A DNA stretch of 64,000 nucleotides from Microbacterium hydrocarbonoxydans (GTDB taxonomy: Bacteria; Actinomycetota; Actinomycetes; Actinomycetales; Microbacteriaceae). The translations under genes were made by a program, and so were the position numbers. Each line of letters begins with the position of its first letter. The stretch's first letter is position 1. The DNA is taken from the NCBI RefSeq assembly GCF_904831005.1, contig NZ_LR882982.1:1116001-1180000 (forward strand), read 5' to 3'. Below are positions 1 through 64,000 of the stretch, one piece after another. The notes beneath the pieces were generated by a model, which searched no databases, was not told the DNA's origin, and saw only the letters and a list, made by a program, of their open reading frames with translations.

Positions 1-2
1 GT

Positions 3-125
3 CTGCCCGTGCGCACGGACACGGGTGCCGAGCCGGTTGCGCCGAGTGTCGACCCTCTGGTCGACGACGTGCCGCCCCGCACTCGCCGGTCGACGCTGGG
101 CGATCGGACAGGTCACGAGTCGTAG
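3..125 (+). CDS. C-terminal end of an upstream gene (partial)
   Basis: The frame starting at base 3 stays open for 40 codons to a TAG at 123-125 and has the strong G/C third-position bias of real genes here; the other two frames do not. The tail is polar and proline/arginine rich, with no recognisable domain. In related actinobacteria a small membrane protein often precedes fdxA, but nothing visible proves that identity. The stop codon overlaps the -10 box of fdxA. Confidence 0.45.
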   Translation: MPVRTDTGAEPVAPSVDPLVDDVPPRTRRSTLGDRTGHES

Positions 126-128
126 ACT
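123..128 (+). promoter_or_regulatory. -10 box of leaderless fdxA promoter
   Basis: TAGACT lies exactly 6 bases before the GTG start of fdxA, so transcription should begin at or next to the start codon. It overlaps the stop codon of the upstream gene. Confidence 0.6.
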
Positions 129-134
129 GAAGGG

Positions 135-455
135 GTGACGTATGTGATCGCCCTTCCGTGCGTCGATGTCAAGGATCGCGCCTGCATCGACGAGTGCCCC
201 GTTGACTGTATCTACGAGGGTGAACGCTCGCTGTACATCCATCCCGACGAATGCGTGGACTGCGGCGCGTGCGAACCCGTCTGCCCCGTCGAGGCGATCT
301 ACTACGAAGACGACCTGCCGGAGGAATGGCAGGACTACTACAAGGCCAACGTCGAGTTCTTCGACGAGGTCGGCTCTCCCGGCGGCGCGGCGAAGGTCGG
401 CGTCATCGCGCACGACCACCCCATCATCGCGGCCCTCCCGCCTCAGGGCGAGTAG
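135..455 (+). CDS. fdxA: Seven-iron ferredoxin
   Basis: A small cytoplasmic electron carrier of 106 residues, the usual length of actinobacterial FdxA. Cysteines at 9, 17, 21 and 25, followed by CVDCGACEPVC (C40, C43, C46, C50), give the arrangement of a 3Fe-4S plus a 4Fe-4S cluster. The C-terminal half is acidic, as in the family. The GTG start is set by the -10 box 6 bases upstream; no Shine-Dalgarno is needed. dapC follows after 3 bases, the conserved fdxA-dapC pair of actinobacteria, so the two are probably cotranscribed. Confidence 0.95.
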   Translation: MTYVIALPCVDVKDRACIDECPVDCIYEGERSLYIHPDECVDCGACEPVCPVEAIYYEDDLPEEWQDYYKANVEFFDEVGSPGGAAKVGVIAHDHPIIAALPPQGE

Positions 456-458
456 CCG

Positions 459-1571
459 GTGAGCGTCCGCGACCTGGCCGACTACCCCTGGGATGCGGTC
501 GTCCCGTACCGTGAGCGCGCTTCTCTGCATCCGCAGGGGATCGTCGACCTGTCGGTCGGCTCGCCCGTCGATCCGACTCCCGAGCTGATCCGTCGGGCGC
601 TGTCGGAGGCGACCGATGCGCACGCCTACCCTCAGACCGTCGGAACGCCGGCGCTCCGCGAGGCGATCGTCGACTGGTACGCGCGGCGCAGGGGAGTGCC
701 TGATCTCACCGTGGCCAACGTCCTTCCCACCATCGGCTCCAAAGAGCTCGTCGCGCTGCTGCCGACGCTGCTCGGCCTGGGCGTGGGCGACATCGTGGTG
801 CATCCGCGCATCGCCTACCCGACGTACGAGGTGGGAGCTCGCGTCGTGGGCGCGACGCCCCTCGCTGCCGATGACCCGGCTGAATGGCCCGAGGGTGCGA
901 AGCTGATCTGGATCAACACTCCGGGAAACCCCGACGGGCGCACCTGGACTGTCGACGAGCTCTCGGCGGCGGTCCGACGCGCGCGCGACATCGGAGCCGT
1001 GCTCGCCAGCGACGAGTGCTACGCGGAGCTCGGCTGGGATGGTCGCTGGGCGAGCGAGCCCATACCGTCGATCCTCGACCCTCGCGTCGCGGGAGACAGC
1101 CGAGCGAACCTGCTGAGCGTGTACTCGCTCAGCAAGCAGTCGAACCTCGCCGGGTACCGTGCGGCGTTCGTCGCGGGATGCGCGCGCATCGTCGGAGAAC
1201 TGCTCACGGCTCGCAAGCATCTCGGCCTGATGCCGCCAGGGCCCGTGCAGCACGCCATGGCGGTCGCTCTGGGCGACGACGAGCACGTGGCGGCGCAGAA
1301 GGAGCTGTATCGCGGGCGACGCGACACTCTGCGGCCCGCGCTCGAGGCTGCGGGATTCCGCATCGACGGGTCCGAAGCCGGCCTCTACCTCTGGGCGACC
1401 GAGGGGCAGGATGCATGGGTGAGCATCGCGCGCCTCGCGGATCTCGGCATCCTGGCGGGGCCCGGACCCTTCTACGGCCCTCACTCCGGTCAGCACGTGC
1501 GGCTTGCGTTGACCGCGCCCACGGAGCGCATCATCGAGGGAGCCCGCCGCCTTCACGCCGACGCGTTGTAG
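459..1571 (+). CDS. dapC: N-succinyldiaminopimelate aminotransferase
   Basis: A class I/II PLP aminotransferase of 370 residues. It makes N-succinyl-LL-2,6-diaminopimelate from the keto precursor with glutamate as amino donor, a step towards lysine and peptidoglycan diaminopimelate. Visible signatures are the substrate loop NTPGNPDGR, the SDECYAELGW block and the PLP-lysine motif SLSKQSNLAGYR. The assignment among related aminotransferases rests on the fdxA neighbour and on dapD and dapE 4-5 kb downstream. The GTG start lies 3 bases after the fdxA stop. Confidence 0.9.
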   Translation: MSVRDLADYPWDAVVPYRERASLHPQGIVDLSVGSPVDPTPELIRRALSEATDAHAYPQTVGTPALREAIVDWYARRRGVPDLTVANVLPTIGSKELVALLPTLLGLGVGDIVVHPRIAYPTYEVGARVVGATPLAADDPAEWPEGAKLIWINTPGNPDGRTWTVDELSAAVRRARDIGAVLASDECYAELGWDGRWASEPIPSILDPRVAGDSRANLLSVYSLSKQSNLAGYRAAFVAGCARIVGELLTARKHLGLMPPGPVQHAMAVALGDDEHVAAQKELYRGRRDTLRPALEAAGFRIDGSEAGLYLWATEGQDAWVSIARLADLGILAGPGPFYGPHSGQHVRLALTAPTERIIEGARRLHADAL

Positions 1572-1611
1572 GTTATCCCCCTGATCGGGTTCTTCTTTTG
1601 TCTGATGTCAC

Positions 1612-1631
1612 AGTAGGCCAGTGTGCCTACT
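1612..1631. promoter_or_regulatory. Candidate operator dyad before gltA
   Basis: A perfect 7-base inverted repeat, AGTAGGC and GCCTACT, separated by 6 bases, lies immediately upstream of and one base into the -10 box TAGGCT (1631-1636). Its position between the -35 and -10 regions suits a repressor. The protein is unknown. Confidence 0.4.
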
Positions 1632-1636
1632 AGGCT
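1631..1636 (+). promoter_or_regulatory. -10 box of gltA promoter
   Basis: TAGGCT lies about 105 bases before the gltA start, implying a 5' leader of roughly 95-100 bases, unlike the leaderless genes nearby. The leader holds a small GC-rich hairpin at 1679-1693 (6-bp stem, 3-base loop). Confidence 0.5.
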
Positions 1637-1740
1637 GTAAAGGCGATTCGGTCGTGTATCGATGATCTCGATTCGGCCCGGCGCACAGCGCCGTGACATC
1701 GCCACATCCGGCTTTGATGAACATCCACGAGGAGGCCCGC

Positions 1741-3036
1741 GTGAGCGCAGCGGCAGAGCAGCAGGCGACGGCGAAGCTGACGATCGGTGATACGACAGCG
1801 GAGTTCCCGCTCGTGCGCGGCACGGCGGGTAACGACAGCATCGATTTCTCGACGCTGACCCGCCAGACCGGCTACACGGGGCTGGACTACGGGTTCGTCA
1901 ACACGGCATCCACCAAGTCGGACATCACGTTCATCGACGGTGACAAGGGCATCCTGCGCTACCGCGGCTACCCGATCGAGCAGCTCGCGGGCAACACGAG
2001 CTACCTCGAGGTCGCCTGGCTGCTGATCTACGGAGAGCTTCCGTCGGCGGCCGAGCTGGCGGAGTTCGACGAGAAGATCCGCCGTCACACTCTGCTGCAC
2101 GAAGACCTCAAGCGCTTCTTCTCCGCACTGCCGCACACGGCGCACCCGATGTCTGTGCTGTCGTCGGCGGTCGCAGCTCTGTCGACCTACTACGAGGGTC
2201 AGACCGACCCGCACAACCCCGAGCATGTCGAGCTGAACATGATCCGCATGCTCGCCAAGCTCCCGGTGATCGCTGCGTACGCGCACAAGAAGAGCGTCGG
2301 CCAGGCATTCCTCTATCCCGACAACTCGCTCGGCTTCGTCGAGAACTTCCTCAAGCTCAACTTCGGTGTGCATTCCGAGGAGTATCAGGTCAACCCTGTG
2401 ATGTCCAAGGCCCTCGAGCTGCTGCTCATCCTGCACGAGGATCACGAGCAGAACGCGTCGACCTCGACCGTGCGCCTGGTGGGATCCACGGGCGCGAATC
2501 AGTTCGCCTCGATCTCGGCCGGCATCCAGGCCCTCTCCGGTCCCCTGCACGGCGGTGCGAACGAAGCGGTCCTCACGATGCTCGGACAGATCCGCGACTC
2601 GGGTCAGAGCGTCTCGCGTTTCGTCGAGCGGGTGAAGAACAAGGAAGAGGGCGTGAAGCTGATGGGCTTCGGGCACCGGGTCTACAAGAACTACGACCCC
2701 CGCGCCAAGCTCGTCAAGGAAGCGGCCGGCGAGGTGCTCGCAGAGCTGGGCGTCACCGACCCGCTGCTCGATCTCGCTCAGGAGCTCGAGGAGCTCGCGC
2801 TCGCCGACGACTACTTCAAGGAGCGCCGGCTCTACCCCAACGTCGACTTCTACACCGGGGTCATCTACAAGGCGATGGGCTTCCCGACGCGCATGTTCAC
2901 CGTGCTGTTCGCGATCGGCCGTCTGCCCGGCTGGCTCGCCCAGTGGCGCGAACTGCAGCTCGACCCGCAGACCAAGATCGGCCGCCCGCAGCAGCTCTAC
3001 ACGGGATCGCCGGAGCGAACCTTCCAGACCCGCTGA
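1741..3036 (+). CDS. gltA: Citrate synthase
   Basis: Condenses acetyl-CoA and oxaloacetate to citrate at the entry of the TCA cycle. The 431-residue length and the N-terminal beta-rich extension match the hexameric type II enzymes. Key blocks are GPLHGGANEAV and MGFGHRVYKNYDPRA with the catalytic histidines, and PNVDFYTG with the catalytic aspartate. I chose the GTG at 1741 because a GAGGAGG ribosome site sits 6 bases before it; the in-frame extension back to 1693 has no family similarity. A SRPBCC gene follows after 12 bases. Confidence 0.95.
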   Translation: MSAAAEQQATAKLTIGDTTAEFPLVRGTAGNDSIDFSTLTRQTGYTGLDYGFVNTASTKSDITFIDGDKGILRYRGYPIEQLAGNTSYLEVAWLLIYGELPSAAELAEFDEKIRRHTLLHEDLKRFFSALPHTAHPMSVLSSAVAALSTYYEGQTDPHNPEHVELNMIRMLAKLPVIAAYAHKKSVGQAFLYPDNSLGFVENFLKLNFGVHSEEYQVNPVMSKALELLLILHEDHEQNASTSTVRLVGSTGANQFASISAGIQALSGPLHGGANEAVLTMLGQIRDSGQSVSRFVERVKNKEEGVKLMGFGHRVYKNYDPRAKLVKEAAGEVLAELGVTDPLLDLAQELEELALADDYFKERRLYPNVDFYTGVIYKAMGFPTRMFTVLFAIGRLPGWLAQWRELQLDPQTKIGRPQQLYTGSPERTFQTR

Positions 3037-3048
3037 TTCTGACGCGCG

Positions 3049-3528
3049 ATGCCCGTCGTCACCGCAGAGGCCGTCGTCCCGCTGGATCCGGCGACGGCCT
3101 TCGCGGTCTCGCAGACGACCGGAGCGGTGCGGCGCCGCTGGGATCCGTTCATCAGCGAGCAGCACTTCCTCGATGGTGCGGAGGCCGCCGCCAAGGACGT
3201 ACGCACCTTCACACGGCAGCGCTTCGGCTTCTCGATGGTGAGCCGCTACGTCTCGTACGCGCCGCCGCGCAACGTCGGCATGGTGATGGAGACCGGGCCG
3301 TGGTTCTTCACCAAGCTCGGCGGCGGATGGCGGTTCACCGAGGTGCCTGAAGGCACTCTCGCCGTGTGGAAGTACAACTTCTCGTGCCGCCCGGCGTGGA
3401 TCGCTCCCGTCGCCGAATGGATCGGCGTGCGGGTGCTCGGTTTCGAGATCAGACGACGCCTCGCAGGCTTCGTCCGTGGATGCTCGGACCCTCAGATCGT
3501 GGCCGCAGTGCGTCGCACAGCGGGCTGA
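3049..3528 (+). CDS. SRPBCC-fold protein, function unknown
   Basis: 159 residues that read as a single START/Bet v1-like (SRPBCC) domain: a strand-rich start with VVPLDPATAFAVSQTTG, a central W-R-x-F-Tx block (GGWRFTEVPEGTLAVWKY) and a long C-terminal helix. Such domains bind small hydrophobic ligands or polyketides. There is no signal peptide, so it is probably cytoplasmic. The ATG lies 12 bases after gltA, suggesting cotranscription. No specific ligand can be inferred. Confidence 0.7.
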   Translation: MPVVTAEAVVPLDPATAFAVSQTTGAVRRRWDPFISEQHFLDGAEAAAKDVRTFTRQRFGFSMVSRYVSYAPPRNVGMVMETGPWFFTKLGGGWRFTEVPEGTLAVWKYNFSCRPAWIAPVAEWIGVRVLGFEIRRRLAGFVRGCSDPQIVAAVRRTAG

Positions 3529-3546
3529 TCAGCGGAAAACGACGAA

Positions 3547-3580
3547 CGGGTGCGTCGATGCCTGAGCATCGACGCACCCG
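3547..3580. terminator. Bidirectional hairpin terminator
   Basis: Perfect 15-bp stem (3547-3561 with 3566-3580) and loop CTGA, placed between two convergent genes. There is no U-tract on either side. Confidence 0.7.
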
Positions 3581-3597
3581 CTCGTGTCGTGTGTGGG

Positions 3598-4998
3598 TCA
3601 GCGGCTCTGCGAGCTGCGGCCTCGGCCACCCTGGCCGCCGGAGCGGGACTGGCCGCCCTGACGGGCTCCCGCCTGTGCGCCCTGCCCCTGGCCACCCTGG
3701 CCGGAGCGCGGACGACGGCTGCGACGCGAGGGCGGGTTGGTCGCCGAATTGCGCTCGCCACCGGCGGGGCGCTGCTTCGACGACGGACGCTGCTGCTGCG
3801 GCGCCTGGACCGGAGCCGGACGCACGTGCGGTGCGCGCTCAGGGACGAGCTCGGTGACCGCATCCGAGGTGAGCGGCTCGAGCGCGGCGGTGATGGCTGC
3901 CTTGCGGAGAAGGTCCTTCACATCGCGACGCTGCTCGGGCAGCACGACCGTGACGACGGTACCCGCTGCGCCCGCGCGGGCGGTGCGACCGGAGCGGTGC
4001 AGGTACGCCTTGTGCTCCATGGGCGGGTCGACATGCACGACGAGGTCGACGTTGTCGACGTGCACGCCGCGGGCGGCGACATCGGTCGCGACGAGAACGC
4101 GCACTCCGCCGTCCTCGGGTGCCGAGGAGAAGGCGCTCAGGTTGCGCTCACGCGCATTCTGCGACAGGTTGCCGTGCAGATCGACGGCGGGGATGCCGGC
4201 AGCGGTGAGCTGCTTCGCGAGCTTCTTCGCCTGGTGCTTGGTGCGGGTGAAGAGGATGCGGCGCCCGGTGCCCGAGGCGAGGTCGCGCACGAGAGTGGTC
4301 TTGTTGTCGGTCGAGTCGACGACCAGCACACGGTGCGTCATCTCACCGACGGGAACGCTCTCTTCGTCGACCTCGTGGCTCACGGCGTTCGACAGGAAGC
4401 GGCGGGCGAGGGTGTCGATGCCGCGGTCGAGGGTGGCGCTGAAGAGCAGTCGCTGGCCGCCCGCCGGAGTGGCGGTGAGGATGCGGGTGACTCCGGGGAG
4501 GAAGCCGAGGTCGGCCATGTGGTCGGCCTCGTCGAGGACGGTGACCTCGACCGCGTCGAGCTGCACGACGCGCTGCTTCATCAGATCTTCGAGGCGGCCG
4601 GGGCATGCCACGACGATGTCGACGCCGTTGCGCATCGCCTGCTCCTGCGGGCGCTGGCTGACACCGCCGAAGACGGTGGTGACGCGCAGGCCCTTGGCCT
4701 CGGCGAGCGGCGCGATGGTCGCGGCGATCTGCGTGGCGAGCTCGCGGGTCGGTGCGAGCACGAGGCCGCGCGGGTGGTTGGGGCGGCTCTTGCGCGAAGA
4801 GGCCGAGAGGCGCGAGACGAGGGGAAGCGCGAAGGCGATCGTCTTGCCGCTGCCCGTGCGACCGCGGCCGAGGAGGTCGCGACCGGCGAGCGAGTCGGGA
4901 AGCGTGTCGCGCTGAATCGCGAACGCCTCGGTCTTGCCGTCCTTCGCGAGGACGGCGGCGAGGTCGGCGGGCACGCCGAGATCGAGGAAGGAAGTCAT
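3598..4998 (-). CDS. DEAD-box RNA helicase
   Basis: An ATP-dependent RNA helicase of 466 residues. Motifs in order: Q motif (AFAIQRDTLP), Walker A GRTGSGKT near residue 50, PTRELA, VLDEADHM, SATLD, and the helicase C block ending HRSGRTARAG. The C-terminal 100 residues are a low-complexity Gly/Gln/Arg/Ser tail, typical of RNA-binding extensions. I chose the ATG at 4998 because GGAG precedes it by 7 bases; the frame stays open upstream to 5184 without family similarity. The 227 bases up to dapD contain only its promoter and leader as far as I can see. A second DEAD-box gene lies at 19.5 kb. Confidence 0.93.
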   Translation of the reverse strand: MTSFLDLGVPADLAAVLAKDGKTEAFAIQRDTLPDSLAGRDLLGRGRTGSGKTIAFALPLVSRLSASSRKSRPNHPRGLVLAPTRELATQIAATIAPLAEAKGLRVTTVFGGVSQRPQEQAMRNGVDIVVACPGRLEDLMKQRVVQLDAVEVTVLDEADHMADLGFLPGVTRILTATPAGGQRLLFSATLDRGIDTLARRFLSNAVSHEVDEESVPVGEMTHRVLVVDSTDNKTTLVRDLASGTGRRILFTRTKHQAKKLAKQLTAAGIPAVDLHGNLSQNARERNLSAFSSAPEDGGVRVLVATDVAARGVHVDNVDLVVHVDPPMEHKAYLHRSGRTARAGAAGTVVTVVLPEQRRDVKDLLRKAAITAALEPLTSDAVTELVPERAPHVRPAPVQAPQQQRPSSKQRPAGGERNSATNPPSRRSRRPRSGQGGQGQGAQAGARQGGQSRSGGQGGRGRSSQSR

Positions 4999-5225
4999 GA
5001 AGTATCTCCGAGAATGCACGCACGAACCGAGAAGGCCGGGTGCGGGAAGGTGGGCGACGGCGCGGGATCGCGCATCGTTTCGCCGTTCGAAATGGCCAGA
5101 ACCAGGCAAGTGGTGCGGGAGCGTGTCGACGACGCAGACGTCTCGCATCGCGAGGAGCGTCACGTTCAGGCTAGCACGCGCCACGGGGAGAAGGCTGGGA
5201 CGCGGCCCGTCTCAGCGCGTCGCGC

Positions 5226-6179
5226 TCAGGCGTGCAGCGCCTCGTTGAGCGTCACGCCGACCCCCGCACGTCTGACGGCCTCGACAGCGCCGCTGAGTGA
5301 GTTGCGGCGGAAGAGGAGGCCGTCCTGACCCGACAGCTCCGCTCCCTTCACGGTCTTCCTGCCGCCGTCGGCAGTCACCGGTCCGTCGACGAGCACGATC
5401 TTGGTCCCGGCGGTGACGTACAGCCCTGCTTCCACCACGCAATCGTCGCCGAGCGAGATGCCGATGCCGGCATTCGCGCCGAGCAGGGTACGCGCACCGA
5501 TCGAGACGCGATGTGCACCGCCGCCCGACAGGGTTCCCATGATCGACGACCCGCCGCCGATGTCGCTGCCGTCGCCCACGACGACGCCCTGCGAGATGCG
5601 CCCTTCGACCATCGACGAGCCGAGCGTGCCGGCGTTGAAGTTCACGAATCCCTCGTGCATGACGGTCGTACCGGGGGAGAGATGCGCGCCGAGGCGCACG
5701 CGCGACGCGTCGGCGATGCGGACGCCGGCGGGCTGCACGTAGTCGGTGAGTCGGGGGAACTTGTCGAGGCCCTGCACCTGAATGCCTGCACGCTGAAGAA
5801 GGGGACGGAGTCTGGCCGCATCATCGGGATGCACGGGGCCGGCGTTCGTCCACGCCACGGTGGGCAGATGGGCGAAGATGCCGTCGAGATCGAGCTCGTT
5901 CGGGCGCACGACCAGGTGAGACAGCGCATGCAGGCGAAGGTACGCATCGACGGTGGACGCCGGAGGCGCGTCGAGGTCGACCTGCAGCTGCACGGCCTCG
6001 ACGGTGACGTTGCGGCGCTCGTCGGGTCCGACGAGCGCGTCCAGGGCCGACAGCGCGGCGGCTGCATCTTCTGCGGTGGGGGCGGATGCCGTCACCGCGG
6101 GGAACCAGGCGTCCAGCACGGTGCCGTCGCCGGCGATCGTCGAAAGTCCGGTACCCCACACGGTGCGCGCCTCAGTCAT
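5226..6179 (-). CDS. dapD: 2,3,4,5-tetrahydropyridine-2,6-dicarboxylate N-succinyltransferase
   Basis: Transfers succinyl from succinyl-CoA to tetrahydrodipicolinate, the first step of the succinylase branch of lysine/diaminopimelate synthesis. At 317 residues it matches the actinobacterial form, with a long N-terminal region and a left-handed beta-helix of hexapeptide repeats (residues about 165-270, including LGAHLSPGTTVMHEGFVNF and GDGSDIGGGSSIMG). It is divergent from dapE, with only 65 bases between the starts. On the minus strand a -10 box TACCGT sits 6 bases before the ATG, so the message is probably leaderless. Confidence 0.95.
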   Translation of the reverse strand: MTEARTVWGTGLSTIAGDGTVLDAWFPAVTASAPTAEDAAAALSALDALVGPDERRNVTVEAVQLQVDLDAPPASTVDAYLRLHALSHLVVRPNELDLDGIFAHLPTVAWTNAGPVHPDDAARLRPLLQRAGIQVQGLDKFPRLTDYVQPAGVRIADASRVRLGAHLSPGTTVMHEGFVNFNAGTLGSSMVEGRISQGVVVGDGSDIGGGSSIMGTLSGGGAHRVSIGARTLLGANAGIGISLGDDCVVEAGLYVTAGTKIVLVDGPVTADGGRKTVKGAELSGQDGLLFRRNSLSGAVEAVRRAGVGVTLNEALHA

Positions 6180-6185
6180 GCATCC

Positions 6186-6191
6186 ACGGTA
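6186..6191 (-). promoter_or_regulatory. -10 box of leaderless dapD promoter
   Basis: Read on the minus strand, TACCGT ends 6 bases before the dapD ATG. It is weaker than the TAGGCT type boxes. Confidence 0.45.
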
Positions 6192-6232
6192 TCGCGAGCG
6201 GACGCGAGCGATGACACGGATGTCGGTGTAAG

Positions 6233-6238
6233 TAGGCT
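6233..6238 (+). promoter_or_regulatory. -10 box of leaderless dapE promoter
   Basis: TAGGCT followed by 6 bases and the dapE ATG. Confidence 0.6.
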
Positions 6239-6244
6239 GGACGC

Positions 6245-7318
6245 ATGCTGCTCGATCTGACTGCGTCCTCCATCGACCTGACTCGTGCGATCTGCGACAT
6301 TCCGAGCGTGTCCGGTGATGAGGCCATGCTCGCGGACGCCATAGAAGAGGCGATCTCGGCGCATTCGCATCTCGAGGTGCTCCGTCACGGCAACACGATC
6401 GTCGCCCGCACGAACCTGGGACGTGCGCAGCGCGTCGCCATCGCGGGCCACATCGACACGGTGCCGATCAACGACAACGTGCCGACGAAGGACATCGAGA
6501 TCGACGGCGTCCCCCACCTCTGGGGCCGTGGGACGGTCGACATGAAGAGCGGCACCGCGGTGCAGCTGAAGCTCGCCGCCGAGCTGTCCGACCCCTCGGT
6601 CGACATCACCTGGATGTGGTACGACAACGAAGAGGTGGAGGCATCGAAGAACGGCCTCGCTCTGCTGGCTGCGGTCCGCCCCGATCTCTTCGAGGCCGAC
6701 TTCGCGATTCTCGGCGAGCCGTCGAACGGCGAGGTCGAGGGCGGATGCAACGGCACGATGCGTGCGGTCGTTCGCACCTCCGGCGTGCGTGCCCACGCGG
6801 CCCGTGCCTGGATCGGAGAGAACGCCATCCATCGGGTGGCTCCCGTGCTCGCTCGACTCGCCGAGTACCGGGCGAGGGAAGTGCCGGTGGAGGGGCTTCT
6901 CTACCGCGAGAGCATGAGCGCCGTGCGCATCAGCGGTGGGGTCGCGGGCAACGTGATCCCCGATGCGTGCGAGGTCGAGGTCAACTACCGGTTCGCGCCG
7001 AGCAAGTCGGCGGCGGATGCTGAAGCGCACGTCCGCAATCTGTTCGCCGGTTTCGATGTGGAGATCACCGACGCGGCCGAGGGGGCGAGGCCGGGGCTCG
7101 ACGCGCCGATCGCACAGGAGTTCGTGAAGGCCGTGGGAGCCGAGCCGCGCCCGAAGTACGGGTGGACCGACGTCGCCCGGTTCTCGGCACTGGGCATCCC
7201 CGCCGTCAATTACGGTCCCGGTGACCCGCATCTCGCTCATCACGACGAAGAGAGGGTCCCTCTCGCTCAGATCGACGCAGTCGAGCGAGGGCTGCGCGCG
7301 TGGCTGACGTCGCGCTGA
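6245..7318 (+). CDS. dapE: Succinyl-diaminopimelate desuccinylase
   Basis: A zinc-dependent M20 peptidase-family amidohydrolase of 357 residues that releases succinate from N-succinyl-LL-diaminopimelate. Metal-site blocks are visible: AGHIDTVP, GRGTVDMKSG, the catalytic and bridging glutamates in DNEEVEA, GEPSNGEVEGG, and the late histidine in DPHLAHHDEE. The dimerisation domain (about residues 170-280) lies between the two halves of the catalytic domain, as in the family. Divergent from dapD; the next gene overlaps its end by 19 bases and is probably cotranscribed. Confidence 0.95.
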   Translation: MLLDLTASSIDLTRAICDIPSVSGDEAMLADAIEEAISAHSHLEVLRHGNTIVARTNLGRAQRVAIAGHIDTVPINDNVPTKDIEIDGVPHLWGRGTVDMKSGTAVQLKLAAELSDPSVDITWMWYDNEEVEASKNGLALLAAVRPDLFEADFAILGEPSNGEVEGGCNGTMRAVVRTSGVRAHAARAWIGENAIHRVAPVLARLAEYRAREVPVEGLLYRESMSAVRISGGVAGNVIPDACEVEVNYRFAPSKSAADAEAHVRNLFAGFDVEITDAAEGARPGLDAPIAQEFVKAVGAEPRPKYGWTDVARFSALGIPAVNYGPGDPHLAHHDEERVPLAQIDAVERGLRAWLTSR

Positions 7319-8517
7319 CGTTCGCGCGTCGGTGGGCTCGGTTGGCTCTGCCGCTGAGGATCGCACTGATCTATCTCGCCGCCCGCGCCGTCACGACCGG
7401 GCTGATGATCGGCGCCACCGCGCAGTCGACCTCGCTCTCCCGCTTCGGCGCCCAACCAGGACTGATCGACTTCGTTCTCGGGTGGGATGCGCAGTGGTAC
7501 TGGCTGGTCGCGGAGCAGGGCTACCCGACCGACCTCCCGCGCACCGACACGGGCGACGTCGCCGAGAACGCATGGGCCTTCATGCCCGTCTTCGCATATG
7601 CGGCCAGACTCCTGGGGATGCCGTTCGGATCCTGGGGCGCGGGCGCATTCCTGCTGTCCTTCACCGGGGGATATCTGGCCTGTCTCGCGCTCCACCGACT
7701 CCTCCGCGACCGCATCGGCCGATCCGCTGCGATGTGGTCGGTCGTCTTCTTCGCATTCGGGCCCCTCGCGGCCATGTTTCAGGTCGGCTACGCGGAGACT
7801 CTCTTCCTGCTGCTTCTCTTCCTCGCGCTCGACCTCACGATCCGGCACCGCTACGCGTGGCTCTATGCGGTGATCCCGCTCATGGCTTTCACCCGCCCCG
7901 GAGTTCTCGCCTTCGCCCTGTTCCTGGGCCTCCACGGGATTCTGAGGTGGGTGCGCCGTCGTCAGGAGGCGCTTCGCGCACGTGACGTCGCGCACATCAT
8001 CGCCCTCGGCGCGCTGGCCACCGCGTGCGGCTTCGCGTGGCAGGCGATAGCCGGCGTGGTCACAGGGGACCCGGGCGCCTATCTGGCGACCGAGCTGGCA
8101 TGGCGACGCAATTGGGTCGCCGGCGGTGTCACCGGCTTCGTGCCCTTCGAAGGATGGGTGCAGGCTGCGCAGTTCTGGTTCGTCCAGTGGGGGCTGCCCG
8201 CGGCTGCGGGGCCGATCGCGCTCGTGATCCTCGTCGTCGGTGCCGGTTGTGCCCTGTTCTTCGCGCCTCAGGTGCGACGCCTCGGCCCCGACCTGCGCCT
8301 GTGGAGCGCGAGTTACCTGCTCTATCTGCTGGCGGTGTTCTTCCCCCAGTCGAGCACCTTCCGGCTGCTGCTGCCACTGAGTCCGCTCTGGGGCGCCATC
8401 GCTTTCCCGCGCTCCCGCGTGTGGCGACTCGGCGTTCTGGTCGCATGTGTCATCGGACAATGGGCATGGATCCACCACATGTATGCCCTGGGCAACACGT
8501 TCTGGCAGGTGCCGTGA
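7300..8517 (+). CDS. PIG-V-like polytopic mannosyltransferase family protein
   Basis: 405 residues with about 8-10 membrane segments. After the first segment the protein reads FVLGWDAQWYWLVAEQGYP, the conserved W-D-x-x-W-Y block of GT-C enzymes of the PIG-V type, with the catalytic-type Asp facing outside. Such proteins use a lipid-linked sugar donor to glycosylate an envelope acceptor; the acceptor here cannot be told. The GTG start at 7300 overlaps dapE by 19 bases. This start leaves a basic N-terminus before the first helix, but it is not certain because no strong ribosome site is seen. Confidence 0.7.
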   Translation: MADVALTFARRWARLALPLRIALIYLAARAVTTGLMIGATAQSTSLSRFGAQPGLIDFVLGWDAQWYWLVAEQGYPTDLPRTDTGDVAENAWAFMPVFAYAARLLGMPFGSWGAGAFLLSFTGGYLACLALHRLLRDRIGRSAAMWSVVFFAFGPLAAMFQVGYAETLFLLLLFLALDLTIRHRYAWLYAVIPLMAFTRPGVLAFALFLGLHGILRWVRRRQEALRARDVAHIIALGALATACGFAWQAIAGVVTGDPGAYLATELAWRRNWVAGGVTGFVPFEGWVQAAQFWFVQWGLPAAAGPIALVILVVGAGCALFFAPQVRRLGPDLRLWSASYLLYLLAVFFPQSSTFRLLLPLSPLWGAIAFPRSRVWRLGVLVACVIGQWAWIHHMYALGNTFWQVP

Positions 8518-8575
8518 ATGTTAATGCTCGGTGCATTTCTTTCACGGGTGACATACAGGCTTCGGTGACACCCGA

Positions 8576-8581
8576 TAAACT
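8576..8581 (+). promoter_or_regulatory. -10 box before the DUF3117 gene
   Basis: TAAACT lies 33 bases before the ATG, giving a short leader that carries a strong GGAGG/AAGGAG ribosome site. Confidence 0.5.
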
Positions 8582-8614
8582 GGTGAGATACCACCGGAGG
8601 AAAAGGAGCCCACG

Positions 8615-8788
8615 ATGGCAGCGATGAAGCCGAGGACTGGCGACGGACCCATGGAGGCCGTGAAGGAAGGGCGACTCATCATCGTGCGCGTCCCCCTCGA
8701 AGGCGGCGGCCGCCTGGTCGTTTCCGTGAACGACGCAGAAGCGAAGGAACTCCACGACGTGCTGGCAGCCGTCGTGGCGCCAGCCTGA
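8615..8788 (+). CDS. DUF3117 small conserved protein
   Basis: A 57-residue gene with the conserved DUF3117 pattern: MAAMKPRTGDGPMEA at the start, then RLIIVRVPLEGGGRLVVSV and a C-terminal helix EAKELHDVL. It is found across actinobacteria as a stand-alone gene; no biochemical role is established to my knowledge. The start is secure: AAGGAG lies 7 bases upstream of the ATG, with a -10 box TAAACT about 30 bases up. A perfect hairpin terminator follows 38 bases after the stop, so it is a monocistronic unit. Confidence 0.9.
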   Translation: MAAMKPRTGDGPMEAVKEGRLIIVRVPLEGGGRLVVSVNDAEAKELHDVLAAVVAPA

Positions 8789-8825
8789 TCGACATCCGTC
8801 CGCCACACGCGGATACACACATGAG

Positions 8826-8858
8826 AGAGGGCGACGGATCACCGATCCGTCGCCCTCT
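8826..8858. terminator. Bidirectional hairpin terminator
   Basis: Perfect 15-bp stem (8826-8840 with 8844-8858) and 3-base loop ACC between the convergent DUF3117 and methyltransferase genes. The downstream sequence is TCG-rich rather than a U-run. Confidence 0.75.
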
Positions 8859-8876
8859 TCGTCGTCGTGGCGTCGG

Positions 8877-9512
8877 TCAGGCGTCAGCGACGCGGATCAG
8901 CTGGAGCAATCCCTCACCGGATGCCGAGACGGTCGCGAGAACCGCTGCCGATTCCTGAGTCTCCTGGATCAGCGAGCGGTACGCGGCCGTGACCGCATCG
9001 CGCTGAACGGGGTCCGCCACACGGCCGGCGGCCAGAACGCGCGGAACCAGCACCATTCCGCCGTCTCGAGCAAGACGTAGGCCGTGCTCGACGTACTCGA
9101 TCACGTTGTCGGCGTCGGCGTCGACCAGGACGATGTCATACGACGACTCGTTCATGCGGGGGAGGACGTCTGCGGCTCGGCCGCTGATGAAGCGGGCGCG
9201 CGTCGCGGGGACTCGCGCGTCGGCGAAGGCCTGGCGGGCTGCGGCCAGGTGCTCCGGCTCGTTGTCGATCGAGGTGAGCACGGCGTTCGGGGCTCCGCGC
9301 AGCAGCCAGAGCCCGGACACACCCGCGCCCGTGCCGATCTCGACGATCGAACGCGCGTTCGTCGCCGCGGCGAGGACAGCGATCTGCGAACCCACGACGG
9401 CACTGACCGGCGCAGCTCCGAGCTCGACCGCGTTGGCGCGAGCGCGTGCGATGGACGACGGCTCCACGATGGATTCTCGGAGGAAACGTGCGTTCGCATC
9501 GTTCTCGCTCAT
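8877..9512 (-). CDS. O-methyltransferase, SAM dependent
   Basis: 211 residues of the class I methyltransferase fold, close to the caffeoyl-CoA/catechol O-methyltransferase family (methyltransferase 24 type). Motif I reads IVEIGTGAGVSGLWLL. The acidic block DIVLVDADADN is the usual metal and substrate site, and LARDGGMVLVPRVL follows. The ATG at 9512 is preceded by GGGAG, whereas the 36 open codons upstream are not conserved-looking. It is divergent from tatB, as in the Rv1220c-tatB neighbourhood. The substrate is unknown. Confidence 0.85.
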   Translation of the reverse strand: MSENDANARFLRESIVEPSSIARARANAVELGAAPVSAVVGSQIAVLAAATNARSIVEIGTGAGVSGLWLLRGAPNAVLTSIDNEPEHLAAARQAFADARVPATRARFISGRAADVLPRMNESSYDIVLVDADADNVIEYVEHGLRLARDGGMVLVPRVLAAGRVADPVQRDAVTAAYRSLIQETQESAAVLATVSASGEGLLQLIRVADA

Positions 9513-9589
9513 TGCCCTGATCTCCCGACTCACATGTGTGTTGTCCCAGCGTATGCGCTCGGCGCGCAGCAACCAGGCAGGCGCGGCGG

Positions 9590-9595
9590 TAGCCT
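9590..9595 (+). promoter_or_regulatory. -10 box of leaderless tatB promoter
   Basis: TAGCCT followed by 6 bases and the tatB ATG. Confidence 0.6.
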
Positions 9596-9601
9596 GGTGA
9601 G

Positions 9602-9988
9602 ATGGAACTCGGGATCTCATTCGAGAAGATTCTGCTGATCGGTCTGGTCGCTGTTCTTCTCGTCGGACCTGAGCGGCTGCCCCACTATGCCGAAAGCGTG
9701 GCCAAGCTCGCTCGGCGTGCCGGAGAGTTCCTCCGCGACACCAAGAGTCGCGTTCGTGAAGAGATGGGCCCCGAGGTCGACGACGTGGACTGGCGCAAGC
9801 TCGATCCGCGCCAGTACGACCCTCGTCGGATCATCCGGGATGCGCTCTTCGAAGACGCGCCGGTCGTCGCGGCGTCGCAGGCTGCCACGGTGGTCGCGGA
9901 GCCTGCGGTGACTCCCGTGCGCCCGGTGCGTACGCGGCCGGAGTTCTCGGTGGCGAACCCACCCCCGTTCGACCCCGAAGCGACGTGA
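9602..9988 (+). CDS. tatB: Sec-independent protein translocase component TatB
   Basis: A TatA/B-type protein of 128 residues. It has a short N-terminal membrane helix (KILLIGLVAVLLV), the hinge GPERLPHYAE, a long amphipathic helix rich in Arg and Glu (residues about 28-65) and a disordered Pro-rich tail. The GPERLP hinge, the Glu near the membrane (GIS-F-E-K) and the length favour TatB over TatA. With TatC it would form the receptor for twin-arginine signal peptides; tatA and tatC are not in the window. The next gene starts inside its stop codon. Confidence 0.88.
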   Translation: MELGISFEKILLIGLVAVLLVGPERLPHYAESVAKLARRAGEFLRDTKSRVREEMGPEVDDVDWRKLDPRQYDPRRIIRDALFEDAPVVAASQAATVVAEPAVTPVRPVRTRPEFSVANPPPFDPEAT

Positions 9989-10593
9989 CGCCCACCTCGC
10001 CCGAGAGGGTGAAGGGCAAGGACCGTGCTGCACTCGCCGTGGCGGCAGCCTGTGCAGTGATCTCCGTGCTGATCTGGTCGCTGTGGGTGTTGCCGATCGT
10101 GCGCTCGATCGACGAGGCCCGTTCCACGCCGACCGGGCGTACGGTCGCCGTCGAACTCGCTGAAGGAGAGACGGTCGGGATCTGGGCGAGCGGCACCTCC
10201 GCCGCTCTGGGCACGATGACATGCAGTGTGGTCGACTCCGGCGGTTCCGAGCTTCCACAGTGGGGCGGCCCCACTCTCGGCTGGGAAGACGTTCTCTGGT
10301 GGATGAGCCCACGGCACGGCTTCGCGCAGCAGTCGCAGATCACATCGCGCGCCGCGGGGGAGCATCTGGTGCGATGCGAAGATGCGCTCGGCACCTACGA
10401 GGGGGAGTTTCTGGTGGCGGCCGACTCATTCGGCAGCGGCGCCATCGGTCTCGGACGCAACGGCGGCAGCGAGTACCCGATCGGATCGATCCTCGTCTAT
10501 TGCGCTGTGATCTGCCCGCTTCTCGCGGTGCTGATCCCCGTGGTGATCCTGTTGCGTCGGCTGGTCGCGCGACGTGGCCTGACGCCGCGCTAG
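9985..10593 (+). CDS. Two-pass membrane protein, function unknown
   Basis: 202 residues. One helix lies near the N-terminus (residues about 15-37) and one near the C-terminus (about 165-190), enclosing an extracytoplasmic domain of about 120 residues. Two cysteines in that domain, in TMTCSVVD and HLVRCEDA, could form a disulphide. The GTG start overlaps the tatB stop by 4 bases, so the two are translationally coupled. Its stop shares a CTAG palindrome with the stop of mrp on the other strand. I do not recognise the family. Confidence 0.6.
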   Translation: MTPTSPERVKGKDRAALAVAAACAVISVLIWSLWVLPIVRSIDEARSTPTGRTVAVELAEGETVGIWASGTSAALGTMTCSVVDSGGSELPQWGGPTLGWEDVLWWMSPRHGFAQQSQITSRAAGEHLVRCEDALGTYEGEFLVAADSFGSGAIGLGRNGGSEYPIGSILVYCAVICPLLAVLIPVVILLRRLVARRGLTPR

Positions 10594-11708
10594 CCGAGCG
10601 ACAGGGGGAGCGGGCGGCCGGACAGCCCCCGGCCCCGGCCTGCGAGAGAACGGGCGAGGTCGTCGATCGCCCGCGCTGCGGCATCCGTCGGATCGGCGAT
10701 GACGATGGGAGTGCCGTCATCGCCTCCGGCGCGCAGCGCCGGGCTGAGAGGGATCGACGCGAGCAACGGCACCGGATCGGTCTCAGAGAGAGCGGTCGCT
10801 ACCGCCGCGCCGCCACCGGACCCGAACAGATCGAGGACCGTACCGTCCGGCAGCGCGAAGGGTCCCATGTTCTCGATCACCCCGATCACGCGCTGGCCCG
10901 TCTGACGCGCGACCAGACCGCTGCGGATCGCCACATCGGATGCCGCGGCCTGGGGCGTCGTGACCACCAGGACCTCTGCATGCGGCAGCAGCTGACCGAT
11001 CGAGATCGCGATGTCACCGGTGCCCGGGGGCATGTCGATCAGGAGTACGTCGAGGTCGCCGAAGAAGACGTCGGTCAGGAACTGCTGCACGGTGCGGTGG
11101 AGCATCGGACCGCGCCAGGCGACCACAGCTTCGCCGTCGCGCAGGAACATGCCGATGGAGATGGTCTTCACTCCGTACGCGACGGGGGGAAGCATGAGGT
11201 CGTCGATCCGGGTCGGCTGCGTGCCTGACGGGATCCCGAGAAGACCGGGAATCGAGAAGCCGTGCACGTCTGCGTCGACGAGCCCGACCGAGAGACCGTG
11301 CCGTGCCAGCGCCACGGCCAGGTTCGCGGTGACTGTCGACTTGCCGACGCCGCCCTTGCCGCTCGAGACGAGGATCACGCGGGTGAGCGAGTCGGGGCCG
11401 AACGGCATCTGGCGCGGCGCGCGACCGTCGCGGAGCTTCTCGGTGAGCGCCTTGCGCTCGGCCGGCGTCATGACTCCCACGTCGACCTGCACGTCGTTCA
11501 CGCCAGGCACGGACGCCGCTGCAGCGCGGACATCGGACTCGATGCGTGCGGCCGCCGGGCAGCCCACGATCGTCAGGACGATCGACACCTCCGCCGTGCC
11601 CGCATCGACGGAGATGTCTCTCACCATGTCGAGGTCGCCGATCGGACGGCGCAGCTCGGGGTCGGTGACGGCGGCGACCGCGGCCCGCACGGCGTCGGCG
11701 GGATTCAC
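10590..11708 (-). CDS. mrp: Mrp/NBP35-family P-loop ATPase, iron-sulfur carrier type
   Basis: 372 residues in two domains: an N-terminal MIP18/DUF59 domain (residues about 4-85, with IVGCPAA carrying its Cys) and an ATPase domain with the deviant Walker A GKGGVGKST at 117-125, DADVHG, and LLIDMPPGTGD. Mrp proteins carry or insert iron-sulfur clusters. The CxxC usually found shortly after the ENM motif is absent here (ENMGPFALPDGT), which as far as I recall is common in actinobacteria. The GTG at 11708 overlaps the DUF1003 stop as GTGA, so it is the last gene of a three-gene operon. Confidence 0.9.
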   Translation of the reverse strand: MNPADAVRAAVAAVTDPELRRPIGDLDMVRDISVDAGTAEVSIVLTIVGCPAAARIESDVRAAAASVPGVNDVQVDVGVMTPAERKALTEKLRDGRAPRQMPFGPDSLTRVILVSSGKGGVGKSTVTANLAVALARHGLSVGLVDADVHGFSIPGLLGIPSGTQPTRIDDLMLPPVAYGVKTISIGMFLRDGEAVVAWRGPMLHRTVQQFLTDVFFGDLDVLLIDMPPGTGDIAISIGQLLPHAEVLVVTTPQAAASDVAIRSGLVARQTGQRVIGVIENMGPFALPDGTVLDLFGSGGGAAVATALSETDPVPLLASIPLSPALRAGGDDGTPIVIADPTDAAARAIDDLARSLAGRGRGLSGRPLPLSLG

Positions 11709-12244
11709 GATGACGATCGGCCGCTCGAGCGCGGCGACTCGCGGGGCTCGTCGTCGGACTCGCCCAGCTCGGCGAGCAGCGCCTTGAGCTCCTGACGCAG
11801 CACGTCTCGGGTCACGACCTGGTTGTTGCGCTCTTCGAGCGACATGCGCAGGGCGACGATCTCTCGGGCGAGGTACTCCGTGTCGGCGAGGTTGCGCTCG
11901 GCGCGCTGACGATCCTGCTCGATCTGCACACGATCGCGGTCGTCCTGCCGATTCTGCGCGAGCAGGATCAGCGGCGCGGCGTACGACGCCTGGAGCGAGA
12001 GCATCAGGGTGAGCGCCGTGAACCCGAGCGCGGCATCGTCGAAGCGGAGGTGATCGGGCAGCAGCGTGTTCCAGCAGATCCACAGCACGCAGAACAGCGT
12101 GAGGATCAGCAGGAACGCCGGAGTGCCCATCGCGCGGGCGACCCACTCGGTGAAGCGCCCGAAGCGGTCCCGCGAGGTGGAGCGCTGCCGAGACGATCCT
12201 CGGCCGAGCGGAGCATCGAGTCGAGGAGAGCGTGAGCGAGCCAT
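11705..12244 (-). CDS. DUF1003 membrane protein
   Basis: 179 residues. A basic N-terminus is followed by two membrane helices (residues about 39-58 and 68-93) joined by the conserved WNTLLPDHLRFDD loop. The block LQASYAAPLILLAQNRQDDRDR marks the DUF1003 family. A predicted coiled coil of about 55 residues follows, with a Ser-rich end. The ATG at 12244 shares its A with the stop of the upstream MgtE-N gene (TGATG). DUF1003 genes commonly sit between an MgtE-N protein and mrp in actinobacteria; the joint role is not known. Confidence 0.85.
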   Translation of the reverse strand: MARSRSPRLDAPLGRGSSRQRSTSRDRFGRFTEWVARAMGTPAFLLILTLFCVLWICWNTLLPDHLRFDDAALGFTALTLMLSLQASYAAPLILLAQNRQDDRDRVQIEQDRQRAERNLADTEYLAREIVALRMSLEERNNQVVTRDVLRQELKALLAELGESDDEPRESPRSSGRSSS

Positions 12245-13509
12245 CAACGCACCGTCCCGGGGATCGTCGACTCGTCGCTGTCGTGCGTTCGCCAGTCGTC
12301 GGGAAGCAGGTAGTCGAGGACGTCGTCGATGCTGATCGCTCCGACCAGTCGATGGGCCGCGTCGATCACCGGAAGCGACACGAGGTCGTAGCTCGCCAGC
12401 ATCCTGGCCACTTCGGCAGCGGACGCGGTGACGGCCACAGGTTCGAGGCTGTCGTCGACGATAGCCCCCAGCCTCTCGTGCGGGGGATAGCGCAGCATCC
12501 TCTGGAAGTGCACCATGCCGAGCAGCCGACCGGTCGGAGTCTCGAACGGCGGGAGTGTGACGAACACGGCGGCGGCGAGGGCAGGATGCAGCTCGTGGCG
12601 ACGGATGAGCGCGAGCGCCTCTGCCACGGTCGCGTCTGCGGAGAGGATGATCGGTTCCGGCGTCATGAGGCCGCCCGCGGTGTCGGGGCCGTAGCGGAGC
12701 AGCATCCGCACATCCTCAGCCTCCTCCGGTTCCATCAGCTCGAGGAGCTGCTCGAGACGGCTCGGGGGGAGCTGCGCGAGCAGGTCGGCGGCGTCGTCGG
12801 GTTCCATCTGGTCGAGGATGTCGGCGGCGCGCTCATCGCCGAGACGGTCGAGGATGTGCACCTGCTCGTCTTCGGGCATCTCTTCGAGCGCGTCGGCGAG
12901 GCGGTCGTCGGAGAGCTCTTCGGCGACCTCGATCATGCGCTGCTGCGGCAGATCGAGCAGGGTGTTCGCCAGGTCGGCCGCGTGCAGCTCCGAGTACGAC
13001 GCGACGAGCTGCTCGGCGGACTGCGCCTCTCCGGGGGACTGCTGCTCGGAGACCTCGTTCCATGCCGCGAAGGTCGTCGGGCCCTTGGCGAACGGTGACG
13101 CACTCGTCTTGGGGCGGCGGAGGAACAGCTGGCTGATGGCCCATTCGCCGAGGCGGTTGGGTTCGATCGCGACGTCCTCGATCACCGCCTTGCCGCTGCC
13201 GTCGACGAGATCGACCCTGCGCCCCAGCAGCTCTGCGAGCACTCGGACCTCGCCTGCACGTGGCGAGAACCGTCGCACGTTGATGAGCCCGGTGCTGATC
13301 ACCTGACCGGCGCGGATCGAGGTGACCCGACCGATCGAGAGGAAGACCTGCCTGCGTCCGGGGATCTCGACCACCAGGCCGATGACACGCGGGGCCGCCG
13401 TACTTCGATACACGATGACGACGTCACGGACCTTGCCGAGCCGGTCGCCCACGGGGTCGAAGACGGCGCACCCGGCAAGGCGCGCGGCGAATACCCGTTG
13501 TGTGCTCAC
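12244..13509 (-). CDS. MgtE N-domain and CBS-pair protein
   Basis: 421 residues. Residues about 1-110 resemble a PRC-barrel-like region (VFDPVGDRLGKVRDVVI, HFR-like repeats). Then comes an acidic MgtE N-terminal superhelix (about 140-270, with repeated ADLLAQLPPSRLEQLLE type helices) and a CBS pair (about 275-410). The membrane pore domain of the MgtE magnesium channel is missing, so this is a cytoplasmic sensor or regulatory relative rather than a transporter. GTG at 13509 is chosen because TACGCT lies 6 bases before it on the minus strand. First gene of the operon with DUF1003 and mrp. Confidence 0.88.
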   Translation of the reverse strand: MSTQRVFAARLAGCAVFDPVGDRLGKVRDVVIVYRSTAAPRVIGLVVEIPGRRQVFLSIGRVTSIRAGQVISTGLINVRRFSPRAGEVRVLAELLGRRVDLVDGSGKAVIEDVAIEPNRLGEWAISQLFLRRPKTSASPFAKGPTTFAAWNEVSEQQSPGEAQSAEQLVASYSELHAADLANTLLDLPQQRMIEVAEELSDDRLADALEEMPEDEQVHILDRLGDERAADILDQMEPDDAADLLAQLPPSRLEQLLELMEPEEAEDVRMLLRYGPDTAGGLMTPEPIILSADATVAEALALIRRHELHPALAAAVFVTLPPFETPTGRLLGMVHFQRMLRYPPHERLGAIVDDSLEPVAVTASAAEVARMLASYDLVSLPVIDAAHRLVGAISIDDVLDYLLPDDWRTHDSDESTIPGTVR

Positions 13510-13515
13510 CTGTCC

Positions 13516-13521
13516 AGCGTA
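13516..13521 (-). promoter_or_regulatory. -10 box of leaderless MgtE-N operon promoter
   Basis: On the minus strand TACGCT ends 6 bases before the GTG at 13509. Confidence 0.5.
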
Positions 13522-13619
13522 GTGCGCGGTGCCTGCGAACAGGGCTCCGACAGGGGGCGGACGGCGTCTGCGAGCTCGACTCGCGGGCCGCTCATCGGCA
13601 GGCATGGAACAATGGCGGG

Positions 13620-14372
13620 ATGAGCATGCTGAACCGTCCAGCTGACAGCCGCGATGAGGGCGAGATCGTCGCCTCCACCCGCGATTACGAAGGCGCGCAG
13701 AAGACGGTGTCGAAACTGATCGCCGAAGAGGTTCCGGCGCGGGACATCGCGATCGTCGGACAGAGCGTCCGCACGGTCGAGCGCATCACCGGTCGCCTCG
13801 GCTATGCAGCCGCCGCGCGCTCGGGTGCCGTCAACGGGGTGCTCATCGGGCTCTTCCTCTCCGCGATCCTCGTGATCGGGAATCCCGATGTGCCGATCCA
13901 GCTCTTCGTCGGCTTCGTGTTCATCGGGGTCGCCCTCGGCATGCTGCTCAGCCTGGTGACGTATGCGATCGTCCGTCGCCGCAGAGACTTCGCGAGCGTC
14001 ACCCAGTTCGCAGCCGACCACTACGAAGTGCGGGTGCAGGCCGCGTCGCTCGCGAAGGCGCGGCTCGCACTCGGAGCCGCCACGCCGGCACCCGTGCGCG
14101 CACCCGTGAACCTCGATGAGCCGCCGCGCTACGGCGAGCGGATCACACCGGGTACTCCGAGCGCGCCCACCCCGCCTCCCGTGCCCGAGGAGCCGACTCC
14201 CGGCGCCGACACCTCGCCCGGCGCGCAACCGACGCCGCCGTTGGGAGGCGGCCAGAACCCGCCCGCCGAGTCCCCGGTGCCGCCGCGCCCCGCCGACCCG
14301 GCCGGGCCGCCCACCGATGCACCGGGCGCCGCGTCGCCCGGTGTGCCGCCGAAGCCGGCGGAGACGGCCTGA
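13620..14372 (+). CDS. General stress protein 17M-like membrane protein
   Basis: 250 residues. The N-terminal 60 form a GSP17M/YflT-like domain (IVASTRDYEGAQKTVSKLI, then AIVGQSVRTVERITGRLGY). Two membrane helices follow (about 77-95 and 100-120), then a long Pro/Ala-rich disordered tail (residues about 155-250). The ATG at 13620 is the first start in register with the domain, and a weak -10 like AACAAT sits 6 bases before it. The gene overlaps the next by one base and starts a three-gene run. The role is uncertain; the family name comes from Bacillus stress proteins. Confidence 0.7.
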   Translation: MSMLNRPADSRDEGEIVASTRDYEGAQKTVSKLIAEEVPARDIAIVGQSVRTVERITGRLGYAAAARSGAVNGVLIGLFLSAILVIGNPDVPIQLFVGFVFIGVALGMLLSLVTYAIVRRRRDFASVTQFAADHYEVRVQAASLAKARLALGAATPAPVRAPVNLDEPPRYGERITPGTPSAPTPPPVPEEPTPGADTSPGAQPTPPLGGGQNPPAESPVPPRPADPAGPPTDAPGAASPGVPPKPAETA

Positions 14373-15151
14373 TGGTCGATCCGCAGCCCGAGACCGGGCC
14401 CGGGCGCCCGCCGGTGCCGCCTGTGCCGCCGGCACCGCCCCAGTACATCGCGGCACAGGGCCAGTCGGCGCCGACACCGCCGGCGCCGCAGGAGAACCCG
14501 TACGCGCCGCCTCAGCCTCCCGGATATGCGCCGCAGCAGCCGACGCCGGGATACGCGCCGCCGCAGGCTCCCGGATATGTGGCGCCGCAGCCGGCCCCGA
14601 CCTACGCTCCGCCGCAGCACCCGGGACAGGCGCCGCAGCAGCAACAACGGCCGTTCGGATACATGCCGCCGCAGCAGCCGGCGCCCGGTTACGCGCCGCC
14701 GCAGGCCCCCGGCTATCCCGCAGCGGGCTATCCCGTCGGCGCATACCCTGTCGCAGCGCCCCCGCGCGGGCTGTTGCCGTGGGCTCTGGGGCTGTTGATC
14801 TTCATCCCCTTCCCGTTCGTCGGAGGGCTGGCCTCGGGAATCGCGATGGCGGTGAGCGGCGGAGGATCCCGACGCTTCGGCGGCGTGGCGCGCGAGAACG
14901 CTCGTGCGGCGTTGAACTGGGGGCTCACGTACCTTCTCGTCTCGACCGTCCTCCTGGTTTCGCACTTCGTGATCCTCTTCGCGCTGACCTCGGACTCGAG
15001 CTCCACTGGTTTCTACCCGATCGGCATCCCGATCACCCTGTACTTCGCGGTGTCGGTGCTGCATGTCGTGCTCGTGATCATGGGCACGGTGAAGGCATCC
15101 TCCGGCAGGGTCGTGCGGGTGCCGTTCGCGATCCCCTACCTCCGCGCCTGA
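14372..15151 (+). CDS. DUF4870 membrane protein with PGY repeats
   Basis: 259 residues. The first 130 are a Pro/Gln/Tyr-rich disordered region with repeated PGYAPPQ units. The C-terminal half has DUF4870-like membrane helices: LLPWALGLLIFIPFPFVGG, a central SRRFGGVARENARAALNWG block typical of the family, and two further helices. Such proteins are inner-membrane components of unknown role. The start overlaps the stop of the upstream gene (TGATG) and the stop overlaps the next start in the same way. Confidence 0.75.
   Translation: MVDPQPETGPGRPPVPPVPPAPPQYIAAQGQSAPTPPAPQENPYAPPQPPGYAPQQPTPGYAPPQAPGYVAPQPAPTYAPPQHPGQAPQQQQRPFGYMPPQQPAPGYAPPQAPGYPAAGYPVGAYPVAAPPRGLLPWALGLLIFIPFPFVGGLASGIAMAVSGGGSRRFGGVARENARAALNWGLTYLLVSTVLLVSHFVILFALTSDSSSTGFYPIGIPITLYFAVSVLHVVLVIMGTVKASSGRVVRVPFAIPYLRA
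14500..14765 (+). repeat. Coding repeat encoding PGYAPPQ-type units
   Basis: Short direct repeats around GGATACGCGCCGCCGCAG and variants encode at least five P-G-Y/Q units. The units differ in sequence, so slippage is probably not frequent. Confidence 0.7.
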
Positions 15152-15813
15152 TGGTCGACCTCGCGGTCGAACTCCCCACCGGCCGCGCGACGGTCTCCGC
15201 CGACTGGTGCACGGGGGCCGGTGGTGCGACCGCGGTCATCGCACACGGCGCCGGTGCGGGAAAGGACCATCCGTTCCTCACGGGTTTCGCCGAGTCCCTC
15301 GGCACGCTCGGATTCTCGACGCTGCGTTTCAACTTCCCCTACGTCGAGCAGGGGCGTCGCATGCCAGGGCCGGCCGCGCACGCGATCGCCACCTGGAGGG
15401 CAGCCGTGGCGTTCGCCCGTGAGCAGGACGCGGGGGCCGCAGTCTGGGCCGTCGGCAAGTCGTACGGCGGCCGCATGGCCTCCATGGCCGTGTCCGAGGG
15501 GCTCGTCGTCGACGGCCTCGCCTACCTCGGGTATCCGCTGCACGCACCGGGCAAGCCCGAGAGACCGCGCGCGGAACACCTGCCCGCCATCGAAATCCCG
15601 CAGTTGTTCATCGAGGGGACGAACGATCCGTTCATCCAGCCGCGGTCGCAGTTCGAGGAGGTCGTGGCGAGCTGTCAGGAGGCTCGCGTGGTCTGGATCG
15701 AGGGCGGTGCGCACACCTTCGAGATCAAGGGCCGCCGGCGACCGGCCTCCGAGGTCGGGATGACGCTCGCGCCGTTCGTCGCGGAGTTCGCCCGGGGCGC
15801 GGCGAACCGCTGA
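15151..15813 (+). CDS. Alpha/beta hydrolase, dienelactone hydrolase/KANL3-Tex30 type
   Basis: 220 residues. The nucleophile elbow is GKSYGG with Ser near residue 112, the acid is in FIEGTNDPF and the histidine in IEGGAHTFE. AHGAGAGKDHPFL early in the chain is the oxyanion region typical of the Tex30/KANL3-like hydrolases. Cytoplasmic, substrate unknown. The ATG shares its A with the stop of the upstream gene, so it is the end of the same operon. The frame is open far upstream, but that part is antiphase to the DUF4870 gene and is not real. Confidence 0.82.
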   Translation: MVDLAVELPTGRATVSADWCTGAGGATAVIAHGAGAGKDHPFLTGFAESLGTLGFSTLRFNFPYVEQGRRMPGPAAHAIATWRAAVAFAREQDAGAAVWAVGKSYGGRMASMAVSEGLVVDGLAYLGYPLHAPGKPERPRAEHLPAIEIPQLFIEGTNDPFIQPRSQFEEVVASCQEARVVWIEGGAHTFEIKGRRRPASEVGMTLAPFVAEFARGAANR

Positions 15814-15853
15814 TCTTCGTCGGGTGACGAACGGGGGAGCGCTCGTCAGGGAG

Positions 15854-15900
15854 CGAGAGGACCGCTGAGCTGAGTGATCGCTCGCCCCGCAGTCCTCTCG
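15854..15900. terminator. Imperfect hairpin, possible terminator
   Basis: A 9-bp stem (15854-15862 with 15892-15900) with a long interior of 29 bases lies between convergent genes. Weaker than the other hairpins in the window. Confidence 0.35.
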
Positions 15901-15935
15901 GTGAACTCGACCTCACGGTCGCGCAGCAGCCCCGC

Positions 15936-17357
15936 TCAGCTCTGTACCCGCGCGATCCAGGCCTCGACCTCGTCGGCGGTGCGCGGGATCCCTGCCGAGA
16001 GATTGACCGGTCCGTCCTCCGTCATGAGGATGTCGTCCTCGATGCGCACACCGATGCCGCGATACTCCACAGGCACGGTGAGGTCGTCGATCTGGAAGTA
16101 CAGGCCGGGTTCGATCGTGAACACCATGCCCGGGGCCAGGATGCCGTCGTAGTACATCTCGCGCCGAGCCTGCGCGCAGTCGTGCACGTCGATGCCGAGA
16201 TGGTGCGAGGTGCCGTGCACCATGTATCGACGGTGCTGCCCGCCGGAATCCGCAGACAGCGCCTCCTCTGCCGTCACGGGAAGAAGGCCCCATTCGGCGA
16301 CGCGGGCCGCGATCACGCGCATCGCTGCCTCGTGCACCTCGCGGAAGCGCACACCGACGCGCGCCGCGGCGAATGCGGCGTCCGCCGCTTCTCGCACGGT
16401 CTCGTAGACGCGGCGCTGGACCTCGGTGAATGTGCCGGACACGGGCAGCGTTCGTGTGATGTCAGCCGTGTAGTAGCTGTCGGCCTCGACACCGGCGTCG
16501 ACGAGGATGAGGTCACCGGGAACGACGGTGCCGTCGTTGCGGGTCCAGTGCAGATAGCAGGCGTGCGGGCCGGAGGCGGCGATCGTGTCGTAGCCCTCTC
16601 CGTTCCCGTCCTCGCGCGCACGGCGGTGGAAGACGCCCTCCACGACCCGCTCGCCGCGAGCGTGTGCGACGGCCTCGGGAAGCGACCGGATGATGTCGTC
16701 GAAGCCCTGGGCGGTGATGTCTACAGCACGACGCATCTCGGCGATCTCGAACTCGTCCTTCACGAGGCGGAGCTCTGAGACGAAGCGGGTGAGGTCGTCA
16801 TCCTCCTCGAGCACGAGCTCGCCGTCGACGGGGGCGTATCGGTCGATGTGGTCGGTGGCGACCGCAAGGTCGGCGGCGACGCCGGCGAGCGACGGCCGCG
16901 GGCCGATCCAGAACTCGCCCACGGTGGCGTCGGCGTAGAACTCCGTGGTCGTGCGGTCCGCGCGCTCGCGGAAGTACAGGGTGACCTCGTGCCCGGCGTC
17001 GGTGGGGTCGAACACGAGGATCGAGTCGGGCTCGGAATCAGAGGCCCAGCCGGTGAGGTGGGCGAACGCGGAATGCGCTCGGAACACGTAATCCGTGTCA
17101 TTGCTGCGCTGCTTGAGCGATCCCGCCGGGATCACGAGGCGCTTGCCGGGGAATGCCGCAGACACCGCAGCACGCCGTTCAGCGGCGTACGGCGCCTGGG
17201 CGCGCGGGGCGGGAAGGGCCTCGGTCCGCTCGGCCCAGCCTGTCGAGATCGTGTCGAGGAAACCCTGAGGGAAGGGTTGCTTGCGGTTCGTGGTGCTGCC
17301 TTCGACGGGGGCCTCGACGGCGGGCTCTGCGATCGTGTCGCGTTCTGCGGTGCTCAT
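15936..17357 (-). CDS. pepP: Xaa-Pro aminopeptidase (aminopeptidase P)
   Basis: Removes N-terminal residues before proline from peptides. At 473 residues it has the creatinase-like N-terminal domain (about 60-200) and the pita-bread catalytic domain. Metal ligands are visible in LVDAGVEADSYYTADITRT (two Asp), GTSHHLGIDVHD (His), FTIEPGLYF (Glu) and GIGVRIEDDI (Glu). The first 45 residues are an Ala/Glu-rich extension. The gene follows the EEP gene after 37 bases on the same strand. A CAGACT box 6 bases before the ATG may give it its own leaderless transcript. Confidence 0.93.
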   Translation of the reverse strand: MSTAERDTIAEPAVEAPVEGSTTNRKQPFPQGFLDTISTGWAERTEALPAPRAQAPYAAERRAAVSAAFPGKRLVIPAGSLKQRSNDTDYVFRAHSAFAHLTGWASDSEPDSILVFDPTDAGHEVTLYFRERADRTTTEFYADATVGEFWIGPRPSLAGVAADLAVATDHIDRYAPVDGELVLEEDDDLTRFVSELRLVKDEFEIAEMRRAVDITAQGFDDIIRSLPEAVAHARGERVVEGVFHRRAREDGNGEGYDTIAASGPHACYLHWTRNDGTVVPGDLILVDAGVEADSYYTADITRTLPVSGTFTEVQRRVYETVREAADAAFAAARVGVRFREVHEAAMRVIAARVAEWGLLPVTAEEALSADSGGQHRRYMVHGTSHHLGIDVHDCAQARREMYYDGILAPGMVFTIEPGLYFQIDDLTVPVEYRGIGVRIEDDILMTEDGPVNLSAGIPRTADEVEAWIARVQS

Positions 17358-17394
17358 CCCTCCAGTCTGTCACCTGAGGAAGGCACGTGCGGGG

Positions 17395-18417
17395 TCAGCC
17401 GGCCGGTTCGAGCTGGACGACGAGCCCGCGGTGATCGCTGCCGCCGGCATCGTCGATCACGACAGACCCGGTCGGTACCCAGTTGGGCGATGCCATCACA
17501 TGATCGATCGGAGTGCTGAGCAGTGCGGGTAGAGAACTCGGCCAGGTTCCGCTGTAGCCGTTGCCCGTGCGAGAGGCGACATCGCGGCAATAGCCCATGT
17601 CGCCACCCTCCACCCCGAGGCCGGCCATGTGATCGACGGTCGCGTTGAAGTCGCCGGCCAGCAGGAAGTCGCCTGCGGGACACTGGTCCGCGATCCATCG
17701 CAGGTCGCTGCTCCACTGATCCATGTCCTCCACGCGCGGAGCGACGGCGTGCACGGCGACGATCGTCGGGCCCGATCCGTCGACCGGCATGAGCACCGCG
17801 CTGGGCACGGAGCCGGTGTTGTTCGATCCGTCCTCCGACGACTCGATCACGGAGTACTCGCCGAGATCCGGAGAGACGAGGACGGTCGTGTGCCACGACT
17901 TCGGGCCGTCGACGACGTCGGGCTGGAACTGCACATGGTGCACCCACATCGGGTGCCCCTGCTCGCGGAGCATCACCGCGATCTCCTCGCCCACAGCCTC
18001 GGTGGTCTCGGGGAGCGCCACGATGTCAGCGCCTTGATCGAGGATCTGCTGCGCGATCTGAGGTGCGGACACCTTGTCTCCGGCGGTGTTCCAACTGAGC
18101 ACGCGCACGCTGGTGTCCGTCGCCGCGGGGAGAGCGCCGGTTCCGAATCCGCGCTGCATTCCGATCACCCCTGTCGCCCCGGCGCCGAGCAGCGCCACGA
18201 TCAGCACCGACGCGGCGAATCCGCGAAGAGGCCGAGCGAACAGCAGCAGCAGCGCCAGGACGGAGATGACGAGGAACGCCGCGAGAACCACGCCTCGGGC
18301 CGCGACGATCTGCGCGAAGGGGTACGTCTGCTCCAGATGGAAGAACTGCGGCCACACGACGATCGCCGTGGCGATCGCGAGCAGCACGGTGACGAGAATC
18401 CCCAGAAGTCGAAGCAT
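17395..18417 (-). CDS. Membrane-anchored endonuclease/exonuclease/phosphatase-family protein
   Basis: 340 residues. Three membrane helices at the N-terminus (about 2-22, 40-62, 68-88) place the C-terminal EEP (DNase I-like) domain outside the cytoplasm. Domain blocks are RVLSWNTAGD, ADIVALPETTE, VAVHAVAP, LLAGDFNATVDH and the late DAGGSDHRGLVVQL with the catalytic His. Substrates in this fold range from nucleic acids to phospholipids and sugar phosphates, so the target is open. On the minus strand TAGGCT lies 7 bases before the ATG. Confidence 0.85.
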   Translation of the reverse strand: MLRLLGILVTVLLAIATAIVVWPQFFHLEQTYPFAQIVAARGVVLAAFLVISVLALLLLFARPLRGFAASVLIVALLGAGATGVIGMQRGFGTGALPAATDTSVRVLSWNTAGDKVSAPQIAQQILDQGADIVALPETTEAVGEEIAVMLREQGHPMWVHHVQFQPDVVDGPKSWHTTVLVSPDLGEYSVIESSEDGSNNTGSVPSAVLMPVDGSGPTIVAVHAVAPRVEDMDQWSSDLRWIADQCPAGDFLLAGDFNATVDHMAGLGVEGGDMGYCRDVASRTGNGYSGTWPSSLPALLSTPIDHVMASPNWVPTGSVVIDDAGGSDHRGLVVQLEPAG

Positions 18418-18424
18418 CCCTTCC

Positions 18425-18430
18425 AGCCTA
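18425..18430 (-). promoter_or_regulatory. -10 box before the EEP-family gene
   Basis: TAGGCT on the minus strand, 7 bases before the ATG at 18417. Confidence 0.5.
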
Positions 18431-18494
18431 GAAGCCCTCGCTGTGAAGACCCTGCCCCGGCACGGCGCATACCCTCGAGTCGTCTGGGCGTGGG

Positions 18495-18500
18495 TACTCT
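18495..18500 (+). promoter_or_regulatory. -10 box of leaderless PHP-gene promoter
   Basis: TACTCT followed by 6 bases and the ATG at 18507. Confidence 0.5.
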
Positions 18501-18506
18501 CGGAGG

Positions 18507-19382
18507 ATGGCCGTCGCTCGATCCCACCGCTTCTCAGGTCCGTCCGACCTGCATCTGCACTCCAACCATTCGGACGGCACGGAAACGCCTGCAGACGTGG
18601 TGCGACAGGCGCACGCGCATGGAGTCCGCACGCTCGCGCTGACCGACCACGACCGCACGACCGGGTGGGACGAGGCCGCGCATCAGGCCGCTGCGCTGCA
18701 GATGACGTTCATTCCCGGGATGGAGCTGTCGGCGAAGCACGACTGGCGCAGCGTGCACGTGCTCGGGTATCTCTTCGATCCGCGCGACGATGCGCTGCGC
18801 GTCGAGACGGATCGGATCCGTGGCGACCGCATCGGTCGTGCGGAGCGGATCGTGCGCAGTATCGGCCGTGACTACGACCTCGTCTGGGAGGACGTTCTCG
18901 CACAGACCGCCCTCGACGCGACGGTGGGGCGGCCGCACATCGCGGATGCGCTGGTCGCTCGGGGAATCGTCCGTGATCGCGCCGAGGCCTTCGACGGCAT
19001 ACTCCATCCCCGTGAGGGGTACTACGAGCCGCACTACGCGCCCGATCCGCTCACCGCCGTGCGGCTCATCACCGAGGCGGGGGGAGTGGCGATCATCGCC
19101 CACCCGGTGACCGCGGGCCGTGACCGCATGCTGCCGGTGCCGTTCATCGAGACGCTCATCGAGGCGGGGCTGGGTGGATTCGAGATCGATCATCGTGAGA
19201 ACACCGATGCCGGGAAGAGGAAGCTGCGGTCGCTCGCTGCCGAACACGACCTGATCGTCACGGGTTCGAGCGACTACCACGGCGCGGGCAAGCCCAACCT
19301 CCCCGGCGAGAACACCACCGCGGACGAGATGGTGGCGCGGCTGATCGACCGCGCGACGGGGTCTGCCCCGACGTACGCCTGA
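18507..19382 (+). CDS. PHP-domain phosphoesterase
   Basis: 291 residues of the polymerase-and-histidinol-phosphatase fold. Metal-binding blocks are SDLHLHSNHSDG, LTDHDRTTG, PGMELSA, AHPVTAGR and the closing GSSDYHGAGK. The insertion near residues 110-150 (VGRPHIADALVARG) matches the cytosolic 3',5'-nucleotide/RNase AM-like (YciV) subgroup, which hydrolyses nucleoside 3',5'-bisphosphates and RNA ends. That subgroup assignment is an inference from recalled motifs. It stands alone, divergent from the EEP gene. Confidence 0.85.
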   Translation: MAVARSHRFSGPSDLHLHSNHSDGTETPADVVRQAHAHGVRTLALTDHDRTTGWDEAAHQAAALQMTFIPGMELSAKHDWRSVHVLGYLFDPRDDALRVETDRIRGDRIGRAERIVRSIGRDYDLVWEDVLAQTALDATVGRPHIADALVARGIVRDRAEAFDGILHPREGYYEPHYAPDPLTAVRLITEAGGVAIIAHPVTAGRDRMLPVPFIETLIEAGLGGFEIDHRENTDAGKRKLRSLAAEHDLIVTGSSDYHGAGKPNLPGENTTADEMVARLIDRATGSAPTYA

Positions 19383-19411
19383 CATCCGCTGGACGCGATC
19401 ACGCGCTACGA

Positions 19412-19451
19412 CGAAGGGGCGGATGCTGCCGCAGCAGCATCCGCCCCTTCG
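19412..19451. terminator. Bidirectional hairpin terminator
   Basis: Perfect 18-bp stem (19412-19429 with 19434-19451) with 4-base loop CGCA between the convergent PHP and helicase genes. Confidence 0.75.
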
Positions 19452-19476
19452 ATGTCTGGATCGAGCCCTGCGCCTC

Positions 19477-20991
19477 TCAGGCTCCGGCGACCGGGGTGGA
19501 TCCGGCTGCGCCAGAGCCGCCGCGCCGGCGACGCCGACGACGTGCAGGTGCGGGCTTGCCGTCGTGGTGCTCCTTGCCCGCTCCGTCATGCGTGCCGGCG
19601 CCTTCCGCGCTGCGGTCGGTCGTCGGCGCTGCGGACTCAGCCGTCTCGGCGTCGGACGCGCCCTCGGCGAACGTCGACCCGATCTGTGTCGAACCGCCGC
19701 GACGGCGACGGCGGCGACGAGTGCCGCTCTCGCCAGCCGCATCGGCGGCCACGTCTGCGGCGCGCTCCGGTCGCGGTGCGCGAGCCGGCTTCTCCGCCTT
19801 CGGTGCGCTCACGAGGCGACCCTTGGTGCCGGCGGGGATGTCGAGGTCCTCGAAGAGGTGCGGGCTCGACGAGTAGGTCTCGACGGGCTCGGGCTGGCCG
19901 AACTCGAGGGCTCGATTGATCAGCGCCCACTTGTGCAGGTCTTCCCAATCGACGAACGTGACGGCGATGCCGGTCTTGCCCGCGCGGCCGGTGCGCCCGA
20001 CACGGTGCAGGTAGGTCTTGTCCTCGTCGGGGATGGTGTGGTTGATGACGTGGGTCACGTCGTCGACGTCGATACCGCGGGCGGCGACGTCGGTCGCCAC
20101 GAGCACATCGCGCTTGCCGGCCTTGAAGGCGGCCATCGAACGCTCGCGCTGATCCTGGCCCATGTCACCGTGCACGCCGCCGACGTTGAAGCCGCGGTCG
20201 CTGAGCTCGTCGACGAGACGCTGCGCCGCGCGCTTGGTGCGGGTGAAGATCACCGTCTTGCCGCGGCCCTCGGCCTGCAGGATCCGGGCGATGATCTCGT
20301 CCTTGTCGAGCGAGTGCGCGCGATAGACGAGGTGCTTGATGTTGGCCTGGGTCAGACCCTCGTCGGGGTCGCTCGCGCGGATGTGGATCGGGTTCGTCAT
20401 GAACCGTCGGGCCAGGGCGACGATCGGACCGGGCATGGTCGCGGAGAAGAGCTGAGTGTGACGGACCGCGGGGACCTTCTGGAAGATCTTCTCGATGTCG
20501 GCGAGGAAGCCCAGGTCGAGCATCTTGTCGGCCTCGTCGAGCACGACCTCGGTCGCGTTGGACAGGTCGAGCAGACGCTGGCCCGCGAGGTCGATCAGAC
20601 GGCCGGGCGTGCCGACCACGATCTGCGCGCCGGCCTTGAGCTGGTCGATCTGGCCCTCGTAGGCCTTGCCGCCGTAGATGGCGACGACGCTCGTCGAGCG
20701 GTTGCTGGTGAGGAGGTCGATGTCTTCGTACACCTGCACCGCGAGCTCGCGGGTGGGTACGACGATGAGAGCCTTGACGCCGTGCTCGGGGTCGAGACCC
20801 AGTCGCTGCACGACGGGGATGCCGAAGCCGAAGGTCTTGCCCGTGCCGGTCTTGGCCTGGCCGATGATGTCCTGGCCGGGGAGGCCGAGGGGAATGGTCT
20901 GCTCCTGAATGGGGAACGCGTCGACGATGCCCTTGGAGGCGAGTGCGTCGATGATGTCCTGATCGATTCCGAGATCAGCGAAGGTTGTCAA
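19477..20991 (-). CDS. rhlE: DEAD-box RNA helicase, RhlE type
   Basis: 504 residues. Q motif DAFPIQEQTIP, Walker A AKTGTGKT near residue 48, PTRELA, VLDEADKML, LFSATM, and the C-terminal ATDVAARGIDVDDV and HRVGRTGRAG. The tail after residue 400 is disordered and holds two nearly identical runs of seven arginines followed by GGS, spaced about 65 residues apart. The start is a TTG at 20991; no in-frame ATG lies near, and the helicase core needs this N-terminus. It sits divergent from the ferritin-like gene, as Rv3211 does in mycobacteria. Confidence 0.93.
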   Translation of the reverse strand: MTTFADLGIDQDIIDALASKGIVDAFPIQEQTIPLGLPGQDIIGQAKTGTGKTFGFGIPVVQRLGLDPEHGVKALIVVPTRELAVQVYEDIDLLTSNRSTSVVAIYGGKAYEGQIDQLKAGAQIVVGTPGRLIDLAGQRLLDLSNATEVVLDEADKMLDLGFLADIEKIFQKVPAVRHTQLFSATMPGPIVALARRFMTNPIHIRASDPDEGLTQANIKHLVYRAHSLDKDEIIARILQAEGRGKTVIFTRTKRAAQRLVDELSDRGFNVGGVHGDMGQDQRERSMAAFKAGKRDVLVATDVAARGIDVDDVTHVINHTIPDEDKTYLHRVGRTGRAGKTGIAVTFVDWEDLHKWALINRALEFGQPEPVETYSSSPHLFEDLDIPAGTKGRLVSAPKAEKPARAPRPERAADVAADAAGESGTRRRRRRRGGSTQIGSTFAEGASDAETAESAAPTTDRSAEGAGTHDGAGKEHHDGKPAPARRRRRRRGGSGAAGSTPVAGA

Positions 20992-21147
20992 TGTTCAGAT
21001 GCCTGTCCGGCGACCTGCGAGGATCGCCCAGTTTCACGGATCCACGCCGTCTCATGTGCCACAGGCGCGGGCCCCGCTCCGACGGCGGGGACAGGGACAG
21101 CCTACCCGAGAGGGTCGGCAACGCCCGGAGATCATGTCCGGCCCGGG

Positions 21148-21153
21148 TAGTGT
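21148..21153 (+). promoter_or_regulatory. -10 box of leaderless ferritin-like gene
   Basis: TAGTGT followed by 6 bases and the GTG at 21160. Confidence 0.5.
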
Positions 21154-21159
21154 GAACCC

Positions 21160-21873
21160 GTGGTCAACTGGTTCTGGAAGCGGAAGGCGCCGCGGCGCGC
21201 GCTGACGTTGCGCAGTCGCGGGGAGCAGGGAACTGCCACGCGCGTGGACTTCGCGGAGCTCGCGCCGGAGCTGAATCGGTTCCTCGGGCAGGCCGCCTAC
21301 CTTCAGCTCGGCTATTTCGAGACGCTGACACGGCTGATCCGCGCGACTCCCGAGCTGTCTGAGAAGGAGTCGCTGTCGCGAGCGGCCGGCGCCGCGCTCA
21401 CGAAGCACCGGGCGATCGTCGATCTGATCGCTGATCGCGGCGACGACCCCACCCACCTCATGCTCCCGTTCCGAGAGAACCTCGACGCGTTCCGTCGCAA
21501 GACGATCGGCGCGCGCCCACGCGAGACGCTCCTCGCCGTCTACATCACGGCGGGGATGCTCGACGACTTCTACTTCGCTCTCGCGTCGAGCTACGGCGAC
21601 ACGGGCGAGCAGGTCGCTGCGATCCTCAGCGAGGACGACGCACGTCATGAGATCGTCGCGATCATCCAGGAGACGATCGACGGCGACGGCGAATGGCGAT
21701 CGCTGTTGTCGATGTGGGCGCGACGCCTCGTGGGCGACACCATCCTGGTCTGCCGATCGGCATTGCGGCAGCCCGAACTCGCCGCGATGAGCGAGGACCG
21801 CGTGGAACTGGTGTACACCGAGCTGATGGGCGCGCACGCTCGACGCATGGACGCGATGGGGTTGGCCTCCTAG
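21160..21873 (+). CDS. Ferritin-like fold protein
   Basis: 237 residues, nearly all helical, matching the actinobacterial ferritin-like (MiaE-like) family encoded next to rhlE and DUF3107. Candidate iron ligands sit in the helices around LQLGYFETLTR, LTKHRAIVDLI and LSEDDARHEIV. The recognised MiaE relatives hydroxylate a modified tRNA base; whether this group does so is unknown. The basic N-terminus (residues 1-25, KRKAPRRALTLRSR) could bind RNA. The GTG start is fixed by the -10 box 6 bases upstream. Confidence 0.78.
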   Translation: MVNWFWKRKAPRRALTLRSRGEQGTATRVDFAELAPELNRFLGQAAYLQLGYFETLTRLIRATPELSEKESLSRAAGAALTKHRAIVDLIADRGDDPTHLMLPFRENLDAFRRKTIGARPRETLLAVYITAGMLDDFYFALASSYGDTGEQVAAILSEDDARHEIVAIIQETIDGDGEWRSLLSMWARRLVGDTILVCRSALRQPELAAMSEDRVELVYTELMGAHARRMDAMGLAS

Positions 21874-21895
21874 GCGTCGCCCCGATCGCCGGCGC

Positions 21896-22183
21896 TCAGA
21901 TGCCGAGCGCCGCTTTGGCGGAGGCGTCTGCGCGGCGGCGCGACGTCACCACGGCGACCGTCAGCGCTGCGGCGACCACGACAGAGCCCACGACGCTCGC
22001 GAGCCACAGCCAGATGCTGTCCTCACCGACGCCCAGCCACTGCATACCGGTGTACACGACCGCTGCCAGAGCCGTCGCGATCGCGGGGGTCAGCACGACT
22101 CCGCGAAGTTCTCGGCCACCGATCACGAAGTGGGCGGCGATGCCGAGTGCGCACGCCCCGATGAGTGCGAGAAGGATGTACAT
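21896..22183 (-). CDS. Small three-helix membrane protein
   Basis: 95 residues with three predicted membrane helices (about 2-20, 28-46 and 57-80) and a short basic C-terminus (TSRRRADASAK). The ATG lies 7 bases after the DUF3107 stop, so it is the second gene of that unit. No family is recognised with confidence. Confidence 0.65.
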   Translation of the reverse strand: MYILLALIGACALGIAAHFVIGGRELRGVVLTPAIATALAAVVYTGMQWLGVGEDSIWLWLASVVGSVVVAAALTVAVVTSRRRADASAKAALGI

Positions 22184-22190
22184 CGAGGCG

Positions 22191-22415
22191 TCAGGCGAAG
22201 AAGCCGACTCGACGGGACTCCTCGGTGCCGAGCTCGATGTATGCGAGGTTCGCGGTGGGAACCAGGTAGGAGTTGCCCTTCACGTCGGCGAAGCTCAGGT
22301 GCGGGGTGTTCTGCTCGAGAGCCGAGGCGACCTGCGTGCGGACCTCGTCCGCGCTGGATGCGGTCTCGAAGCTGAGCTCGCGGCCGGTGTTGATGATGCC
22401 GATGCGGATTTCCAC
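22191..22415 (-). CDS. DUF3107 protein
   Basis: 74 residues matching the actinobacterial DUF3107 family (the TB9.4 antigen, Rv3208A, of M. tuberculosis): MEIRIGIINTGRELSFE, then ADVKGNSYLVPTANLAYIE and a charged RRVGFFA end. The start is a GTG with GGAG 7 bases upstream; the longer open frame to 22763 runs antisense into adnA and is not real. Probably a small cytoplasmic beta-rich protein of unknown role. Confidence 0.9.
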   Translation of the reverse strand: MEIRIGIINTGRELSFETASSADEVRTQVASALEQNTPHLSFADVKGNSYLVPTANLAYIELGTEESRRVGFFA

Positions 22416-22599
22416 GCGTACTCCTGTATTCCAGTCGACGATGCTGTGGTCGAGTCGACCTCGGGGCCGACGACTGCGCCCAACTCTACCGGGCAGCAGG
22501 CGGCAGGGATCCCCTCGACGGGTCGGTTTCGCCCTGAGCGCACAGCGCCGCGTGACCGCGCGAGAGGCGATGTCCGTGCGCAGCAGTAGCGTGGATGGC

Positions 22600-25500
22600 A
22601 TGACAGAGGATGCCCCGCAGACCGCCGTGATAGGCGCCGACGCATCGGCATCCGGCGTCATCATCGGGGCACCGGGCACCGGCAAGACCCGCACCCTCAC
22701 CGAGCGCGTCGTCCATCTGCTCGACACCGTCGGCATGCGTCCGGAGCAGGTCCTCGTCCTCACCCCCAGCCGTCAGGCGGCGACGGCCCTTCGCGACCGC
22801 ATCGGAGTCAGGATCGGTCAGGCAACCCCCGGTCCGCTGGCGCGTTCGCTCGGTTCCTTCGCCTTCCAGGTGGTGCGCGGAGCGATGGTGCGCGCCGGGG
22901 CGGAGCCGCCCGCGCTGCTGACCGGCGCCGATCAGGACAGGTTGATCGCGGAGCTTCTCGCGGGCGACGCCGAAGACGGACACATCGAGTGGCCCGAGGC
23001 GCTGAGCCCGGCGGTCCGCGCATCGAAGGGGTTCCGGTCCGAGCTCCGAGCGTTCCTCGCGGAGTGCGTGGAACTGGGCGCTCATCCCGACGAGCTTCGG
23101 AGTGCGGGTGACGCGACCTGGTCGTCCGTCGCCGAGTTCCTGATCGAGTACCGCGCCGTCCTGGATCAGGCACGCGCAGCTCACCGCGACGCGGCTGACC
23201 TCCTCGCCGAGGCGTGCACGATCCTGCGGACGGCCGAGCCTGCCGCATTGGGCCCCCTCGCCGATCTCCGTGTCGTGCTGATCGACGATGCACAGGAACT
23301 CACCCGCGGCGGGATCGCGGTGGTCGAGGCGCTCCGTGCGCGTGGCACGTCCGTGCTCGCCTTCGGCGACCCCGACATCTCGTCCGGCGCGTTCCGCGGG
23401 GCGAGCCCCGAGCTCTTCGCGCGACTCGCCACGTCACTCGGCGAGGTGCGAGTCCTCGACCGTCCCCATCGCCAGACTCCTGCGCTCACGTCGCTGACCC
23501 GCACCGTCACACAGGCGATCGGGGCATCCGGCCGCGTCGATCATCGTCGACCCCCCGAGCCTCTCGGCGAGCATGACCGCGACGCACCCAGCGGTGTCAG
23601 CACCTTCGTCGCGCCGTCCCCGCATGAGGAGCTCGACCGCATCGCCGGTGTCATGCGCGGCTGGCACCTCACAGATGACGTCCCGTGGGACCGCATCGCG
23701 GTGATCGCGCATGACACGCGTCAGGTCACGCAGCTCGAGGCCGAGCTCGCGGCGCGGGAGATCCCGACCAGGGCCGCGGGCGTGCAGCGGCCGCTCGGGA
23801 CCGAGACCATCGTGCGCGACATCGTCGGCGTCGTGCGCCTGGCCCTCACCCCGCCCGAGGAGCGAACCCCTCAGGAGTGGGAGGAGGCTCTCCGCACTCC
23901 TTTCGGGGGGATGGATGCGATCGGTCTTCGGCGTCTTCGCGCTCGACTGCGTCATATCGAGCTCGATCTCGGAGGGGCGACGCCCGCGCGCGAGCTGCTG
24001 CGTCAGGCGCTGATGTCCCCCGACCACCTCACGCTCATCGACGCGCACGAGTCGCGCCTGGCTGCGCGTTTCGCCGCCACCGTCGCCGACGTCGCGGCCG
24101 CCGCCGCCGAGGGAGAGACGATCCACGATCTGCTCTGGCGGGTGTGGGATCAGGCGAGAGCCGTCGACGGGCGCAAGCTCCAGATCGCATGGCGCGAGAT
24201 GTCGCTGCAGGCCAGCGGTGCCGAGACCGCGAGAGCGCTCGACGCTCTCGTCTCGCTGTTCGGCGCCGCGAAGCGATTCGTCGAGCGCACCCCGAATGAG
24301 AAGCCCGACGTCTTCGTGCGCGACATACTCGACAGCGAGGTTCCCGAGGACTCGCTGTCCAGTCCCGACCGCCCAGGGCGAGTGACTCTGCTCACTCCGG
24401 CGACGGCGCTCGGCACCGAGTTCGACGCCGTCGTGGTGGCCGGGGTGCAAGACGGCATCTGGCCGAACGTGCGACTGCGCGGTGGAATGCTGCATACCTG
24501 GCGACTCGCCGACGCGCTGCTCGCGGTCCGCACCGGAACCGCCGAAGACCCGCCTGAGACCCTCGACAGGCGCCGCGCCGCGCTGCACGACGAGCTGCGT
24601 CTCTTCGTGCGGGCGATCTCCCGCGCACGTCGAAGACTCCTCATCACCGCTGTCGACGACGACGACATGACTCCCAGCGCGTTCTTCAGCTTCCTCCCGC
24701 AGCCGGATCCGCCCGAACTGCACGCATCGGCCGAGCACCCGCTCACGCTGCGAGGGCTCGTCGCGCGTCATCGTCGTGTGCTGACGACGTCGACCGCCGT
24801 CGCCGCGCGCGACCACGCGTCCGCTCAGTTGGCGGTGCTGGCGAAGGAGGGCGTGCCGGGTGCGGACCCCGGCGAGTGGTACGGCATCGCACCGCCTACG
24901 ACCGACGCACCGCTGCACGACCTCGCCGTCGAAGCCGCGAGGGTGTCGCCGTCTCGCATGGAGTCCTTCGAGGAATGCGAACTGAACTGGGCCGTGTCTG
25001 CTCTCGGAGGCGACACCGTCATGCCGCCGTCTGCGGGCATCGGGACCATCATCCACGAGGCGATGGAGCAGGTGCCCGACGGAGAACTCGATCGCCTGCG
25101 CGACGTTCTGGCCGAGCACTGGCCCGAGCTCGACTTCGAGACGGCCTGGATCGGCAGGAAGGAGCGTCGGAGGGCTGACCTGTACATCGACCGCCTGCAC
25201 AGCTATCTCTCGGATGTCGCGACGGAGGGCGGACGCCTGATCGCCGGTGAGGTCGAGTTCCGGTTCGCCGTCGAGGTTCCCGAGCAGAGCGGCGTCGACC
25301 CCGTCGTACGCGCGGCGAGCACCGAGGAGGAACCACACCCGCATCATGCGATCGTGCACGGTTTCATCGACAGGGTCGAGGCATACACATCCGCCGGTGG
25401 GGAGCATGCGAAGGCCCGCGGCCAGAGATGGACGCGCATGGCAGATGGCCAGGGCGGAGAACGCGTCGTGGTCGTCGACCTGAAGACGGGCAAGTACGAG

Positions 25501-25833
25501 CCGGAGAGCGAGCAGAAGGTGGCGGATCATGCGCAGCTCGCCGCGTACCAGGTGGCCGTGCAGGAAGGGCTCATCGCTGGCGCGGATCCCGCAGCCCTCG
25601 CCGGAGCACGGCTCGTCCTGGTCGCCAAGACGCTTGCCGGCAGCGACTTCCGTGTCGCGCACCAGCACACGCTCGCGGGTGAGGAGCGCGTGCGCTTCCT
25701 CGGACGGATCGCGGACGCTGCGCGGGGCATGTCGGCGTCGAGCTTCACCGCCCACGTCGAGTCGCACTGCGCCGACACGCAGTGGCGCGTGCATCCGTGC
25801 CGCATCCACACGGTTGCCGCGGTGAGCGCATGA
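22600..25833 (+). CDS. adnA: AdnA-type helicase-nuclease subunit
   Basis: 1077 residues: an N-terminal UvrD/Rep superfamily 1 motor and a C-terminal PD-(D/E)XK nuclease. Walker A is GAPGTGKT at 23-30, motif II reads LIDDAQEL rather than DExQ, and motif III-like LAFGDPDIS follows. The nuclease has VVVVDLKTGKY with Asp960 and Lys962. With AdnB it forms the actinobacterial end-resection machine that replaces RecBCD/AddAB. The ATG at 22600 has TAGCGT 7 bases before it; an in-frame ATG at 22570 is the alternative. The stop overlaps the adnB start as ATGA. Confidence 0.88.
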   Translation: MTEDAPQTAVIGADASASGVIIGAPGTGKTRTLTERVVHLLDTVGMRPEQVLVLTPSRQAATALRDRIGVRIGQATPGPLARSLGSFAFQVVRGAMVRAGAEPPALLTGADQDRLIAELLAGDAEDGHIEWPEALSPAVRASKGFRSELRAFLAECVELGAHPDELRSAGDATWSSVAEFLIEYRAVLDQARAAHRDAADLLAEACTILRTAEPAALGPLADLRVVLIDDAQELTRGGIAVVEALRARGTSVLAFGDPDISSGAFRGASPELFARLATSLGEVRVLDRPHRQTPALTSLTRTVTQAIGASGRVDHRRPPEPLGEHDRDAPSGVSTFVAPSPHEELDRIAGVMRGWHLTDDVPWDRIAVIAHDTRQVTQLEAELAAREIPTRAAGVQRPLGTETIVRDIVGVVRLALTPPEERTPQEWEEALRTPFGGMDAIGLRRLRARLRHIELDLGGATPARELLRQALMSPDHLTLIDAHESRLAARFAATVADVAAAAAEGETIHDLLWRVWDQARAVDGRKLQIAWREMSLQASGAETARALDALVSLFGAAKRFVERTPNEKPDVFVRDILDSEVPEDSLSSPDRPGRVTLLTPATALGTEFDAVVVAGVQDGIWPNVRLRGGMLHTWRLADALLAVRTGTAEDPPETLDRRRAALHDELRLFVRAISRARRRLLITAVDDDDMTPSAFFSFLPQPDPPELHASAEHPLTLRGLVARHRRVLTTSTAVAARDHASAQLAVLAKEGVPGADPGEWYGIAPPTTDAPLHDLAVEAARVSPSRMESFEECELNWAVSALGGDTVMPPSAGIGTIIHEAMEQVPDGELDRLRDVLAEHWPELDFETAWIGRKERRRADLYIDRLHSYLSDVATEGGRLIAGEVEFRFAVEVPEQSGVDPVVRAASTEEEPHPHHAIVHGFIDRVEAYTSAGGEHAKARGQRWTRMADGQGGERVVVVDLKTGKYEPESEQKVADHAQLAAYQVAVQEGLIAGADPAALAGARLVLVAKTLAGSDFRVAHQHTLAGEERVRFLGRIADAARGMSASSFTAHVESHCADTQWRVHPCRIHTVAAVSA

Positions 25834-28800
25834 CCGCGTGGACGGGAGCGGGATACGGCATCTCTGCGCTGGATGTCGCCGCGGCCCTCGGCCTGCCGGC
25901 GCCCACAGAGGCGCAACAGCGAGTGATCGAGTCGCCGCCCGCGCCGGCGCTGGTGGTCGCGGGAGCGGGCAGCGGCAAGACCGAGACCATGGCCGGTCGC
26001 GTGGTCTGGCTCGTCGCGAACGGGCATGTGCGTCGCGATCAGATTCTCGGCCTGACGTTCACACGCAAAGCCGCGGGTGAGCTCGCGGAGCGCATCGGCG
26101 TCCGCCTTGCGCTGATCGACGAATACGGGAGACGCGGCCTGCTGCCGCACCTGCACGAGATCGTGGCGAGCGATGCACTCGATCGCGTGTCCACAGCGGC
26201 GCCCGGTCGTCAGCGCGAGGTCGTCCGATCGCAGGTGCTCGACGAGCTCGCGGTGAGATTTTCAACCGGGGCCGACTCGACTCCCCGGTCGGCCGAGGAC
26301 CTCCTGATCCGCCCGAAGGTGTCGACCTACAACGCGTTCGCCGACGGCATCGTCCGCGAGCACGCGGCGCGCATCGGCCGCGACTCCGACGTCGCGATGC
26401 TCAGCCAGGCGGCGTCCTGGATGCTCGTGCGCGATGTGGTGCTGCGCGCCGATCTCCCTGAACTCGAGGAGATCGAGCGGTCGGTGCCCGGAGTGGTCGA
26501 CGCGGTCCAGCGACTGGCGGGAGACGCCCTCGACCACAGGGTGGATCTCGACCGCGCCGATCGGATGGCGCTGCGACAGGCCGAGGCGTTCGCTCCGTAT
26601 CTCGGCAATGCCGACATCGCGACGGCGGCGGCGAATCTGCGCGCCCTGCCCGCGCTGTCGGTCCTCGTGCGCGACTACATCGCCGAGAAACAGCGTCGCG
26701 GGGTGCTGGACTTCGCCGATCAGGTGAGCGGCGCGTACGACATCGTCGAGACCTCGCCCGATGTGCGCGACGATCTGCGGCAGCAGCACCGGGTCGTGCT
26801 GCTCGACGAGTACCAGGACACCTCTGTGATCCAGACGCAGTTCCTCGCACGTCTCTTCCGAGACTCCGCGGTCATGGCGGTCGGGGATCCCCATCAGTCG
26901 ATCTACGGGTGGCGGGGCGCCAGCGCAGACAACCTGCATGCCTTCGCGCGCACCTTCGCCGAGCAGGAGATCGTCGGGAACTACAGCCTGATGACGAGCT
27001 GGCGCAATGACCGGAGCATCCTCGGCGTCGCGAACCGCATCCTGGGTCCTCTGCGTCGACCGGGGCTGGATGTCCCGCCGCTCCAGGCTCGTCCGGGCGC
27101 GGGTGAGGGGGCGGTCGAGGTGGGCTTCCCCCTCACTGTCGACGACGAGGCCCGCACGGTCGCCGAATGGTTCGCTGAGCGTCGTGCGGCACACCACGAT
27201 CCCGCGAAGCCGCACACCGGGGCGATCCTGTTCCGCTCCAAGCGGCATATGCAGACGTTCGCCGCCGCACTGGCCGCGCAGGGCATCCCGCATCGGATCC
27301 TGGGCCTCGGCGGTCTGCTGGCCACACCCGAGGTCGTCGACGTCGTCTCGACCCTGCGGGTGCTGCACGACCCCACGGCCGGATCCGCGCTCATCAGGCT
27401 TCTCGTCGGTCCTCGGTTCTCCGTGGGAGTGGCCGATATGGCCGCGCTGCAGCAGCTTGCAGCCGAGCTCTCCCGGCGCGACAGCGGGTTGCTGCCGCTC
27501 GATGACGAGCTCCGCAAGCGCATCCGCGCATCGCGTGGGGCCGATGAGGCGCTGTCGATCATCGATGCGGTCGACGTGCTCCGCGGTCTCAGCGACGACT
27601 ATCGCCTTCTGGCGGGCATCACGCCCGAAGGACGGTCTCGCATCCGCGCTGCGGGCGAGATGCTCGAGCGTCTCCGTCGAGCGTCGTCGCTGCCGCTTCC
27701 CGATCTGCTGAGGCTCATCGAGCTCGAGCTGCGCCTGGACATCGAACTCGCCGCGAACGAGACGCGGGGGCCGGCGCGCATCGCCGCCACGCAGCTGCGT
27801 GCGTTCACCGACGAAGTGCGTTCGTTCCTCGCCGCCGACGAGCGGGGGACCATCTCGAGTCTCCTCGCCTGGCTCGAGAAGGCCGAGAGCACGGACGAGC
27901 TGGTGCCTCGCCCCGAGCCGCCCGAGCCCGGCGTGGTGCAGCTGCTGACCATCCACGGATCCAAGGGCTTGGAATGGGACGCGGTCGCGGTGGTACGCAT
28001 GGTCGAGGGCGAACTGCCGTCGCGGCCGACGGACACGTCAGGGTGGTTCGGCTTCGGGGTGCTGCCGTTCGCCCTGCGTGGCGACAGCGCGGCTCTGCCG
28101 ACGTTCAGCTGGATCCCGCCCTCCGATGAGGAACTGGATCCGGCGAAGCGGCTGAAGGCGGGCATCGCCTCGCTCACGAGCAAGAGCAAGACGGCGCCGG
28201 GTGCGATCACCGTCTTCAAGGACGCATACCGCGAGTATCAGCAGCAGGAGGAGAGACGGCTCGCCTACGTCGCCGTCACGAGGGCCCGCAGCCATCTTCT
28301 CCTGACCGGCGCGCACTGGGCGGGCCAGAAGCAGCCGAAGGCGCCGAGCCCTTACCTGCTCGAGTCGATCGATGTGATCGGTGCTCGTGCGATCGACGAG
28401 GTCGACCCCGAGACCAATCCCTATGACGGACCGGGCGCGACGCTCGCATGGCCGATCGATCCCCTCGGCGCTCGCCGGGGCGTCGTCGAGGCGGCTGCCG
28501 CTGCCGTGAGAGCTGCAGCCGAGCGCGATCCGGTGGCGTCCCCCGAGCTGACACGCCTGCTCGCCGAACGGGCCGCACGGCTGCGCGGGACCGACGCGCC
28601 GCCGCCGACCCGTGTGCCCGCGTCCCGCTTCAAGGACTACGTCACAGACTTCGGCGGAACGCTCTCGTCCATCGTGCGCCCCATGCCGGAGCGGCCCTAT
28701 CGGCAGACGCGTCTCGGCACGCTCTTCCACAGCTGGGTGGAGCAGCGCAGCGAGATGGTGGGAGTCGGCACTCGAGTCGACGAGGCGCTCTGGGAAGTCG

Positions 28801-29288
28801 ACGACGACGACCCCTCGTACGAGGCGACGATCGGCGGAGCAGAGGTGTCCACTGCAGACGCCGCCGACCTGTCGACTCTGCAGTCCATCTTCGAGGCCAG
28901 TGAGTGGGGCCCCCTCAAGCCGATAGCGGTGGAGATCGAGATCGATTTCGCGCTCGGTGGGGGAGTGCTGTCGGCCGACGACGCCGATGACGCGCACATC
29001 GTCATCTGCAAGCTTGACGCCGTCTACCGTCGAGACGATCGCGGGGGCCGTATCGAGATCGTCGATTGGAAGACGGGTAAGGCGCCGCGTACCGCCCAGG
29101 AGCGTGAGGAGCGGATGCTGCAGCTCGCGCTCTACCGCCTCGCCTACCACCGGCGCTTCGGCGTACCGCTCGACGAGATCGACGTAGCGCTCTACTACGT
29201 CGCGGATGACCTCGTCATCCGAGGAGACAGGGTCTACTCCGAGCTCGAGCTCTTCCAGCGCTGGAGTGCGGCGCGGGCCGCCCGCTGA
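25830..29288 (+). CDS. adnB: AdnB-type helicase-nuclease subunit
   Basis: 1152 residues with a full set of SF1A helicase motifs: PTEAQQRVIE (Q motif), GAGSGKT at 45-51, LTFTRKAAGEL, motif II LLDEYQDTS, GDPHQSIYGWRGAS, LLTIHGSKGLEWD, and YVAVTRARSHLL. The C-terminal nuclease carries EIVDWKTGKAP with Asp1079 and Lys1081. In mycobacteria AdnB supplies the main translocating motor, which fits its intact motif II beside the altered one in AdnA. The ATG overlaps the adnA stop, giving 1:1 coupling. The last 55 bases overlap the convergent phosphotransferase-like gene. Confidence 0.92.
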   Translation: MTAWTGAGYGISALDVAAALGLPAPTEAQQRVIESPPAPALVVAGAGSGKTETMAGRVVWLVANGHVRRDQILGLTFTRKAAGELAERIGVRLALIDEYGRRGLLPHLHEIVASDALDRVSTAAPGRQREVVRSQVLDELAVRFSTGADSTPRSAEDLLIRPKVSTYNAFADGIVREHAARIGRDSDVAMLSQAASWMLVRDVVLRADLPELEEIERSVPGVVDAVQRLAGDALDHRVDLDRADRMALRQAEAFAPYLGNADIATAAANLRALPALSVLVRDYIAEKQRRGVLDFADQVSGAYDIVETSPDVRDDLRQQHRVVLLDEYQDTSVIQTQFLARLFRDSAVMAVGDPHQSIYGWRGASADNLHAFARTFAEQEIVGNYSLMTSWRNDRSILGVANRILGPLRRPGLDVPPLQARPGAGEGAVEVGFPLTVDDEARTVAEWFAERRAAHHDPAKPHTGAILFRSKRHMQTFAAALAAQGIPHRILGLGGLLATPEVVDVVSTLRVLHDPTAGSALIRLLVGPRFSVGVADMAALQQLAAELSRRDSGLLPLDDELRKRIRASRGADEALSIIDAVDVLRGLSDDYRLLAGITPEGRSRIRAAGEMLERLRRASSLPLPDLLRLIELELRLDIELAANETRGPARIAATQLRAFTDEVRSFLAADERGTISSLLAWLEKAESTDELVPRPEPPEPGVVQLLTIHGSKGLEWDAVAVVRMVEGELPSRPTDTSGWFGFGVLPFALRGDSAALPTFSWIPPSDEELDPAKRLKAGIASLTSKSKTAPGAITVFKDAYREYQQQEERRLAYVAVTRARSHLLLTGAHWAGQKQPKAPSPYLLESIDVIGARAIDEVDPETNPYDGPGATLAWPIDPLGARRGVVEAAAAAVRAAAERDPVASPELTRLLAERAARLRGTDAPPPTRVPASRFKDYVTDFGGTLSSIVRPMPERPYRQTRLGTLFHSWVEQRSEMVGVGTRVDEALWEVDDDDPSYEATIGGAEVSTADAADLSTLQSIFEASEWGPLKPIAVEIEIDFALGGGVLSADDADDAHIVICKLDAVYRRDDRGGRIEIVDWKTGKAPRTAQEREERMLQLALYRLAYHRRFGVPLDEIDVALYYVADDLVIRGDRVYSELELFQRWSAARAAR

Positions 29289-30550
29289 GCCTCATCCTCC
29301 GGCGAACCCGACTCCGAGCGGTCGTCGTCGGCGGTGACGGTGCGCACCTCGGGGCCGGCATCGCCGTGCTCGACGTCGTCGAACGAGTCGCGGACGCCCG
29401 AGAGGTCCTCGGTCTCCAGTGCGCCGGCCTGAGCGCGCCTGGCTGCTTCGGCCGCAGCCGTGTGGTCGTCGGTCAGATCGTCGTCGGAGCCCTGCCAGAG
29501 CTGCTCCGGATTGTAGGCGTCGGTCTGCATCGACGTGTCGACCGCGGCGGCAGCGCTCGCCGGCACGCGGTCGAGGGCGTCCATCGCCGAATCCACGCCG
29601 TCGCGACGTGAAGCGATGACAGAGAGGTCGTCCGAGTGGAGTCCGTCGGCGAGAGCCTCGAGCAGTGCTGCCGCATCGTCGACGATGTCGGTGCGGTGCA
29701 GGGAGTCTCCGTGCACGAGCCAGCGTGCGAATTCGAGCTCGGCGAGCAGGCGCGCCCTGATCTCGAGTGCCGGGTCCGACACGCGATCGATCGAGCGCGC
29801 GTACGCGGCGTGCACATCACCCGCGGCGTCGGGCGCGGTGGAGAGCCAGGAGAGGTCGATGGCGGGGTCGCCCACAGACAGCGAGTGCCATCCCAGGACG
29901 CCTGTCACCTGCGGACCACGATCAGAATCATCCGTGAACACGAACGAGGCGGCCTGTGCGCCGCCCAGGACGACAGTGGACTCGAATCGCCAGAGCTCTT
30001 CGTCGTCGACCGCTTCACGCCAGCGCACGGTCAGTCGCGCAGGCACACGCCCGGTCGCCGCCGCGGTGTCGATCAGTCGGCTCAGCTCGTCGCGACTCTC
30101 CTGCGCCGAACGGGCCAGGAGCCCGGCGCCTCGCACCACCGAGGTGGGCAGCGCATGGACCGCGGCGATGGCCTCTCCCATCGATTCTGCGGCCCCGCGT
30201 CCCGCGGGCACGAGTGCGGCGTCGATCTGGAACCCGGGAACGAGTTCGGTGACGAGCGCCGGTGCGTCGTCGAGGCGCGTCTGGCCGATGTAGTCGGGGA
30301 CTCGGAAAGGAAGCATCGCTCGCACGCCGGCGGTGAGCGCGCGCAGTGCGATGGCTTCGGCAGCCAGCTCCCGCGCGGCCTCGTCATCGTCGGCGACCCG
30401 GATCGCGAGCTCGCGACCGTCGGCGAGCGTGGCGACAGCGGAGTCGAAGCGGCCGTCCGTGTCGGACGACAGGGCGCGGGCGCCCGTGACCTCCGCGCCG
30501 GGCAGTGCGGCCGTCACTGCCGCGGCTAGAGTGAAAGGAGAGCGTCCCAT
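29234..30550 (-). CDS. Phosphotransferase-fold protein, probable pseudokinase
   Basis: 438 residues. Residues 1-330 follow the aminoglycoside/macrolide phosphotransferase fold: an N-lobe with ELAIRVADDDEAARELAAE and LVTELVPGFQ, then a C-lobe with GDPAIDLSWL. The catalytic loop usually HGDxxxxN is replaced by a stretch around ESTVVLGGAQA, and the metal-binding IDW reads LGW, so catalysis looks lost. The last 100 residues are acidic and disordered. The ATG at 30550 has TACCCT 6 bases upstream. Overlaps adnB by 55 bases at the 3' end. It occupies the place of Rv3200c in mycobacteria but is unrelated to it. Confidence 0.75.
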   Translation of the reverse strand: MGRSPFTLAAAVTAALPGAEVTGARALSSDTDGRFDSAVATLADGRELAIRVADDDEAARELAAEAIALRALTAGVRAMLPFRVPDYIGQTRLDDAPALVTELVPGFQIDAALVPAGRGAAESMGEAIAAVHALPTSVVRGAGLLARSAQESRDELSRLIDTAAATGRVPARLTVRWREAVDDEELWRFESTVVLGGAQAASFVFTDDSDRGPQVTGVLGWHSLSVGDPAIDLSWLSTAPDAAGDVHAAYARSIDRVSDPALEIRARLLAELEFARWLVHGDSLHRTDIVDDAAALLEALADGLHSDDLSVIASRRDGVDSAMDALDRVPASAAAAVDTSMQTDAYNPEQLWQGSDDDLTDDHTAAAEAARRAQAGALETEDLSGVRDSFDDVEHGDAGPEVRTVTADDDRSESGSPEDEAQRAARAALQRWKSSSSE

Positions 30551-30556
30551 CCCCCC

Positions 30557-30562
30557 AGGGTA
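30557..30562 (-). promoter_or_regulatory. -10 box of leaderless phosphotransferase-like gene
   Basis: On the minus strand TACCCT is followed by six G and the ATG at 30550. Confidence 0.5.
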
Positions 30563-30614
30563 GGTCGGCTCGGGGGCGGTCCCGCCTCCGCCACGCCCGT
30601 GAGAGAGGGAGTCG

Positions 30615-31511
30615 ATGACCACAATGCGCCCGTCCCTCGACCGTGCTGCCGACCTGAGGCCCGAATCGGGGCTCATCGATCGCCTCCGGGCCGAGTCCTC
30701 GACCCGCGTGATCGGCGTGCGCCAGGGGCGAGTCCGGATCGTCGCTGGAGAGAGCGACGGCGTCTCTCTGCTCACGGTCGAGCCGTCCGAGGTCGTCGAG
30801 GCCACCTGGGCGCTGCTCGGGAGAGACGACGACGGCGCCGCGATCCTGCTCGCGGCGCTGGCCCCCGAGGTCGACGCACTCGACACCGCGCCCGACGAGA
30901 CCTGGCTCGGTCTTCGCGATCTCGGCGCACGACTCGCCGATCACGAGACGGAGCTGCTCATCGAGGCGCTCGCACTCGCCGGCTGGCTGCGCGATGCACC
31001 GTTCTGCCCCTCGTGCGGCGGGGGGACGGAGATTCGCCAGGCCGGGTGGTCGCGGCGCTGCCTCGTCTGCGGCAAGGAGCATTTTCCCCGCACCGACCCC
31101 GCGGTCATCGTCGCGGTCGAGAGCCCTGACGGGGAGCGCCTGCTGCTCGGAGCGAACGCCAACTGGGGCGGCCGGATGTACTCGTGCTTCGCGGGCTTCG
31201 CCGAGGCGGGCGAATCGCTCGAGTCGACGGTCCACCGTGAACTCGAAGAAGAAGCGGGCGTGCATCTCGCGTCGCTCCGCTACGTCTCCTCGCAGCCGTG
31301 GCCGTTCCCGCGGTCGCTGATGCTGGGGTTCCGCGCCGTCGCCCTCGACGAGGACGAGGTCCGGCCCGACGGCGAGGAGATCATCGACGTCAGGTGGTTC
31401 ACGCGCGCCGAGATCTCCACCGCGCTCGACGGCGACGGGCCGGTCGGGCTCCCGGGACCCGCATCGATCGCGCGTGCCCTGATCGTGGCGTGGCTCGAGG
31501 ACGTCGAGTGA
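30615..31511 (+). CDS. nudC: NAD+ diphosphatase (NudC type)
   Basis: Hydrolyses NADH/NAD+ to NMN and AMP and, in the characterised enzymes, removes NAD caps from RNA. At 298 residues it has an N-terminal domain, a zinc ribbon (FCPSCGGGTE then CLVCGKEHFP, near 131-160) and the Nudix domain with GFAEAGESLESTVHRELEEE matching GX5EX7REUXEE. The SQPWPFPRSLMLGF block after it is the NudC signature. The ATG has a GAGGGAG ribosome site. The stop overlaps the uvrD2 start as GTGA, the same pair as in mycobacteria. Confidence 0.93.
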   Translation: MTTMRPSLDRAADLRPESGLIDRLRAESSTRVIGVRQGRVRIVAGESDGVSLLTVEPSEVVEATWALLGRDDDGAAILLAALAPEVDALDTAPDETWLGLRDLGARLADHETELLIEALALAGWLRDAPFCPSCGGGTEIRQAGWSRRCLVCGKEHFPRTDPAVIVAVESPDGERLLLGANANWGGRMYSCFAGFAEAGESLESTVHRELEEEAGVHLASLRYVSSQPWPFPRSLMLGFRAVALDEDEVRPDGEEIIDVRWFTRAEISTALDGDGPVGLPGPASIARALIVAWLEDVE

Positions 31512-33229
31512 GCGCACTCGAGGCCCTCGACGAACGACAGCGCGAGGCGGCGTCGGTGCTGCGCGGACCGGTCGCGGTGCTCGCGGGCGCCGGAACAGGC
31601 AAGACCCGCGTGATCACGCACCGCATCGCGCACGGAGTCGACACCGGGGCGTATTCTCCGTCGCGGGTGATGGCTGTGACCTTCACGGCCAAGGCCGCGG
31701 GCGAGCTCCGTGGGCGGCTCCGAGCGCTCGGAGTCGAAGGCGTCGCCGCCCGCACGTTCCACGCGGCGGCTCTGGCGCAGCTCAATTTCTTCTGGCCGAC
31801 GCTGGCGGGCTCGCCCGCCCCGTCGATCATCGACAACAAGGTCCGGATGCTGGGACAGGCGGCCGACGCGATGCGGATGCGACCGACCACCGCGACGCTG
31901 CGCGACATCGCCTCGGAGATCGAGTGGCGCAAGGTCTCGATGCTGTCGATCGACCAGCACGCTGCGCTCGGTCGCTCTGTGACCGGTATCGATCACGATC
32001 AGCTCATCGAACTGCAGCAACGGTATGAGGCGCTCAAGGACGAGCGTCATCAGCTCGACTTCGAAGACGTGCTGCTCGCCTGCGCGGGCATGCTCGAAGC
32101 TGAACCGCGCGTCGCGGCGTCAGTGCACGAGCAGTATCGCCACTTCACCGTCGACGAGTTCCAGGACGTCTCACCGCTGCAGAACCGTCTACTCGAGCTG
32201 TGGCTCGGCGATCGCCGGGACATCTGCGTCGTCGGTGACGCGAGCCAGACGATCTACTCCTTCGCGGGTGCCGAGCAGCGGTTCCTCCTCGAGTTCGAGC
32301 GCCGCCACCCCGATGCGACCGTCGTACGGCTGGAGACGAATTACCGTTCGCAGGCGCCTATTCTCGAGGCCGCCAACGCTCTCATGCACGACCGACCGGG
32401 AGCCCTCGAGCTGGTGCCCGCCCGTGAGACCTTCAACGCAGAGGCGCCGACCGTGACGGCGTACGACACCGAGCACGATGAGGCGGCCGGCATCGCGGCA
32501 TCCGTGTCCGCTCGCATCGAGGCAGGGGCATCGCCCGCCGACATCGCCGTGCTGTACCGCGCCCACGCCCAATCGGCGGTGCTGCAGCAGGCGCTCGCCG
32601 CCGAGGGCATCGCGACATCGGTGCTGGGCGGCACTCGCTTCTTCGCGATGCCCGAGGTGCGTCAGGCGATCCTCGCGCTGCGGGCGGCCGCGGTCGCGCC
32701 GACCGAACAGGGGTTCCTCCCCGGCGTCCAGCGAGTGCTTCGTGAGCTGGGCCTGACCGACGAACCGCCCGCAGCCGGTGGTGCACAGCGAGACGGGTGG
32801 GAGGCGCGCAGGGCGATCCTGCGTCTTGCCGAGGAGGCGGGCCCCGACGAGACGCTGCGCACATTCAGCGATGCGCTGATGGCCAGGGCCAAAGATCAGC
32901 ATGAGCCCACGATGCGCACAGTCACTCTGTCGACCCTGCACGCGGCGAAGGGCCTCGAATGGCCGCACGTACATCTCGCCGGGTGGGCCGAGGGCTCCTT
33001 GCCGATCTCCTACGCGACGGGCTTCGAGGCGATCGACGAGGAGCGACGCCTCGCGTACGTCGGCGTCACGCGCGCTGCGCGTACGCTCGCAGTGTCGTGG
33101 GCGCGCTCGGCCGGACGAGGAGAGCGGGCTCCATCGCGGTTCCTGGCAGAGATCGGGACGACAGGTCGCGGCACCGGCATTCTTCGTGAAATGTCACCGA
33201 ACGCCACACGCGGTGGCCGTCGGCGCTGA
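31508..33229 (+). CDS. uvrD2: UvrD/Rep-family DNA helicase, short UvrD2 type
   Basis: A superfamily 1A 3'-5' helicase of 573 residues. Motifs: Walker A GAGTGKT at 27-33, AVTFTAKAAGELR, motif II VDEFQDVS, GDASQTIYSFAGA, LETNYRS, STLHAAKGLEW and YVGVTRAARTL. Mycobacterial UvrD2 is near 700 residues with an HRDC domain and a tetracysteine linker; here the protein ends about 50 residues after motif VI, so those are missing. GTG start coupled to nudC. Its last 164 bases lie antisense to the end of the next gene. Confidence 0.9.
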   Translation: MSALEALDERQREAASVLRGPVAVLAGAGTGKTRVITHRIAHGVDTGAYSPSRVMAVTFTAKAAGELRGRLRALGVEGVAARTFHAAALAQLNFFWPTLAGSPAPSIIDNKVRMLGQAADAMRMRPTTATLRDIASEIEWRKVSMLSIDQHAALGRSVTGIDHDQLIELQQRYEALKDERHQLDFEDVLLACAGMLEAEPRVAASVHEQYRHFTVDEFQDVSPLQNRLLELWLGDRRDICVVGDASQTIYSFAGAEQRFLLEFERRHPDATVVRLETNYRSQAPILEAANALMHDRPGALELVPARETFNAEAPTVTAYDTEHDEAAGIAASVSARIEAGASPADIAVLYRAHAQSAVLQQALAAEGIATSVLGGTRFFAMPEVRQAILALRAAAVAPTEQGFLPGVQRVLRELGLTDEPPAAGGAQRDGWEARRAILRLAEEAGPDETLRTFSDALMARAKDQHEPTMRTVTLSTLHAAKGLEWPHVHLAGWAEGSLPISYATGFEAIDEERRLAYVGVTRAARTLAVSWARSAGRGERAPSRFLAEIGTTGRGTGILREMSPNATRGGRRR

Positions 33230-33932
33230 CCTCGACGTACGTGCCCGCCTCGGAATCCGAGAGCAGGAGTCGCGCGACCAGGCGAGCAGCATCCGCGATG
33301 CGGGCGAGGCTGATCGGGCCGGCGGGCCTGCCGATGAGCTGGGCGTGCATCCGCGGCCAGTGAGAATCTCTGTCGCGCTCGTGTCCGTCTCGGCAGGAGA
33401 GGCACGGCGATTCGCCGGGCACGATGAGCGGCCCGACCGTCGTACGCCCGCGTTCCAGAGCCACGGGCAGGTGTGGGGTGTCGTCGCGCAGGTAGCGCGC
33501 GAAATGCAGCGCAGCCGCTGCTCCTTCGAGCAGAACCACACCGATGTCCTCGGCGGCCGTCCGCACCCCGAGCGTGACACCCTCGTCGGCCAGCGCGTCG
33601 CGCAGCCGGTACTCGCATCGCGCATCGAGAACGTCGATGGTCTCGACCCATGCGGCCCGCGGGGGAGGAGAGTCGTCGACGAGCAGCGGCTCCAGACGGG
33701 TGAGGAGCATTCGCGCTTCCGCACGCGGTGCCCCCACCGCATGGGCCACGACGTCGAAAGCGCCGCGACGGAACCCCGCCGCCATCCGCCCGACGAGCAA
33801 CTCGACCCAGGGTGCCGACGCGGGTATGCGCAGCGTCCCCTCGATGCCGATCTGCAAGGTCTCACCGTCGCGCCACAGCAGCGGCACATCGGGATCGAGG
33901 CGGGTGAGGATCCTGGGCGTCAGCGGAGACAT
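33066..33932 (-). CDS. TOMM-type E1-like (cyclodehydratase leader-binding) protein
   Basis: 288 residues resembling the E1-like/ocin-ThiF-like component of thiazole/oxazole-modified microcin (TOMM) enzymes. A winged N-terminal region with TLRIPASAPWVELLVGRM is followed by a degenerate ThiF-like fold and the paired zinc cysteines SPCLSCRDGHERDRD and HEECRCRD. The usual HWP motif (DSHWPRMHAQL) is present. No YcaO, dehydrogenase or precursor peptide is nearby. It corresponds in position to Rv3196 of M. tuberculosis. The C-terminal 55 codons overlap uvrD2 antisense. Confidence 0.75.
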   Translation of the reverse strand: MSPLTPRILTRLDPDVPLLWRDGETLQIGIEGTLRIPASAPWVELLVGRMAAGFRRGAFDVVAHAVGAPRAEARMLLTRLEPLLVDDSPPPRAAWVETIDVLDARCEYRLRDALADEGVTLGVRTAAEDIGVVLLEGAAAALHFARYLRDDTPHLPVALERGRTTVGPLIVPGESPCLSCRDGHERDRDSHWPRMHAQLIGRPAGPISLARIADAARLVARLLLSDSEAGTYVEVSADGHRVWRSVTFHEECRCRDLSSRSLPGTAMEPALLVRPSAPTTLRAYAQRA

Positions 33933-34011
33933 CCCCCGATTCTGCGGACGCCGTCACCCGAATGGGGCGCATCCGCGGCATCGGTGGAGAACTCCTCGAC
34001 GACACGCAGGG

Positions 34012-35424
34012 TCACACCGGTCGGTCTCCTCCGGGTCCGTCCTCGCCGTCCTCGTCATCCTCGTCGCTCGGTTCCTCGTCGGCCGAGTCCTCTCCGGCGA
34101 AGTCGTCTCCGTCCAGCAGGCGCGCGAGGGCTTCGTCGAACTCATCGGCGACCGGCTGCTCTCCTCGGGCCGTCGCCTGCAGTCGGGCGACGAGCGCGGT
34201 CGGGTCGTCGATGTCTTCGGCAGTCGGCATCAGATCGGGGTAGTCCCACAGCGCGTCGCGTCCTCCGGTGCCGACGGCATCCGTCACGGCCTGCCACATC
34301 GCGGATGCCTCCCGCAGCCGTCGCGGGCGGAGCTTGAGACCCACGAGCGCGCCGAGCGCGTCTTCGGCGGGCCCGCCCACTGCGCGTCGACGACGCGCCG
34401 CCTCGGCGATGCGCGCGCCGTCGGGAAGCCGTGACGTCGCCTGTGCGGTCACGACGTCGACCCAGCCGTCGATCGTCGCGACCAGGTTCTCGAGTCGCGC
34501 CAGCGCCTCGCTCTGGGCCTCGCTCTGCGAAGGCAGCAGCGCGCCGCCCTCGATCGCCGCCCGGAGCTCCTCGGGGTTGGACGGGTCGAGACGACTCGCG
34601 ACGTCTTCGAGCGCATCGACATCGACCGTCACGCCACGGGCGAAGTCGGTGATCTGCGCCATGACGTGCAGATGCAGCCACTTCGCGTGCCGATACAGCC
34701 GTGCATATGCCAGCTCGCGCGTCGCGAGGTACAGCGTGATCTGGTCTTCGGGGATCTCGAGCCCCTCGCCGAACGCGGTGAGGTTCTGCGGGATCACCGC
34801 CGCTGTCCCTGCAGGGAGCACCGGAATGCCCACGTCGCCACCCGAGACGACCTCGAGCGACAGATTGCCGAGCACCTGGCCGAACTGCGCCGCGAACACC
34901 GACCCTCCGAGGCCGCGCATGAGCTTTCCCGCTCCTTGGACGAGACCGCGCATGTCTTCGGGCACCTGCGTGTCCAGCGCGCTCGTCAACGCATCGGCGA
35001 TGCTCGTCGAGACCGGCTCCGCGATCTCCTTCCACACCGGCAGGGTGGCTTCGACCCATTCGCCGCGCGTCATGGCGCGCGGTGCCTCGGAGAGCTCCGA
35101 GATCGTGGTCGCCTCACCGAGCCACAGGTTCGCGAGAGCGAAGGAATCGGTCAGAGAGGTCCGGGAGCCGTCGGTGATGCCGAGGCCGTCCCGATTCGCG
35201 ATGTGCAGCGCCTGACGGAGGGAGCTCTCCCAGGCATCGCCTCCGAACGCGCCCTGGAGCTGAGCCATGATGGTCTGCATCATGGCCGGGTCGAGCTGAA
35301 GCCCGTCCATTCCTGAGAGGGCGTCGCGCAGCGCCTCGGGGTCGATGTCGCCGGCGCCCTGGCCGGACATCATTCGTCGGAGGAACTCTTCGAAGTCCTC
35401 GGGGGTCGGATCGTTGTCTGCCAT
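34012..35424 (-). CDS. Zincin-like DUF2342 family protein
   Basis: 470 residues of the actinobacterial DUF2342 group annotated as zinc-dependent metalloproteases. The N-terminus is acidic (EDFEEFLRRMMSG), the core is helical with FAAQFGQVLGNLSLEVVSG and IPVLPAGTAAVIPQNL, and the putative active-site helix reads ATRELAYARLYRHAKWL. No HExxH appears anywhere, so peptidase activity is doubtful. The C-terminal 35 residues are almost purely Asp/Glu/Gly. It is divergent from ylbL, matching the Rv3195/Rv3194c pair. Confidence 0.85.
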   Translation of the reverse strand: MADNDPTPEDFEEFLRRMMSGQGAGDIDPEALRDALSGMDGLQLDPAMMQTIMAQLQGAFGGDAWESSLRQALHIANRDGLGITDGSRTSLTDSFALANLWLGEATTISELSEAPRAMTRGEWVEATLPVWKEIAEPVSTSIADALTSALDTQVPEDMRGLVQGAGKLMRGLGGSVFAAQFGQVLGNLSLEVVSGGDVGIPVLPAGTAAVIPQNLTAFGEGLEIPEDQITLYLATRELAYARLYRHAKWLHLHVMAQITDFARGVTVDVDALEDVASRLDPSNPEELRAAIEGGALLPSQSEAQSEALARLENLVATIDGWVDVVTAQATSRLPDGARIAEAARRRRAVGGPAEDALGALVGLKLRPRRLREASAMWQAVTDAVGTGGRDALWDYPDLMPTAEDIDDPTALVARLQATARGEQPVADEFDEALARLLDGDDFAGEDSADEEPSDEDDEDGEDGPGGDRPV

Positions 35425-35542
35425 CGCTGTCGCCTCTCAGCACGTCTGAAGCCGTGGCCTCTACGCTAGTCACAGGAGCGGCCGCGAGACCCCGAACGCG
35501 GACAGATAGCTGTACGCCGCCCGCGAACGACGGAGGAAACCT

Positions 35543-36637
35543 GTGGATCGAACCCGGCCCGCGAGGCTCGGACTCGGAGTCTGGGCGCTCGTCGTCGCGC
35601 TGGTCGCGCTCGTCGTCCTGACGTTCCTGCCGACGCCCTACGTGATCCAGCGGCCGGGACCCGTCTATGACACGCTCGGGACCGCGGCGGATGCTGACGG
35701 AGAGCAGGTGCCGCTCATCAACATCGAAGGGGCGGAGACGTTCGAGACCGCGGGCACGCTCGACCTCACCACGGTGCAGGTGGTCGGAAACCGCGAGCGC
35801 ACCCCCAGCTGGTTCGAGCTCGCACTCGCATGGACCGACAGCTCGAGAGCGGTGGTGCCGCTCGACTCGGTCTTCCCCGAGGGGGTCACCACCGAGCAGC
35901 GTGACGAGCGCAACGCCACGCTCATGGTCGATTCGCAGCACGAGGCGACGGCGGCCGCTTTGAACGCGCTGGGTTATGACACGGGCGCGCAGGTCGCTGT
36001 GGTCGACGTGCTCGACGGCTCACCCGCGCAGGGAGCCCTCGAGCCCGACGACATCGTGACGGCAGTCGGCGGCACGCCGGTGGTCTCGGCCAAGCAGCTG
36101 CGGCAGGCCATCCAGGACGCCGGGGGAGACCCGGTCATGCTCACGGTGCTGCGGGGCGGCGCGGAGCAGACGGTCGAGGTCACGCCCGAGAAGCAGGTCG
36201 AGGGCGACGTGACGACCTGGCTGATCGGCGTCACTCTGCGCACCGACTACGACTTCGAGATCGACGTCACCCTGCAGCTCGACAACGTCGGCGGTCCGAG
36301 TGCGGGGATGATGTTCGCCCTCGGCATCGTCGACACCCTCACCCCGGGCGAGCTCAACGGCGGCGAGAACATCGCGGGCACCGGCACGATCGAAGCCGAC
36401 GGCACCGTCGGCCCGATCGGGGGCATCCGCCAGAAGCTCTACGGTGCGCGCGACGCGGGTGCCTCGTTCTTCCTCGCACCGGAGTCGAACTGCGACGAGG
36501 TGGTCGGGCATGTGCCCGACGGGCTCACGGTGATCAGCACGGAGACGCTGGACGATTCCCTCGCCGCGCTCGACGTGATCGCCGACGGCGGAGAGCTCGA
36601 CTCGCTGCCGAGTTGCGACGTCGTGACCTCGCCGTGA
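35543..36637 (+). CDS. YlbL-family membrane-anchored PDZ-Lon protease
   Basis: 364 residues: a membrane helix (about 11-30, LGVWALVVALVALVVLTFL), a PDZ domain (about 130-220, VDVLDGSPAQGALEPDDIV) and a Lon-like protease domain. The catalytic dyad is visible as Ser253 in GGPSAGMMF and Lys298 in GIRQKLYGA. It should degrade or process extracytoplasmic or membrane proteins. The GTG start is preceded by GGAGG, so unlike its neighbours it has a leadered message. The UPF0182 gene follows after 46 bases with its own -10 box. Confidence 0.92.
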   Translation: MDRTRPARLGLGVWALVVALVALVVLTFLPTPYVIQRPGPVYDTLGTAADADGEQVPLINIEGAETFETAGTLDLTTVQVVGNRERTPSWFELALAWTDSSRAVVPLDSVFPEGVTTEQRDERNATLMVDSQHEATAAALNALGYDTGAQVAVVDVLDGSPAQGALEPDDIVTAVGGTPVVSAKQLRQAIQDAGGDPVMLTVLRGGAEQTVEVTPEKQVEGDVTTWLIGVTLRTDYDFEIDVTLQLDNVGGPSAGMMFALGIVDTLTPGELNGGENIAGTGTIEADGTVGPIGGIRQKLYGARDAGASFFLAPESNCDEVVGHVPDGLTVISTETLDDSLAALDVIADGGELDSLPSCDVVTSP

Positions 36638-36671
36638 CCGGGATGACAGCCGCAGCACAGTAAGGCATGCC

Positions 36672-36677
36672 TAGGAT
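36672..36677 (+). promoter_or_regulatory. -10 box of leaderless UPF0182 gene
   Basis: TAGGAT followed by 6 bases and the GTG at 36684. Confidence 0.6.
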
Positions 36678-36683
36678 GGAACG

Positions 36684-39581
36684 GTGACCTCGACTTCTGC
36701 ACCGAACCCGGCCACTCCCCGAACCTCGCGAAGAATCTTCGGCATCTCGTTGGCGATCATCGCCGCGCTGATCGCCGTCTTCTTCGTCTTCGCGTCGTTC
36801 TACACCGAATTCCTCTGGTTCGACCAGGTGGGCTTCGCGGGAGTTCTCACCACCCAGTGGTTCGCCACGGCGGTGATGTTCGTCGTCGGTTTCCTCGGCA
36901 TGGCCGTGCCGCTGTTCGTCGCGATCCAGCTGGCGTATCGACTCCGCCCCGTCTACGTGCGGCTGAGCTCGCAGCTCGATCGCTATCAGGAGGTCATCGA
37001 GCCGCTCCGTCGCCTCGCGATGTGGGGCATGCCGATCTTCTTCGGTCTCTTCGCCGGATTCTCGGCCGCGAGCCAGTGGAAGACGGTCTGGCTGTGGGCG
37101 AACGGCGTCGCCACCGACACGGTCGACCCGCAGTTCGGTCTCGACACCGGGTTCTACATGTTCGCGGTGCCGTTCTACTCCATCCTGCTCGCGTTCGTCT
37201 CCGCCGTGCTGCTGCTCACCTTGATCGTGACCGCACTGGTCTCGTACCTCTACGGCTCGGTCCGCATCGGCCAGGGTGAGCTGCGCATCTCGAAGCCGGC
37301 GCGCATCCAGCTCGCCGTCGTCGCGGGTCTCTACCTGCTGGTGCAGGCGGCGAGCCTGTGGCTCGACCGCTACAAGACGCTCTTCGCTCAGGACGACCGG
37401 ATCGTCGGCCCCGCCTACACGGGCGTCAATGCGACGATCCCGGGCCTCGCGATCCTCGCGATCATCGCCGCTCTCGTGGCGATCCTCTTCTTCGTCACTG
37501 CGGTGATCGGCCGCTGGCGCTTCCCGCTCGCGGCGACCGCACTGCTGATCGTCGCATCGCTGGTCGTGGGAGTCGGCTTCCCGTGGGCCGTGACCACTTT
37601 CCAGGTGCGACCGAACCAGAACGCCTACCAGGCGGAGTTCTACCAGAAGAACATCGACGGCACGAAGGAGGCGTACGGGGTCGCAGACCTCGAGACCACG
37701 CCGTTCGAGGCCGAGACCGATGCCGAGGCGGGACAGCTGCGGGAGGATGCCGAGACCACCGCGTCGATCCGCATCGTCGACCCCGCCGTGATCAGCCCGG
37801 CCGTGCGCCAGCTCGAGCAGTATCGCGGCTACTACCAGTTCCAGGAGAACCTCGACGTCGATCGCTATGAGATCAACGGTGAGATGCAGGACACCGTCGT
37901 CTCCGTGCGCGACCTCGACATGGAGGGCGTCGACGTCAGCAACTGGAACAACCGGGCCGCTGTGTACACGCACGGCTACGGCCTGGTCGTCGCGGCGGGC
38001 AACCAGCGCACGAGCGACGGAGAGCCGGTCTTCCTCGAGCGCGGCATCCCCTCCTCGGGCTTCCTCACCGACCAGGAGGAGTTCGAGCCGCGGATCTACT
38101 TCGGCGAGAACTCGCCCGAGTACTCGATCGTCGGTGCTCCGGAAGGCACGGATCCCGTCGAGATCGACTATCCGCGCGGCAAGGACGGCTCGAACGAGAC
38201 CAAGACCACTTTCGAAGGCGAGGGCGGGCCGGCGATCGACAACACGTTCACCAAGCTCCTCTACGCGCTCAAGTTCCAGTCCGAGCAGATCCTCTTCTCG
38301 AACCTCGTCAACGACGAGTCGCAGATCCTCTACGACCGCGACCCGAAGACCCGCGTGCAGAAGGTCGCCCCGTACCTCGAGCTCGACAGCGAGCCGTACC
38401 CCAGCGTGGTCGACGGACGTGTCGTCTGGATCATCGACGGCTACACGACGAGCTCGACCTACCCGTACTCGACGAGTGTGAGCCTGTCGGAGGCGATCGC
38501 GGACTCGAACGTGCCGTCGCCGACACTCGCCATCGACGAGATCAACTACATCCGCAACTCGGTGAAGGCCACGGTCGACGCCTACGACGGTTCGGTCACG
38601 CTGTACGCGTGGGACGACGAGGATCCGGTTCTGCAGAGCTGGCAGAACATCTATCCGTCGACGCTCAAGCCTGTCAGCGACATGTCGTCGGACCTGATGA
38701 GCCACGTGCGGTACCCGACCGATCTCTTCAAGGTCCAGCGCGATGTCCTCGGCATCTACCACATCGACACCGCGGGCTCGTTCGCTCAGCAGGACAACCG
38801 CTGGCAGACGCCGAACGATCCGCGAAGCGACGCGGTGCTCCAGCCGCCGTACTACTTGACCATGCAGATGCCGGGTCAGGATTCTCCGCGGTTCTCGATG
38901 TTCTCGACGTTCATCCCGTCGGCATCGGGGAGCGGAGGCAACCGAGATGTGCTGATGGGCTACCTCGCGGTCGATTCCGACGCGGGCTCGGAGGCCGGCG
39001 TCAAGGCCGAGGGCTACGGCCAGCTCAGGATGCTCGAGATCGACACCGACACGACGGTGCCCGGCCCCGGCCAGGTGCAGAACACGTACAACTCCGACAC
39101 AGCAGTGGTGCCACAGCTGAACCTGCTGCAGCAGGGTGAGTCCGAGGTGCTCTACGGAAACCTGCTGACCCTGCCGGTCGGCGGTGGTCTGCTCTACGTG
39201 CAGCCCGTCTACGTGCAGTCGTCGGAGGGCACGAAGCTGCCTCGACTCCAGAAGGTGCTGGTGGCCTTCGGTGACAAGGTGGCGTTCGAGGACACTCTGA
39301 CCGCCGCGCTCGACACGCTCTTCGGCGGAGACTCCGGAGCGACGGGCGGAGACGACCAGGTCGAGCCGACCCAGCCGGATCCGGACACCGGCGAGGTGCC
39401 GGCCGAGCCGTCGGTTCCGACCGACGTCGAAGCCGAGGCCCTCGCCGCGGCGCAGCAGGCGCTCAGCGACCGCGAGGCCGCTCTGAAGGAGGGCGACCTG
39501 ACGAAGTTTGCCGAGGCCGACAAGCGGCTCACGGATGCCGTGAACACGCTGCTCGGACTGGAAGCGGGTGCAGGGGAGTAA
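36684..39581 (+). CDS. UPF0182 family membrane protein
   Basis: 965 residues, the usual size of this actinobacterial and cyanobacterial family. Seven membrane helices fill the first 310 residues (for example IFGISLAIIAALIAVFFVF and FPLAATALLIVASLVVGV). A large extracytoplasmic domain follows, with the family blocks PNQNAYQAEFYQKNID and SVKATVDAYDGSVTLY. Residues about 885-925 are an acidic Pro/Glu linker, then a short coiled coil of Ala/Glu/Lys. Function unknown. Placed after ylbL as Rv3193c follows Rv3194c. A strong hairpin closes the unit. Confidence 0.93.
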   Translation: MTSTSAPNPATPRTSRRIFGISLAIIAALIAVFFVFASFYTEFLWFDQVGFAGVLTTQWFATAVMFVVGFLGMAVPLFVAIQLAYRLRPVYVRLSSQLDRYQEVIEPLRRLAMWGMPIFFGLFAGFSAASQWKTVWLWANGVATDTVDPQFGLDTGFYMFAVPFYSILLAFVSAVLLLTLIVTALVSYLYGSVRIGQGELRISKPARIQLAVVAGLYLLVQAASLWLDRYKTLFAQDDRIVGPAYTGVNATIPGLAILAIIAALVAILFFVTAVIGRWRFPLAATALLIVASLVVGVGFPWAVTTFQVRPNQNAYQAEFYQKNIDGTKEAYGVADLETTPFEAETDAEAGQLREDAETTASIRIVDPAVISPAVRQLEQYRGYYQFQENLDVDRYEINGEMQDTVVSVRDLDMEGVDVSNWNNRAAVYTHGYGLVVAAGNQRTSDGEPVFLERGIPSSGFLTDQEEFEPRIYFGENSPEYSIVGAPEGTDPVEIDYPRGKDGSNETKTTFEGEGGPAIDNTFTKLLYALKFQSEQILFSNLVNDESQILYDRDPKTRVQKVAPYLELDSEPYPSVVDGRVVWIIDGYTTSSTYPYSTSVSLSEAIADSNVPSPTLAIDEINYIRNSVKATVDAYDGSVTLYAWDDEDPVLQSWQNIYPSTLKPVSDMSSDLMSHVRYPTDLFKVQRDVLGIYHIDTAGSFAQQDNRWQTPNDPRSDAVLQPPYYLTMQMPGQDSPRFSMFSTFIPSASGSGGNRDVLMGYLAVDSDAGSEAGVKAEGYGQLRMLEIDTDTTVPGPGQVQNTYNSDTAVVPQLNLLQQGESEVLYGNLLTLPVGGGLLYVQPVYVQSSEGTKLPRLQKVLVAFGDKVAFEDTLTAALDTLFGGDSGATGGDDQVEPTQPDPDTGEVPAEPSVPTDVEAEALAAAQQALSDREAALKEGDLTKFAEADKRLTDAVNTLLGLEAGAGE

Positions 39582-39601
39582 GGCCTCCCTGCCGCACATG
39601 A

Positions 39602-39639
39602 ACGGATGCCGCCCCTCGCACGCGAGGGGCGGCATCCGT
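39602..39639. terminator. Bidirectional hairpin terminator
   Basis: Perfect 17-bp stem (39602-39618 with 39623-39639), loop CACG, 20 bases after the UPF0182 stop and before a convergent gene. Confidence 0.75.
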
Positions 39640-39690
39640 CGTCTCGAGCCGATCCTCGCAGCCTGAGACGGCGATGAAGGGGCGGTTCGA

Positions 39691-40281
39691 TCAGTTCGCG
39701 TCGTAGCGGCAGGTGACTGAGCCGAAGCCGCTCTGCTCCACGACCGACTCGCCGTTCCACAGGATCTGGCAGCTCACGGTGGCGACCGCGTCATCGTCCG
39801 ATGCGGTGACGACGATCTCAGCCGAATCGCCCGTCGTGGTGTATCGCTTGCTGCCGCTGTCGGACCACTCCTCGTCGTATGCCTGAGTGTCGTCCGCGTA
39901 GGACACCGTGAACACCGGGCCCCCCGTCGCGCGCACCTCGACCTGGCTGAGTCCGGTGCTGCCGAGCACGCCCACCGCGATCACGGCGACGAGCACGAGA
40001 TCGACGACGAGCGCGACCGCTGCGACCACGATGGCCGCCGTCTCGATGAGCGGCGCTGCAGACCGCCTGCCTCGCACACCGAGGGCGACGGCCGTGATCG
40101 CGAGGAGGGCAGCGGACACGGCGAGAAGCAGCAGGGCGACGGTGGGCAGCAGGACCGCGATCAGGCCTGCGGAGAGCAGCAGTGCCACTGCACCGATCCA
40201 GACCGCGGTGATCCCGCGCCGGGATGAGCGGGACACTGACGCGTCATCATTCGCGGAGGCGGCATCCGGCGTCTGCGTCAT
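39691..40281 (-). CDS. Membrane protein with MmpS-like C-terminal domain
   Basis: 196 residues. Three helices between about 24 and 105 precede an extracytoplasmic beta domain with VEVRATGGPVFTVSY and two cysteines (VSCQILWNGESVVEQ, then VTCRYDAN) in the pattern of MmpS/transport-accessory proteins, probably disulphide bonded. The ATG has GGAGG upstream and a -10 box TAGACT at 40351-40356 on the minus strand. No MmpL transporter is nearby, so the role is open. Confidence 0.65.
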   Translation of the reverse strand: MTQTPDAASANDDASVSRSSRRGITAVWIGAVALLLSAGLIAVLLPTVALLLLAVSAALLAITAVALGVRGRRSAAPLIETAAIVVAAVALVVDLVLVAVIAVGVLGSTGLSQVEVRATGGPVFTVSYADDTQAYDEEWSDSGSKRYTTTGDSAEIVVTASDDDAVATVSCQILWNGESVVEQSGFGSVTCRYDAN

Positions 40282-40350
40282 GAGGGACCTCCGAGTCGTG
40301 GACGCTGCATCTCTCGCGCAGCCGCCGGCGCACGCGCCGTTCGGAGCGAC

Positions 40351-40356
40351 AGTCTA
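40351..40356 (-). promoter_or_regulatory. -10 box of the MmpS-like gene
   Basis: TAGACT on the minus strand about 70 bases before the ATG at 40281; the leader carries a GGAGG ribosome site. Confidence 0.5.
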
Positions 40357-40412
40357 GCCAGGGAGGCGTGCACGCCTCGGAAGTGGGGGACGGGCATCGG
40401 ACGTGCGCATGC

Positions 40413-40453
40413 GAAAGGCCCCTGATCAGGATTTCTCCGATCAGGGGCCTTTC
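40413..40453. terminator. Hairpin terminator downstream of tRNA
   Basis: Perfect 15-bp stem (40413-40427 with 40439-40453) with an 11-base loop, 17 bases beyond the 3' end of the minus-strand tRNA. Confidence 0.7.
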
Positions 40454-40469
40454 TTGTGTCGCATTCTCG

Positions 40470-40543
40470 TTGCGGGGACAGGATTTGAACCTGCGACCTC
40501 CGGGTTATGAGCCCGGCGAGCTACCGAACTGCTCCACCCCGCG
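40470..40543 (-). tRNA. Initiator tRNA-fMet (CAU)
   Basis: A 74-base cloverleaf without encoded CCA. Read on the minus strand, the acceptor strands CGCGGGG and CCCCGCA leave a C1:A72 mismatch, the hallmark of initiator tRNA. The anticodon stem CGGG-CTCATAA-CCCG carries the three consecutive G:C pairs also needed by initiators, with anticodon CAT. The T-arm is CAGG-TTCAAAT-CCTG. It stands alone, followed by a hairpin. Confidence 0.95.
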
Positions 40544-40622
40544 GCACGTTTTATAGCCTAACACGGGAATTCGGAGGGCGCGAATCGAGGCCGCGCCAGG
40601 TCGGATGGGGAAGGATGTGAGG

Positions 40623-41435
40623 ATGACCGAGACAGCATCCGCCGCCGTTCCCGTCGCCGTCTGCCAGTTCGCGCCGACGGCTTCACGAGACGGCAACCGT
40701 GACCTGATCGCGGCCATGACGGCGGATGCCGCGCGTCGGGGAGCCCGGCTGATCGTCTTCCCGGAGTACTCGAGCTACTTCGTCGACCCGATGGATGAGA
40801 CGCTCGCGGCGAATGCCGAGACGCTCGACGGCGACTTCGTCTCGACCCTCACCGCGCTCGCTGCCGATCACGGTGTCGTCATCGTGGCCGGCCTCGTCGA
40901 GAGAGCTTCTGACGCCCACCGCGTGCACAACACGCTCGTCGCGGTGCGCGGCGACGGGATCCTTGCGACCTACCGCAAGCAGCACCTGTACGACGCCTTC
41001 GGGCAGACGGAGTCCGACTGGATCGAGGCGGGGGCGCTCGGCGCCGCGACCTTCGATGTCGCCGGCATCCGATTCGGGCTCATGACCTGTTACGACCTGC
41101 GCTTTCCCGAGGTGGCGCGCACGCTCGTCGACGAGGGCGCCGACGCGCTCGTCGTTCCTGCGGAATGGGTGCGCGGTCCGCTCAAGGAGCATCACTGGAC
41201 GACTCTCCTCGCTGCGCGGGCGATCGAGAACACGGTGTTCGTCATCGCCGCGGATCACCCGGTACCGGTGGGAGTGGGGCACTCGCAGATCATCGATCCG
41301 CTCGGCGTCGTGGTCGCCGGCGTCGGCCTGGATGCCGGCATCGCCGTCGCGACGGTCGAGCGCTCCGCAGTGCAGCGCGTGCGCGAGACGAACCCGTCGC
41401 TCCGCGTGCGCCGGTACGCGGTCGTGCCGCGCTGA
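40623..41435 (+). CDS. Carbon-nitrogen hydrolase (nitrilase superfamily)
   Basis: 270 residues with the complete Glu-Lys-Cys triad: Glu in IVFPEYSSYF, Lys in TYRKQHLYDAF and Cys in LMTCYDLRFPE. The closing ERSAVQRVRETNPSLR resembles the deaminated-glutathione amidase (Nit1) and omega-amidase branch, which would remove ammonia from a small amide; the exact substrate cannot be fixed. The ATG at 40623 is preferred to an ATG six codons earlier because AAGGA and GTGAGG precede it. Confidence 0.85.
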   Translation: MTETASAAVPVAVCQFAPTASRDGNRDLIAAMTADAARRGARLIVFPEYSSYFVDPMDETLAANAETLDGDFVSTLTALAADHGVVIVAGLVERASDAHRVHNTLVAVRGDGILATYRKQHLYDAFGQTESDWIEAGALGAATFDVAGIRFGLMTCYDLRFPEVARTLVDEGADALVVPAEWVRGPLKEHHWTTLLAARAIENTVFVIAADHPVPVGVGHSQIIDPLGVVVAGVGLDAGIAVATVERSAVQRVRETNPSLRVRRYAVVPR

Positions 41436-41450
41436 CGGCTCGGCGCCGCG

Positions 41451-42650
41451 TCAGAAGCTCGTGGCGAGGCGCCGCGCGGCCTCCTCGAGGACGTCGATGC
41501 GTTTGCAGGCTGCGAAACGCACGAGCCCCGAGACGTCGCCGCGATGCGCGGGGGAGACGAAGGCCGTGAGCGGGATCGCGACGACCCCCGCCTGCTCCGG
41601 CAGACTGCGGCAGAACGCCGCTGCGTCGGAACCGCCCAGCGAGGTCGCGTCTGCGACGGTGAAGTATCCTCCCTGCGGCGCGAACACGGTGAATCCGGCT
41701 GAGGCGAGGCCTGCACCGAGAACCTCGTGCTTCGCGGCGAGCGTCGACGCCGCCCCGGTGAAGTACTCGTCGCCGAGCCGCAGTCCGACCGCGATCGCAG
41801 GCTGCAGAGGGGAGCCGTTGACGTAGGTCAGGTACTGCTTCACGGTGAGCACCGCGGTGATCAGTGGTGCCGGCCCGTGCACCCACCCGATCTTCCAGCC
41901 CGTGGTCGAGAACGTCTTCCCGGCTGACGAGATCGTGAGCGTGCGCCGGGCGGCCCCGGGCAGCGTCGCGATCGGAGTGTGCGGCGCGTGGAACGCGAGG
42001 TGCTCGTAGACCTCGTCCGTCACGATCACGGCGTCATGCGCGTCAGCGAGGCGGACGATCTCGGTGAGCACCTCGTGGTCGAAGACGGCGCCGGTGGGAT
42101 TGTGCGGGTCGTTGACCAGGATGATCCGAGTGCGGTCCGTGACCGCCGCCGCGAGACGGTCGAGATCGGGCTGGAAGTCGGGAGCGCGCAGCGGCACCGT
42201 GCGCAATCGCGCCCCCGCCAGCGCGACGGCCGCGGCGTACGAGTCGTAGTACGGCTCGAAGACGACCACCTCGTCATCCGGTCCGTCGATCAGCGCGAGG
42301 ATCGTCGCAGTCAGCGCCTCGGTCGCGCCGGCGGTGACGATCACCTCGGTGTCGGGGTCGACGTCGAGGCCGTAGAACCGCCGCTGATGCTCGGAGATCG
42401 CAGACAGGAGATCCGGGACCCCACGCCCCGGCGGATACTGGTTCGCTCCCGCCGTGATGGCGCTGCGAGCGGCGTCGAGCACCTCGACCGGTCCGTCCTC
42501 ATCGGGGAACCCCTGACCCAGATTGATGGCGCCGGTTCTGGCCGCCGCTGCCGACATCTCTGCGAAGATGGTGGGTGCGACGCTTCCGTCTGGTGCGAGA
42601 AGACCGGCTCCCGCTGCAGTGCGCCGCCAGGCGCCGGGGATGACACTCAT
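41451..42650 (-). CDS. Class I/II PLP-dependent aminotransferase
   Basis: 399 residues. Visible blocks are INLGQGFPDEDGP, ANQYPPGRGVPDLL, DPHNPTGAVF, VTDEVYEHLAF and the PLP-lysine motif SSAGKTFSTTGWKIGW. These resemble the kynurenine/glutamine transaminase (YbdL/DapC-like) branch. A neighbouring nitrilase-family hydrolase suits a transaminase/omega-amidase pair, in which the 2-oxo-acid amide made here is hydrolysed there; this is an inference from convergent adjacency. TAGCCT lies 7 bases before the ATG on the minus strand. Confidence 0.85.
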   Translation of the reverse strand: MSVIPGAWRRTAAGAGLLAPDGSVAPTIFAEMSAAAARTGAINLGQGFPDEDGPVEVLDAARSAITAGANQYPPGRGVPDLLSAISEHQRRFYGLDVDPDTEVIVTAGATEALTATILALIDGPDDEVVVFEPYYDSYAAAVALAGARLRTVPLRAPDFQPDLDRLAAAVTDRTRIILVNDPHNPTGAVFDHEVLTEIVRLADAHDAVIVTDEVYEHLAFHAPHTPIATLPGAARRTLTISSAGKTFSTTGWKIGWVHGPAPLITAVLTVKQYLTYVNGSPLQPAIAVGLRLGDEYFTGAASTLAAKHEVLGAGLASAGFTVFAPQGGYFTVADATSLGGSDAAAFCRSLPEQAGVVAIPLTAFVSPAHRGDVSGLVRFAACKRIDVLEEAARRLATSF

Positions 42651-42657
42651 GAAGAAC

Positions 42658-42663
42658 AGGCTA
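42658..42663 (-). promoter_or_regulatory. -10 box of near-leaderless aminotransferase promoter
   Basis: TAGCCT on the minus strand, 7 bases before the ATG at 42650. Confidence 0.5.
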
Positions 42664-42748
42664 AGGCCATAGGTGACACTCATCTTCGCCATACGAAACG
42701 CACAGATACACACGTCACTCTGAAGGGGCGTTGTTGAAGGAGCACACC

Positions 42749-44350
42749 ATGAACGAAGACAGCACCCAGGACCACTCGGTACCCGCGTCGCACGACGCCG
42801 TGCCGTCCACCGAGGCAGCAGAGGCCGTCGACCGTTCGACGTCCCAGCCTGCCGTCGAGACCCCGCGCGCCCCGGCCGCGTCGAACGTCGGCCAGGGGCA
42901 TGAGGTGCCACCGACGTTCACGTCGCCCCCCGCAGTGCCCGGTGGGCCCAGCGCGGTCGCCGCCGCGCAGCATCCGGCGGGCATTCCGCCCCGCCCGGAG
43001 TCGCCGTACGCGGCTCCCCAGATCTCGCCCACGCCGAGTGCCGCAGGTCAGCACGCCACGGCTCAGGGCGCTGCGTTCGGCATCCACACCGCCACACCGT
43101 CGGGAGTCGGCGGCGAGACGGTCTCGGATGCGCCCAAGACCAAGGAGAAGCCGCGCGCGGGTGTGAAGTTCGCGGCGATCGTGGTCGCGGCAGCCCTCGT
43201 CGGCGGGGTCGCCGGCTTCGGTGGCGGCGCCATCCTCAACGGCATCTCGGAGCAGAACTCGACCGGTGTCGCCCAGGGGCCCGAGACCGTGACGGTCAAC
43301 AACCCCGGTTCGGTCAACGAGACCACAGCGGTCGCGACCGCGGCTCTCCCGTCGGTCGTCACCATCGAGGTCGCCGGTTCGAGCGAGGCAGGCAGCGGCT
43401 CCGGGGTCATCATCAGCGATGACGGATACGTGCTGACCAACACTCACGTCGTCACGCTCGGCGGCGCAGTGGCGGATCCCACGATCCGGGTCACGACCTC
43501 GGACGGACGTATCTTCTCGGCCACGGTGGTCGGAACGGATCCGCTCTACGATCTGGCGGTCATCAAGCTCACGGATGCGACCGACCTCACGCCGATCGAT
43601 TTCGCCGACTCCTCCGATCTCAACGTCGGCGACACCGCCGTGGCGCTGGGCGCGCCCCTCGGGCTGTCGAACTCGGTCACGACGGGTATCGTGAGCGCGC
43701 TGAACCGCAGCATCCAGATCGCATCCTCGGCTCTTCCGGACTCATCATCCGAGGACGCTCCTCAGCAGGAGGAGTCTCCCGAGAACGGTCAGAGCGAGGG
43801 GCCGTTCCAGTTCGATCTTCCTGGCAACACGGCACAGCCGACCTCGGAGTCGATCTCGATCGCCGTCATCCAGACCGATGCGGCGATCAACCACGGCAAC
43901 TCGGGCGGCGCTCTCGTGAACAGCAAGGGTGAGCTCATCGGCATCAACGTGGCGATCGCGAGTTCGGGAAGCTCCGAGGAAGGGGGGTCGATCGGCATCG
44001 GCTTCGCGATCCCGTCGAACGTCGCTCAGCGGGTGTCGGAGGAGATCATCGCAGACGGCGCCGCGACGCACGGTCTGCTCGGAGCGTCGGTACAGGACGC
44101 TGCGAGCGCCGAGAACGCGGAGGTCGCCGGTGCCCTGATCGCCAACGTGTCCGACGGGGGAGCCGCTGCGGCGGCCGGGCTGAAGGCGAACGACGTCGTG
44201 ACGGCCTTCAACGGAGTTCCCGTCACGAGCGCCACCGACCTCACCGCCCAGGTGCGCGCGGCGGCCGGCGGCAGCGATGCCACCGTCACGTACATCCGGG
44301 GCGGCAAGGAGTACGAGATCGACGTGACCCTCGGCACGCTGGCCGGCTGA
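42749..44350 (+). CDS. htrA: HtrA/DegP-like serine protease
   Basis: 533 residues. A disordered Pro/Ala-rich cytoplasmic N-terminus of about 130 residues precedes one membrane helix (KFAAIVVAAALVGGVAGF). Outside the membrane lie a trypsin-like domain with His233 (LTNTHVV), Asp268 (LYDLAVIKL) and Ser385 (GNSGGAL), and one PDZ domain (about 440-530). An acidic, Glu/Ser-rich insert (about 330-355) sits in a loop of the protease domain. It should act in envelope protein quality control. AAGGAG lies 8 bases before the ATG; an upstream in-frame TTG is less likely. Confidence 0.93.
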   Translation: MNEDSTQDHSVPASHDAVPSTEAAEAVDRSTSQPAVETPRAPAASNVGQGHEVPPTFTSPPAVPGGPSAVAAAQHPAGIPPRPESPYAAPQISPTPSAAGQHATAQGAAFGIHTATPSGVGGETVSDAPKTKEKPRAGVKFAAIVVAAALVGGVAGFGGGAILNGISEQNSTGVAQGPETVTVNNPGSVNETTAVATAALPSVVTIEVAGSSEAGSGSGVIISDDGYVLTNTHVVTLGGAVADPTIRVTTSDGRIFSATVVGTDPLYDLAVIKLTDATDLTPIDFADSSDLNVGDTAVALGAPLGLSNSVTTGIVSALNRSIQIASSALPDSSSEDAPQQEESPENGQSEGPFQFDLPGNTAQPTSESISIAVIQTDAAINHGNSGGALVNSKGELIGINVAIASSGSSEEGGSIGIGFAIPSNVAQRVSEEIIADGAATHGLLGASVQDAASAENAEVAGALIANVSDGGAAAAAGLKANDVVTAFNGVPVTSATDLTAQVRAAAGGSDATVTYIRGGKEYEIDVTLGTLAG

Positions 44351-44371
44351 CGCACAGACGGCCGAGCGCAC

Positions 44372-44420
44372 AGAGAAGGACGCCACCCCGCGATAGGCTC
44401 GCGGGGTGGCGTCCTTCTCT
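44372..44420. terminator. 22-bp perfect inverted repeat, htrA terminator overlapping next gene
   Basis: Arms 44372-44393 and 44399-44420 are perfectly complementary, with 5-base loop TAGGC. The right arm contains the GTG start and first codons of the next gene, and the loop plus one base forms its -10 box TAGGCT. Confidence 0.8.
44394..44399 (+). promoter_or_regulatory. -10 box of leaderless CDP-glycerol transferase gene
   Basis: TAGGCT followed by 6 bases and the GTG at 44406; it lies in the loop of the htrA hairpin. Confidence 0.6.
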
Positions 44421-45659
44421 TTCGGCTCCGGCAATGCGGCCAAGCTGCTCAGGATCCCGCTCTACCTCGTCGGCCGGCTCGGAACCGCACTGATTCCGCG
44501 AGGTGAACGCTGGGTGTTCGGATGCGGCGCCGGGGTCGGCGACGGCGCTCTCGCGCTGCAGCGCCTGGTCGCGGCCGAGGGCCACGACACGCTGTGGCTC
44601 ACGTCGTCGGAACGTGAGCGGAGTGACGCCGCCGCGCTCGGCATCCCCTCGGTGCCGAAGGCGGCTCTGCGCGGCTGGTGGGCGACGGCGCGCGCCGGCG
44701 TGCTCGTGGTGACACACGGGCTGGGCGATGCGAACCGCTATGCGAACGGCGGTGCGTTCGTCGTGCAGCTCTGGCACGGCATCCCTCTCAAGCGCATCGG
44801 GCTGGATTCTCCGGCCACGGTTCAGGTGCCCGACGTTCCGGGTGCGCCCGTCCTCCGACGGCTCATCGCGCTGCTCTACCGCAGCGTCGCTCAGCGGATT
44901 CGCGTTCTTCCCGCGGCATCGCATCGAGCGCGCGGTCGTCTCGAATCCGCCTTCGCGCTCGGCGACGATCGGGTGGTCGTGACAGGGGAGCCCCGCGTCG
45001 ATGTGCTCTCCAGCGGCACGGTGACGGAACGCAGGCGGGTCGCGACCGAACGGATCAGCGATGCCGTCGGCGACGTGTCGCCGACGGCGCGAACGATCCT
45101 GTACGCCCCGACCTGGCGTGACGGGGCTCCGGATCCGGCAGTGCCCACCGCGGAGCAGTGGGTGCGGATCGTCACGGTGCTCGAGCAGCACGACGCCATC
45201 CTGCTGGTGCGTTCGCACCCGCTGGGAGCGGGCGGGTACGCACCGCCGATCCCGACCGACCGAGTGCGGTCGCTGGGATCGGCCCTGCTCCCGGACGTGA
45301 CTCCTGCGCTGGCTGCCGTCGATGTGCTCGTGACCGACTACTCGTCACTGGCCTACGACGTCGGGCTGCTCGCGATGCCGGTGCTCTTCCTCGCCCCGGA
45401 TGCAGACGACTATGCGGCCACCCGCGGGTTCTACGGGCGGTTCGAGGACGTGGCGGGAGAAGATCCCGCGCTGGACTGGGACGCGCTGCTCTCGCGACTG
45501 GTCGCACTGCTCGACGACGACGCGGCGTTCGAGGAGGCCTCCGCGAGGTCCGCTACGCTCAGCGCGGAGATGCATGCGTTCCGCGACGGGCGCAACACCC
45601 GACGGGTGTACGAGACGATCCGAGCGCGGGGAATCCCCGCGCCGAAGGGAGCAGCATGA
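44406..45659 (+). CDS. CDP-glycerol glycerophosphotransferase family protein (1)
   Basis: 417 residues of the TagB/TagF fold that adds glycerol-phosphate (or a related polyol phosphate) to a lipid-linked wall polymer. Family blocks: VVQLWHGIPLKRIG, LYAPTWRDG, LLVRSHPL and the closing DVLVTDYSSLAYDVGLLAMPV. No full membrane anchor is seen, but the first helix (LLRIPLYLVGRLGTALI) is amphipathic and could bind the membrane. The gene is coupled to a second family member by an ATGA overlap. Confidence 0.85.
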   Translation: MASFSFGSGNAAKLLRIPLYLVGRLGTALIPRGERWVFGCGAGVGDGALALQRLVAAEGHDTLWLTSSERERSDAAALGIPSVPKAALRGWWATARAGVLVVTHGLGDANRYANGGAFVVQLWHGIPLKRIGLDSPATVQVPDVPGAPVLRRLIALLYRSVAQRIRVLPAASHRARGRLESAFALGDDRVVVTGEPRVDVLSSGTVTERRRVATERISDAVGDVSPTARTILYAPTWRDGAPDPAVPTAEQWVRIVTVLEQHDAILLVRSHPLGAGGYAPPIPTDRVRSLGSALLPDVTPALAAVDVLVTDYSSLAYDVGLLAMPVLFLAPDADDYAATRGFYGRFEDVAGEDPALDWDALLSRLVALLDDDAAFEEASARSATLSAEMHAFRDGRNTRRVYETIRARGIPAPKGAA

Positions 45660-47092
45660 CGACGGCCCGTATCGATGAGGCGGCAGAGACGCTGATCATC
45701 ACCGGGGCAGGGCCGCGTCCCGGCAGTGCCGAGCTCGTGGGCCCGCGCGCCCGCGTCGCCGCGCGCGTGACGGGCGGCGGCAAGACGTGGAAGGCGACCT
45801 TCCCCCTGACGGCCGCGCGGTGGGGTGGGCCCGAGCTGCCATTGCCCGCGGGCGCATACGAGCTGCGCATCAGCGAGGTGGACGTCGAGGGCCTCGCCCT
45901 CACGCCGACCCTGCTCACGGGGGTGCGGATCGCGGTGGACGCGGGGGTCGCCCATGTCGCGGCTCCGATCGACCCGGTGTACGAGACCGTCGAGGGGCAG
46001 GCGACTCTCGAAGGCCGGTACGTCTCCCACCCCGGAGGCACCGAGAACGCCGTCTTCTTCGAGAGCTTCTACGGGCGCAGCGTCGGCTGCAACCCCCGGG
46101 CGATCGACCGCGCCCTGGCCGCAGTGGCACCCGACGTGGTGCGCTACTGGAGCGTCGTGGATCTCTCGGTCGAGGTGCCGGAGGGCGCCATCGCCGTCGT
46201 CGAGGGCAGCCCGGAGTGGTGGAGGGCGCGCGCCGCGGCGCGGCTCCTGATCGTCAACGACTGGCTACGACGGCGTTTCGCGCGCAAACCCGGGCAGAAG
46301 GTCCTGCAGACGTGGCACGGCACCCCGCTGAAGCGACTCGCGCTGCATCGTCCTGGCTTCGATCCGAGGCGCATGGCGGCGGTCGTCAAGGAATCGCGCC
46401 GGTGGGATGTCCTCCTTGCCCAGAACACCTATGCCGAGCGCATTCTCCGCAAGGCCTACGCCTTCTTCGGGCGGCCGATCTGGGTCGAAGGCTACCCGCG
46501 CAACGACGCCCTCGTCGACGGAGAGTCCTCGGGGATCCGCACAGCACTCGGCATCGCCGAAGACGAGCACGTGCTGCTCTACGCGCCGACCTGGCGAGAC
46601 GATCGCAGCGAGATGGTCGACTTCATCGATCCCGAGCAGCTCGCGCTCCAGACCGACTCGGTCGTTCTGGTCCGTGGGCACTCGCGCACGATCGACACGG
46701 ACCGCGACCGCGCGGGCGCGCGCGTCATCGACGTGACGGGTTTTCCTGAGACGGCGCAGTTGCTGCTCGCGGCCGACGCGCTGATCACCGACTATTCCTC
46801 GGTGATGTTCGACTTCAGCGTCACAGGCAAGCCGATGTACTTCCTGGTCCCCGACCTCGATCACTACCGCGGAGAGCTTCGCGGCTTCTATTTCGATCTC
46901 GCCAGCCGCGCGCCCGGACCCCTCGTGCGCACGCAGGACGAACTCGTCGCGGCGCTGGCTGATGAGACGCACGAGGCGACTTTCGCGGAGCGGTACTCCC
47001 AGTGGCGCGCGCAGTTCAACAGGCGTGACGACGGGAATGCCGCGGAGCGGGTCGTCGCGCGCATCCTCGATCAGGGGTACATCACGCGCTGA
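45656..47092 (+). CDS. CDP-glycerol glycerophosphotransferase family protein (2)
   Basis: 478 residues. An N-terminal beta-rich module of about 120 residues (ARIDEAAETLIITGAGPRP) of unknown type precedes the TagB/TagF domain with LQTWHGTPLKRLAL, LYAPTWRDDR, LVRGHSR and ALITDYSSVMFDFSVTGKP. Both catalytic-type histidines of the family (WHG and RGH/RSH) are present. The ATG overlaps the previous stop. Two dissimilar paralogues in tandem suggest a primase and a polymerase, or two linkage types. Confidence 0.87.
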   Translation: MTTARIDEAAETLIITGAGPRPGSAELVGPRARVAARVTGGGKTWKATFPLTAARWGGPELPLPAGAYELRISEVDVEGLALTPTLLTGVRIAVDAGVAHVAAPIDPVYETVEGQATLEGRYVSHPGGTENAVFFESFYGRSVGCNPRAIDRALAAVAPDVVRYWSVVDLSVEVPEGAIAVVEGSPEWWRARAAARLLIVNDWLRRRFARKPGQKVLQTWHGTPLKRLALHRPGFDPRRMAAVVKESRRWDVLLAQNTYAERILRKAYAFFGRPIWVEGYPRNDALVDGESSGIRTALGIAEDEHVLLYAPTWRDDRSEMVDFIDPEQLALQTDSVVLVRGHSRTIDTDRDRAGARVIDVTGFPETAQLLLAADALITDYSSVMFDFSVTGKPMYFLVPDLDHYRGELRGFYFDLASRAPGPLVRTQDELVAALADETHEATFAERYSQWRAQFNRRDDGNAAERVVARILDQGYITR

Positions 47093-47113
47093 TCGGATGT
47101 CGCTGCGCGCTGA

Positions 47114-48187
47114 TCAGGGAAGAGGCGTGTTCTGCGTGCCCAGCCGCGAGGCGTCGACCGTGTCGCGAGCCCCGCGGAGCACGCCGCCGATGAAGCCGAG
47201 CCCCCAGGACAGGTGCATGGTGGGGAGCACGAGCAGCGTCCAGAGCCTCTGACGCGGCCCGCCTCCGCCGGGGAGGCACGCGACCGCGACGACGAGTGCG
47301 ACGTAGAGCACGATCGGAAGGTGCACGAGCAGCGACAGCACCGCAGAGAACCAGCCGCCGACGACACCCGTCACCTGGAGCACGCCGGTCACCACGGCGA
47401 GTCCGACGAGGACGACGAGCGCCGGTGGAGCGAAATAGCGGATGCCGTTGCGACGGCCGAACCGGCGAACGAGCTCACCACGCCACGCACCGGTCGCGCG
47501 GAACTGCCGCGCGAGGCGAAGCCAGCTCTCACGGGGCCAGTAGGTCACCGAGAGCCGCGGATCGAACCACACCCGGTGGCCGGCCTGGCGGATGCGCAGA
47601 TTGAGTTCCCAGTCCTCGCCGCGGCGGATCGTCTCATCGAAGAGCCCGACTTCGTCGAGCACCTCGCGGCGCATCACGCCGAGATACGCCGATTCGGCTT
47701 CGCCTTCGTGCGTCCCACCGTGGTACGCGCCGCCGCCGAGTCCGACGGGGGAGTTGTAGAGACGCGCGACCGCCTTCTGGAACGGCGTGCGGCCTTCTGC
47801 ATGCATGACTCCGCCCACGTTGGCGGCACCCGTGCGGTCGAGGGTCTCGAGCGCACGGGCGGCGTATCCGGGTGCGAGCTCGGAGTGCGCATCGACGCGG
47901 ACGATCGTGGCGTATCTGCTCGCACGGATCGCGGCGTTGAGGCCGACCGGGATGTGAGCCGCGGGGTTGTCGACGAGACGGATGCGCTCGTCGCCCGCCG
48001 CGAGGCGCTGTGCGAGCTGCGTCGTGCCGTCGGAGGAGGGCCCGAGCGCCAGCACGAGTTCTGCCGGGATGTCGAGTTCCTGTGCCAGGACGGAGGCGAC
48101 AGCGTGTTCCAGGTATGCCCGCTCGTTGAGGACGGGCATCACGAACGACACCCCGGGCGCAGGGGAGTGGGAGTCGTCGTGGGGCAC
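47114..48187 (-). CDS. Family 2 glycosyltransferase with C-terminal membrane helices
   Basis: 357 residues. A GT-A domain (about 12-240) with VSFVMPVLNERAYL, the metal-site VRVDAHSEL (DxD-like) and RRGEDWELNLRIRQAGH (the ED acid) is followed by three or four helices (about 250-335). This layout resembles ExoA of succinoglycan synthesis, which extends a lipid-linked sugar on the cytoplasmic face. It lies between CDP-glycerol transferase genes on the opposite strand, divergent from the third one. The ATG at 48187 is the natural start. Confidence 0.85.
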   Translation of the reverse strand: MPHDDSHSPAPGVSFVMPVLNERAYLEHAVASVLAQELDIPAELVLALGPSSDGTTQLAQRLAAGDERIRLVDNPAAHIPVGLNAAIRASRYATIVRVDAHSELAPGYAARALETLDRTGAANVGGVMHAEGRTPFQKAVARLYNSPVGLGGGAYHGGTHEGEAESAYLGVMRREVLDEVGLFDETIRRGEDWELNLRIRQAGHRVWFDPRLSVTYWPRESWLRLARQFRATGAWRGELVRRFGRRNGIRYFAPPALVVLVGLAVVTGVLQVTGVVGGWFSAVLSLLVHLPIVLYVALVVAVACLPGGGGPRQRLWTLLVLPTMHLSWGLGFIGGVLRGARDTVDASRLGTQNTPLP

Positions 48188-48251
48188 ATGACGATCATGG
48201 CATGCGCTCGTCGGACGTTCGCTGATTCCACGAGAGGTGGCGGCCCCTCGG

Positions 48252-48257
48252 TATCCT
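48252..48257 (+). promoter_or_regulatory. -10 box of leaderless CDP-glycerol transferase gene (3)
   Basis: TATCCT followed by 6 bases and the ATG at 48264. Confidence 0.55.
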
Positions 48258-48263
48258 GGAGGG

Positions 48264-49547
48264 ATGGGTGCCGTGTCGGATGCGAAGAAGGCCTACCGTC
48301 TGCTGAAGCGGGCGCTCGCCTCGCGAACCGCCGTGCAGCGCGTGCGCAGGCGGCTGGCTGAGAGCGAACCGCACCAACCCGGGCAGTACAAGGTGGCCGT
48401 GTACTTCGCCGACGGCGCCGTCAACATGTACCAGATGCGCCAGTGGTATCGACCGCTCGCCGAGTTGGCGAAGCGTTGGCCCGTCGTGGTGCTGGCCCGC
48501 GCGGCGACGGGGGCCGACAAGCTCCTCGACGAGGATGCGCCACCGGTGGCGTTCGTTCCCACGGTGCGCGACCTCGAGCGATTCATCGCCACGCAGGACA
48601 TCCGCGTCGTGCTGTATGTGAACCAGAACACCCGCAACTTCCAGATGTTCCGGTACGGCCGACGGTGGCACGTCTTCATCAACCACGGCGAGTCCGACAA
48701 GATGTACATGACCACGAACCAGTACAAGGCCTACGACTATGCGTTCGTCGCGGGCCAGGCGGCACGCGACCGGCTGTCACGGACTCTGTGGGACTACGAC
48801 ATCGACCGGCGGACGCTCGAGATCGGGCGTCCGCAGGCCGACCACTACTCGGGCCGACTGCCGTATACGCCGGATGATCGGATCGTCGTGCTCTACGCAC
48901 CGACGTGGGAGGGGGATCGTCCGAGCGCGCACTACGGGTCGATCGCGACTCACGGTGAGAAGCTCGTCGCTGCGCTGCTGGCGTCGAGCCGCCATCGGGT
49001 GATCTATCGGCCGCATCCGCGGAGCGGAGTGGTCGACCACGAGTACGGCGCCGCGCACAAGCGCATCGTCGCCGCGATCGCCGCCGCCAACGCGGGGGAT
49101 CCCTCGGCTCAGCACGTCTACGACCATGGCGCCGATCTCGGGTGGCAGCTGGCGGCGGCCGACGTCGCCGTCGTCGACATCTCTGCGATGGTCTATGACC
49201 GGCTCGCCGTCGGCAAGCCGCTGCTGATCACACGCCCCGCCGACGAGCGGGCGTCGGTCGACACGAACGGATATCTGTCCGACTGCGAGTGGCTGGACGC
49301 GGATGCAGCGAAGGGCATCGTCGCCGAGGTCGAGCGCGTCCGCGCCGATGAGGCTGCCACCGCCCGTCTGCGGATGTGGGTTCAGCACTACTTCGGCGAC
49401 ACCACCGAGGGCGCGGCGACCGAGAAGTTCCACGCCGCGATCGAGCGACTCATGCAGGAATGGGATCACTGGCACGGGCACGAGGTCGGCGCAGTCCGCG
49501 GTGACGAAGACGATGACGACGATGAAGTCGACGACGAGGAGGTCTGA
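48264..49547 (+). CDS. CDP-glycerol glycerophosphotransferase family protein (3)
   Basis: 427 residues, more distant from the other two. It has YKVAVYFADGAVNMYQMRQWYRPL, VFINHGESDK in place of the usual WHG block, LYAPTWEGDRPSAHYG, VIYRPHPRSG and VAVVDISAMVYDRLAVGKPL. NHGESDK for WHGTPLK is the main change. The C-terminus is a run of Asp/Glu. I chose the ATG at 48264 from the -10 box 6 bases upstream; in-frame codons before it run through the promoter. The stop shares a base with the birA start. Confidence 0.82.
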   Translation: MGAVSDAKKAYRLLKRALASRTAVQRVRRRLAESEPHQPGQYKVAVYFADGAVNMYQMRQWYRPLAELAKRWPVVVLARAATGADKLLDEDAPPVAFVPTVRDLERFIATQDIRVVLYVNQNTRNFQMFRYGRRWHVFINHGESDKMYMTTNQYKAYDYAFVAGQAARDRLSRTLWDYDIDRRTLEIGRPQADHYSGRLPYTPDDRIVVLYAPTWEGDRPSAHYGSIATHGEKLVAALLASSRHRVIYRPHPRSGVVDHEYGAAHKRIVAAIAAANAGDPSAQHVYDHGADLGWQLAAADVAVVDISAMVYDRLAVGKPLLITRPADERASVDTNGYLSDCEWLDADAAKGIVAEVERVRADEAATARLRMWVQHYFGDTTEGAATEKFHAAIERLMQEWDHWHGHEVGAVRGDEDDDDDEVDDEEV

Positions 49548-50320
49548 TGATCGCCCTTCCGCTCGCGCGGGAAGTCGCTTCGCGCGTCGAGGTCGTGGCC
49601 GAGGCGGGGTCCACCAACGCCATGCTCCGCGAGCTGGCTGCGGACGCTGACGCCTGGCCTCACCTCTCGGTGCTGCTGACCGACAATCAGGTCGCCGGCC
49701 GCGGGCGGCTCGACCGTCGGTGGACGGCTCCGCCAGGTGCCTCCCTCGCTGTCTCGGTGCTGCTGCGTCGGCTGCCGGAATCCTGGTCTGCGCGCGGATG
49801 GATACCGCTCGCCTCGGGTCTGGCCATGGCGGATGCCGTGGCCGATCAGGCTGCGGCGCGATCGGTCACGGTGAAATGGCCCAACGACGTGCTCGTCGAC
49901 GGATCCAAGATCTGCGGCATACTCACGGAGGCCGCTGCGGACTCGGTGATCGTCGGAACCGGTGTCAACATCGCGATGACCTCCGAACAGCTACCGGTGC
50001 CGACCGCGACGTCTTTCGCCGTTCTCGGGATCGAAGCGGACGTCGACCGGCTCCTGGCGCGATACCTTCAGGGCCTCGCCGCTGCGATCAGTCGGCTCAC
50101 CTCGACCGGGGACGCACATGCGAGCGGGCTCCATGAGGGCCTCAGCGCGCGGTGCAGCACTCTCGGCCAGGACGTGGTCGTGCTGCTCCCGGGCGATCGC
50201 CGACTCGAAGGCACCGCAGTCGCCCTCGACGACGAGGGGCGTCTCGTCGTGAGCGAAGGCGGAACGCTTCACGCCGTCGCGGCGGGCGATGTGGTGCATG
50301 TCCGACCGAATCGAGGCTGA
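49547..50320 (+). CDS. birA: Biotin--[acetyl-CoA-carboxylase] ligase
   Basis: Attaches biotin to the carrier protein of acyl-CoA carboxylases through biotinyl-AMP. At 257 residues it lacks the N-terminal DNA-binding domain of E. coli BirA, so it is a ligase only. Catalytic blocks: AEAGSTNAML, GRGRLDRRWTAPPGAS and KWPNDVLVDGSKICGIL with the active lysine. The C-terminal SH3-like domain (about 205-257) is present. In actinobacteria birA commonly precedes a PH-domain gene and purK, as here. Confidence 0.93.
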   Translation: MIALPLAREVASRVEVVAEAGSTNAMLRELAADADAWPHLSVLLTDNQVAGRGRLDRRWTAPPGASLAVSVLLRRLPESWSARGWIPLASGLAMADAVADQAAARSVTVKWPNDVLVDGSKICGILTEAAADSVIVGTGVNIAMTSEQLPVPTATSFAVLGIEADVDRLLARYLQGLAAAISRLTSTGDAHASGLHEGLSARCSTLGQDVVVLLPGDRRLEGTAVALDDEGRLVVSEGGTLHAVAAGDVVHVRPNRG

Positions 50321-50371
50321 CACGCCCGGCGCGCAGAACACGATGTCGGCCGTGGCGGGCACAATGGAGGT

Positions 50372-50926
50372 GTGACCCAGCCCGTGACTCTCGGCGGCCG
50401 GCCGACGATGCCGCCGCCGGGCGTGCCCACCGAAGAGCTGCTCATCGCGCGCTTCCGCGGACACGCGCGTCGACTGTTCTGGTCTGCTCTGGTGCTGATC
50501 GCCGTCTTCGGCGCGACGGCCTACCTGTACGACAACCTGCCCGATCCCTTCCAGAACTGGATGCTGCTGACCGCGGCGGGTGTGGCCCTGCTGCTGCTCG
50601 TGATCGTGCCCTACGTGATCTGGTATTCGCGAACGACGACCGTGACGACCCGCCGGGTGATCGTCGTACACGGGCTCGGAGCACGCAACCGCCGCGAGAT
50701 GTCGCACGCCCGCGGGTACACGATCGGCGTGCGCCGTGGCATCGTGCAGCGCATGTGGGGGGTCGGGACCATCGCGCTCTCGAATGGCATCGATGCGCCT
50801 CTTCTGCTCGCGAACGTGCCGAACGTCACTCTGGTGCATGAGGCTCTCGCAGATCAGATCGAGGTCAGCCAGATCCTCGCGCACCGCGACGCGCAGTCGG
50901 GACAGGATTCCTCGGGCGGCTCCTGA
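50372..50926 (+). CDS. PH-domain membrane protein (DUF304 type)
   Basis: 184 residues. Two membrane helices (about 35-52 and 66-88) are followed by a bacterial PH domain beginning YSRTTTVTTRRVIVVHGLG. Such proteins are widespread in actinobacteria between birA and purK; no function is established. The GTG has CACAAT 6 bases upstream and also GGAGG directly before it, so leaderless initiation is possible but not clear. Confidence 0.8.
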   Translation: MTQPVTLGGRPTMPPPGVPTEELLIARFRGHARRLFWSALVLIAVFGATAYLYDNLPDPFQNWMLLTAAGVALLLLVIVPYVIWYSRTTTVTTRRVIVVHGLGARNRREMSHARGYTIGVRRGIVQRMWGVGTIALSNGIDAPLLLANVPNVTLVHEALADQIEVSQILAHRDAQSGQDSSGGS

Positions 50927-51006
50927 CCGTCGCGGTCTGTTCGGCGGTGCAGGTGCATCGTGCGTCCGCTGATGCGGGAGAATGGTCGGGACGAATGGAG
51001 GCGCAC

Positions 51007-52131
51007 ATGGCGCTGCGCGTTGGCGTGATCGGTGGAGGCCAGCTGGCCAGGATGATGATCGCCCCTGCGGTGGAGCTCGGGCTCGACCTGAGGGTGCTCG
51101 CAGAGGATGAGGGCATGTCCGCTCGGCTCGCGGCGACGGCGGTCGGCGACTACCGCGACCTCGAGGTCGTCCGCGCGTTCGTGAAGGACGTCGATGTGGT
51201 CACCTTCGACCATGAGCACGTTCCGCAGGAGGTGCTGCGCGCGCTGGTCTCCGACGGCGTGGCCGTGCATCCGGGACCGGAGGCGCTGCAGTTCGCGCAG
51301 GACAAGCTGGTCATGCGCGCCCGGCTCGCTGAGCTCGGCGTGCCGCAGCCGGATTGGGCTCCGGTCAGGAGTGCCGCCGATCTGCAGATCTTCCTCGACG
51401 AGCACGACGGGCGAGGGGTCGTCAAGACGCCTCGCGGCGGATACGACGGCAAGGGCGTGCGTGTCGTGCGCTCGGTGGACGACGCGCAGGATTGGCTCGC
51501 CGCGCTGGGCGAGGGAGACGCACTCCTCGTCGAGGAGCTCGTGCCGTTCGTGCGCGAACTCGCACAGCAGGTCGCACGCCGCCCGAGCGGTGACATCGTC
51601 GCGTACCCCGTGGTCGAGACGGTGCAGCGCGACGGAGTGTGTGCCGAGGTCATCGCGCCGGCGCCGGCAGCGGCCGACCGCCTCGTGCGGGTCGCTGAGG
51701 AGATCGGACGGTCCATCGCCGAAGGACTCGGTGTCACCGGGATGCTCGCGGTCGAGCTCTTCGAGACCGACGACGAGCGCATCCTCGTCAACGAGCTCGC
51801 GATGCGTCCGCACAACAGCGGTCACTGGAGCCAGGAAGGAGCCGTGACCGGGCAGTTCGAGCAGCATCTGCGCGCCGTGGCCGATCTGCCGCTCGGTGCC
51901 ACCGAGCCGCGTTCGCCGTGGTCGGTCATGGTGAACATCCTCGGCGGACCCCAGGAGGGGACTCTCGGGGAGCGTTTCGCCGGTGCGATGGCCGAGCATC
52001 CCTCGGCGAAGATCCACACCTACGGCAAGGATCCGCGTCCTGGCCGCAAGGTCGGTCACGTCAACGTCTCGGGCGACGACCTCGACGACGTCGTGTACGT
52101 CGCGCGTGCGGCGGCAGCTCACTTCGACTGA
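51007..52131 (+). CDS. purK: 5-(carboxyamino)imidazole ribonucleotide synthase
   Basis: An ATP-grasp enzyme of purine synthesis that makes N5-CAIR from AIR and bicarbonate. 374 residues with GVIGGGQLARMM at the start, the ATP-grasp blocks VVKTPRGGYDGKGV and LLVEELVPFVRELAQQV, and the metal-site ELFETDDERILVNELAMRPHNSGH. The ATG at 51007 follows GGAGG by 6 bases; an ATG four codons earlier is possible. A -10-like GAGAAT lies about 20 bases further up. purE follows after 75 bases with its own promoter. Confidence 0.94.
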   Translation: MALRVGVIGGGQLARMMIAPAVELGLDLRVLAEDEGMSARLAATAVGDYRDLEVVRAFVKDVDVVTFDHEHVPQEVLRALVSDGVAVHPGPEALQFAQDKLVMRARLAELGVPQPDWAPVRSAADLQIFLDEHDGRGVVKTPRGGYDGKGVRVVRSVDDAQDWLAALGEGDALLVEELVPFVRELAQQVARRPSGDIVAYPVVETVQRDGVCAEVIAPAPAAADRLVRVAEEIGRSIAEGLGVTGMLAVELFETDDERILVNELAMRPHNSGHWSQEGAVTGQFEQHLRAVADLPLGATEPRSPWSVMVNILGGPQEGTLGERFAGAMAEHPSAKIHTYGKDPRPGRKVGHVNVSGDDLDDVVYVARAAAAHFD

Positions 52132-52194
52132 CCTGCTCGCGAGGCGCTGCAAGACAGAGGCGTGCCGTTCGGGGTTTCTCCCAGCACCAGACCG

Positions 52195-52200
52195 TAGCCT
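52195..52200 (+). promoter_or_regulatory. -10 box of leaderless purE promoter
   Basis: TAGCCT followed by 6 bases and the GTG at 52207. Confidence 0.6.
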
Positions 52201-52206
52201 GAGTGG

Positions 52207-52722
52207 GTGACTGAGCCATTGCATTCCTCCGCTGCGCCCCTCGTCGGTGTCGTCATGGGATCCGACTCCGACTGGCGCGTGATGCGTGACGCATCGCAGG
52301 CGCTGACCGACTTCTTTATCCCGCATGAGGTGGAGGTCGTCTCGGCTCATCGCACGCCGGACAAACTCATGCAGTACGCCAGAGAAGCCCGCTCTCGAGG
52401 CATCCGCGTCATCATCGCGGGAGCCGGGGGAGCAGCGCACCTTCCGGGCATGCTGGCGTCGATGACGGCGCTCCCCGTGGTCGGCGTCCCTGTGCCGCTC
52501 GCGTACCTCGATGGTATGGATTCGCTGCTCTCCATCGTGCAGATGCCCGCCGGGATCCCTGTGGCGACGGTGTCGATCGGCGGCGCGAAGAACGCCGGTC
52601 TCCTCGCAGTCCGGATACTCGGCGCGTCCGACGACGACCTCGCCGATCGGGTCGAAGCCTATGCTCTCGATCTCGAGGCGCAGGTCGAAGAGAAGAACGA
52701 ACGGCTGAAGGGCTCGCTGTGA
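52207..52722 (+). CDS. purE: N5-carboxyaminoimidazole ribonucleotide mutase
   Basis: Converts N5-CAIR to CAIR after PurK. 171 residues of the class I PurE fold: [12 protein letters not shown] at the start, [12 protein letters not shown], and [16 protein letters not shown] with the active-site loop. The length is normal for the octameric enzyme. The stop overlaps the LCP gene start by 4 bases (GTGA), tying a purine gene to a wall-polymer ligase. Confidence 0.95.
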
Positions 52723-54173
52723 CCCTCGCGCCGCCGCGGGGTGCGGCGCGTCCGGTCATCGAGACGAAGCCGCTGCGACACCCCGATTCCGCGGACAGCG
52801 GGCTCATGACCAAGCGCGGCTGGTGGCTCGTGCTGCTCAACGTGTTGGTCCCGGGATCCGCTCAGGTGCTCGCCGGCAACAGAAGGCTCGGTCGGTTCGG
52901 ACTCGGCGCGACTCTCGTCGCCTGGCTGCTCGTCATCGTGGCAGCCGGTCTCGCTCTTGTCGCTCGCCCCTTCTTCCTCTGGCTGACGGTGGGCGGAGGT
53001 TTCTTCTCCGCCGCGATCCTGACACTCATCCAGGTTCTGCTGATCGCCTATGTCGTGCTGTGGATCGTGCTCACCTTCGACGCGTTGCGACTCGTGCGCC
53101 TCGTCAAGGTGCCGGGACTCTCGAAGCTGGCCATACCCCTCGTCGCGTTGCTGATCCTGGGACTCGTCGGAAGCGGCACTGCCTACGCCGCCTCGATCGT
53201 CGGATCGGCGCGCAACACCATCAGCACGATCTTCGGACAGAGCGGACCGAGCCTCCCGCCGAGCGACGGGTATTACAACATCCTGCTGCTCGGCGCGGAC
53301 AGCGGCGAAGGCCGCGATTCGATGCGGTACGACAGCATCTCGGTGGTGTCGGTCAACGCCGACACCGGTGCGGTCACGATCACGGGCATTCCGCGCGAGC
53401 TTCCGCACGCACCGTTCAGCGAGGGCAGCCCGATGCAGGCGCTGTACCCCGACGGCTTCGAAGGCCATCAGTCGAGTGCGTGCGGGTGGAACGGGTGGAT
53501 GAACCACATCCGCAACGCTGCGGAGATCTGCCGCGACGACAACGGCACCGGACTGTACCCGGACGCGGTGGCGAACGGCTCGGACCCGGGTATCGAGGCC
53601 ACGAAGGACGCGGCCGAGGGAGTGCTCGGAATCGAGATCCCCTATTACGTCTTCGTGGACATGCACGGCTTCGCCGCCCTCGTCGATGCGCTGGGTGGCG
53701 TCACGATCACCGCGACCGAGCGGCTTCCCAAGGGCGGGCCGCCCGAGGGAACGGATCCGTACGACGTCGATGCCTGGGCCATCGGCTGGATCGAGCCGGG
53801 CGAGCAGGTCATGGACGGCGACACCGCTCAGTGGTACGCGCGCTCCCGCTACACGACCAGCGATTGGGACCGCATGAAGCGTCAGCGAGAGCTGCAGGAG
53901 GCGATCCTCGCTCAGTTCACCCCGCAGACGGTTCTGACTCGGTTCAACGAGGTCGCGGCCGCCGGTACCGCGCTCATCAGCACCGATCTTCCCCAGGGGA
54001 AGCTCCCTGAGTTCTTCGAGCTCATGACCAAGGCCAAAGAGCAGCAGGTGACGACGATCGAGTTGACGCCGGAGAACGGCGTCGAAGAGCTCAGCCCCGA
54101 CTACGGGTACATCCACTCGCTCATCCAGCAGTCGCTGCATCCGCCGACACCGACCCCTGCTCCCTCGCCCTGA
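52719..54173 (+). CDS. LCP-family phosphotransferase with multi-pass N-terminal domain
   Basis: 484 residues. LytR-CpsA-Psr enzymes transfer lipid-linked glycopolymers onto peptidoglycan. The LCP domain (about 180-420) has [23 protein letters not shown] and TGIPRELP with the conserved Arg, then the late [19 protein letters not shown]. Instead of the usual single helix, the first 160 residues hold four or five helices, starting with [18 protein letters not shown], a motif seen in TM2-like small membrane domains. The tail is Pro-rich. Three hairpins follow. Confidence 0.9.
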
Positions 54174-54265
54174 GCCGTGGCCGGATCCGGCCGCACGCCG
54201 ACATGCGGTGACGTGTGCGGACGAGCCGCTCGGCGTTCTGCGACCGATCGCGTGTTCCCATGAGT

Positions 54266-54310
54266 AAGCCCACGGCCGCTTCTCGGTGGTGAGAGCGCGG
54301 CCGTGGGCTT
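54266..54310. terminator. Hairpin 1 of three after the LCP gene
   Basis: A 14-bp perfect stem (54266-54279 with 54297-54310) with a further small TCTC/GAGA stem inside the loop. Confidence 0.65.
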
Positions 54311-54324
54311 GTGGTGTGCGTGGC

Positions 54325-54364
54325 CCCACGGCTGCTCCTCGAGAGAATGAGGCGCAGCCGTGGG
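54325..54364. terminator. Hairpin 2 of three after the LCP gene
   Basis: An 11-bp perfect stem (54325-54335 with 54354-54364) and an inner CCTC/GAGG stem. The arm CCCACGGCTGC differs from that of hairpin 1 (CCCACGGCCGC) at one base. Confidence 0.6.
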
Positions 54365-54390
54365 TCTCCGGTGGAGCACCGGAGTCGCCA

Positions 54391-54427
54391 GACGACGGTG
54401 ATCGGAGGGGGAGGGATCACCGTCGTC
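54391..54427. terminator. Hairpin 3 of three after the LCP gene
   Basis: A 13-bp perfect stem (54391-54403 with 54415-54427) and an 11-base purine loop GGAGGGGGAGG. It faces the convergent LALTG gene ending at 54460. The rest of the 54174-54459 gap holds nothing I recognise. Confidence 0.6.
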
Positions 54428-54459
54428 CAGCCGACCCCCGCACGTAGCGGGAGCCTGAC

Positions 54460-55038
54460 CTAGGCGCGCTGCTTGTTGCGGCGCGCGATTCCGGTGGCGA
54501 CGAGAGCGCCGCCCGCCACGACAGCGGCAGCGCCACCGCCGAGGATCCACGGAGAGACCTCGGCACCGGTCAGCGCCAGCTCGAGTCCTCCCCCTGAGAG
54601 CGGAAGCTCGCTTCCGGCTGTTGCGACAGCCGGATCGTGGTCGCAGCTCACGGCCGAGTCGTGTCCGTGGGACACGGTGACCGTCGCTGTGTACGACCGG
54701 CTGCCGTTGAAGGCGAGGGAGTAAGAACCCTCCCCGTCGGCGGGCGGACGGAACGTGACCATGAGGCTGCCGTCGGCAGCAGCCGTGTTGCCCGAGACCG
54801 CAGAAGCTCCGGCGTCGAGACCTGATACCGAGACGCCGACATTCTCCGACGGCTGGAAGTACCCCTCGCCGAAGACGACGGTCGATACCTCGCAGGTGTC
54901 GATGATCGGTTCCCCGACCGCGACGCGTGGCGTGTCCGCATACGTGTCGGAGTCGCCGGGTGCGGCAGATGCGGCTCCCGGTGCCATGAGCACGAGTGCG
55001 CCAGCGGCAAGGCTGATTGCAGCCAATTTCTTCAGCAT
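54460..55038 (-). CDS. Secreted surface protein with LALTG sorting signal
   Basis: 192 residues. The signal peptide is MLKKLAAISLAAGALVLM ending AASAA. A single Ig-like or filamin-like beta domain (about 40-145) has two cysteines (DTCEVSTVV and VSCDHD). The C-terminus is a class-E-like sorting signal: LALTG, a hydrophobic helix and the basic end ARRNKQRA, so a sortase should join it to the wall. No sortase gene lies in the window. The ATG at 55038 has GGGGAG 3 bases upstream. The 143 bases before it, up to the DUF4012 stop, are less GC-rich than average and should hold the promoter. Confidence 0.85.
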   Translation of the reverse strand: MLKKLAAISLAAGALVLMAPGAASAAPGDSDTYADTPRVAVGEPIIDTCEVSTVVFGEGYFQPSENVGVSVSGLDAGASAVSGNTAAADGSLMVTFRPPADGEGSYSLAFNGSRSYTATVTVSHGHDSAVSCDHDPAVATAGSELPLSGGGLELALTGAEVSPWILGGGAAAVVAGGALVATGIARRNKQRA

Positions 55039-55181
55039 GATTCTCCCCAGAAATACACGCGGAATCACAACCGAACACACCCCTGCGTTCGACTGTGTGG
55101 GCTCATCCCGTCCCCACGACAGGATTACTGAGCCCAGATATTCCCCAGTGGGGATGACACTACATCATCGCGGAACCAAAG

Positions 55182-56942
55182 TCACGATGCGCAACGCAGT
55201 TGTTCGCGAGTGATCTCCGGTGTCCCGACCATCGGCGTGTGCTCGACCGCGGTCAGGCGCTCGCCTGCTCCGTCTCCGGTGTACTCGACCGTGATCGTGG
55301 TCGATTCTCCCGGTGCGAGAAGCACGTCGTGCTGCACGGCCGTCCGGTCACCGAGAAGCGCGGTCTGGACCGTGTCCTCCTCGCCGTCACGGTCGATGTG
55401 CGAGGGAGTCGCGCCCTCGGGGCCGTAGACCATGAGGAGAGTGCGCAGAGAGCCAGGGGCGACACCGTAGTAGCCTCCGCCGGTCACATACGGCGGGAGC
55501 GACGCCACGTCGGCTGCGGCGACGCCGTTGGTCCAGGTCACCCGCACCTGTGTGGTCGGCTCGCCGTCGCAGACGCCGACAGCGGTGGAGATGGTCGCGT
55601 CCGAGTAGTAGTCCATCTTGCCGCCGGTCGCGTCGTTGACGAGGACGCCGACGTGCACCTCCGTGTCATCGGTGGGCAGCGCACCGCCGAGGCTGCTCGC
55701 GGCGAGAAGCTGCTCTTCATCCTCATAGGCGCTCCAGATGCGGATGCGATCCTCTTCCGCCGACGCGACGAGCGCGCCCACGAGCTTCTGGGGGTCCCCT
55801 CCCGAGAGGGCTGCGCCGAAGAGTGCGCTCGCCGCCTGAGCGAAGATCTGGTCCTGCACGGCCGGATCGGGAATCGTCGCATAGATCTCGGAGAGGAGGA
55901 TGCTCACGACGTTGTCCTCGTCGGCCGTGAAAGGTCCGAAGGGGAGAGGGCCCGTGACGGCGAGAAGGTGCTTGGTCATCACGGAGTCGACCGCGATCAC
56001 ACCGTCGACCTGCGTTCCGAAGCGGTCCTGCCAGCGAGCAGCGATCATCGGAGCGGCCTCGGTGAAATCCGGGACACTGGTGATGTTCTGGAGGTAGCGT
56101 CCCGGCCGGTCCTCGAAGAGCGCGGTCGTCGACTCGCTCAGCGGGAGCGGCACATCGAGCGCGGGGAAGTCCAGCGTCGACGCCTGTTGGATGAGACTGA
56201 TCCGACCGCCCTCGGCGTGCAGCAGGGCGATCGCTCCGATGATGCCTCCGGAGGACCGCAACTCGGAGTTGTTCTGCATGGCTATGACGTAGTTCCTCGG
56301 CCCCTCTCCTCCCAGCATGCTGGGAAGCAGAGCGGCTGCGCCGTGAAGGGACCCGACGACCGTGGCACCCTCGGTCACCGCCGTCCGCATCTCGCGGACG
56401 GCGTCGGCGAGAGGAGGCAGCGTTGCGTCCGCATCGATGCGCAGAGCGTGCGACTCGGCCTCGGTCAGCGTCGTGCTCGCATCGGCGAGTGCGGGCTCGA
56501 TCCGCTGGAACGGCGCGAGATCGATCGCTCCGTTCGAGAACCCCAGGCTCGCGAGGTCCACCTCGCCGGCCACATCGAGGACGGGCACGAGCGCGTCGCG
56601 TGCGATGTCGTCGGCGATCTCGGAGATCTCGCTCACCGCCGTGAAGTTGGGACCCAGCCACGGCACGATGCCGAAGGCGTGCCACACGGGATCGGACGTC
56701 AGGCCATGGGCCGAATCCGCGTGATGCGCGATGCTCTTCGCGAGCGACGCCGCCTCGTCGAGGTCGCCCTCGCCGATCGCCGACTTGAGCTCTGCCGACG
56801 ACGATGCGACCTGCTGCAGGTCGTTCACGGCTCCTATGCCACGCACCGTCACCCACCCGATGGAGAGGACGAGCAGGGTCAGGATCGCGCCGATGGACCA
56901 TCTCAGCCATCGGCGCTTCACGGGAAGTCGTCCGTCACTCAC
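55182..56942 (-). CDS. DUF4012 membrane-anchored protein
   Basis: 586 residues. One N-terminal helix (about 15-35, WSIGAILTLLVLSIGWV) anchors a large extracytoplasmic part. A helical region (about 40-180) is followed by the DUF4012 core with YVIAMQNNSELRSSGGIIGA, a hallmark block, then GVIAVDSVMTKHLLAVTGPL. DUF4012 genes often lie in polysaccharide loci of Gram-positive bacteria; biochemistry unknown, though the core resembles LCP-like segments. The GTG at 56942 has TTGAAT 6 bases upstream on the minus strand. Confidence 0.85.
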   Translation of the reverse strand: MSDGRLPVKRRWLRWSIGAILTLLVLSIGWVTVRGIGAVNDLQQVASSSAELKSAIGEGDLDEAASLAKSIAHHADSAHGLTSDPVWHAFGIVPWLGPNFTAVSEISEIADDIARDALVPVLDVAGEVDLASLGFSNGAIDLAPFQRIEPALADASTTLTEAESHALRIDADATLPPLADAVREMRTAVTEGATVVGSLHGAAALLPSMLGGEGPRNYVIAMQNNSELRSSGGIIGAIALLHAEGGRISLIQQASTLDFPALDVPLPLSESTTALFEDRPGRYLQNITSVPDFTEAAPMIAARWQDRFGTQVDGVIAVDSVMTKHLLAVTGPLPFGPFTADEDNVVSILLSEIYATIPDPAVQDQIFAQAASALFGAALSGGDPQKLVGALVASAEEDRIRIWSAYEDEEQLLAASSLGGALPTDDTEVHVGVLVNDATGGKMDYYSDATISTAVGVCDGEPTTQVRVTWTNGVAAADVASLPPYVTGGGYYGVAPGSLRTLLMVYGPEGATPSHIDRDGEEDTVQTALLGDRTAVQHDVLLAPGESTTITVEYTGDGAGERLTAVEHTPMVGTPEITREQLRCAS

Positions 56943-56948
56943 GTGAGC

Positions 56949-56954
56949 ATTCAA
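56949..56954 (-). promoter_or_regulatory. -10 box of leaderless DUF4012 gene
   Basis: TTGAAT on the minus strand, 6 bases before the GTG at 56942. Confidence 0.45.
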
Positions 56955-57037
56955 GCATGAAGCAGGATCCCGGCCTACACAGCCGCCGATCCGCCCCGTC
57001 TGCCGCGATCCTCCGCCGACCTCGGCACCCCGACTAT

Positions 57038-57043
57038 TACTGT
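57038..57043 (+). promoter_or_regulatory. -10 box of leaderless glycosyltransferase gene
   Basis: TACTGT followed by 6 bases and the ATG at 57050. Confidence 0.45.
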
Positions 57044-57049
57044 TGTCGC

Positions 57050-58123
57050 ATGAGTGCTCGGCTGCGTGTTGTCCTCGATCAGCTGGCGCACGTCGTCGAT
57101 CCCGATCAGGCGTCGGCATCGCTCGACCTCGTCGCGGGGCTCGTGCGGACCGCGCCGGCCGGCTGCGATGTCGAGGCCATAGTGCCTGCCGGCGCCGAGC
57201 CCGCTGTGGAGGGACTGGCCGCAGTGCGGAGGCTGCCGCTGGCGCGCCGCGAGCTGGCCGGTTCCTGGCAGCTCGGGTTGACCCAGGGGGTCGGCGGCGG
57301 ACTCATCCACTCGTCGACGCTGATGGCTCCACTGGTGCGGCACGATCGCGTGCACGATCACGACCAGACTACGGTGACCGCGTGGGATCTGCTCGCCTGG
57401 GATGCCCCGGGTGCGCTCACCAAGTCCGCCGCCTCCTGGCAGCGTGCCATGATGAAGCGCGCGGTGAAGCATGCGGATGCGGTGGTCGTTCCCTCACATG
57501 CGATGGCCGCACGACTGGGTGAGATCGCCAAGCTCGGAGACCGCGTCCGCGTGATCGCCGGTGCTGCGCCGAGCGGTTTCATCGTGCCGTTCGATGCTGC
57601 GAGGCGGCGCGACGCGCTGTCGCTCCCGCAGGGCTATCTCGTGCTGACGGGAGCGGAGCAGACTCTCGAGTCGGGGTTCCTGGCGGCGGTGGCGGCAGGC
57701 GTGCAGGCCGTCGTGCTCGACGTCGCAGAAGGGATGGAGCCGCGGTTCGCCGAGATCGCAGCGGCCGCAGGTCTTCCGGAATCGCGCGCGCACATGCGCG
57801 GCAGTCTGTCGCGTGACGATCGTGCTGCGGTCTTCGCCGGAGCTTCCGCACTGGTCGCCACGAGCGACGCGCCCGCCTGGCCATGGCGTGTCGTCGAGGC
57901 GATGACTCTCGGTGTCCCCGTGATCGCCATCGAGAGTGCCGTGCATCGCGACGTCATCGCAGACGGTGGGGCGATCGTCTCCGCAGTCGAGATCCCCGAC
58001 GCGGTCGTCGACGGTCTCGGGGCCGGAGCGCGACGGCTCAGCGTTCTGGGGGCCGACCGATCCCGGGCGTTCTCGTGGCTGGGTGCGGCCGAGCGGGTGT
58101 GGGGGCTCCACGCGGACCTGTGA
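57050..58123 (+). CDS. GT4-like glycosyltransferase
   Basis: 357 residues of the GT-B fold. The N-terminal half has VVVPSHAMAARLGEIAKLG, typical of the first domain end in GT4 enzymes. The C-terminal half has YLVLTGAEQTLESGF, ALVATSDAPAWPWRVVEAMTLGVPVIAIES (the E-x7-E region) and DVIADGG. Substrate unknown; context suggests an envelope polymer. The ATG at 57050 fits a -10 box 6 bases upstream; in-frame codons before it lie antisense to the DUF4012 start and are not real. Confidence 0.83.
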   Translation: MSARLRVVLDQLAHVVDPDQASASLDLVAGLVRTAPAGCDVEAIVPAGAEPAVEGLAAVRRLPLARRELAGSWQLGLTQGVGGGLIHSSTLMAPLVRHDRVHDHDQTTVTAWDLLAWDAPGALTKSAASWQRAMMKRAVKHADAVVVPSHAMAARLGEIAKLGDRVRVIAGAAPSGFIVPFDAARRRDALSLPQGYLVLTGAEQTLESGFLAAVAAGVQAVVLDVAEGMEPRFAEIAAAAGLPESRAHMRGSLSRDDRAAVFAGASALVATSDAPAWPWRVVEAMTLGVPVIAIESAVHRDVIADGGAIVSAVEIPDAVVDGLGAGARRLSVLGADRSRAFSWLGAAERVWGLHADL

Positions 58124-58141
58124 GGCCCGGACGACGGTTCG

Positions 58142-58876
58142 TCAGATGCGCATCAATTCGACGGCATCCTTGCTCGGGCCGTCGTAGCGGATCTTGCCTT
58201 CCTGGAGCAGGATTCCACGTTCGCACAGGTCCGAGACCATGTTCAGATCGTGGCTGACGACGACGAGCGTCTTGCCCTGTGCGTGCAGTTCGCGGATCCG
58301 GGCGAGGCACTTGCGCTGGAAGGGCTCGTCGCCGACCGACAGGATCTCGTCGATGAGCAGCACGTCGACATGGGTGTGGATGGCGACCGAGAACGCGAGG
58401 CGCAGGAACATGCCGGAGGAGTAGTGCTTGACCTCGGTGTCGATGAACTTCTCGATCTCGCTGAACTCGACGATCGAATCGAACTGGTCCTTGGTCTCCT
58501 GCTTCGACATGCCGAGGATCGCGGCGTTGAGGAAGATGTTCTCGCGGCCGGAGAGATCGGGGTGGAATCCCGCGCCGACCTCGATGAGCCCGGCGACGCG
58601 TCCTCTGGTGCGGACCTGTCCCTCGTCGGGGCGCAGGACTCCGGAGATCAGCTTGAGCATCGTCGACTTGCCCGAGCCGTTGAATCCGAGCAGCGCCACC
58701 GCCTCGCCCTCGCCGATCTCGAAGGAGACGCCGTCGAGGGCCTGGAAGTCGGTGGTGAGCGGCTTGCGCCGCACGGCTGCCACGAACGTCTCCTTGATGG
58801 AGTGGGTGTGGCGGAGCTTGAAGTGCTTGTGCACGTCCTCGACGAGGATGCGAGGCGTGTCAGAGATCCTGGGCAA
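58142..58876 (-). CDS. ABC transporter ATP-binding protein, Wzt/TagH-like
   Basis: 244 residues. Walker A GFNGSGKST, the polysaccharide-exporter insert AGLIEVGAGFHPDLSGRENIFLN split here as GAGFHPDLSGRENI, signature YSSGMFLRL, Walker B VLLIDEIL and the switch VVVSHDLNM. It ends right after the nucleotide-binding domain, without the C-terminal polymer-binding domain of long Wzt proteins. The start is a TTG at 58876 that overlaps the permease by 17 bases, so both are cotranscribed; no better start lies near. Confidence 0.9.
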   Translation of the reverse strand: MPRISDTPRILVEDVHKHFKLRHTHSIKETFVAAVRRKPLTTDFQALDGVSFEIGEGEAVALLGFNGSGKSTMLKLISGVLRPDEGQVRTRGRVAGLIEVGAGFHPDLSGRENIFLNAAILGMSKQETKDQFDSIVEFSEIEKFIDTEVKHYSSGMFLRLAFSVAIHTHVDVLLIDEILSVGDEPFQRKCLARIRELHAQGKTLVVVSHDLNMVSDLCERGILLQEGKIRYDGPSKDAVELMRI

Positions 58877-59729
58877 AGCGACCCTCCAGGCGGCGGAACA
58901 CGAGTTCGCCGATGATCAGGATGACGATGGACACGGCGAGAGCGATGAGCGAATGGATCCACAGCGACGGCAGGGGCTCGGCGTTCGCGGGATCGAGCGC
59001 GTGCCAGATGCCGTAGTGGAACAGCTCGACGGCACCGGTGATGGGATTGAGCGCATAGAGCTGGAAGAGCCACTCCGGCACCTTCGACTGCACCATCTGC
59101 CACTGGTACATGACGGGCGACGCCCATACCGACACCATCACGATGATCTCGACGAAGCTCTGCGCATCTCGGAACGTCACGTTGATCGCGCCGAAGAGCA
59201 GGCCGAGACCCGTCGCGAGCAGGGCGATGATCACGAGCCCGAGCAGGAGGGCGCCGATGCCGATGAAGGTGGGCGTCCAGCCGAAGAAGAGCGCGATCAC
59301 GACCACGACGATGATCTGCGGCACGGTGTTGATCGCCGCGACCATGGTGCTCGCGACCGGGAACATCTGCCGCGGGAAGTAGATCTTCTTGATGAGCGCC
59401 GCGTTGTCGACGAGGGACCTCGTGGCGTTCGAGAACGACTCGTTGAAGAACGTCACCGCGGTGATGCCCGACAGCAGATAGATCGGGTAGTACTCGATGC
59501 TGTCGTTCAGTCGGAGGAAGACGCCGAGGGCGAAGAAGAAGACGAGGAACTGGATCAGCGGCTTGACGTACGACCACAGCCATCCGAGCACCGAGCCCCG
59601 GTAGCGGATGCCCACTTCTTTGCGGACGATCAGGCTGAGAAGGTACCTACGCCGGAACACGTCGAGCAGTCCGGTGCTCCCGCCGGGCTGCGTCAGTCGC
59701 AGCTCATCGGGTACTGATGTGTGAGACAC
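58860..59729 (-). CDS. ABC transporter permease, Wzm/TagG-like
   Basis: About 289 residues with six membrane helices of the ABC-2 type: YLLSLIVRKEVGIRYRGSVLG at the entry helix split as VRKEVGIRYRGSVLGWLWS, then FFFALGVFLRL, NTVPQIIVVVVIALFF and WASPVMYQWQMV. With the ATP-binding protein it should export a lipid-linked polymer to the cell surface. The start is uncertain: a TATGAT -10 box at 59783-59788 rules out starts at 59780-59783, leaving GTG 59744 or GTG 59729; the latter has GGAGGTGA upstream. Confidence 0.85.
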   Translation of the reverse strand: MSHTSVPDELRLTQPGGSTGLLDVFRRRYLLSLIVRKEVGIRYRGSVLGWLWSYVKPLIQFLVFFFALGVFLRLNDSIEYYPIYLLSGITAVTFFNESFSNATRSLVDNAALIKKIYFPRQMFPVASTMVAAINTVPQIIVVVVIALFFGWTPTFIGIGALLLGLVIIALLATGLGLLFGAINVTFRDAQSFVEIIVMVSVWASPVMYQWQMVQSKVPEWLFQLYALNPITGAVELFHYGIWHALDPANAEPLPSLWIHSLIALAVSIVILIIGELVFRRLEGRFAQDL

Positions 59730-59782
59730 GGGCGTTCTCGTCACCTCCGTCAGACGTCCGGTTCGGGTGGAACGCCTCACCA

Positions 59783-59788
59783 ATCATA
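59783..59788 (-). promoter_or_regulatory. -10 box of the ABC exporter operon
   Basis: TATGAT on the minus strand. Expected transcription start near 59776, with a leader of about 45 bases to GTG 59729. Confidence 0.5.
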
Positions 59789-59915
59789 GGTTCTCGTCCA
59801 GTCGTCGAGCTCATCGCCGCCGCCCGCGGTGTGTCGGCGGTCCCTCAGGCGAAGCTCGATAGGATCGACGCCGGCGACCGACATGCGGTCACACGATGAG
59901 AAGGGTGCTGCGCAC

Positions 59916-61847
59916 ATGGGATGGATCGACCTCGGTCTGGCCGTGCTCGTCACCGCAGGAATCGTCCTCATCCCGGGACTGCTCGTCGCCGTGCTTCTCG
60001 GCGCGCGGGGGCACATGGCATGGGCGCTCGCCGCTCCGGCCGGTACCACGATCATCGTCCTCGCGGCTCTCGCGGCACCCGTGGTCGGTCTCACCTGGGG
60101 GGTGCTGCCCGTCCTCGCGGTGACCGCGATCATCGCCGCGATCGCTGTGATCCTGCGATTCATGCCGTGGTTCTCCGTGTCCGCGCTGAGGCTGGATGCG
60201 CGCCTCGGTCGTGCCGCTCTGCTCGCCACGGTCGGCGCCGTCCTCGTCGTGGCGGTGCAGCTGATCATCGTGATCGGCGGACCCGAGAACATCTCTCAGA
60301 CCTTCGACAACATCTTCCATCTGAACGCCATCCGCTACGCGCTCGACACCGGATCCGTGTCGCCGCTCACGATCGGCTCGATGACCAGCGCCGCGACCGG
60401 AGGCCTGCCCTTCTACCCGTCCGGGTGGCACGCGGTGGCTTCGCTCGCCGTGCAGCTGACGGGGGCGAGCATCCCGATCGTCTCGAACGCCGTGATGATC
60501 TTCTTCGCCGCCTTCGTCTGGCCTGTGTCGATCCTGCTTCTCACCCGGGTTCTCGTGGGATCGTCGACTGCGCACATGGTGGTGGCGGCCGCGATCAGCG
60601 CCGCGATCCCGGCGTTCCCGCTGCTGCTCGTCGACTACGGCGTGCTCTTCCCCTACATGATGTCCTTGAGCATGATCGGCGTGCCGCTCGCGCTGATCGC
60701 CTCGGCTGCCGCGCGGCCCTCTTGGCGCGAACGCTGGCCGTTCGTGATCGGTGCTCTCGGCTCGATCCCCGCTGTCGCGGTCGCGCATCCGGGCGGGTTC
60801 GTGGCGCTCCTCGTGTTCACGACCGTGATCCTCCTCGTGCTCTGGATCCGGCTGCTCTTCACGCACACGTCGAAGCGCGCGAAGATCATCTCCTCCGCGT
60901 GTGCGGCGGTATACGCGATCATGGCGCTCGCGGCCTGGTATGTGCTGCGTCCGCCGATCGATGCGCGTTCGTGGCTGCCGACCGAGACCGTCGGACAGGC
61001 GGTCGGCGAGGTCCTGACCGCATCCGTCTGGTTCGGTCCGGTCAACCTGGTCGTCGCGACCTTCGTCATCACAGGTCTCGTCGTCTGCCTCCGCCGCCGG
61101 TCGAGCACGGATTGGATGGCGATCGGGTTCTTCCTCGCCGCAGCCGGGCTGTACATCGTCGTCTCCGGCTTGCCCTACCTGGTTCAGCGGGACATCCTGA
61201 CCGGTGCCTGGTACAACAACGCCCCCCGTCTTGCGGCGCTTCTGGCGTTCGCGTGGGTTCCGCTCGCCGCGGTCGGCGGTGCGCACCTGTGGACGATCGC
61301 GTCACGGTGGAGCGTCAGGATCGGCAAGAGCGGTGTGCGACGGGCAGTCCTCGCGACCGGCGCCGTGCTTCTCCTCGTGGTGATCCCGCAGTTCGGCACG
61401 ATGCGCCAGGCGGTGGCGAATGCCCACGCGTCGTTCGCGACCACCGACGAGTCGCCTCTGCTCACCTCGGACGAGCTGGCGCTGATCGAGCGACTCGACG
61501 ACGAGGTTCCCGACGACGCCGTGATACTGGGCAGCCCGTGGACGGGCACCGCCCTGGCGTACGCGATCGCCGATCGTCAGGTGGTCATGCCGCACACGCT
61601 GATGGACATCACCGAGCAGATGTCGACGCTGCTCGACCGACTGGACTCCGCGCGACCGGGCTCGGCCGAAGTGTGCTCGGCACTCGACGATCTCGGCGTG
61701 GCGTACGTGCTGGACTTCGGAACGCAGGAGATCAACGACGGCACGCACCCGTACAAGGGCCTCGACCGACTGCGGACGTCGGAGTCCGTCGAGAAGGTCG
61801 ATCAGGTCGGGGATGCCGTGCTGTACAAGGTCGTGCTGTGCGAATGA
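59916..61847 (+). CDS. DUF6541 polytopic membrane protein
   Basis: 643 residues with about 13 helices over the first 520, then an extracytoplasmic C-terminal domain of about 120 (VILGSPWTGTALAYAIADRQVV). The early loop NIFHLNAIRYALDTGSVSPLTIG and GLPFYPSGWHAVASL match DUF6541, a GT-C-like family found beside wall-polysaccharide genes. Glycosyl transfer from a lipid-linked donor is therefore plausible but unproven. The ATG at 59916 follows GAAGGG; an in-frame ATG at 59883 is an alternative. TAGGAT about 50 bases up is the likely promoter. Confidence 0.85.
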   Translation: MGWIDLGLAVLVTAGIVLIPGLLVAVLLGARGHMAWALAAPAGTTIIVLAALAAPVVGLTWGVLPVLAVTAIIAAIAVILRFMPWFSVSALRLDARLGRAALLATVGAVLVVAVQLIIVIGGPENISQTFDNIFHLNAIRYALDTGSVSPLTIGSMTSAATGGLPFYPSGWHAVASLAVQLTGASIPIVSNAVMIFFAAFVWPVSILLLTRVLVGSSTAHMVVAAAISAAIPAFPLLLVDYGVLFPYMMSLSMIGVPLALIASAAARPSWRERWPFVIGALGSIPAVAVAHPGGFVALLVFTTVILLVLWIRLLFTHTSKRAKIISSACAAVYAIMALAAWYVLRPPIDARSWLPTETVGQAVGEVLTASVWFGPVNLVVATFVITGLVVCLRRRSSTDWMAIGFFLAAAGLYIVVSGLPYLVQRDILTGAWYNNAPRLAALLAFAWVPLAAVGGAHLWTIASRWSVRIGKSGVRRAVLATGAVLLLVVIPQFGTMRQAVANAHASFATTDESPLLTSDELALIERLDDEVPDDAVILGSPWTGTALAYAIADRQVVMPHTLMDITEQMSTLLDRLDSARPGSAEVCSALDDLGVAYVLDFGTQEINDGTHPYKGLDRLRTSESVEKVDQVGDAVLYKVVLCE

Positions 61848-61896
61848 GCGCGGCGAACGACGATCGCGGATGCCGCGCTCGTGAGGAGGGAAGAGC

Positions 61897-62787
61897 ATGA
61901 CACTGGAGATCTTCGTACCGTTCTGGGGCGACCCGGCGCTGCTTCGAGAGACGGTCGATTCTGTGCGCGCTCAGTATGACCGAGACTGGCGTCTGATCGT
62001 GATCGACGACTGTTATCCCGATGAGACGGTGCCGGAGTACTTCGCAGGCATCGAGGACGAGCGCATCACCTACGTGCGCAACGAGACGAACCTCGGCATC
62101 ACCGAGAACTACCGCGAGGCGATCCGCCGCGCCACGACCTCGCACATCACGATCCTCGGCTGCGACGACCTCCTGCACCCGAACTACGTCGGGCTGGTGA
62201 AGCGGGTGATCGACCGCCTGCCGGACGTCGACGTCATCCAGCCGGGTGTCGAGGTGATCGACGAGAACGGGACCGTCGTCCGACCCCTGGTCGACCGCGT
62301 GAAGCAGGGACTCCTGGCTCCGCGCGGCGGGGAGGGGATCGCGCTCCTGGCCGGCGAGCGGATGGCGACCAGCCTGATCCGCGGAGACTGGCTCTACTGG
62401 CCGTCGCTCACCTTCCGCACCGAGACGCTCCAGCGGATCGACTTCCGCGACGGGCTCCCGATCATCCAGGATCTGGCCCTGCTCATGGACGTCGCGTTCG
62501 AGGGCGGCTCCCTCGCCTATGTCCCCGAGCTCGCGTTCTCGTACCGGCGTCACGGCTCGAGCGCTTCGCAGAAGACGCTGCTCGACGGCAGGCGCTTCCG
62601 CGACGAGCGTGCGTACTATGCGATCGCCCGACGGCTCGCGGACGAGAAGGGCTGGCGGCGCACGGGCACGACCGCCCGCGTGCGGTTGATGTCGCGTCTG
62701 CATGCCGTCACGGAGCTCCCCGGCGTCATCCGGCACGGGAATCGCGCTGGGCTACAATCGACGCTGGCGCACATCTTCGCCGTCTGA
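61897..62787 (+). CDS. Family 2 glycosyltransferase
   Basis: 296 residues, a single GT-A domain without membrane helices: LEIFVPFWGDPALLRETVDS at the nucleotide-sugar strand split as FVPFWGDPALLRETVDS, LIVIDDCYPDE, NLGITENYREAIRRA, and ITILGCDDLLHP with the DxD-equivalent. Cytoplasmic, sugar unknown. GAGGAGG lies 8-14 bases before the ATG; it follows the DUF6541 gene after 49 bases and is probably in the same operon as the epimerase. Confidence 0.87.
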   Translation: MTLEIFVPFWGDPALLRETVDSVRAQYDRDWRLIVIDDCYPDETVPEYFAGIEDERITYVRNETNLGITENYREAIRRATTSHITILGCDDLLHPNYVGLVKRVIDRLPDVDVIQPGVEVIDENGTVVRPLVDRVKQGLLAPRGGEGIALLAGERMATSLIRGDWLYWPSLTFRTETLQRIDFRDGLPIIQDLALLMDVAFEGGSLAYVPELAFSYRRHGSSASQKTLLDGRRFRDERAYYAIARRLADEKGWRRTGTTARVRLMSRLHAVTELPGVIRHGNRAGLQSTLAHIFAV

Positions 62788-62841
62788 TCACGGACCGGCG
62801 CGCCCGATCGCCGCGCCGACACACCTGCAGGAGGCCCCCGT

Positions 62842-63978
62842 ATGTCCGAACACGTGCTCATCACCGGTGGTGCCGGCTTCATCGGCACCCGGCTCGCGGC
62901 GCGGTTCGCTCGTGACGGACATCGCGTCACGGTCCTGGATTCGCTGATCCCGCAGGTGCACGGGGACTCTCCCGAGCAGACATCGCCCCTGCTCCGCTCG
63001 CTCGACGGCATCGCCGACGTCGTCGTCGGCACGGTCACGTCGAAGGACGACCTGCGATCGGCGCTCGGCGGAGCGACGATCGTGGTGCACCTCGCAGCGG
63101 AGACCGGCACAGGACAGTCGATGTACGAGATCGACCGCTACGTCGACGCCAACGTCGGGGGAACGGCGAAGCTGCTCGACATCCTCGCGAATGAGGAGAA
63201 CTCGGTCCGTCGAGTCGTGATCGCCTCGTCGCGGTCCATCTACGGCGAGGGCGCGTACCTCACGGAAGACGGACGTCAGGTGTATCCGGGTCACCGTGCG
63301 GACGCCGATATGGCCGCGGGCGATTTCGACGTGCACGTTCCAGGCGCTGGCCCGCTGCGACTCGTCCCGACCGACGAGAGCGCTCTGCTGCATCCATCCT
63401 CGGTCTACGGCATCACGAAGCAGATGCAGGAATCGCTCGTGATGACGGTGGCGCCGACGATCGGCATCGAGGGGACCTCGGTGCGGTATCAGAACGTGTA
63501 CGGTCCCGGACAGTCTCTGAAGAACCCCTATACCGGCATCCTCTCGATCTTCTCCACCCTGATCCGTCAGGGGAAGGAGATCAACATCTTCGAGGACGGC
63601 GAGGAGAGCCGCGACTTCGTCTACATCGACGACATCGTCGAGGCCACATTCCTCGCCGCCACGGATCCTCGTGCCGCGGGCGAGACGTTCAACGTCGGTT
63701 CCGGCGTCGCGACGACCGTGAACGAGGTCGTATCGGCGCTGTTCACCGCATTCGGGAAAGAGGTTCCGACCCGGATCTCGGGCAACTACCGACTCGGTGA
63801 CATCCGTCACAACGTCGCCGACACCTCGCATCTGGCAGAGACTCTCGGCTTCACGCCGCGAGTGTCGTTCCAGGAGGGCGTCGCCGCATTCGTCGAGTGG
63901 GTCCTCTCAGAACCCGTGGAGGAAGACGGATACCAGCGATCACTCGACGAGATGAGCAAGCGGAACCTTCTGAAGTGA
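62842..63978 (+). CDS. NDP-sugar epimerase/dehydratase, dTDP-L-rhamnose 4-epimerase-like
   Basis: 378 residues of the extended short-chain dehydrogenase fold. GGAGFIGTRLA binds NAD, the active site is SSVYGITKQ (YxxxK), and LHPSSVYG and RYQNVYGPGQ shape the sugar pocket. LDSLIPQVHG and a 35-residue insert before the active site recall dTDP-L-rhamnose 4-epimerases, which yield dTDP-6-deoxy-L-talose; that reaction is inferred. The ATG has AGGAGG 7 bases upstream. The stop overlaps a further GTG start. Confidence 0.82.
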   Translation: MSEHVLITGGAGFIGTRLAARFARDGHRVTVLDSLIPQVHGDSPEQTSPLLRSLDGIADVVVGTVTSKDDLRSALGGATIVVHLAAETGTGQSMYEIDRYVDANVGGTAKLLDILANEENSVRRVVIASSRSIYGEGAYLTEDGRQVYPGHRADADMAAGDFDVHVPGAGPLRLVPTDESALLHPSSVYGITKQMQESLVMTVAPTIGIEGTSVRYQNVYGPGQSLKNPYTGILSIFSTLIRQGKEINIFEDGEESRDFVYIDDIVEATFLAATDPRAAGETFNVGSGVATTVNEVVSALFTAFGKEVPTRISGNYRLGDIRHNVADTSHLAETLGFTPRVSFQEGVAAFVEWVLSEPVEEDGYQRSLDEMSKRNLLK

Positions 63979-64000
63979 TCCGCTCGCTGCTTCGCGCGAC
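63975..64000 (+). CDS. Start of a further gene (partial)
   Basis: A GTG overlapping the epimerase stop as GTGA opens a frame reading M-I-R-S-L-L-R-A to the window end. The overlap type is the common one in this window, but only eight codons are visible. Confidence 0.35.

Follow-up and report, generated by a model that had tools for sequence, protein, structure and literature searches.

The window, a stretch of 64,000 nucleotides of Microbacterium hydrocarbonoxydans DNA, lies in a 3.72-Mb genome assembled as a single contig. A gene for an htrA-like serine protease with trypsin_2 and PDZ domains in Pfam (htrA; 42731–44350, forward strand, stop codon 44348–44350) is followed on the same strand by gly1 (44406–45659), whose 417-residue product matches the CDP-glycerol glycerophosphotransferase-like family PF04464 (Pfam E 2e-44). 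Behind gly1 lies gly2 (45656–47092, forward strand), which encodes a second PF04464 protein (Pfam E 6e-88), and then a GT2 gene (47114–48187) in the reverse orientation. Presumably gly1 and gly2 are co-transcribed, judging by the overlap between the stop of the one and the start of the other.

A 22-bp perfect inverted repeat begins 22 nt beyond the htrA stop codon. Its non-coding left arm (44372–44393) forms 22 Watson–Crick pairs out of 22 with the right arm (44399–44420), leaving TAGGC (44394–44398) as the loop. The loop and the next base together read TAGGCT (44394–44399), a TAnnnT-type −10 box for gly1, so that the right arm opens with the last T of the box. The box ends 6 nt before a GTG codon (44406–44408), which sits within the right arm and opens the 417-residue PF04464 frame; from 44406 onwards the right arm is coding. 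The initial annotation of the window had described this layout, and all of it was reproduced here.

The hairpin is far beyond chance. It is the longest of the 15 perfect hairpins (at least 9 bp, loop of 3–10) in the window, the runner-up having 18 bp, and with independent bases only ∼5e-7 stems of at least 22 bp are expected in 64 kb. The RNA fold of 44350–44450 has a predicted energy of −67.1 kcal/mol, compared with −38.95 ± 3.82 kcal/mol for 200 shuffles (z −7.4). In an Rfam search of 40000–49000 no family scored above its gathering score at the hairpin, the sole match being a tRNA at 40470–40543, and the plasmid records searched gave no match.

Hairpins of at least 12 pairs, with a loop of 3–14 and at most one mismatch, were then counted in 464 kb of the genome (the window and 20 further stretches of 20 kb each, 12.5% of the total). 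Of the 74 found, only the one at htrA/gly1 carries a TAnnnT box together with a start codon in its right arm. Within these 464 kb the layout is therefore not a general habit of the genome, and the htrA/gly1 junction is special in the sampled part.

A search for gly1 in 198 Microbacterium genomes gave matches in 175 and none in 23. We compared 151 of the 175 loci (L002–L111, L134, L135 and L190–L228). Five of them (L063, L065, L066, L068 and L201) are referred to as split and the other 146 as coupled. The comparison with other genera of the same family used 24 loci. In all 151 genus loci htrA is directly upstream of gly1 on the same strand, as located by tblastn. In none of the 24 other-genus loci is htrA upstream of gly1; the two genes are convergent and 1.2 to 3.1 kb apart (24 genomes; L136–L159 and L161–L184), and a homologue of the GT2 gene at 47114–48187 lies downstream of htrA in the same direction in all 24.

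Across 42731–48187 of the window, the GT2–gly2–gly1 block is inverted relative to all 24 other-genus genomes. A single inversion of this block would explain the difference in gene order, and would have put a leaderless gly1 promoter immediately behind htrA. A hairpin of at least 12 pairs follows htrA in only 9 of the 24 other-genus loci, so such a hairpin is not universal for htrA.

In each of the 151 genus loci a TAnnnT sequence occupies positions −12 to −7 of the gly1 start, always 6 nt before the start codon. The box is TAGGCT in 138 loci, TAGAGT in 4, TAAGCT and TACGCT in 3 each, and TAGTCT, TAGCAT and TAGGAT in 1 each. The start codon is GTG in 134 loci and ATG in 17. Among the best same-genus protein matches listed, the alignments start at residue 1 or 2, with the exception of G184 (residue 5). 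These alignments, together with the invariant box position, support GTG 44406 as the true start of gly1. A four-base Shine–Dalgarno core was absent from positions −16 to −4 in 147 of the 151 loci and present in the other four. A −10 box held at a fixed short distance from the start codon is the sequence pattern of a leaderless TANNNT promoter, and the natural reading is that the gly1 promoter is likely to be leaderless.

In Mycobacterium tuberculosis, according to excerpts of PMC3898074, leaderless transcripts are common and 73% of primary starts have a TANNNT centred 7–12 bp ahead of them, without a −35 motif. The gly1 promoter resembles the actinobacterial promoters described there in its −10 box without a recognised −35 motif and, as we infer here, in a start codon at the 5′ end of the transcript. 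It differs from them in being embedded in the hairpin of an upstream gene. We considered the left arm as a candidate −35 box and ruled this out on its variable distance from an unchanged −10 box: an extra 19 to 29 nt separates the best pairing from the box in L074, L075, L076, L078, L081, L086, L087, L089, L199 and L200, and an arm displaced by up to 29 nt leaves no fixed −35 box.

Among the other-genus loci, 11 of 24 have TAnnnT 5–8 nt ahead of the start codon without the hairpin, against a background of 12 in 2192 start-like triplets of the window. This spacing is absent in the other 13, some of which have a near-match by eye.

To compare pairing across loci, each right arm was scored against its best partner over positions −4 to +11, out of 16, with a threshold of 12.5. 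A left-arm partner scoring at least 12.5 was found in 139 of the 151 genus loci. The loci below the threshold are the five split loci, L198 (9), L046 (10.5), L077 (11), L213 and L222 (11.5 each), and L221 and L224 (12 each). Of the 146 coupled loci, 90 have the partner at the canonical spacing, and in the others it is shifted by −3 to +29 nt. In the other genera, where the match start was used for the 13 loci without a recognised start, the right arm scores only 8–11.5 of 16 for complementarity to the 75 nt upstream; all 24 loci lack the pairing.

Covariation was analysed in 52 junctions hand-picked from the 90 loci with canonical spacing, variant right arms being favoured. In these junctions, which were chosen partly by pairing and are thus biased towards structure, 86.6% of the cells of the 22-pair structure are paired, 8 of the 22 pairs have two-sided changes and the covariation value is 0.123. 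The corresponding shuffle means are 83.9%, 3.3 pairs and 0.074, and none of 500 shuffles matched the observed value on any of five measures. Six control structures slid by 1–3 columns were lower on all measures (maxima 53.5%, 3 and 0.053). No compensating change was seen in the inner five pairs of the 52 junctions, three of which are invariant and two of which have 1 and 4 unpaired cells; the outermost pairs are frequently broken.

Across all 146 coupled loci there are 101 departures from the right-arm consensus, comprising 55 two-sided compensations, 11 wobbles and 35 breaks, counts that lean towards structure because partner positions were set by maximising pairing. The sequence change GCG to GGG is accompanied by a compensating partner in 4 of 4 loci, and GCG to GCA in 2 of 2. 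A matching T is present in the left arm of 15 of the 17 loci with an ATG start, the exceptions being L198 and L228. On a rough tree, 9 changes fall on the first base of the start codon, 7 of them two-sided; both changes at +4 are two-sided, and none of the 8 at −1 is. Where the right arm departs from the consensus (69 loci), the locus's own arm beats the consensus arm by 39 to 22 with 8 ties (p 0.04); taking one locus per distinct variant arm, the result is 17 to 5 with 4 ties. Synonymous diversity, expressed as effective codons, is 1.04, 1.36 and 1.07 at codons 2–4 and rises to 2.9 at codon 5, the end of the stem. Beyond the stem, codon 6 is as low again (1.07), which makes low codon diversity weak evidence for the stem.

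The initial annotation had asked whether the pairing is kept in relatives despite base changes, and had held that its loss at conserved gene order would tell against the proposal. The pairing is kept, the matching base in 15 ATG loci being among the clear cases. Five of the 151 loci have lost it, all of them with a different strong hairpin after htrA, and it is weak in a few others, among them L198 and L046.

The stem also occurs without the gene. We searched 20 of the 23 genus genomes with no gly1 match and found htrA in 17, each time with a hairpin of 12–22 pairs whose onset is within 45 nt of the htrA stop. GCCACC and GGTGGC are both present in 9 of these 17 stretches, and another loose form matched in 11; the arms in L239 are ACGACGCCACCCCGCGA and TCGCGGGGTGGCGTCGT, and the remaining hairpins are less similar in their arms. 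The pattern TAnnnT-N5–8-RTG was found within 110 nt of htrA in none of the 17, and the 1.5 kb downstream of htrA gave no match to gly1, gly2 or GT2. With a hairpin in 17 of 17 genomes and box plus start in 0 of 17, a hairpin behind htrA appears to be retained where gly1 is absent, and the box does not. A protein tree built on ∼80 residues is uninformative on whether the 17 genomes form one clade, since the smallest clade containing them takes in all rows.

The five split loci have a separate strong htrA hairpin and a gly1 promoter without the left arm. In L063, L065 and L066, the hairpin behind htrA is complete and includes a copy of the coding arm (GGCGTCC) that lies at −127, −70 and −70, respectively, relative to the gly1 start; promoter and start are present a second time at gly1, there with no left arm. 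In L068 and L201, the strong hairpins after htrA are unrelated to the element. A rough tree gives three splitting events, and in every one htrA still has a hairpin and gly1 its box. Taken across the genus, the comparison supports a pairing that is maintained, a fixed spacing between box and start, and a stem and box that are separable.

An intrinsic terminator consists of a long GC-rich stem just past the stop codon, followed by a U-run. The sequence behind htrA has the first of these features, a stable, long GC-rich stem-loop shortly past the stop codon, as well as a pyrimidine-rich 3′ flank, and genus loci both with and without gly1 have hairpins in this place. It differs from an intrinsic terminator in that no U-run passes the scan and in that the 3′ arm is gly1 coding sequence. 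A terminator scan of 42500–46000 reported no terminator-like site, the hairpin being missed because the U-run after the stem is missing; the tract that follows the GC part of the stem is CTTCTCTTTC. Termination of htrA transcription at the hairpin, as the initial annotation suggested, is putative, and the missing canonical U-run tells against it.

We consider it probable that 44372–44420 is a composite element, in which the 3′-end hairpin of htrA and the leaderless promoter and start of gly1 share 49 bases. htrA RNA crossing these positions would fold into the long GC-rich hairpin, which would set the 3′ end of the htrA message through termination, as a barrier to 3′ exonucleases, or both. RNA polymerase would read TAGGCT, which in the RNA is the loop plus one base, as the gly1 promoter, and gly1 transcription would begin at or beside GTG 44406. 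The leaderless transcript would hold just the start-side part of the right arm and is thus expected neither to terminate itself nor to hide its start. In htrA RNA that reads through, the gly1 start would be buried in the hairpin. Of the three functions that the initial annotation had assigned to one element, the comparison supports an htrA hairpin and a likely leaderless promoter and start in the same 49 bases; termination, the point of transcription start and the effect on translation we infer.

Less probable, though possible, is that the hairpin is a 3′-exonuclease barrier or processing site that acts after Rho-dependent termination, with the promoter overlap as economical packing. The missing U-run and the very stable GC stem are both consistent with this. 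Weak evidence to the contrary comes from the lower stem, whose left strand is rich in A/G and right strand in C/T, as in some other long hairpins: by a criterion defined after the htrA hairpin had been seen, 9 of the 74 long hairpins, including that of htrA, have this composition compared with 3.3% of random 11-mers. This alternative overlaps with the composite element because a terminator and a 3′ barrier cannot be separated from sequence.

A more ambitious and doubtful reading takes the palindrome as a direct transcriptional link of envelope stress to surface-polymer synthesis, a one-way switch between htrA and gly1. Polymerases finishing htrA would pause or end over the gly1 promoter, so that high htrA transcription would occlude gly1, and read-through RNA would be untranslatable for gly1. 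In a bolder variant, an extruded cruciform may offer TAGGCT to a sigma factor as a single-stranded loop.

We think it unlikely that protection from read-through is the function under selection, with the hairpin barring translation of gly1 from htrA RNA in the manner of T4 gene e or Tn10. Folding predictions are part of the case for it. In read-through RNA the start codon has a predicted unpaired probability below 0.1 in 144 of the 146 coupled loci; the same is predicted for 1 of 5 split loci and for 4 of 11 other-genus loci without the hairpin. In leaderless RNA the predicted median is 0.54 for the coupled loci (above 0.5 in 77 of 146, below 0.1 in 27), 0.004 for the split loci (below 0.1 in 3 of 5) and 0.51 for the other genera. 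The statement of the initial annotation that the start is buried on read-through and open when leaderless is matched by the folding predictions in its first half; for its second half the predictions are mixed, with 27 coupled loci predicted to be closed even when leaderless. Pairing across the start codon also tracks the switches between GTG and ATG, and is present where htrA is upstream, in the genus, and absent otherwise, in the 24 other-genus loci.

Set against this, a hairpin follows htrA in all 17 genomes that have htrA and no gly1 match, the arms being recognisably related in 9 to 11 cases, and in the five split loci the start lies outside the htrA hairpin and is predicted to be closed on read-through RNA in only one. 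A block on translation from read-through RNA, which the initial annotation had proposed, is therefore plausible from the predicted folds but is not needed to explain conservation, since the hairpin persists without the gene. It may also be redundant, as 147 of 151 loci have no Shine–Dalgarno core.

The nearest parallels come from phage T4, where excerpts of PMC3014915 and PMC2988022 describe late promoters of gene e (lysozyme), I-TevI and segB that lie by or in a hairpin hiding the start in longer RNAs. As with gene e and I-TevI, a long upstream RNA would fold a hairpin over the start, and an internal promoter would give an RNA from which the 5′ strand is missing and which is accessible to translation. 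Conservation of the start-covering pairing with compensating changes, as seen here, is what a start-hiding hairpin of the T4 type would display. Compared with the T4 genes as described in those excerpts, the Microbacterium element belongs to a cellular gene pair, is apparently leaderless with no Shine–Dalgarno sequence, and has its −10 box as the loop. A further difference from T4 is that the hairpin apparently also serves as the htrA 3′ end and is kept where gly1 was not found.

Insertion sequences can be protected from outside transcription: terminators upstream of transposase genes stop expression in transcribed insertion sites, as stated in excerpts of PMC2965389, which cites Davis et al. 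(1985) for Tn10 and Beuzon et al. (1999) for IS200. The element resembles such insertion sequences in that a terminator or RNA structure would block downstream expression from read-through. Unlike insertion sequences as presented there, which may have any neighbour, it has one fixed partner, htrA, and its left arm is absent where htrA is not upstream. Among the open-licence papers listed, judged by titles and the opening lines of abstracts and so a weak guide to what is in print overall, no such element was recognised.

It is very unlikely that the arms match for mutational reasons, through repair templated by the inverted repeat without selection. The site does rearrange: L101 has tandem arm copies, and the arm is duplicated in L063, L065 and L066. 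However, the arms persist throughout the genus while the flanking intergenic sequence is unrelated by eye, and the five loci without the left arm have another strong hairpin after htrA. The least credible explanation, a DNA operator at which a dimeric regulator binds the palindrome over the gly1 promoter, has in its favour a perfect palindrome with the −10 box at its centre, but was rejected because the arms change in a compensating manner and are separated by distances that differ by up to 29 nt, unlike a fixed half-site geometry, and hairpins with related arms lie behind htrA where the promoter is absent.

If the composite element is correct, signals that are usually separate share ∼50 bases and are retained jointly in most of the genus members examined. 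Gene finders handle terminators, promoters and coding starts separately; here all three apparently overlap, which would be possible because leaderless genes need neither a leader nor a Shine–Dalgarno sequence. Compensating changes extend through a start codon, and the loci with stem only, gene only, or the two side by side amount to a natural comparative experiment. The comparison may show how a leaderless gene adapts to being set directly behind another gene by a rearrangement.

The palindromic core of the promoter is not a repeated sequence in its own genome, where GCGATAGGCTCGC occurs once, at the gly1 junction; it was found in 9 of 20 genomes searched. One genome has a second copy of GCGATAGGCTCGC away from gly1 (G011:C13:124161-124173). 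In L101 (G157), tandem copies of left arm plus box, with a unit of ∼50 nt, lie ∼150 nt ahead of the gly1 start. Of the 74 hairpins counted above, 19 lie inside predicted genes, according to a rough gene call with an incomplete gene list. Two hairpins of the window have an ATG in an arm at the apparent start of a reading frame: an 18-bp hairpin at 19412–19451 (frame 19423–21150, forward strand) and a 17-bp hairpin at 39602–39639 (frame 36534–39635, reverse strand). In both cases the frame may be over-extended and the hairpin an ordinary gene-end one. Named genome contigs contain 67 exact matches to a 35-nt core of the element, 63 of them in contigs titled Microbacterium. The exact 35-nt Microbacterium junction is also carried by contig_49 of Stenotrophomonas maltophilia strain P13 (L252), which is probably assembly contamination.
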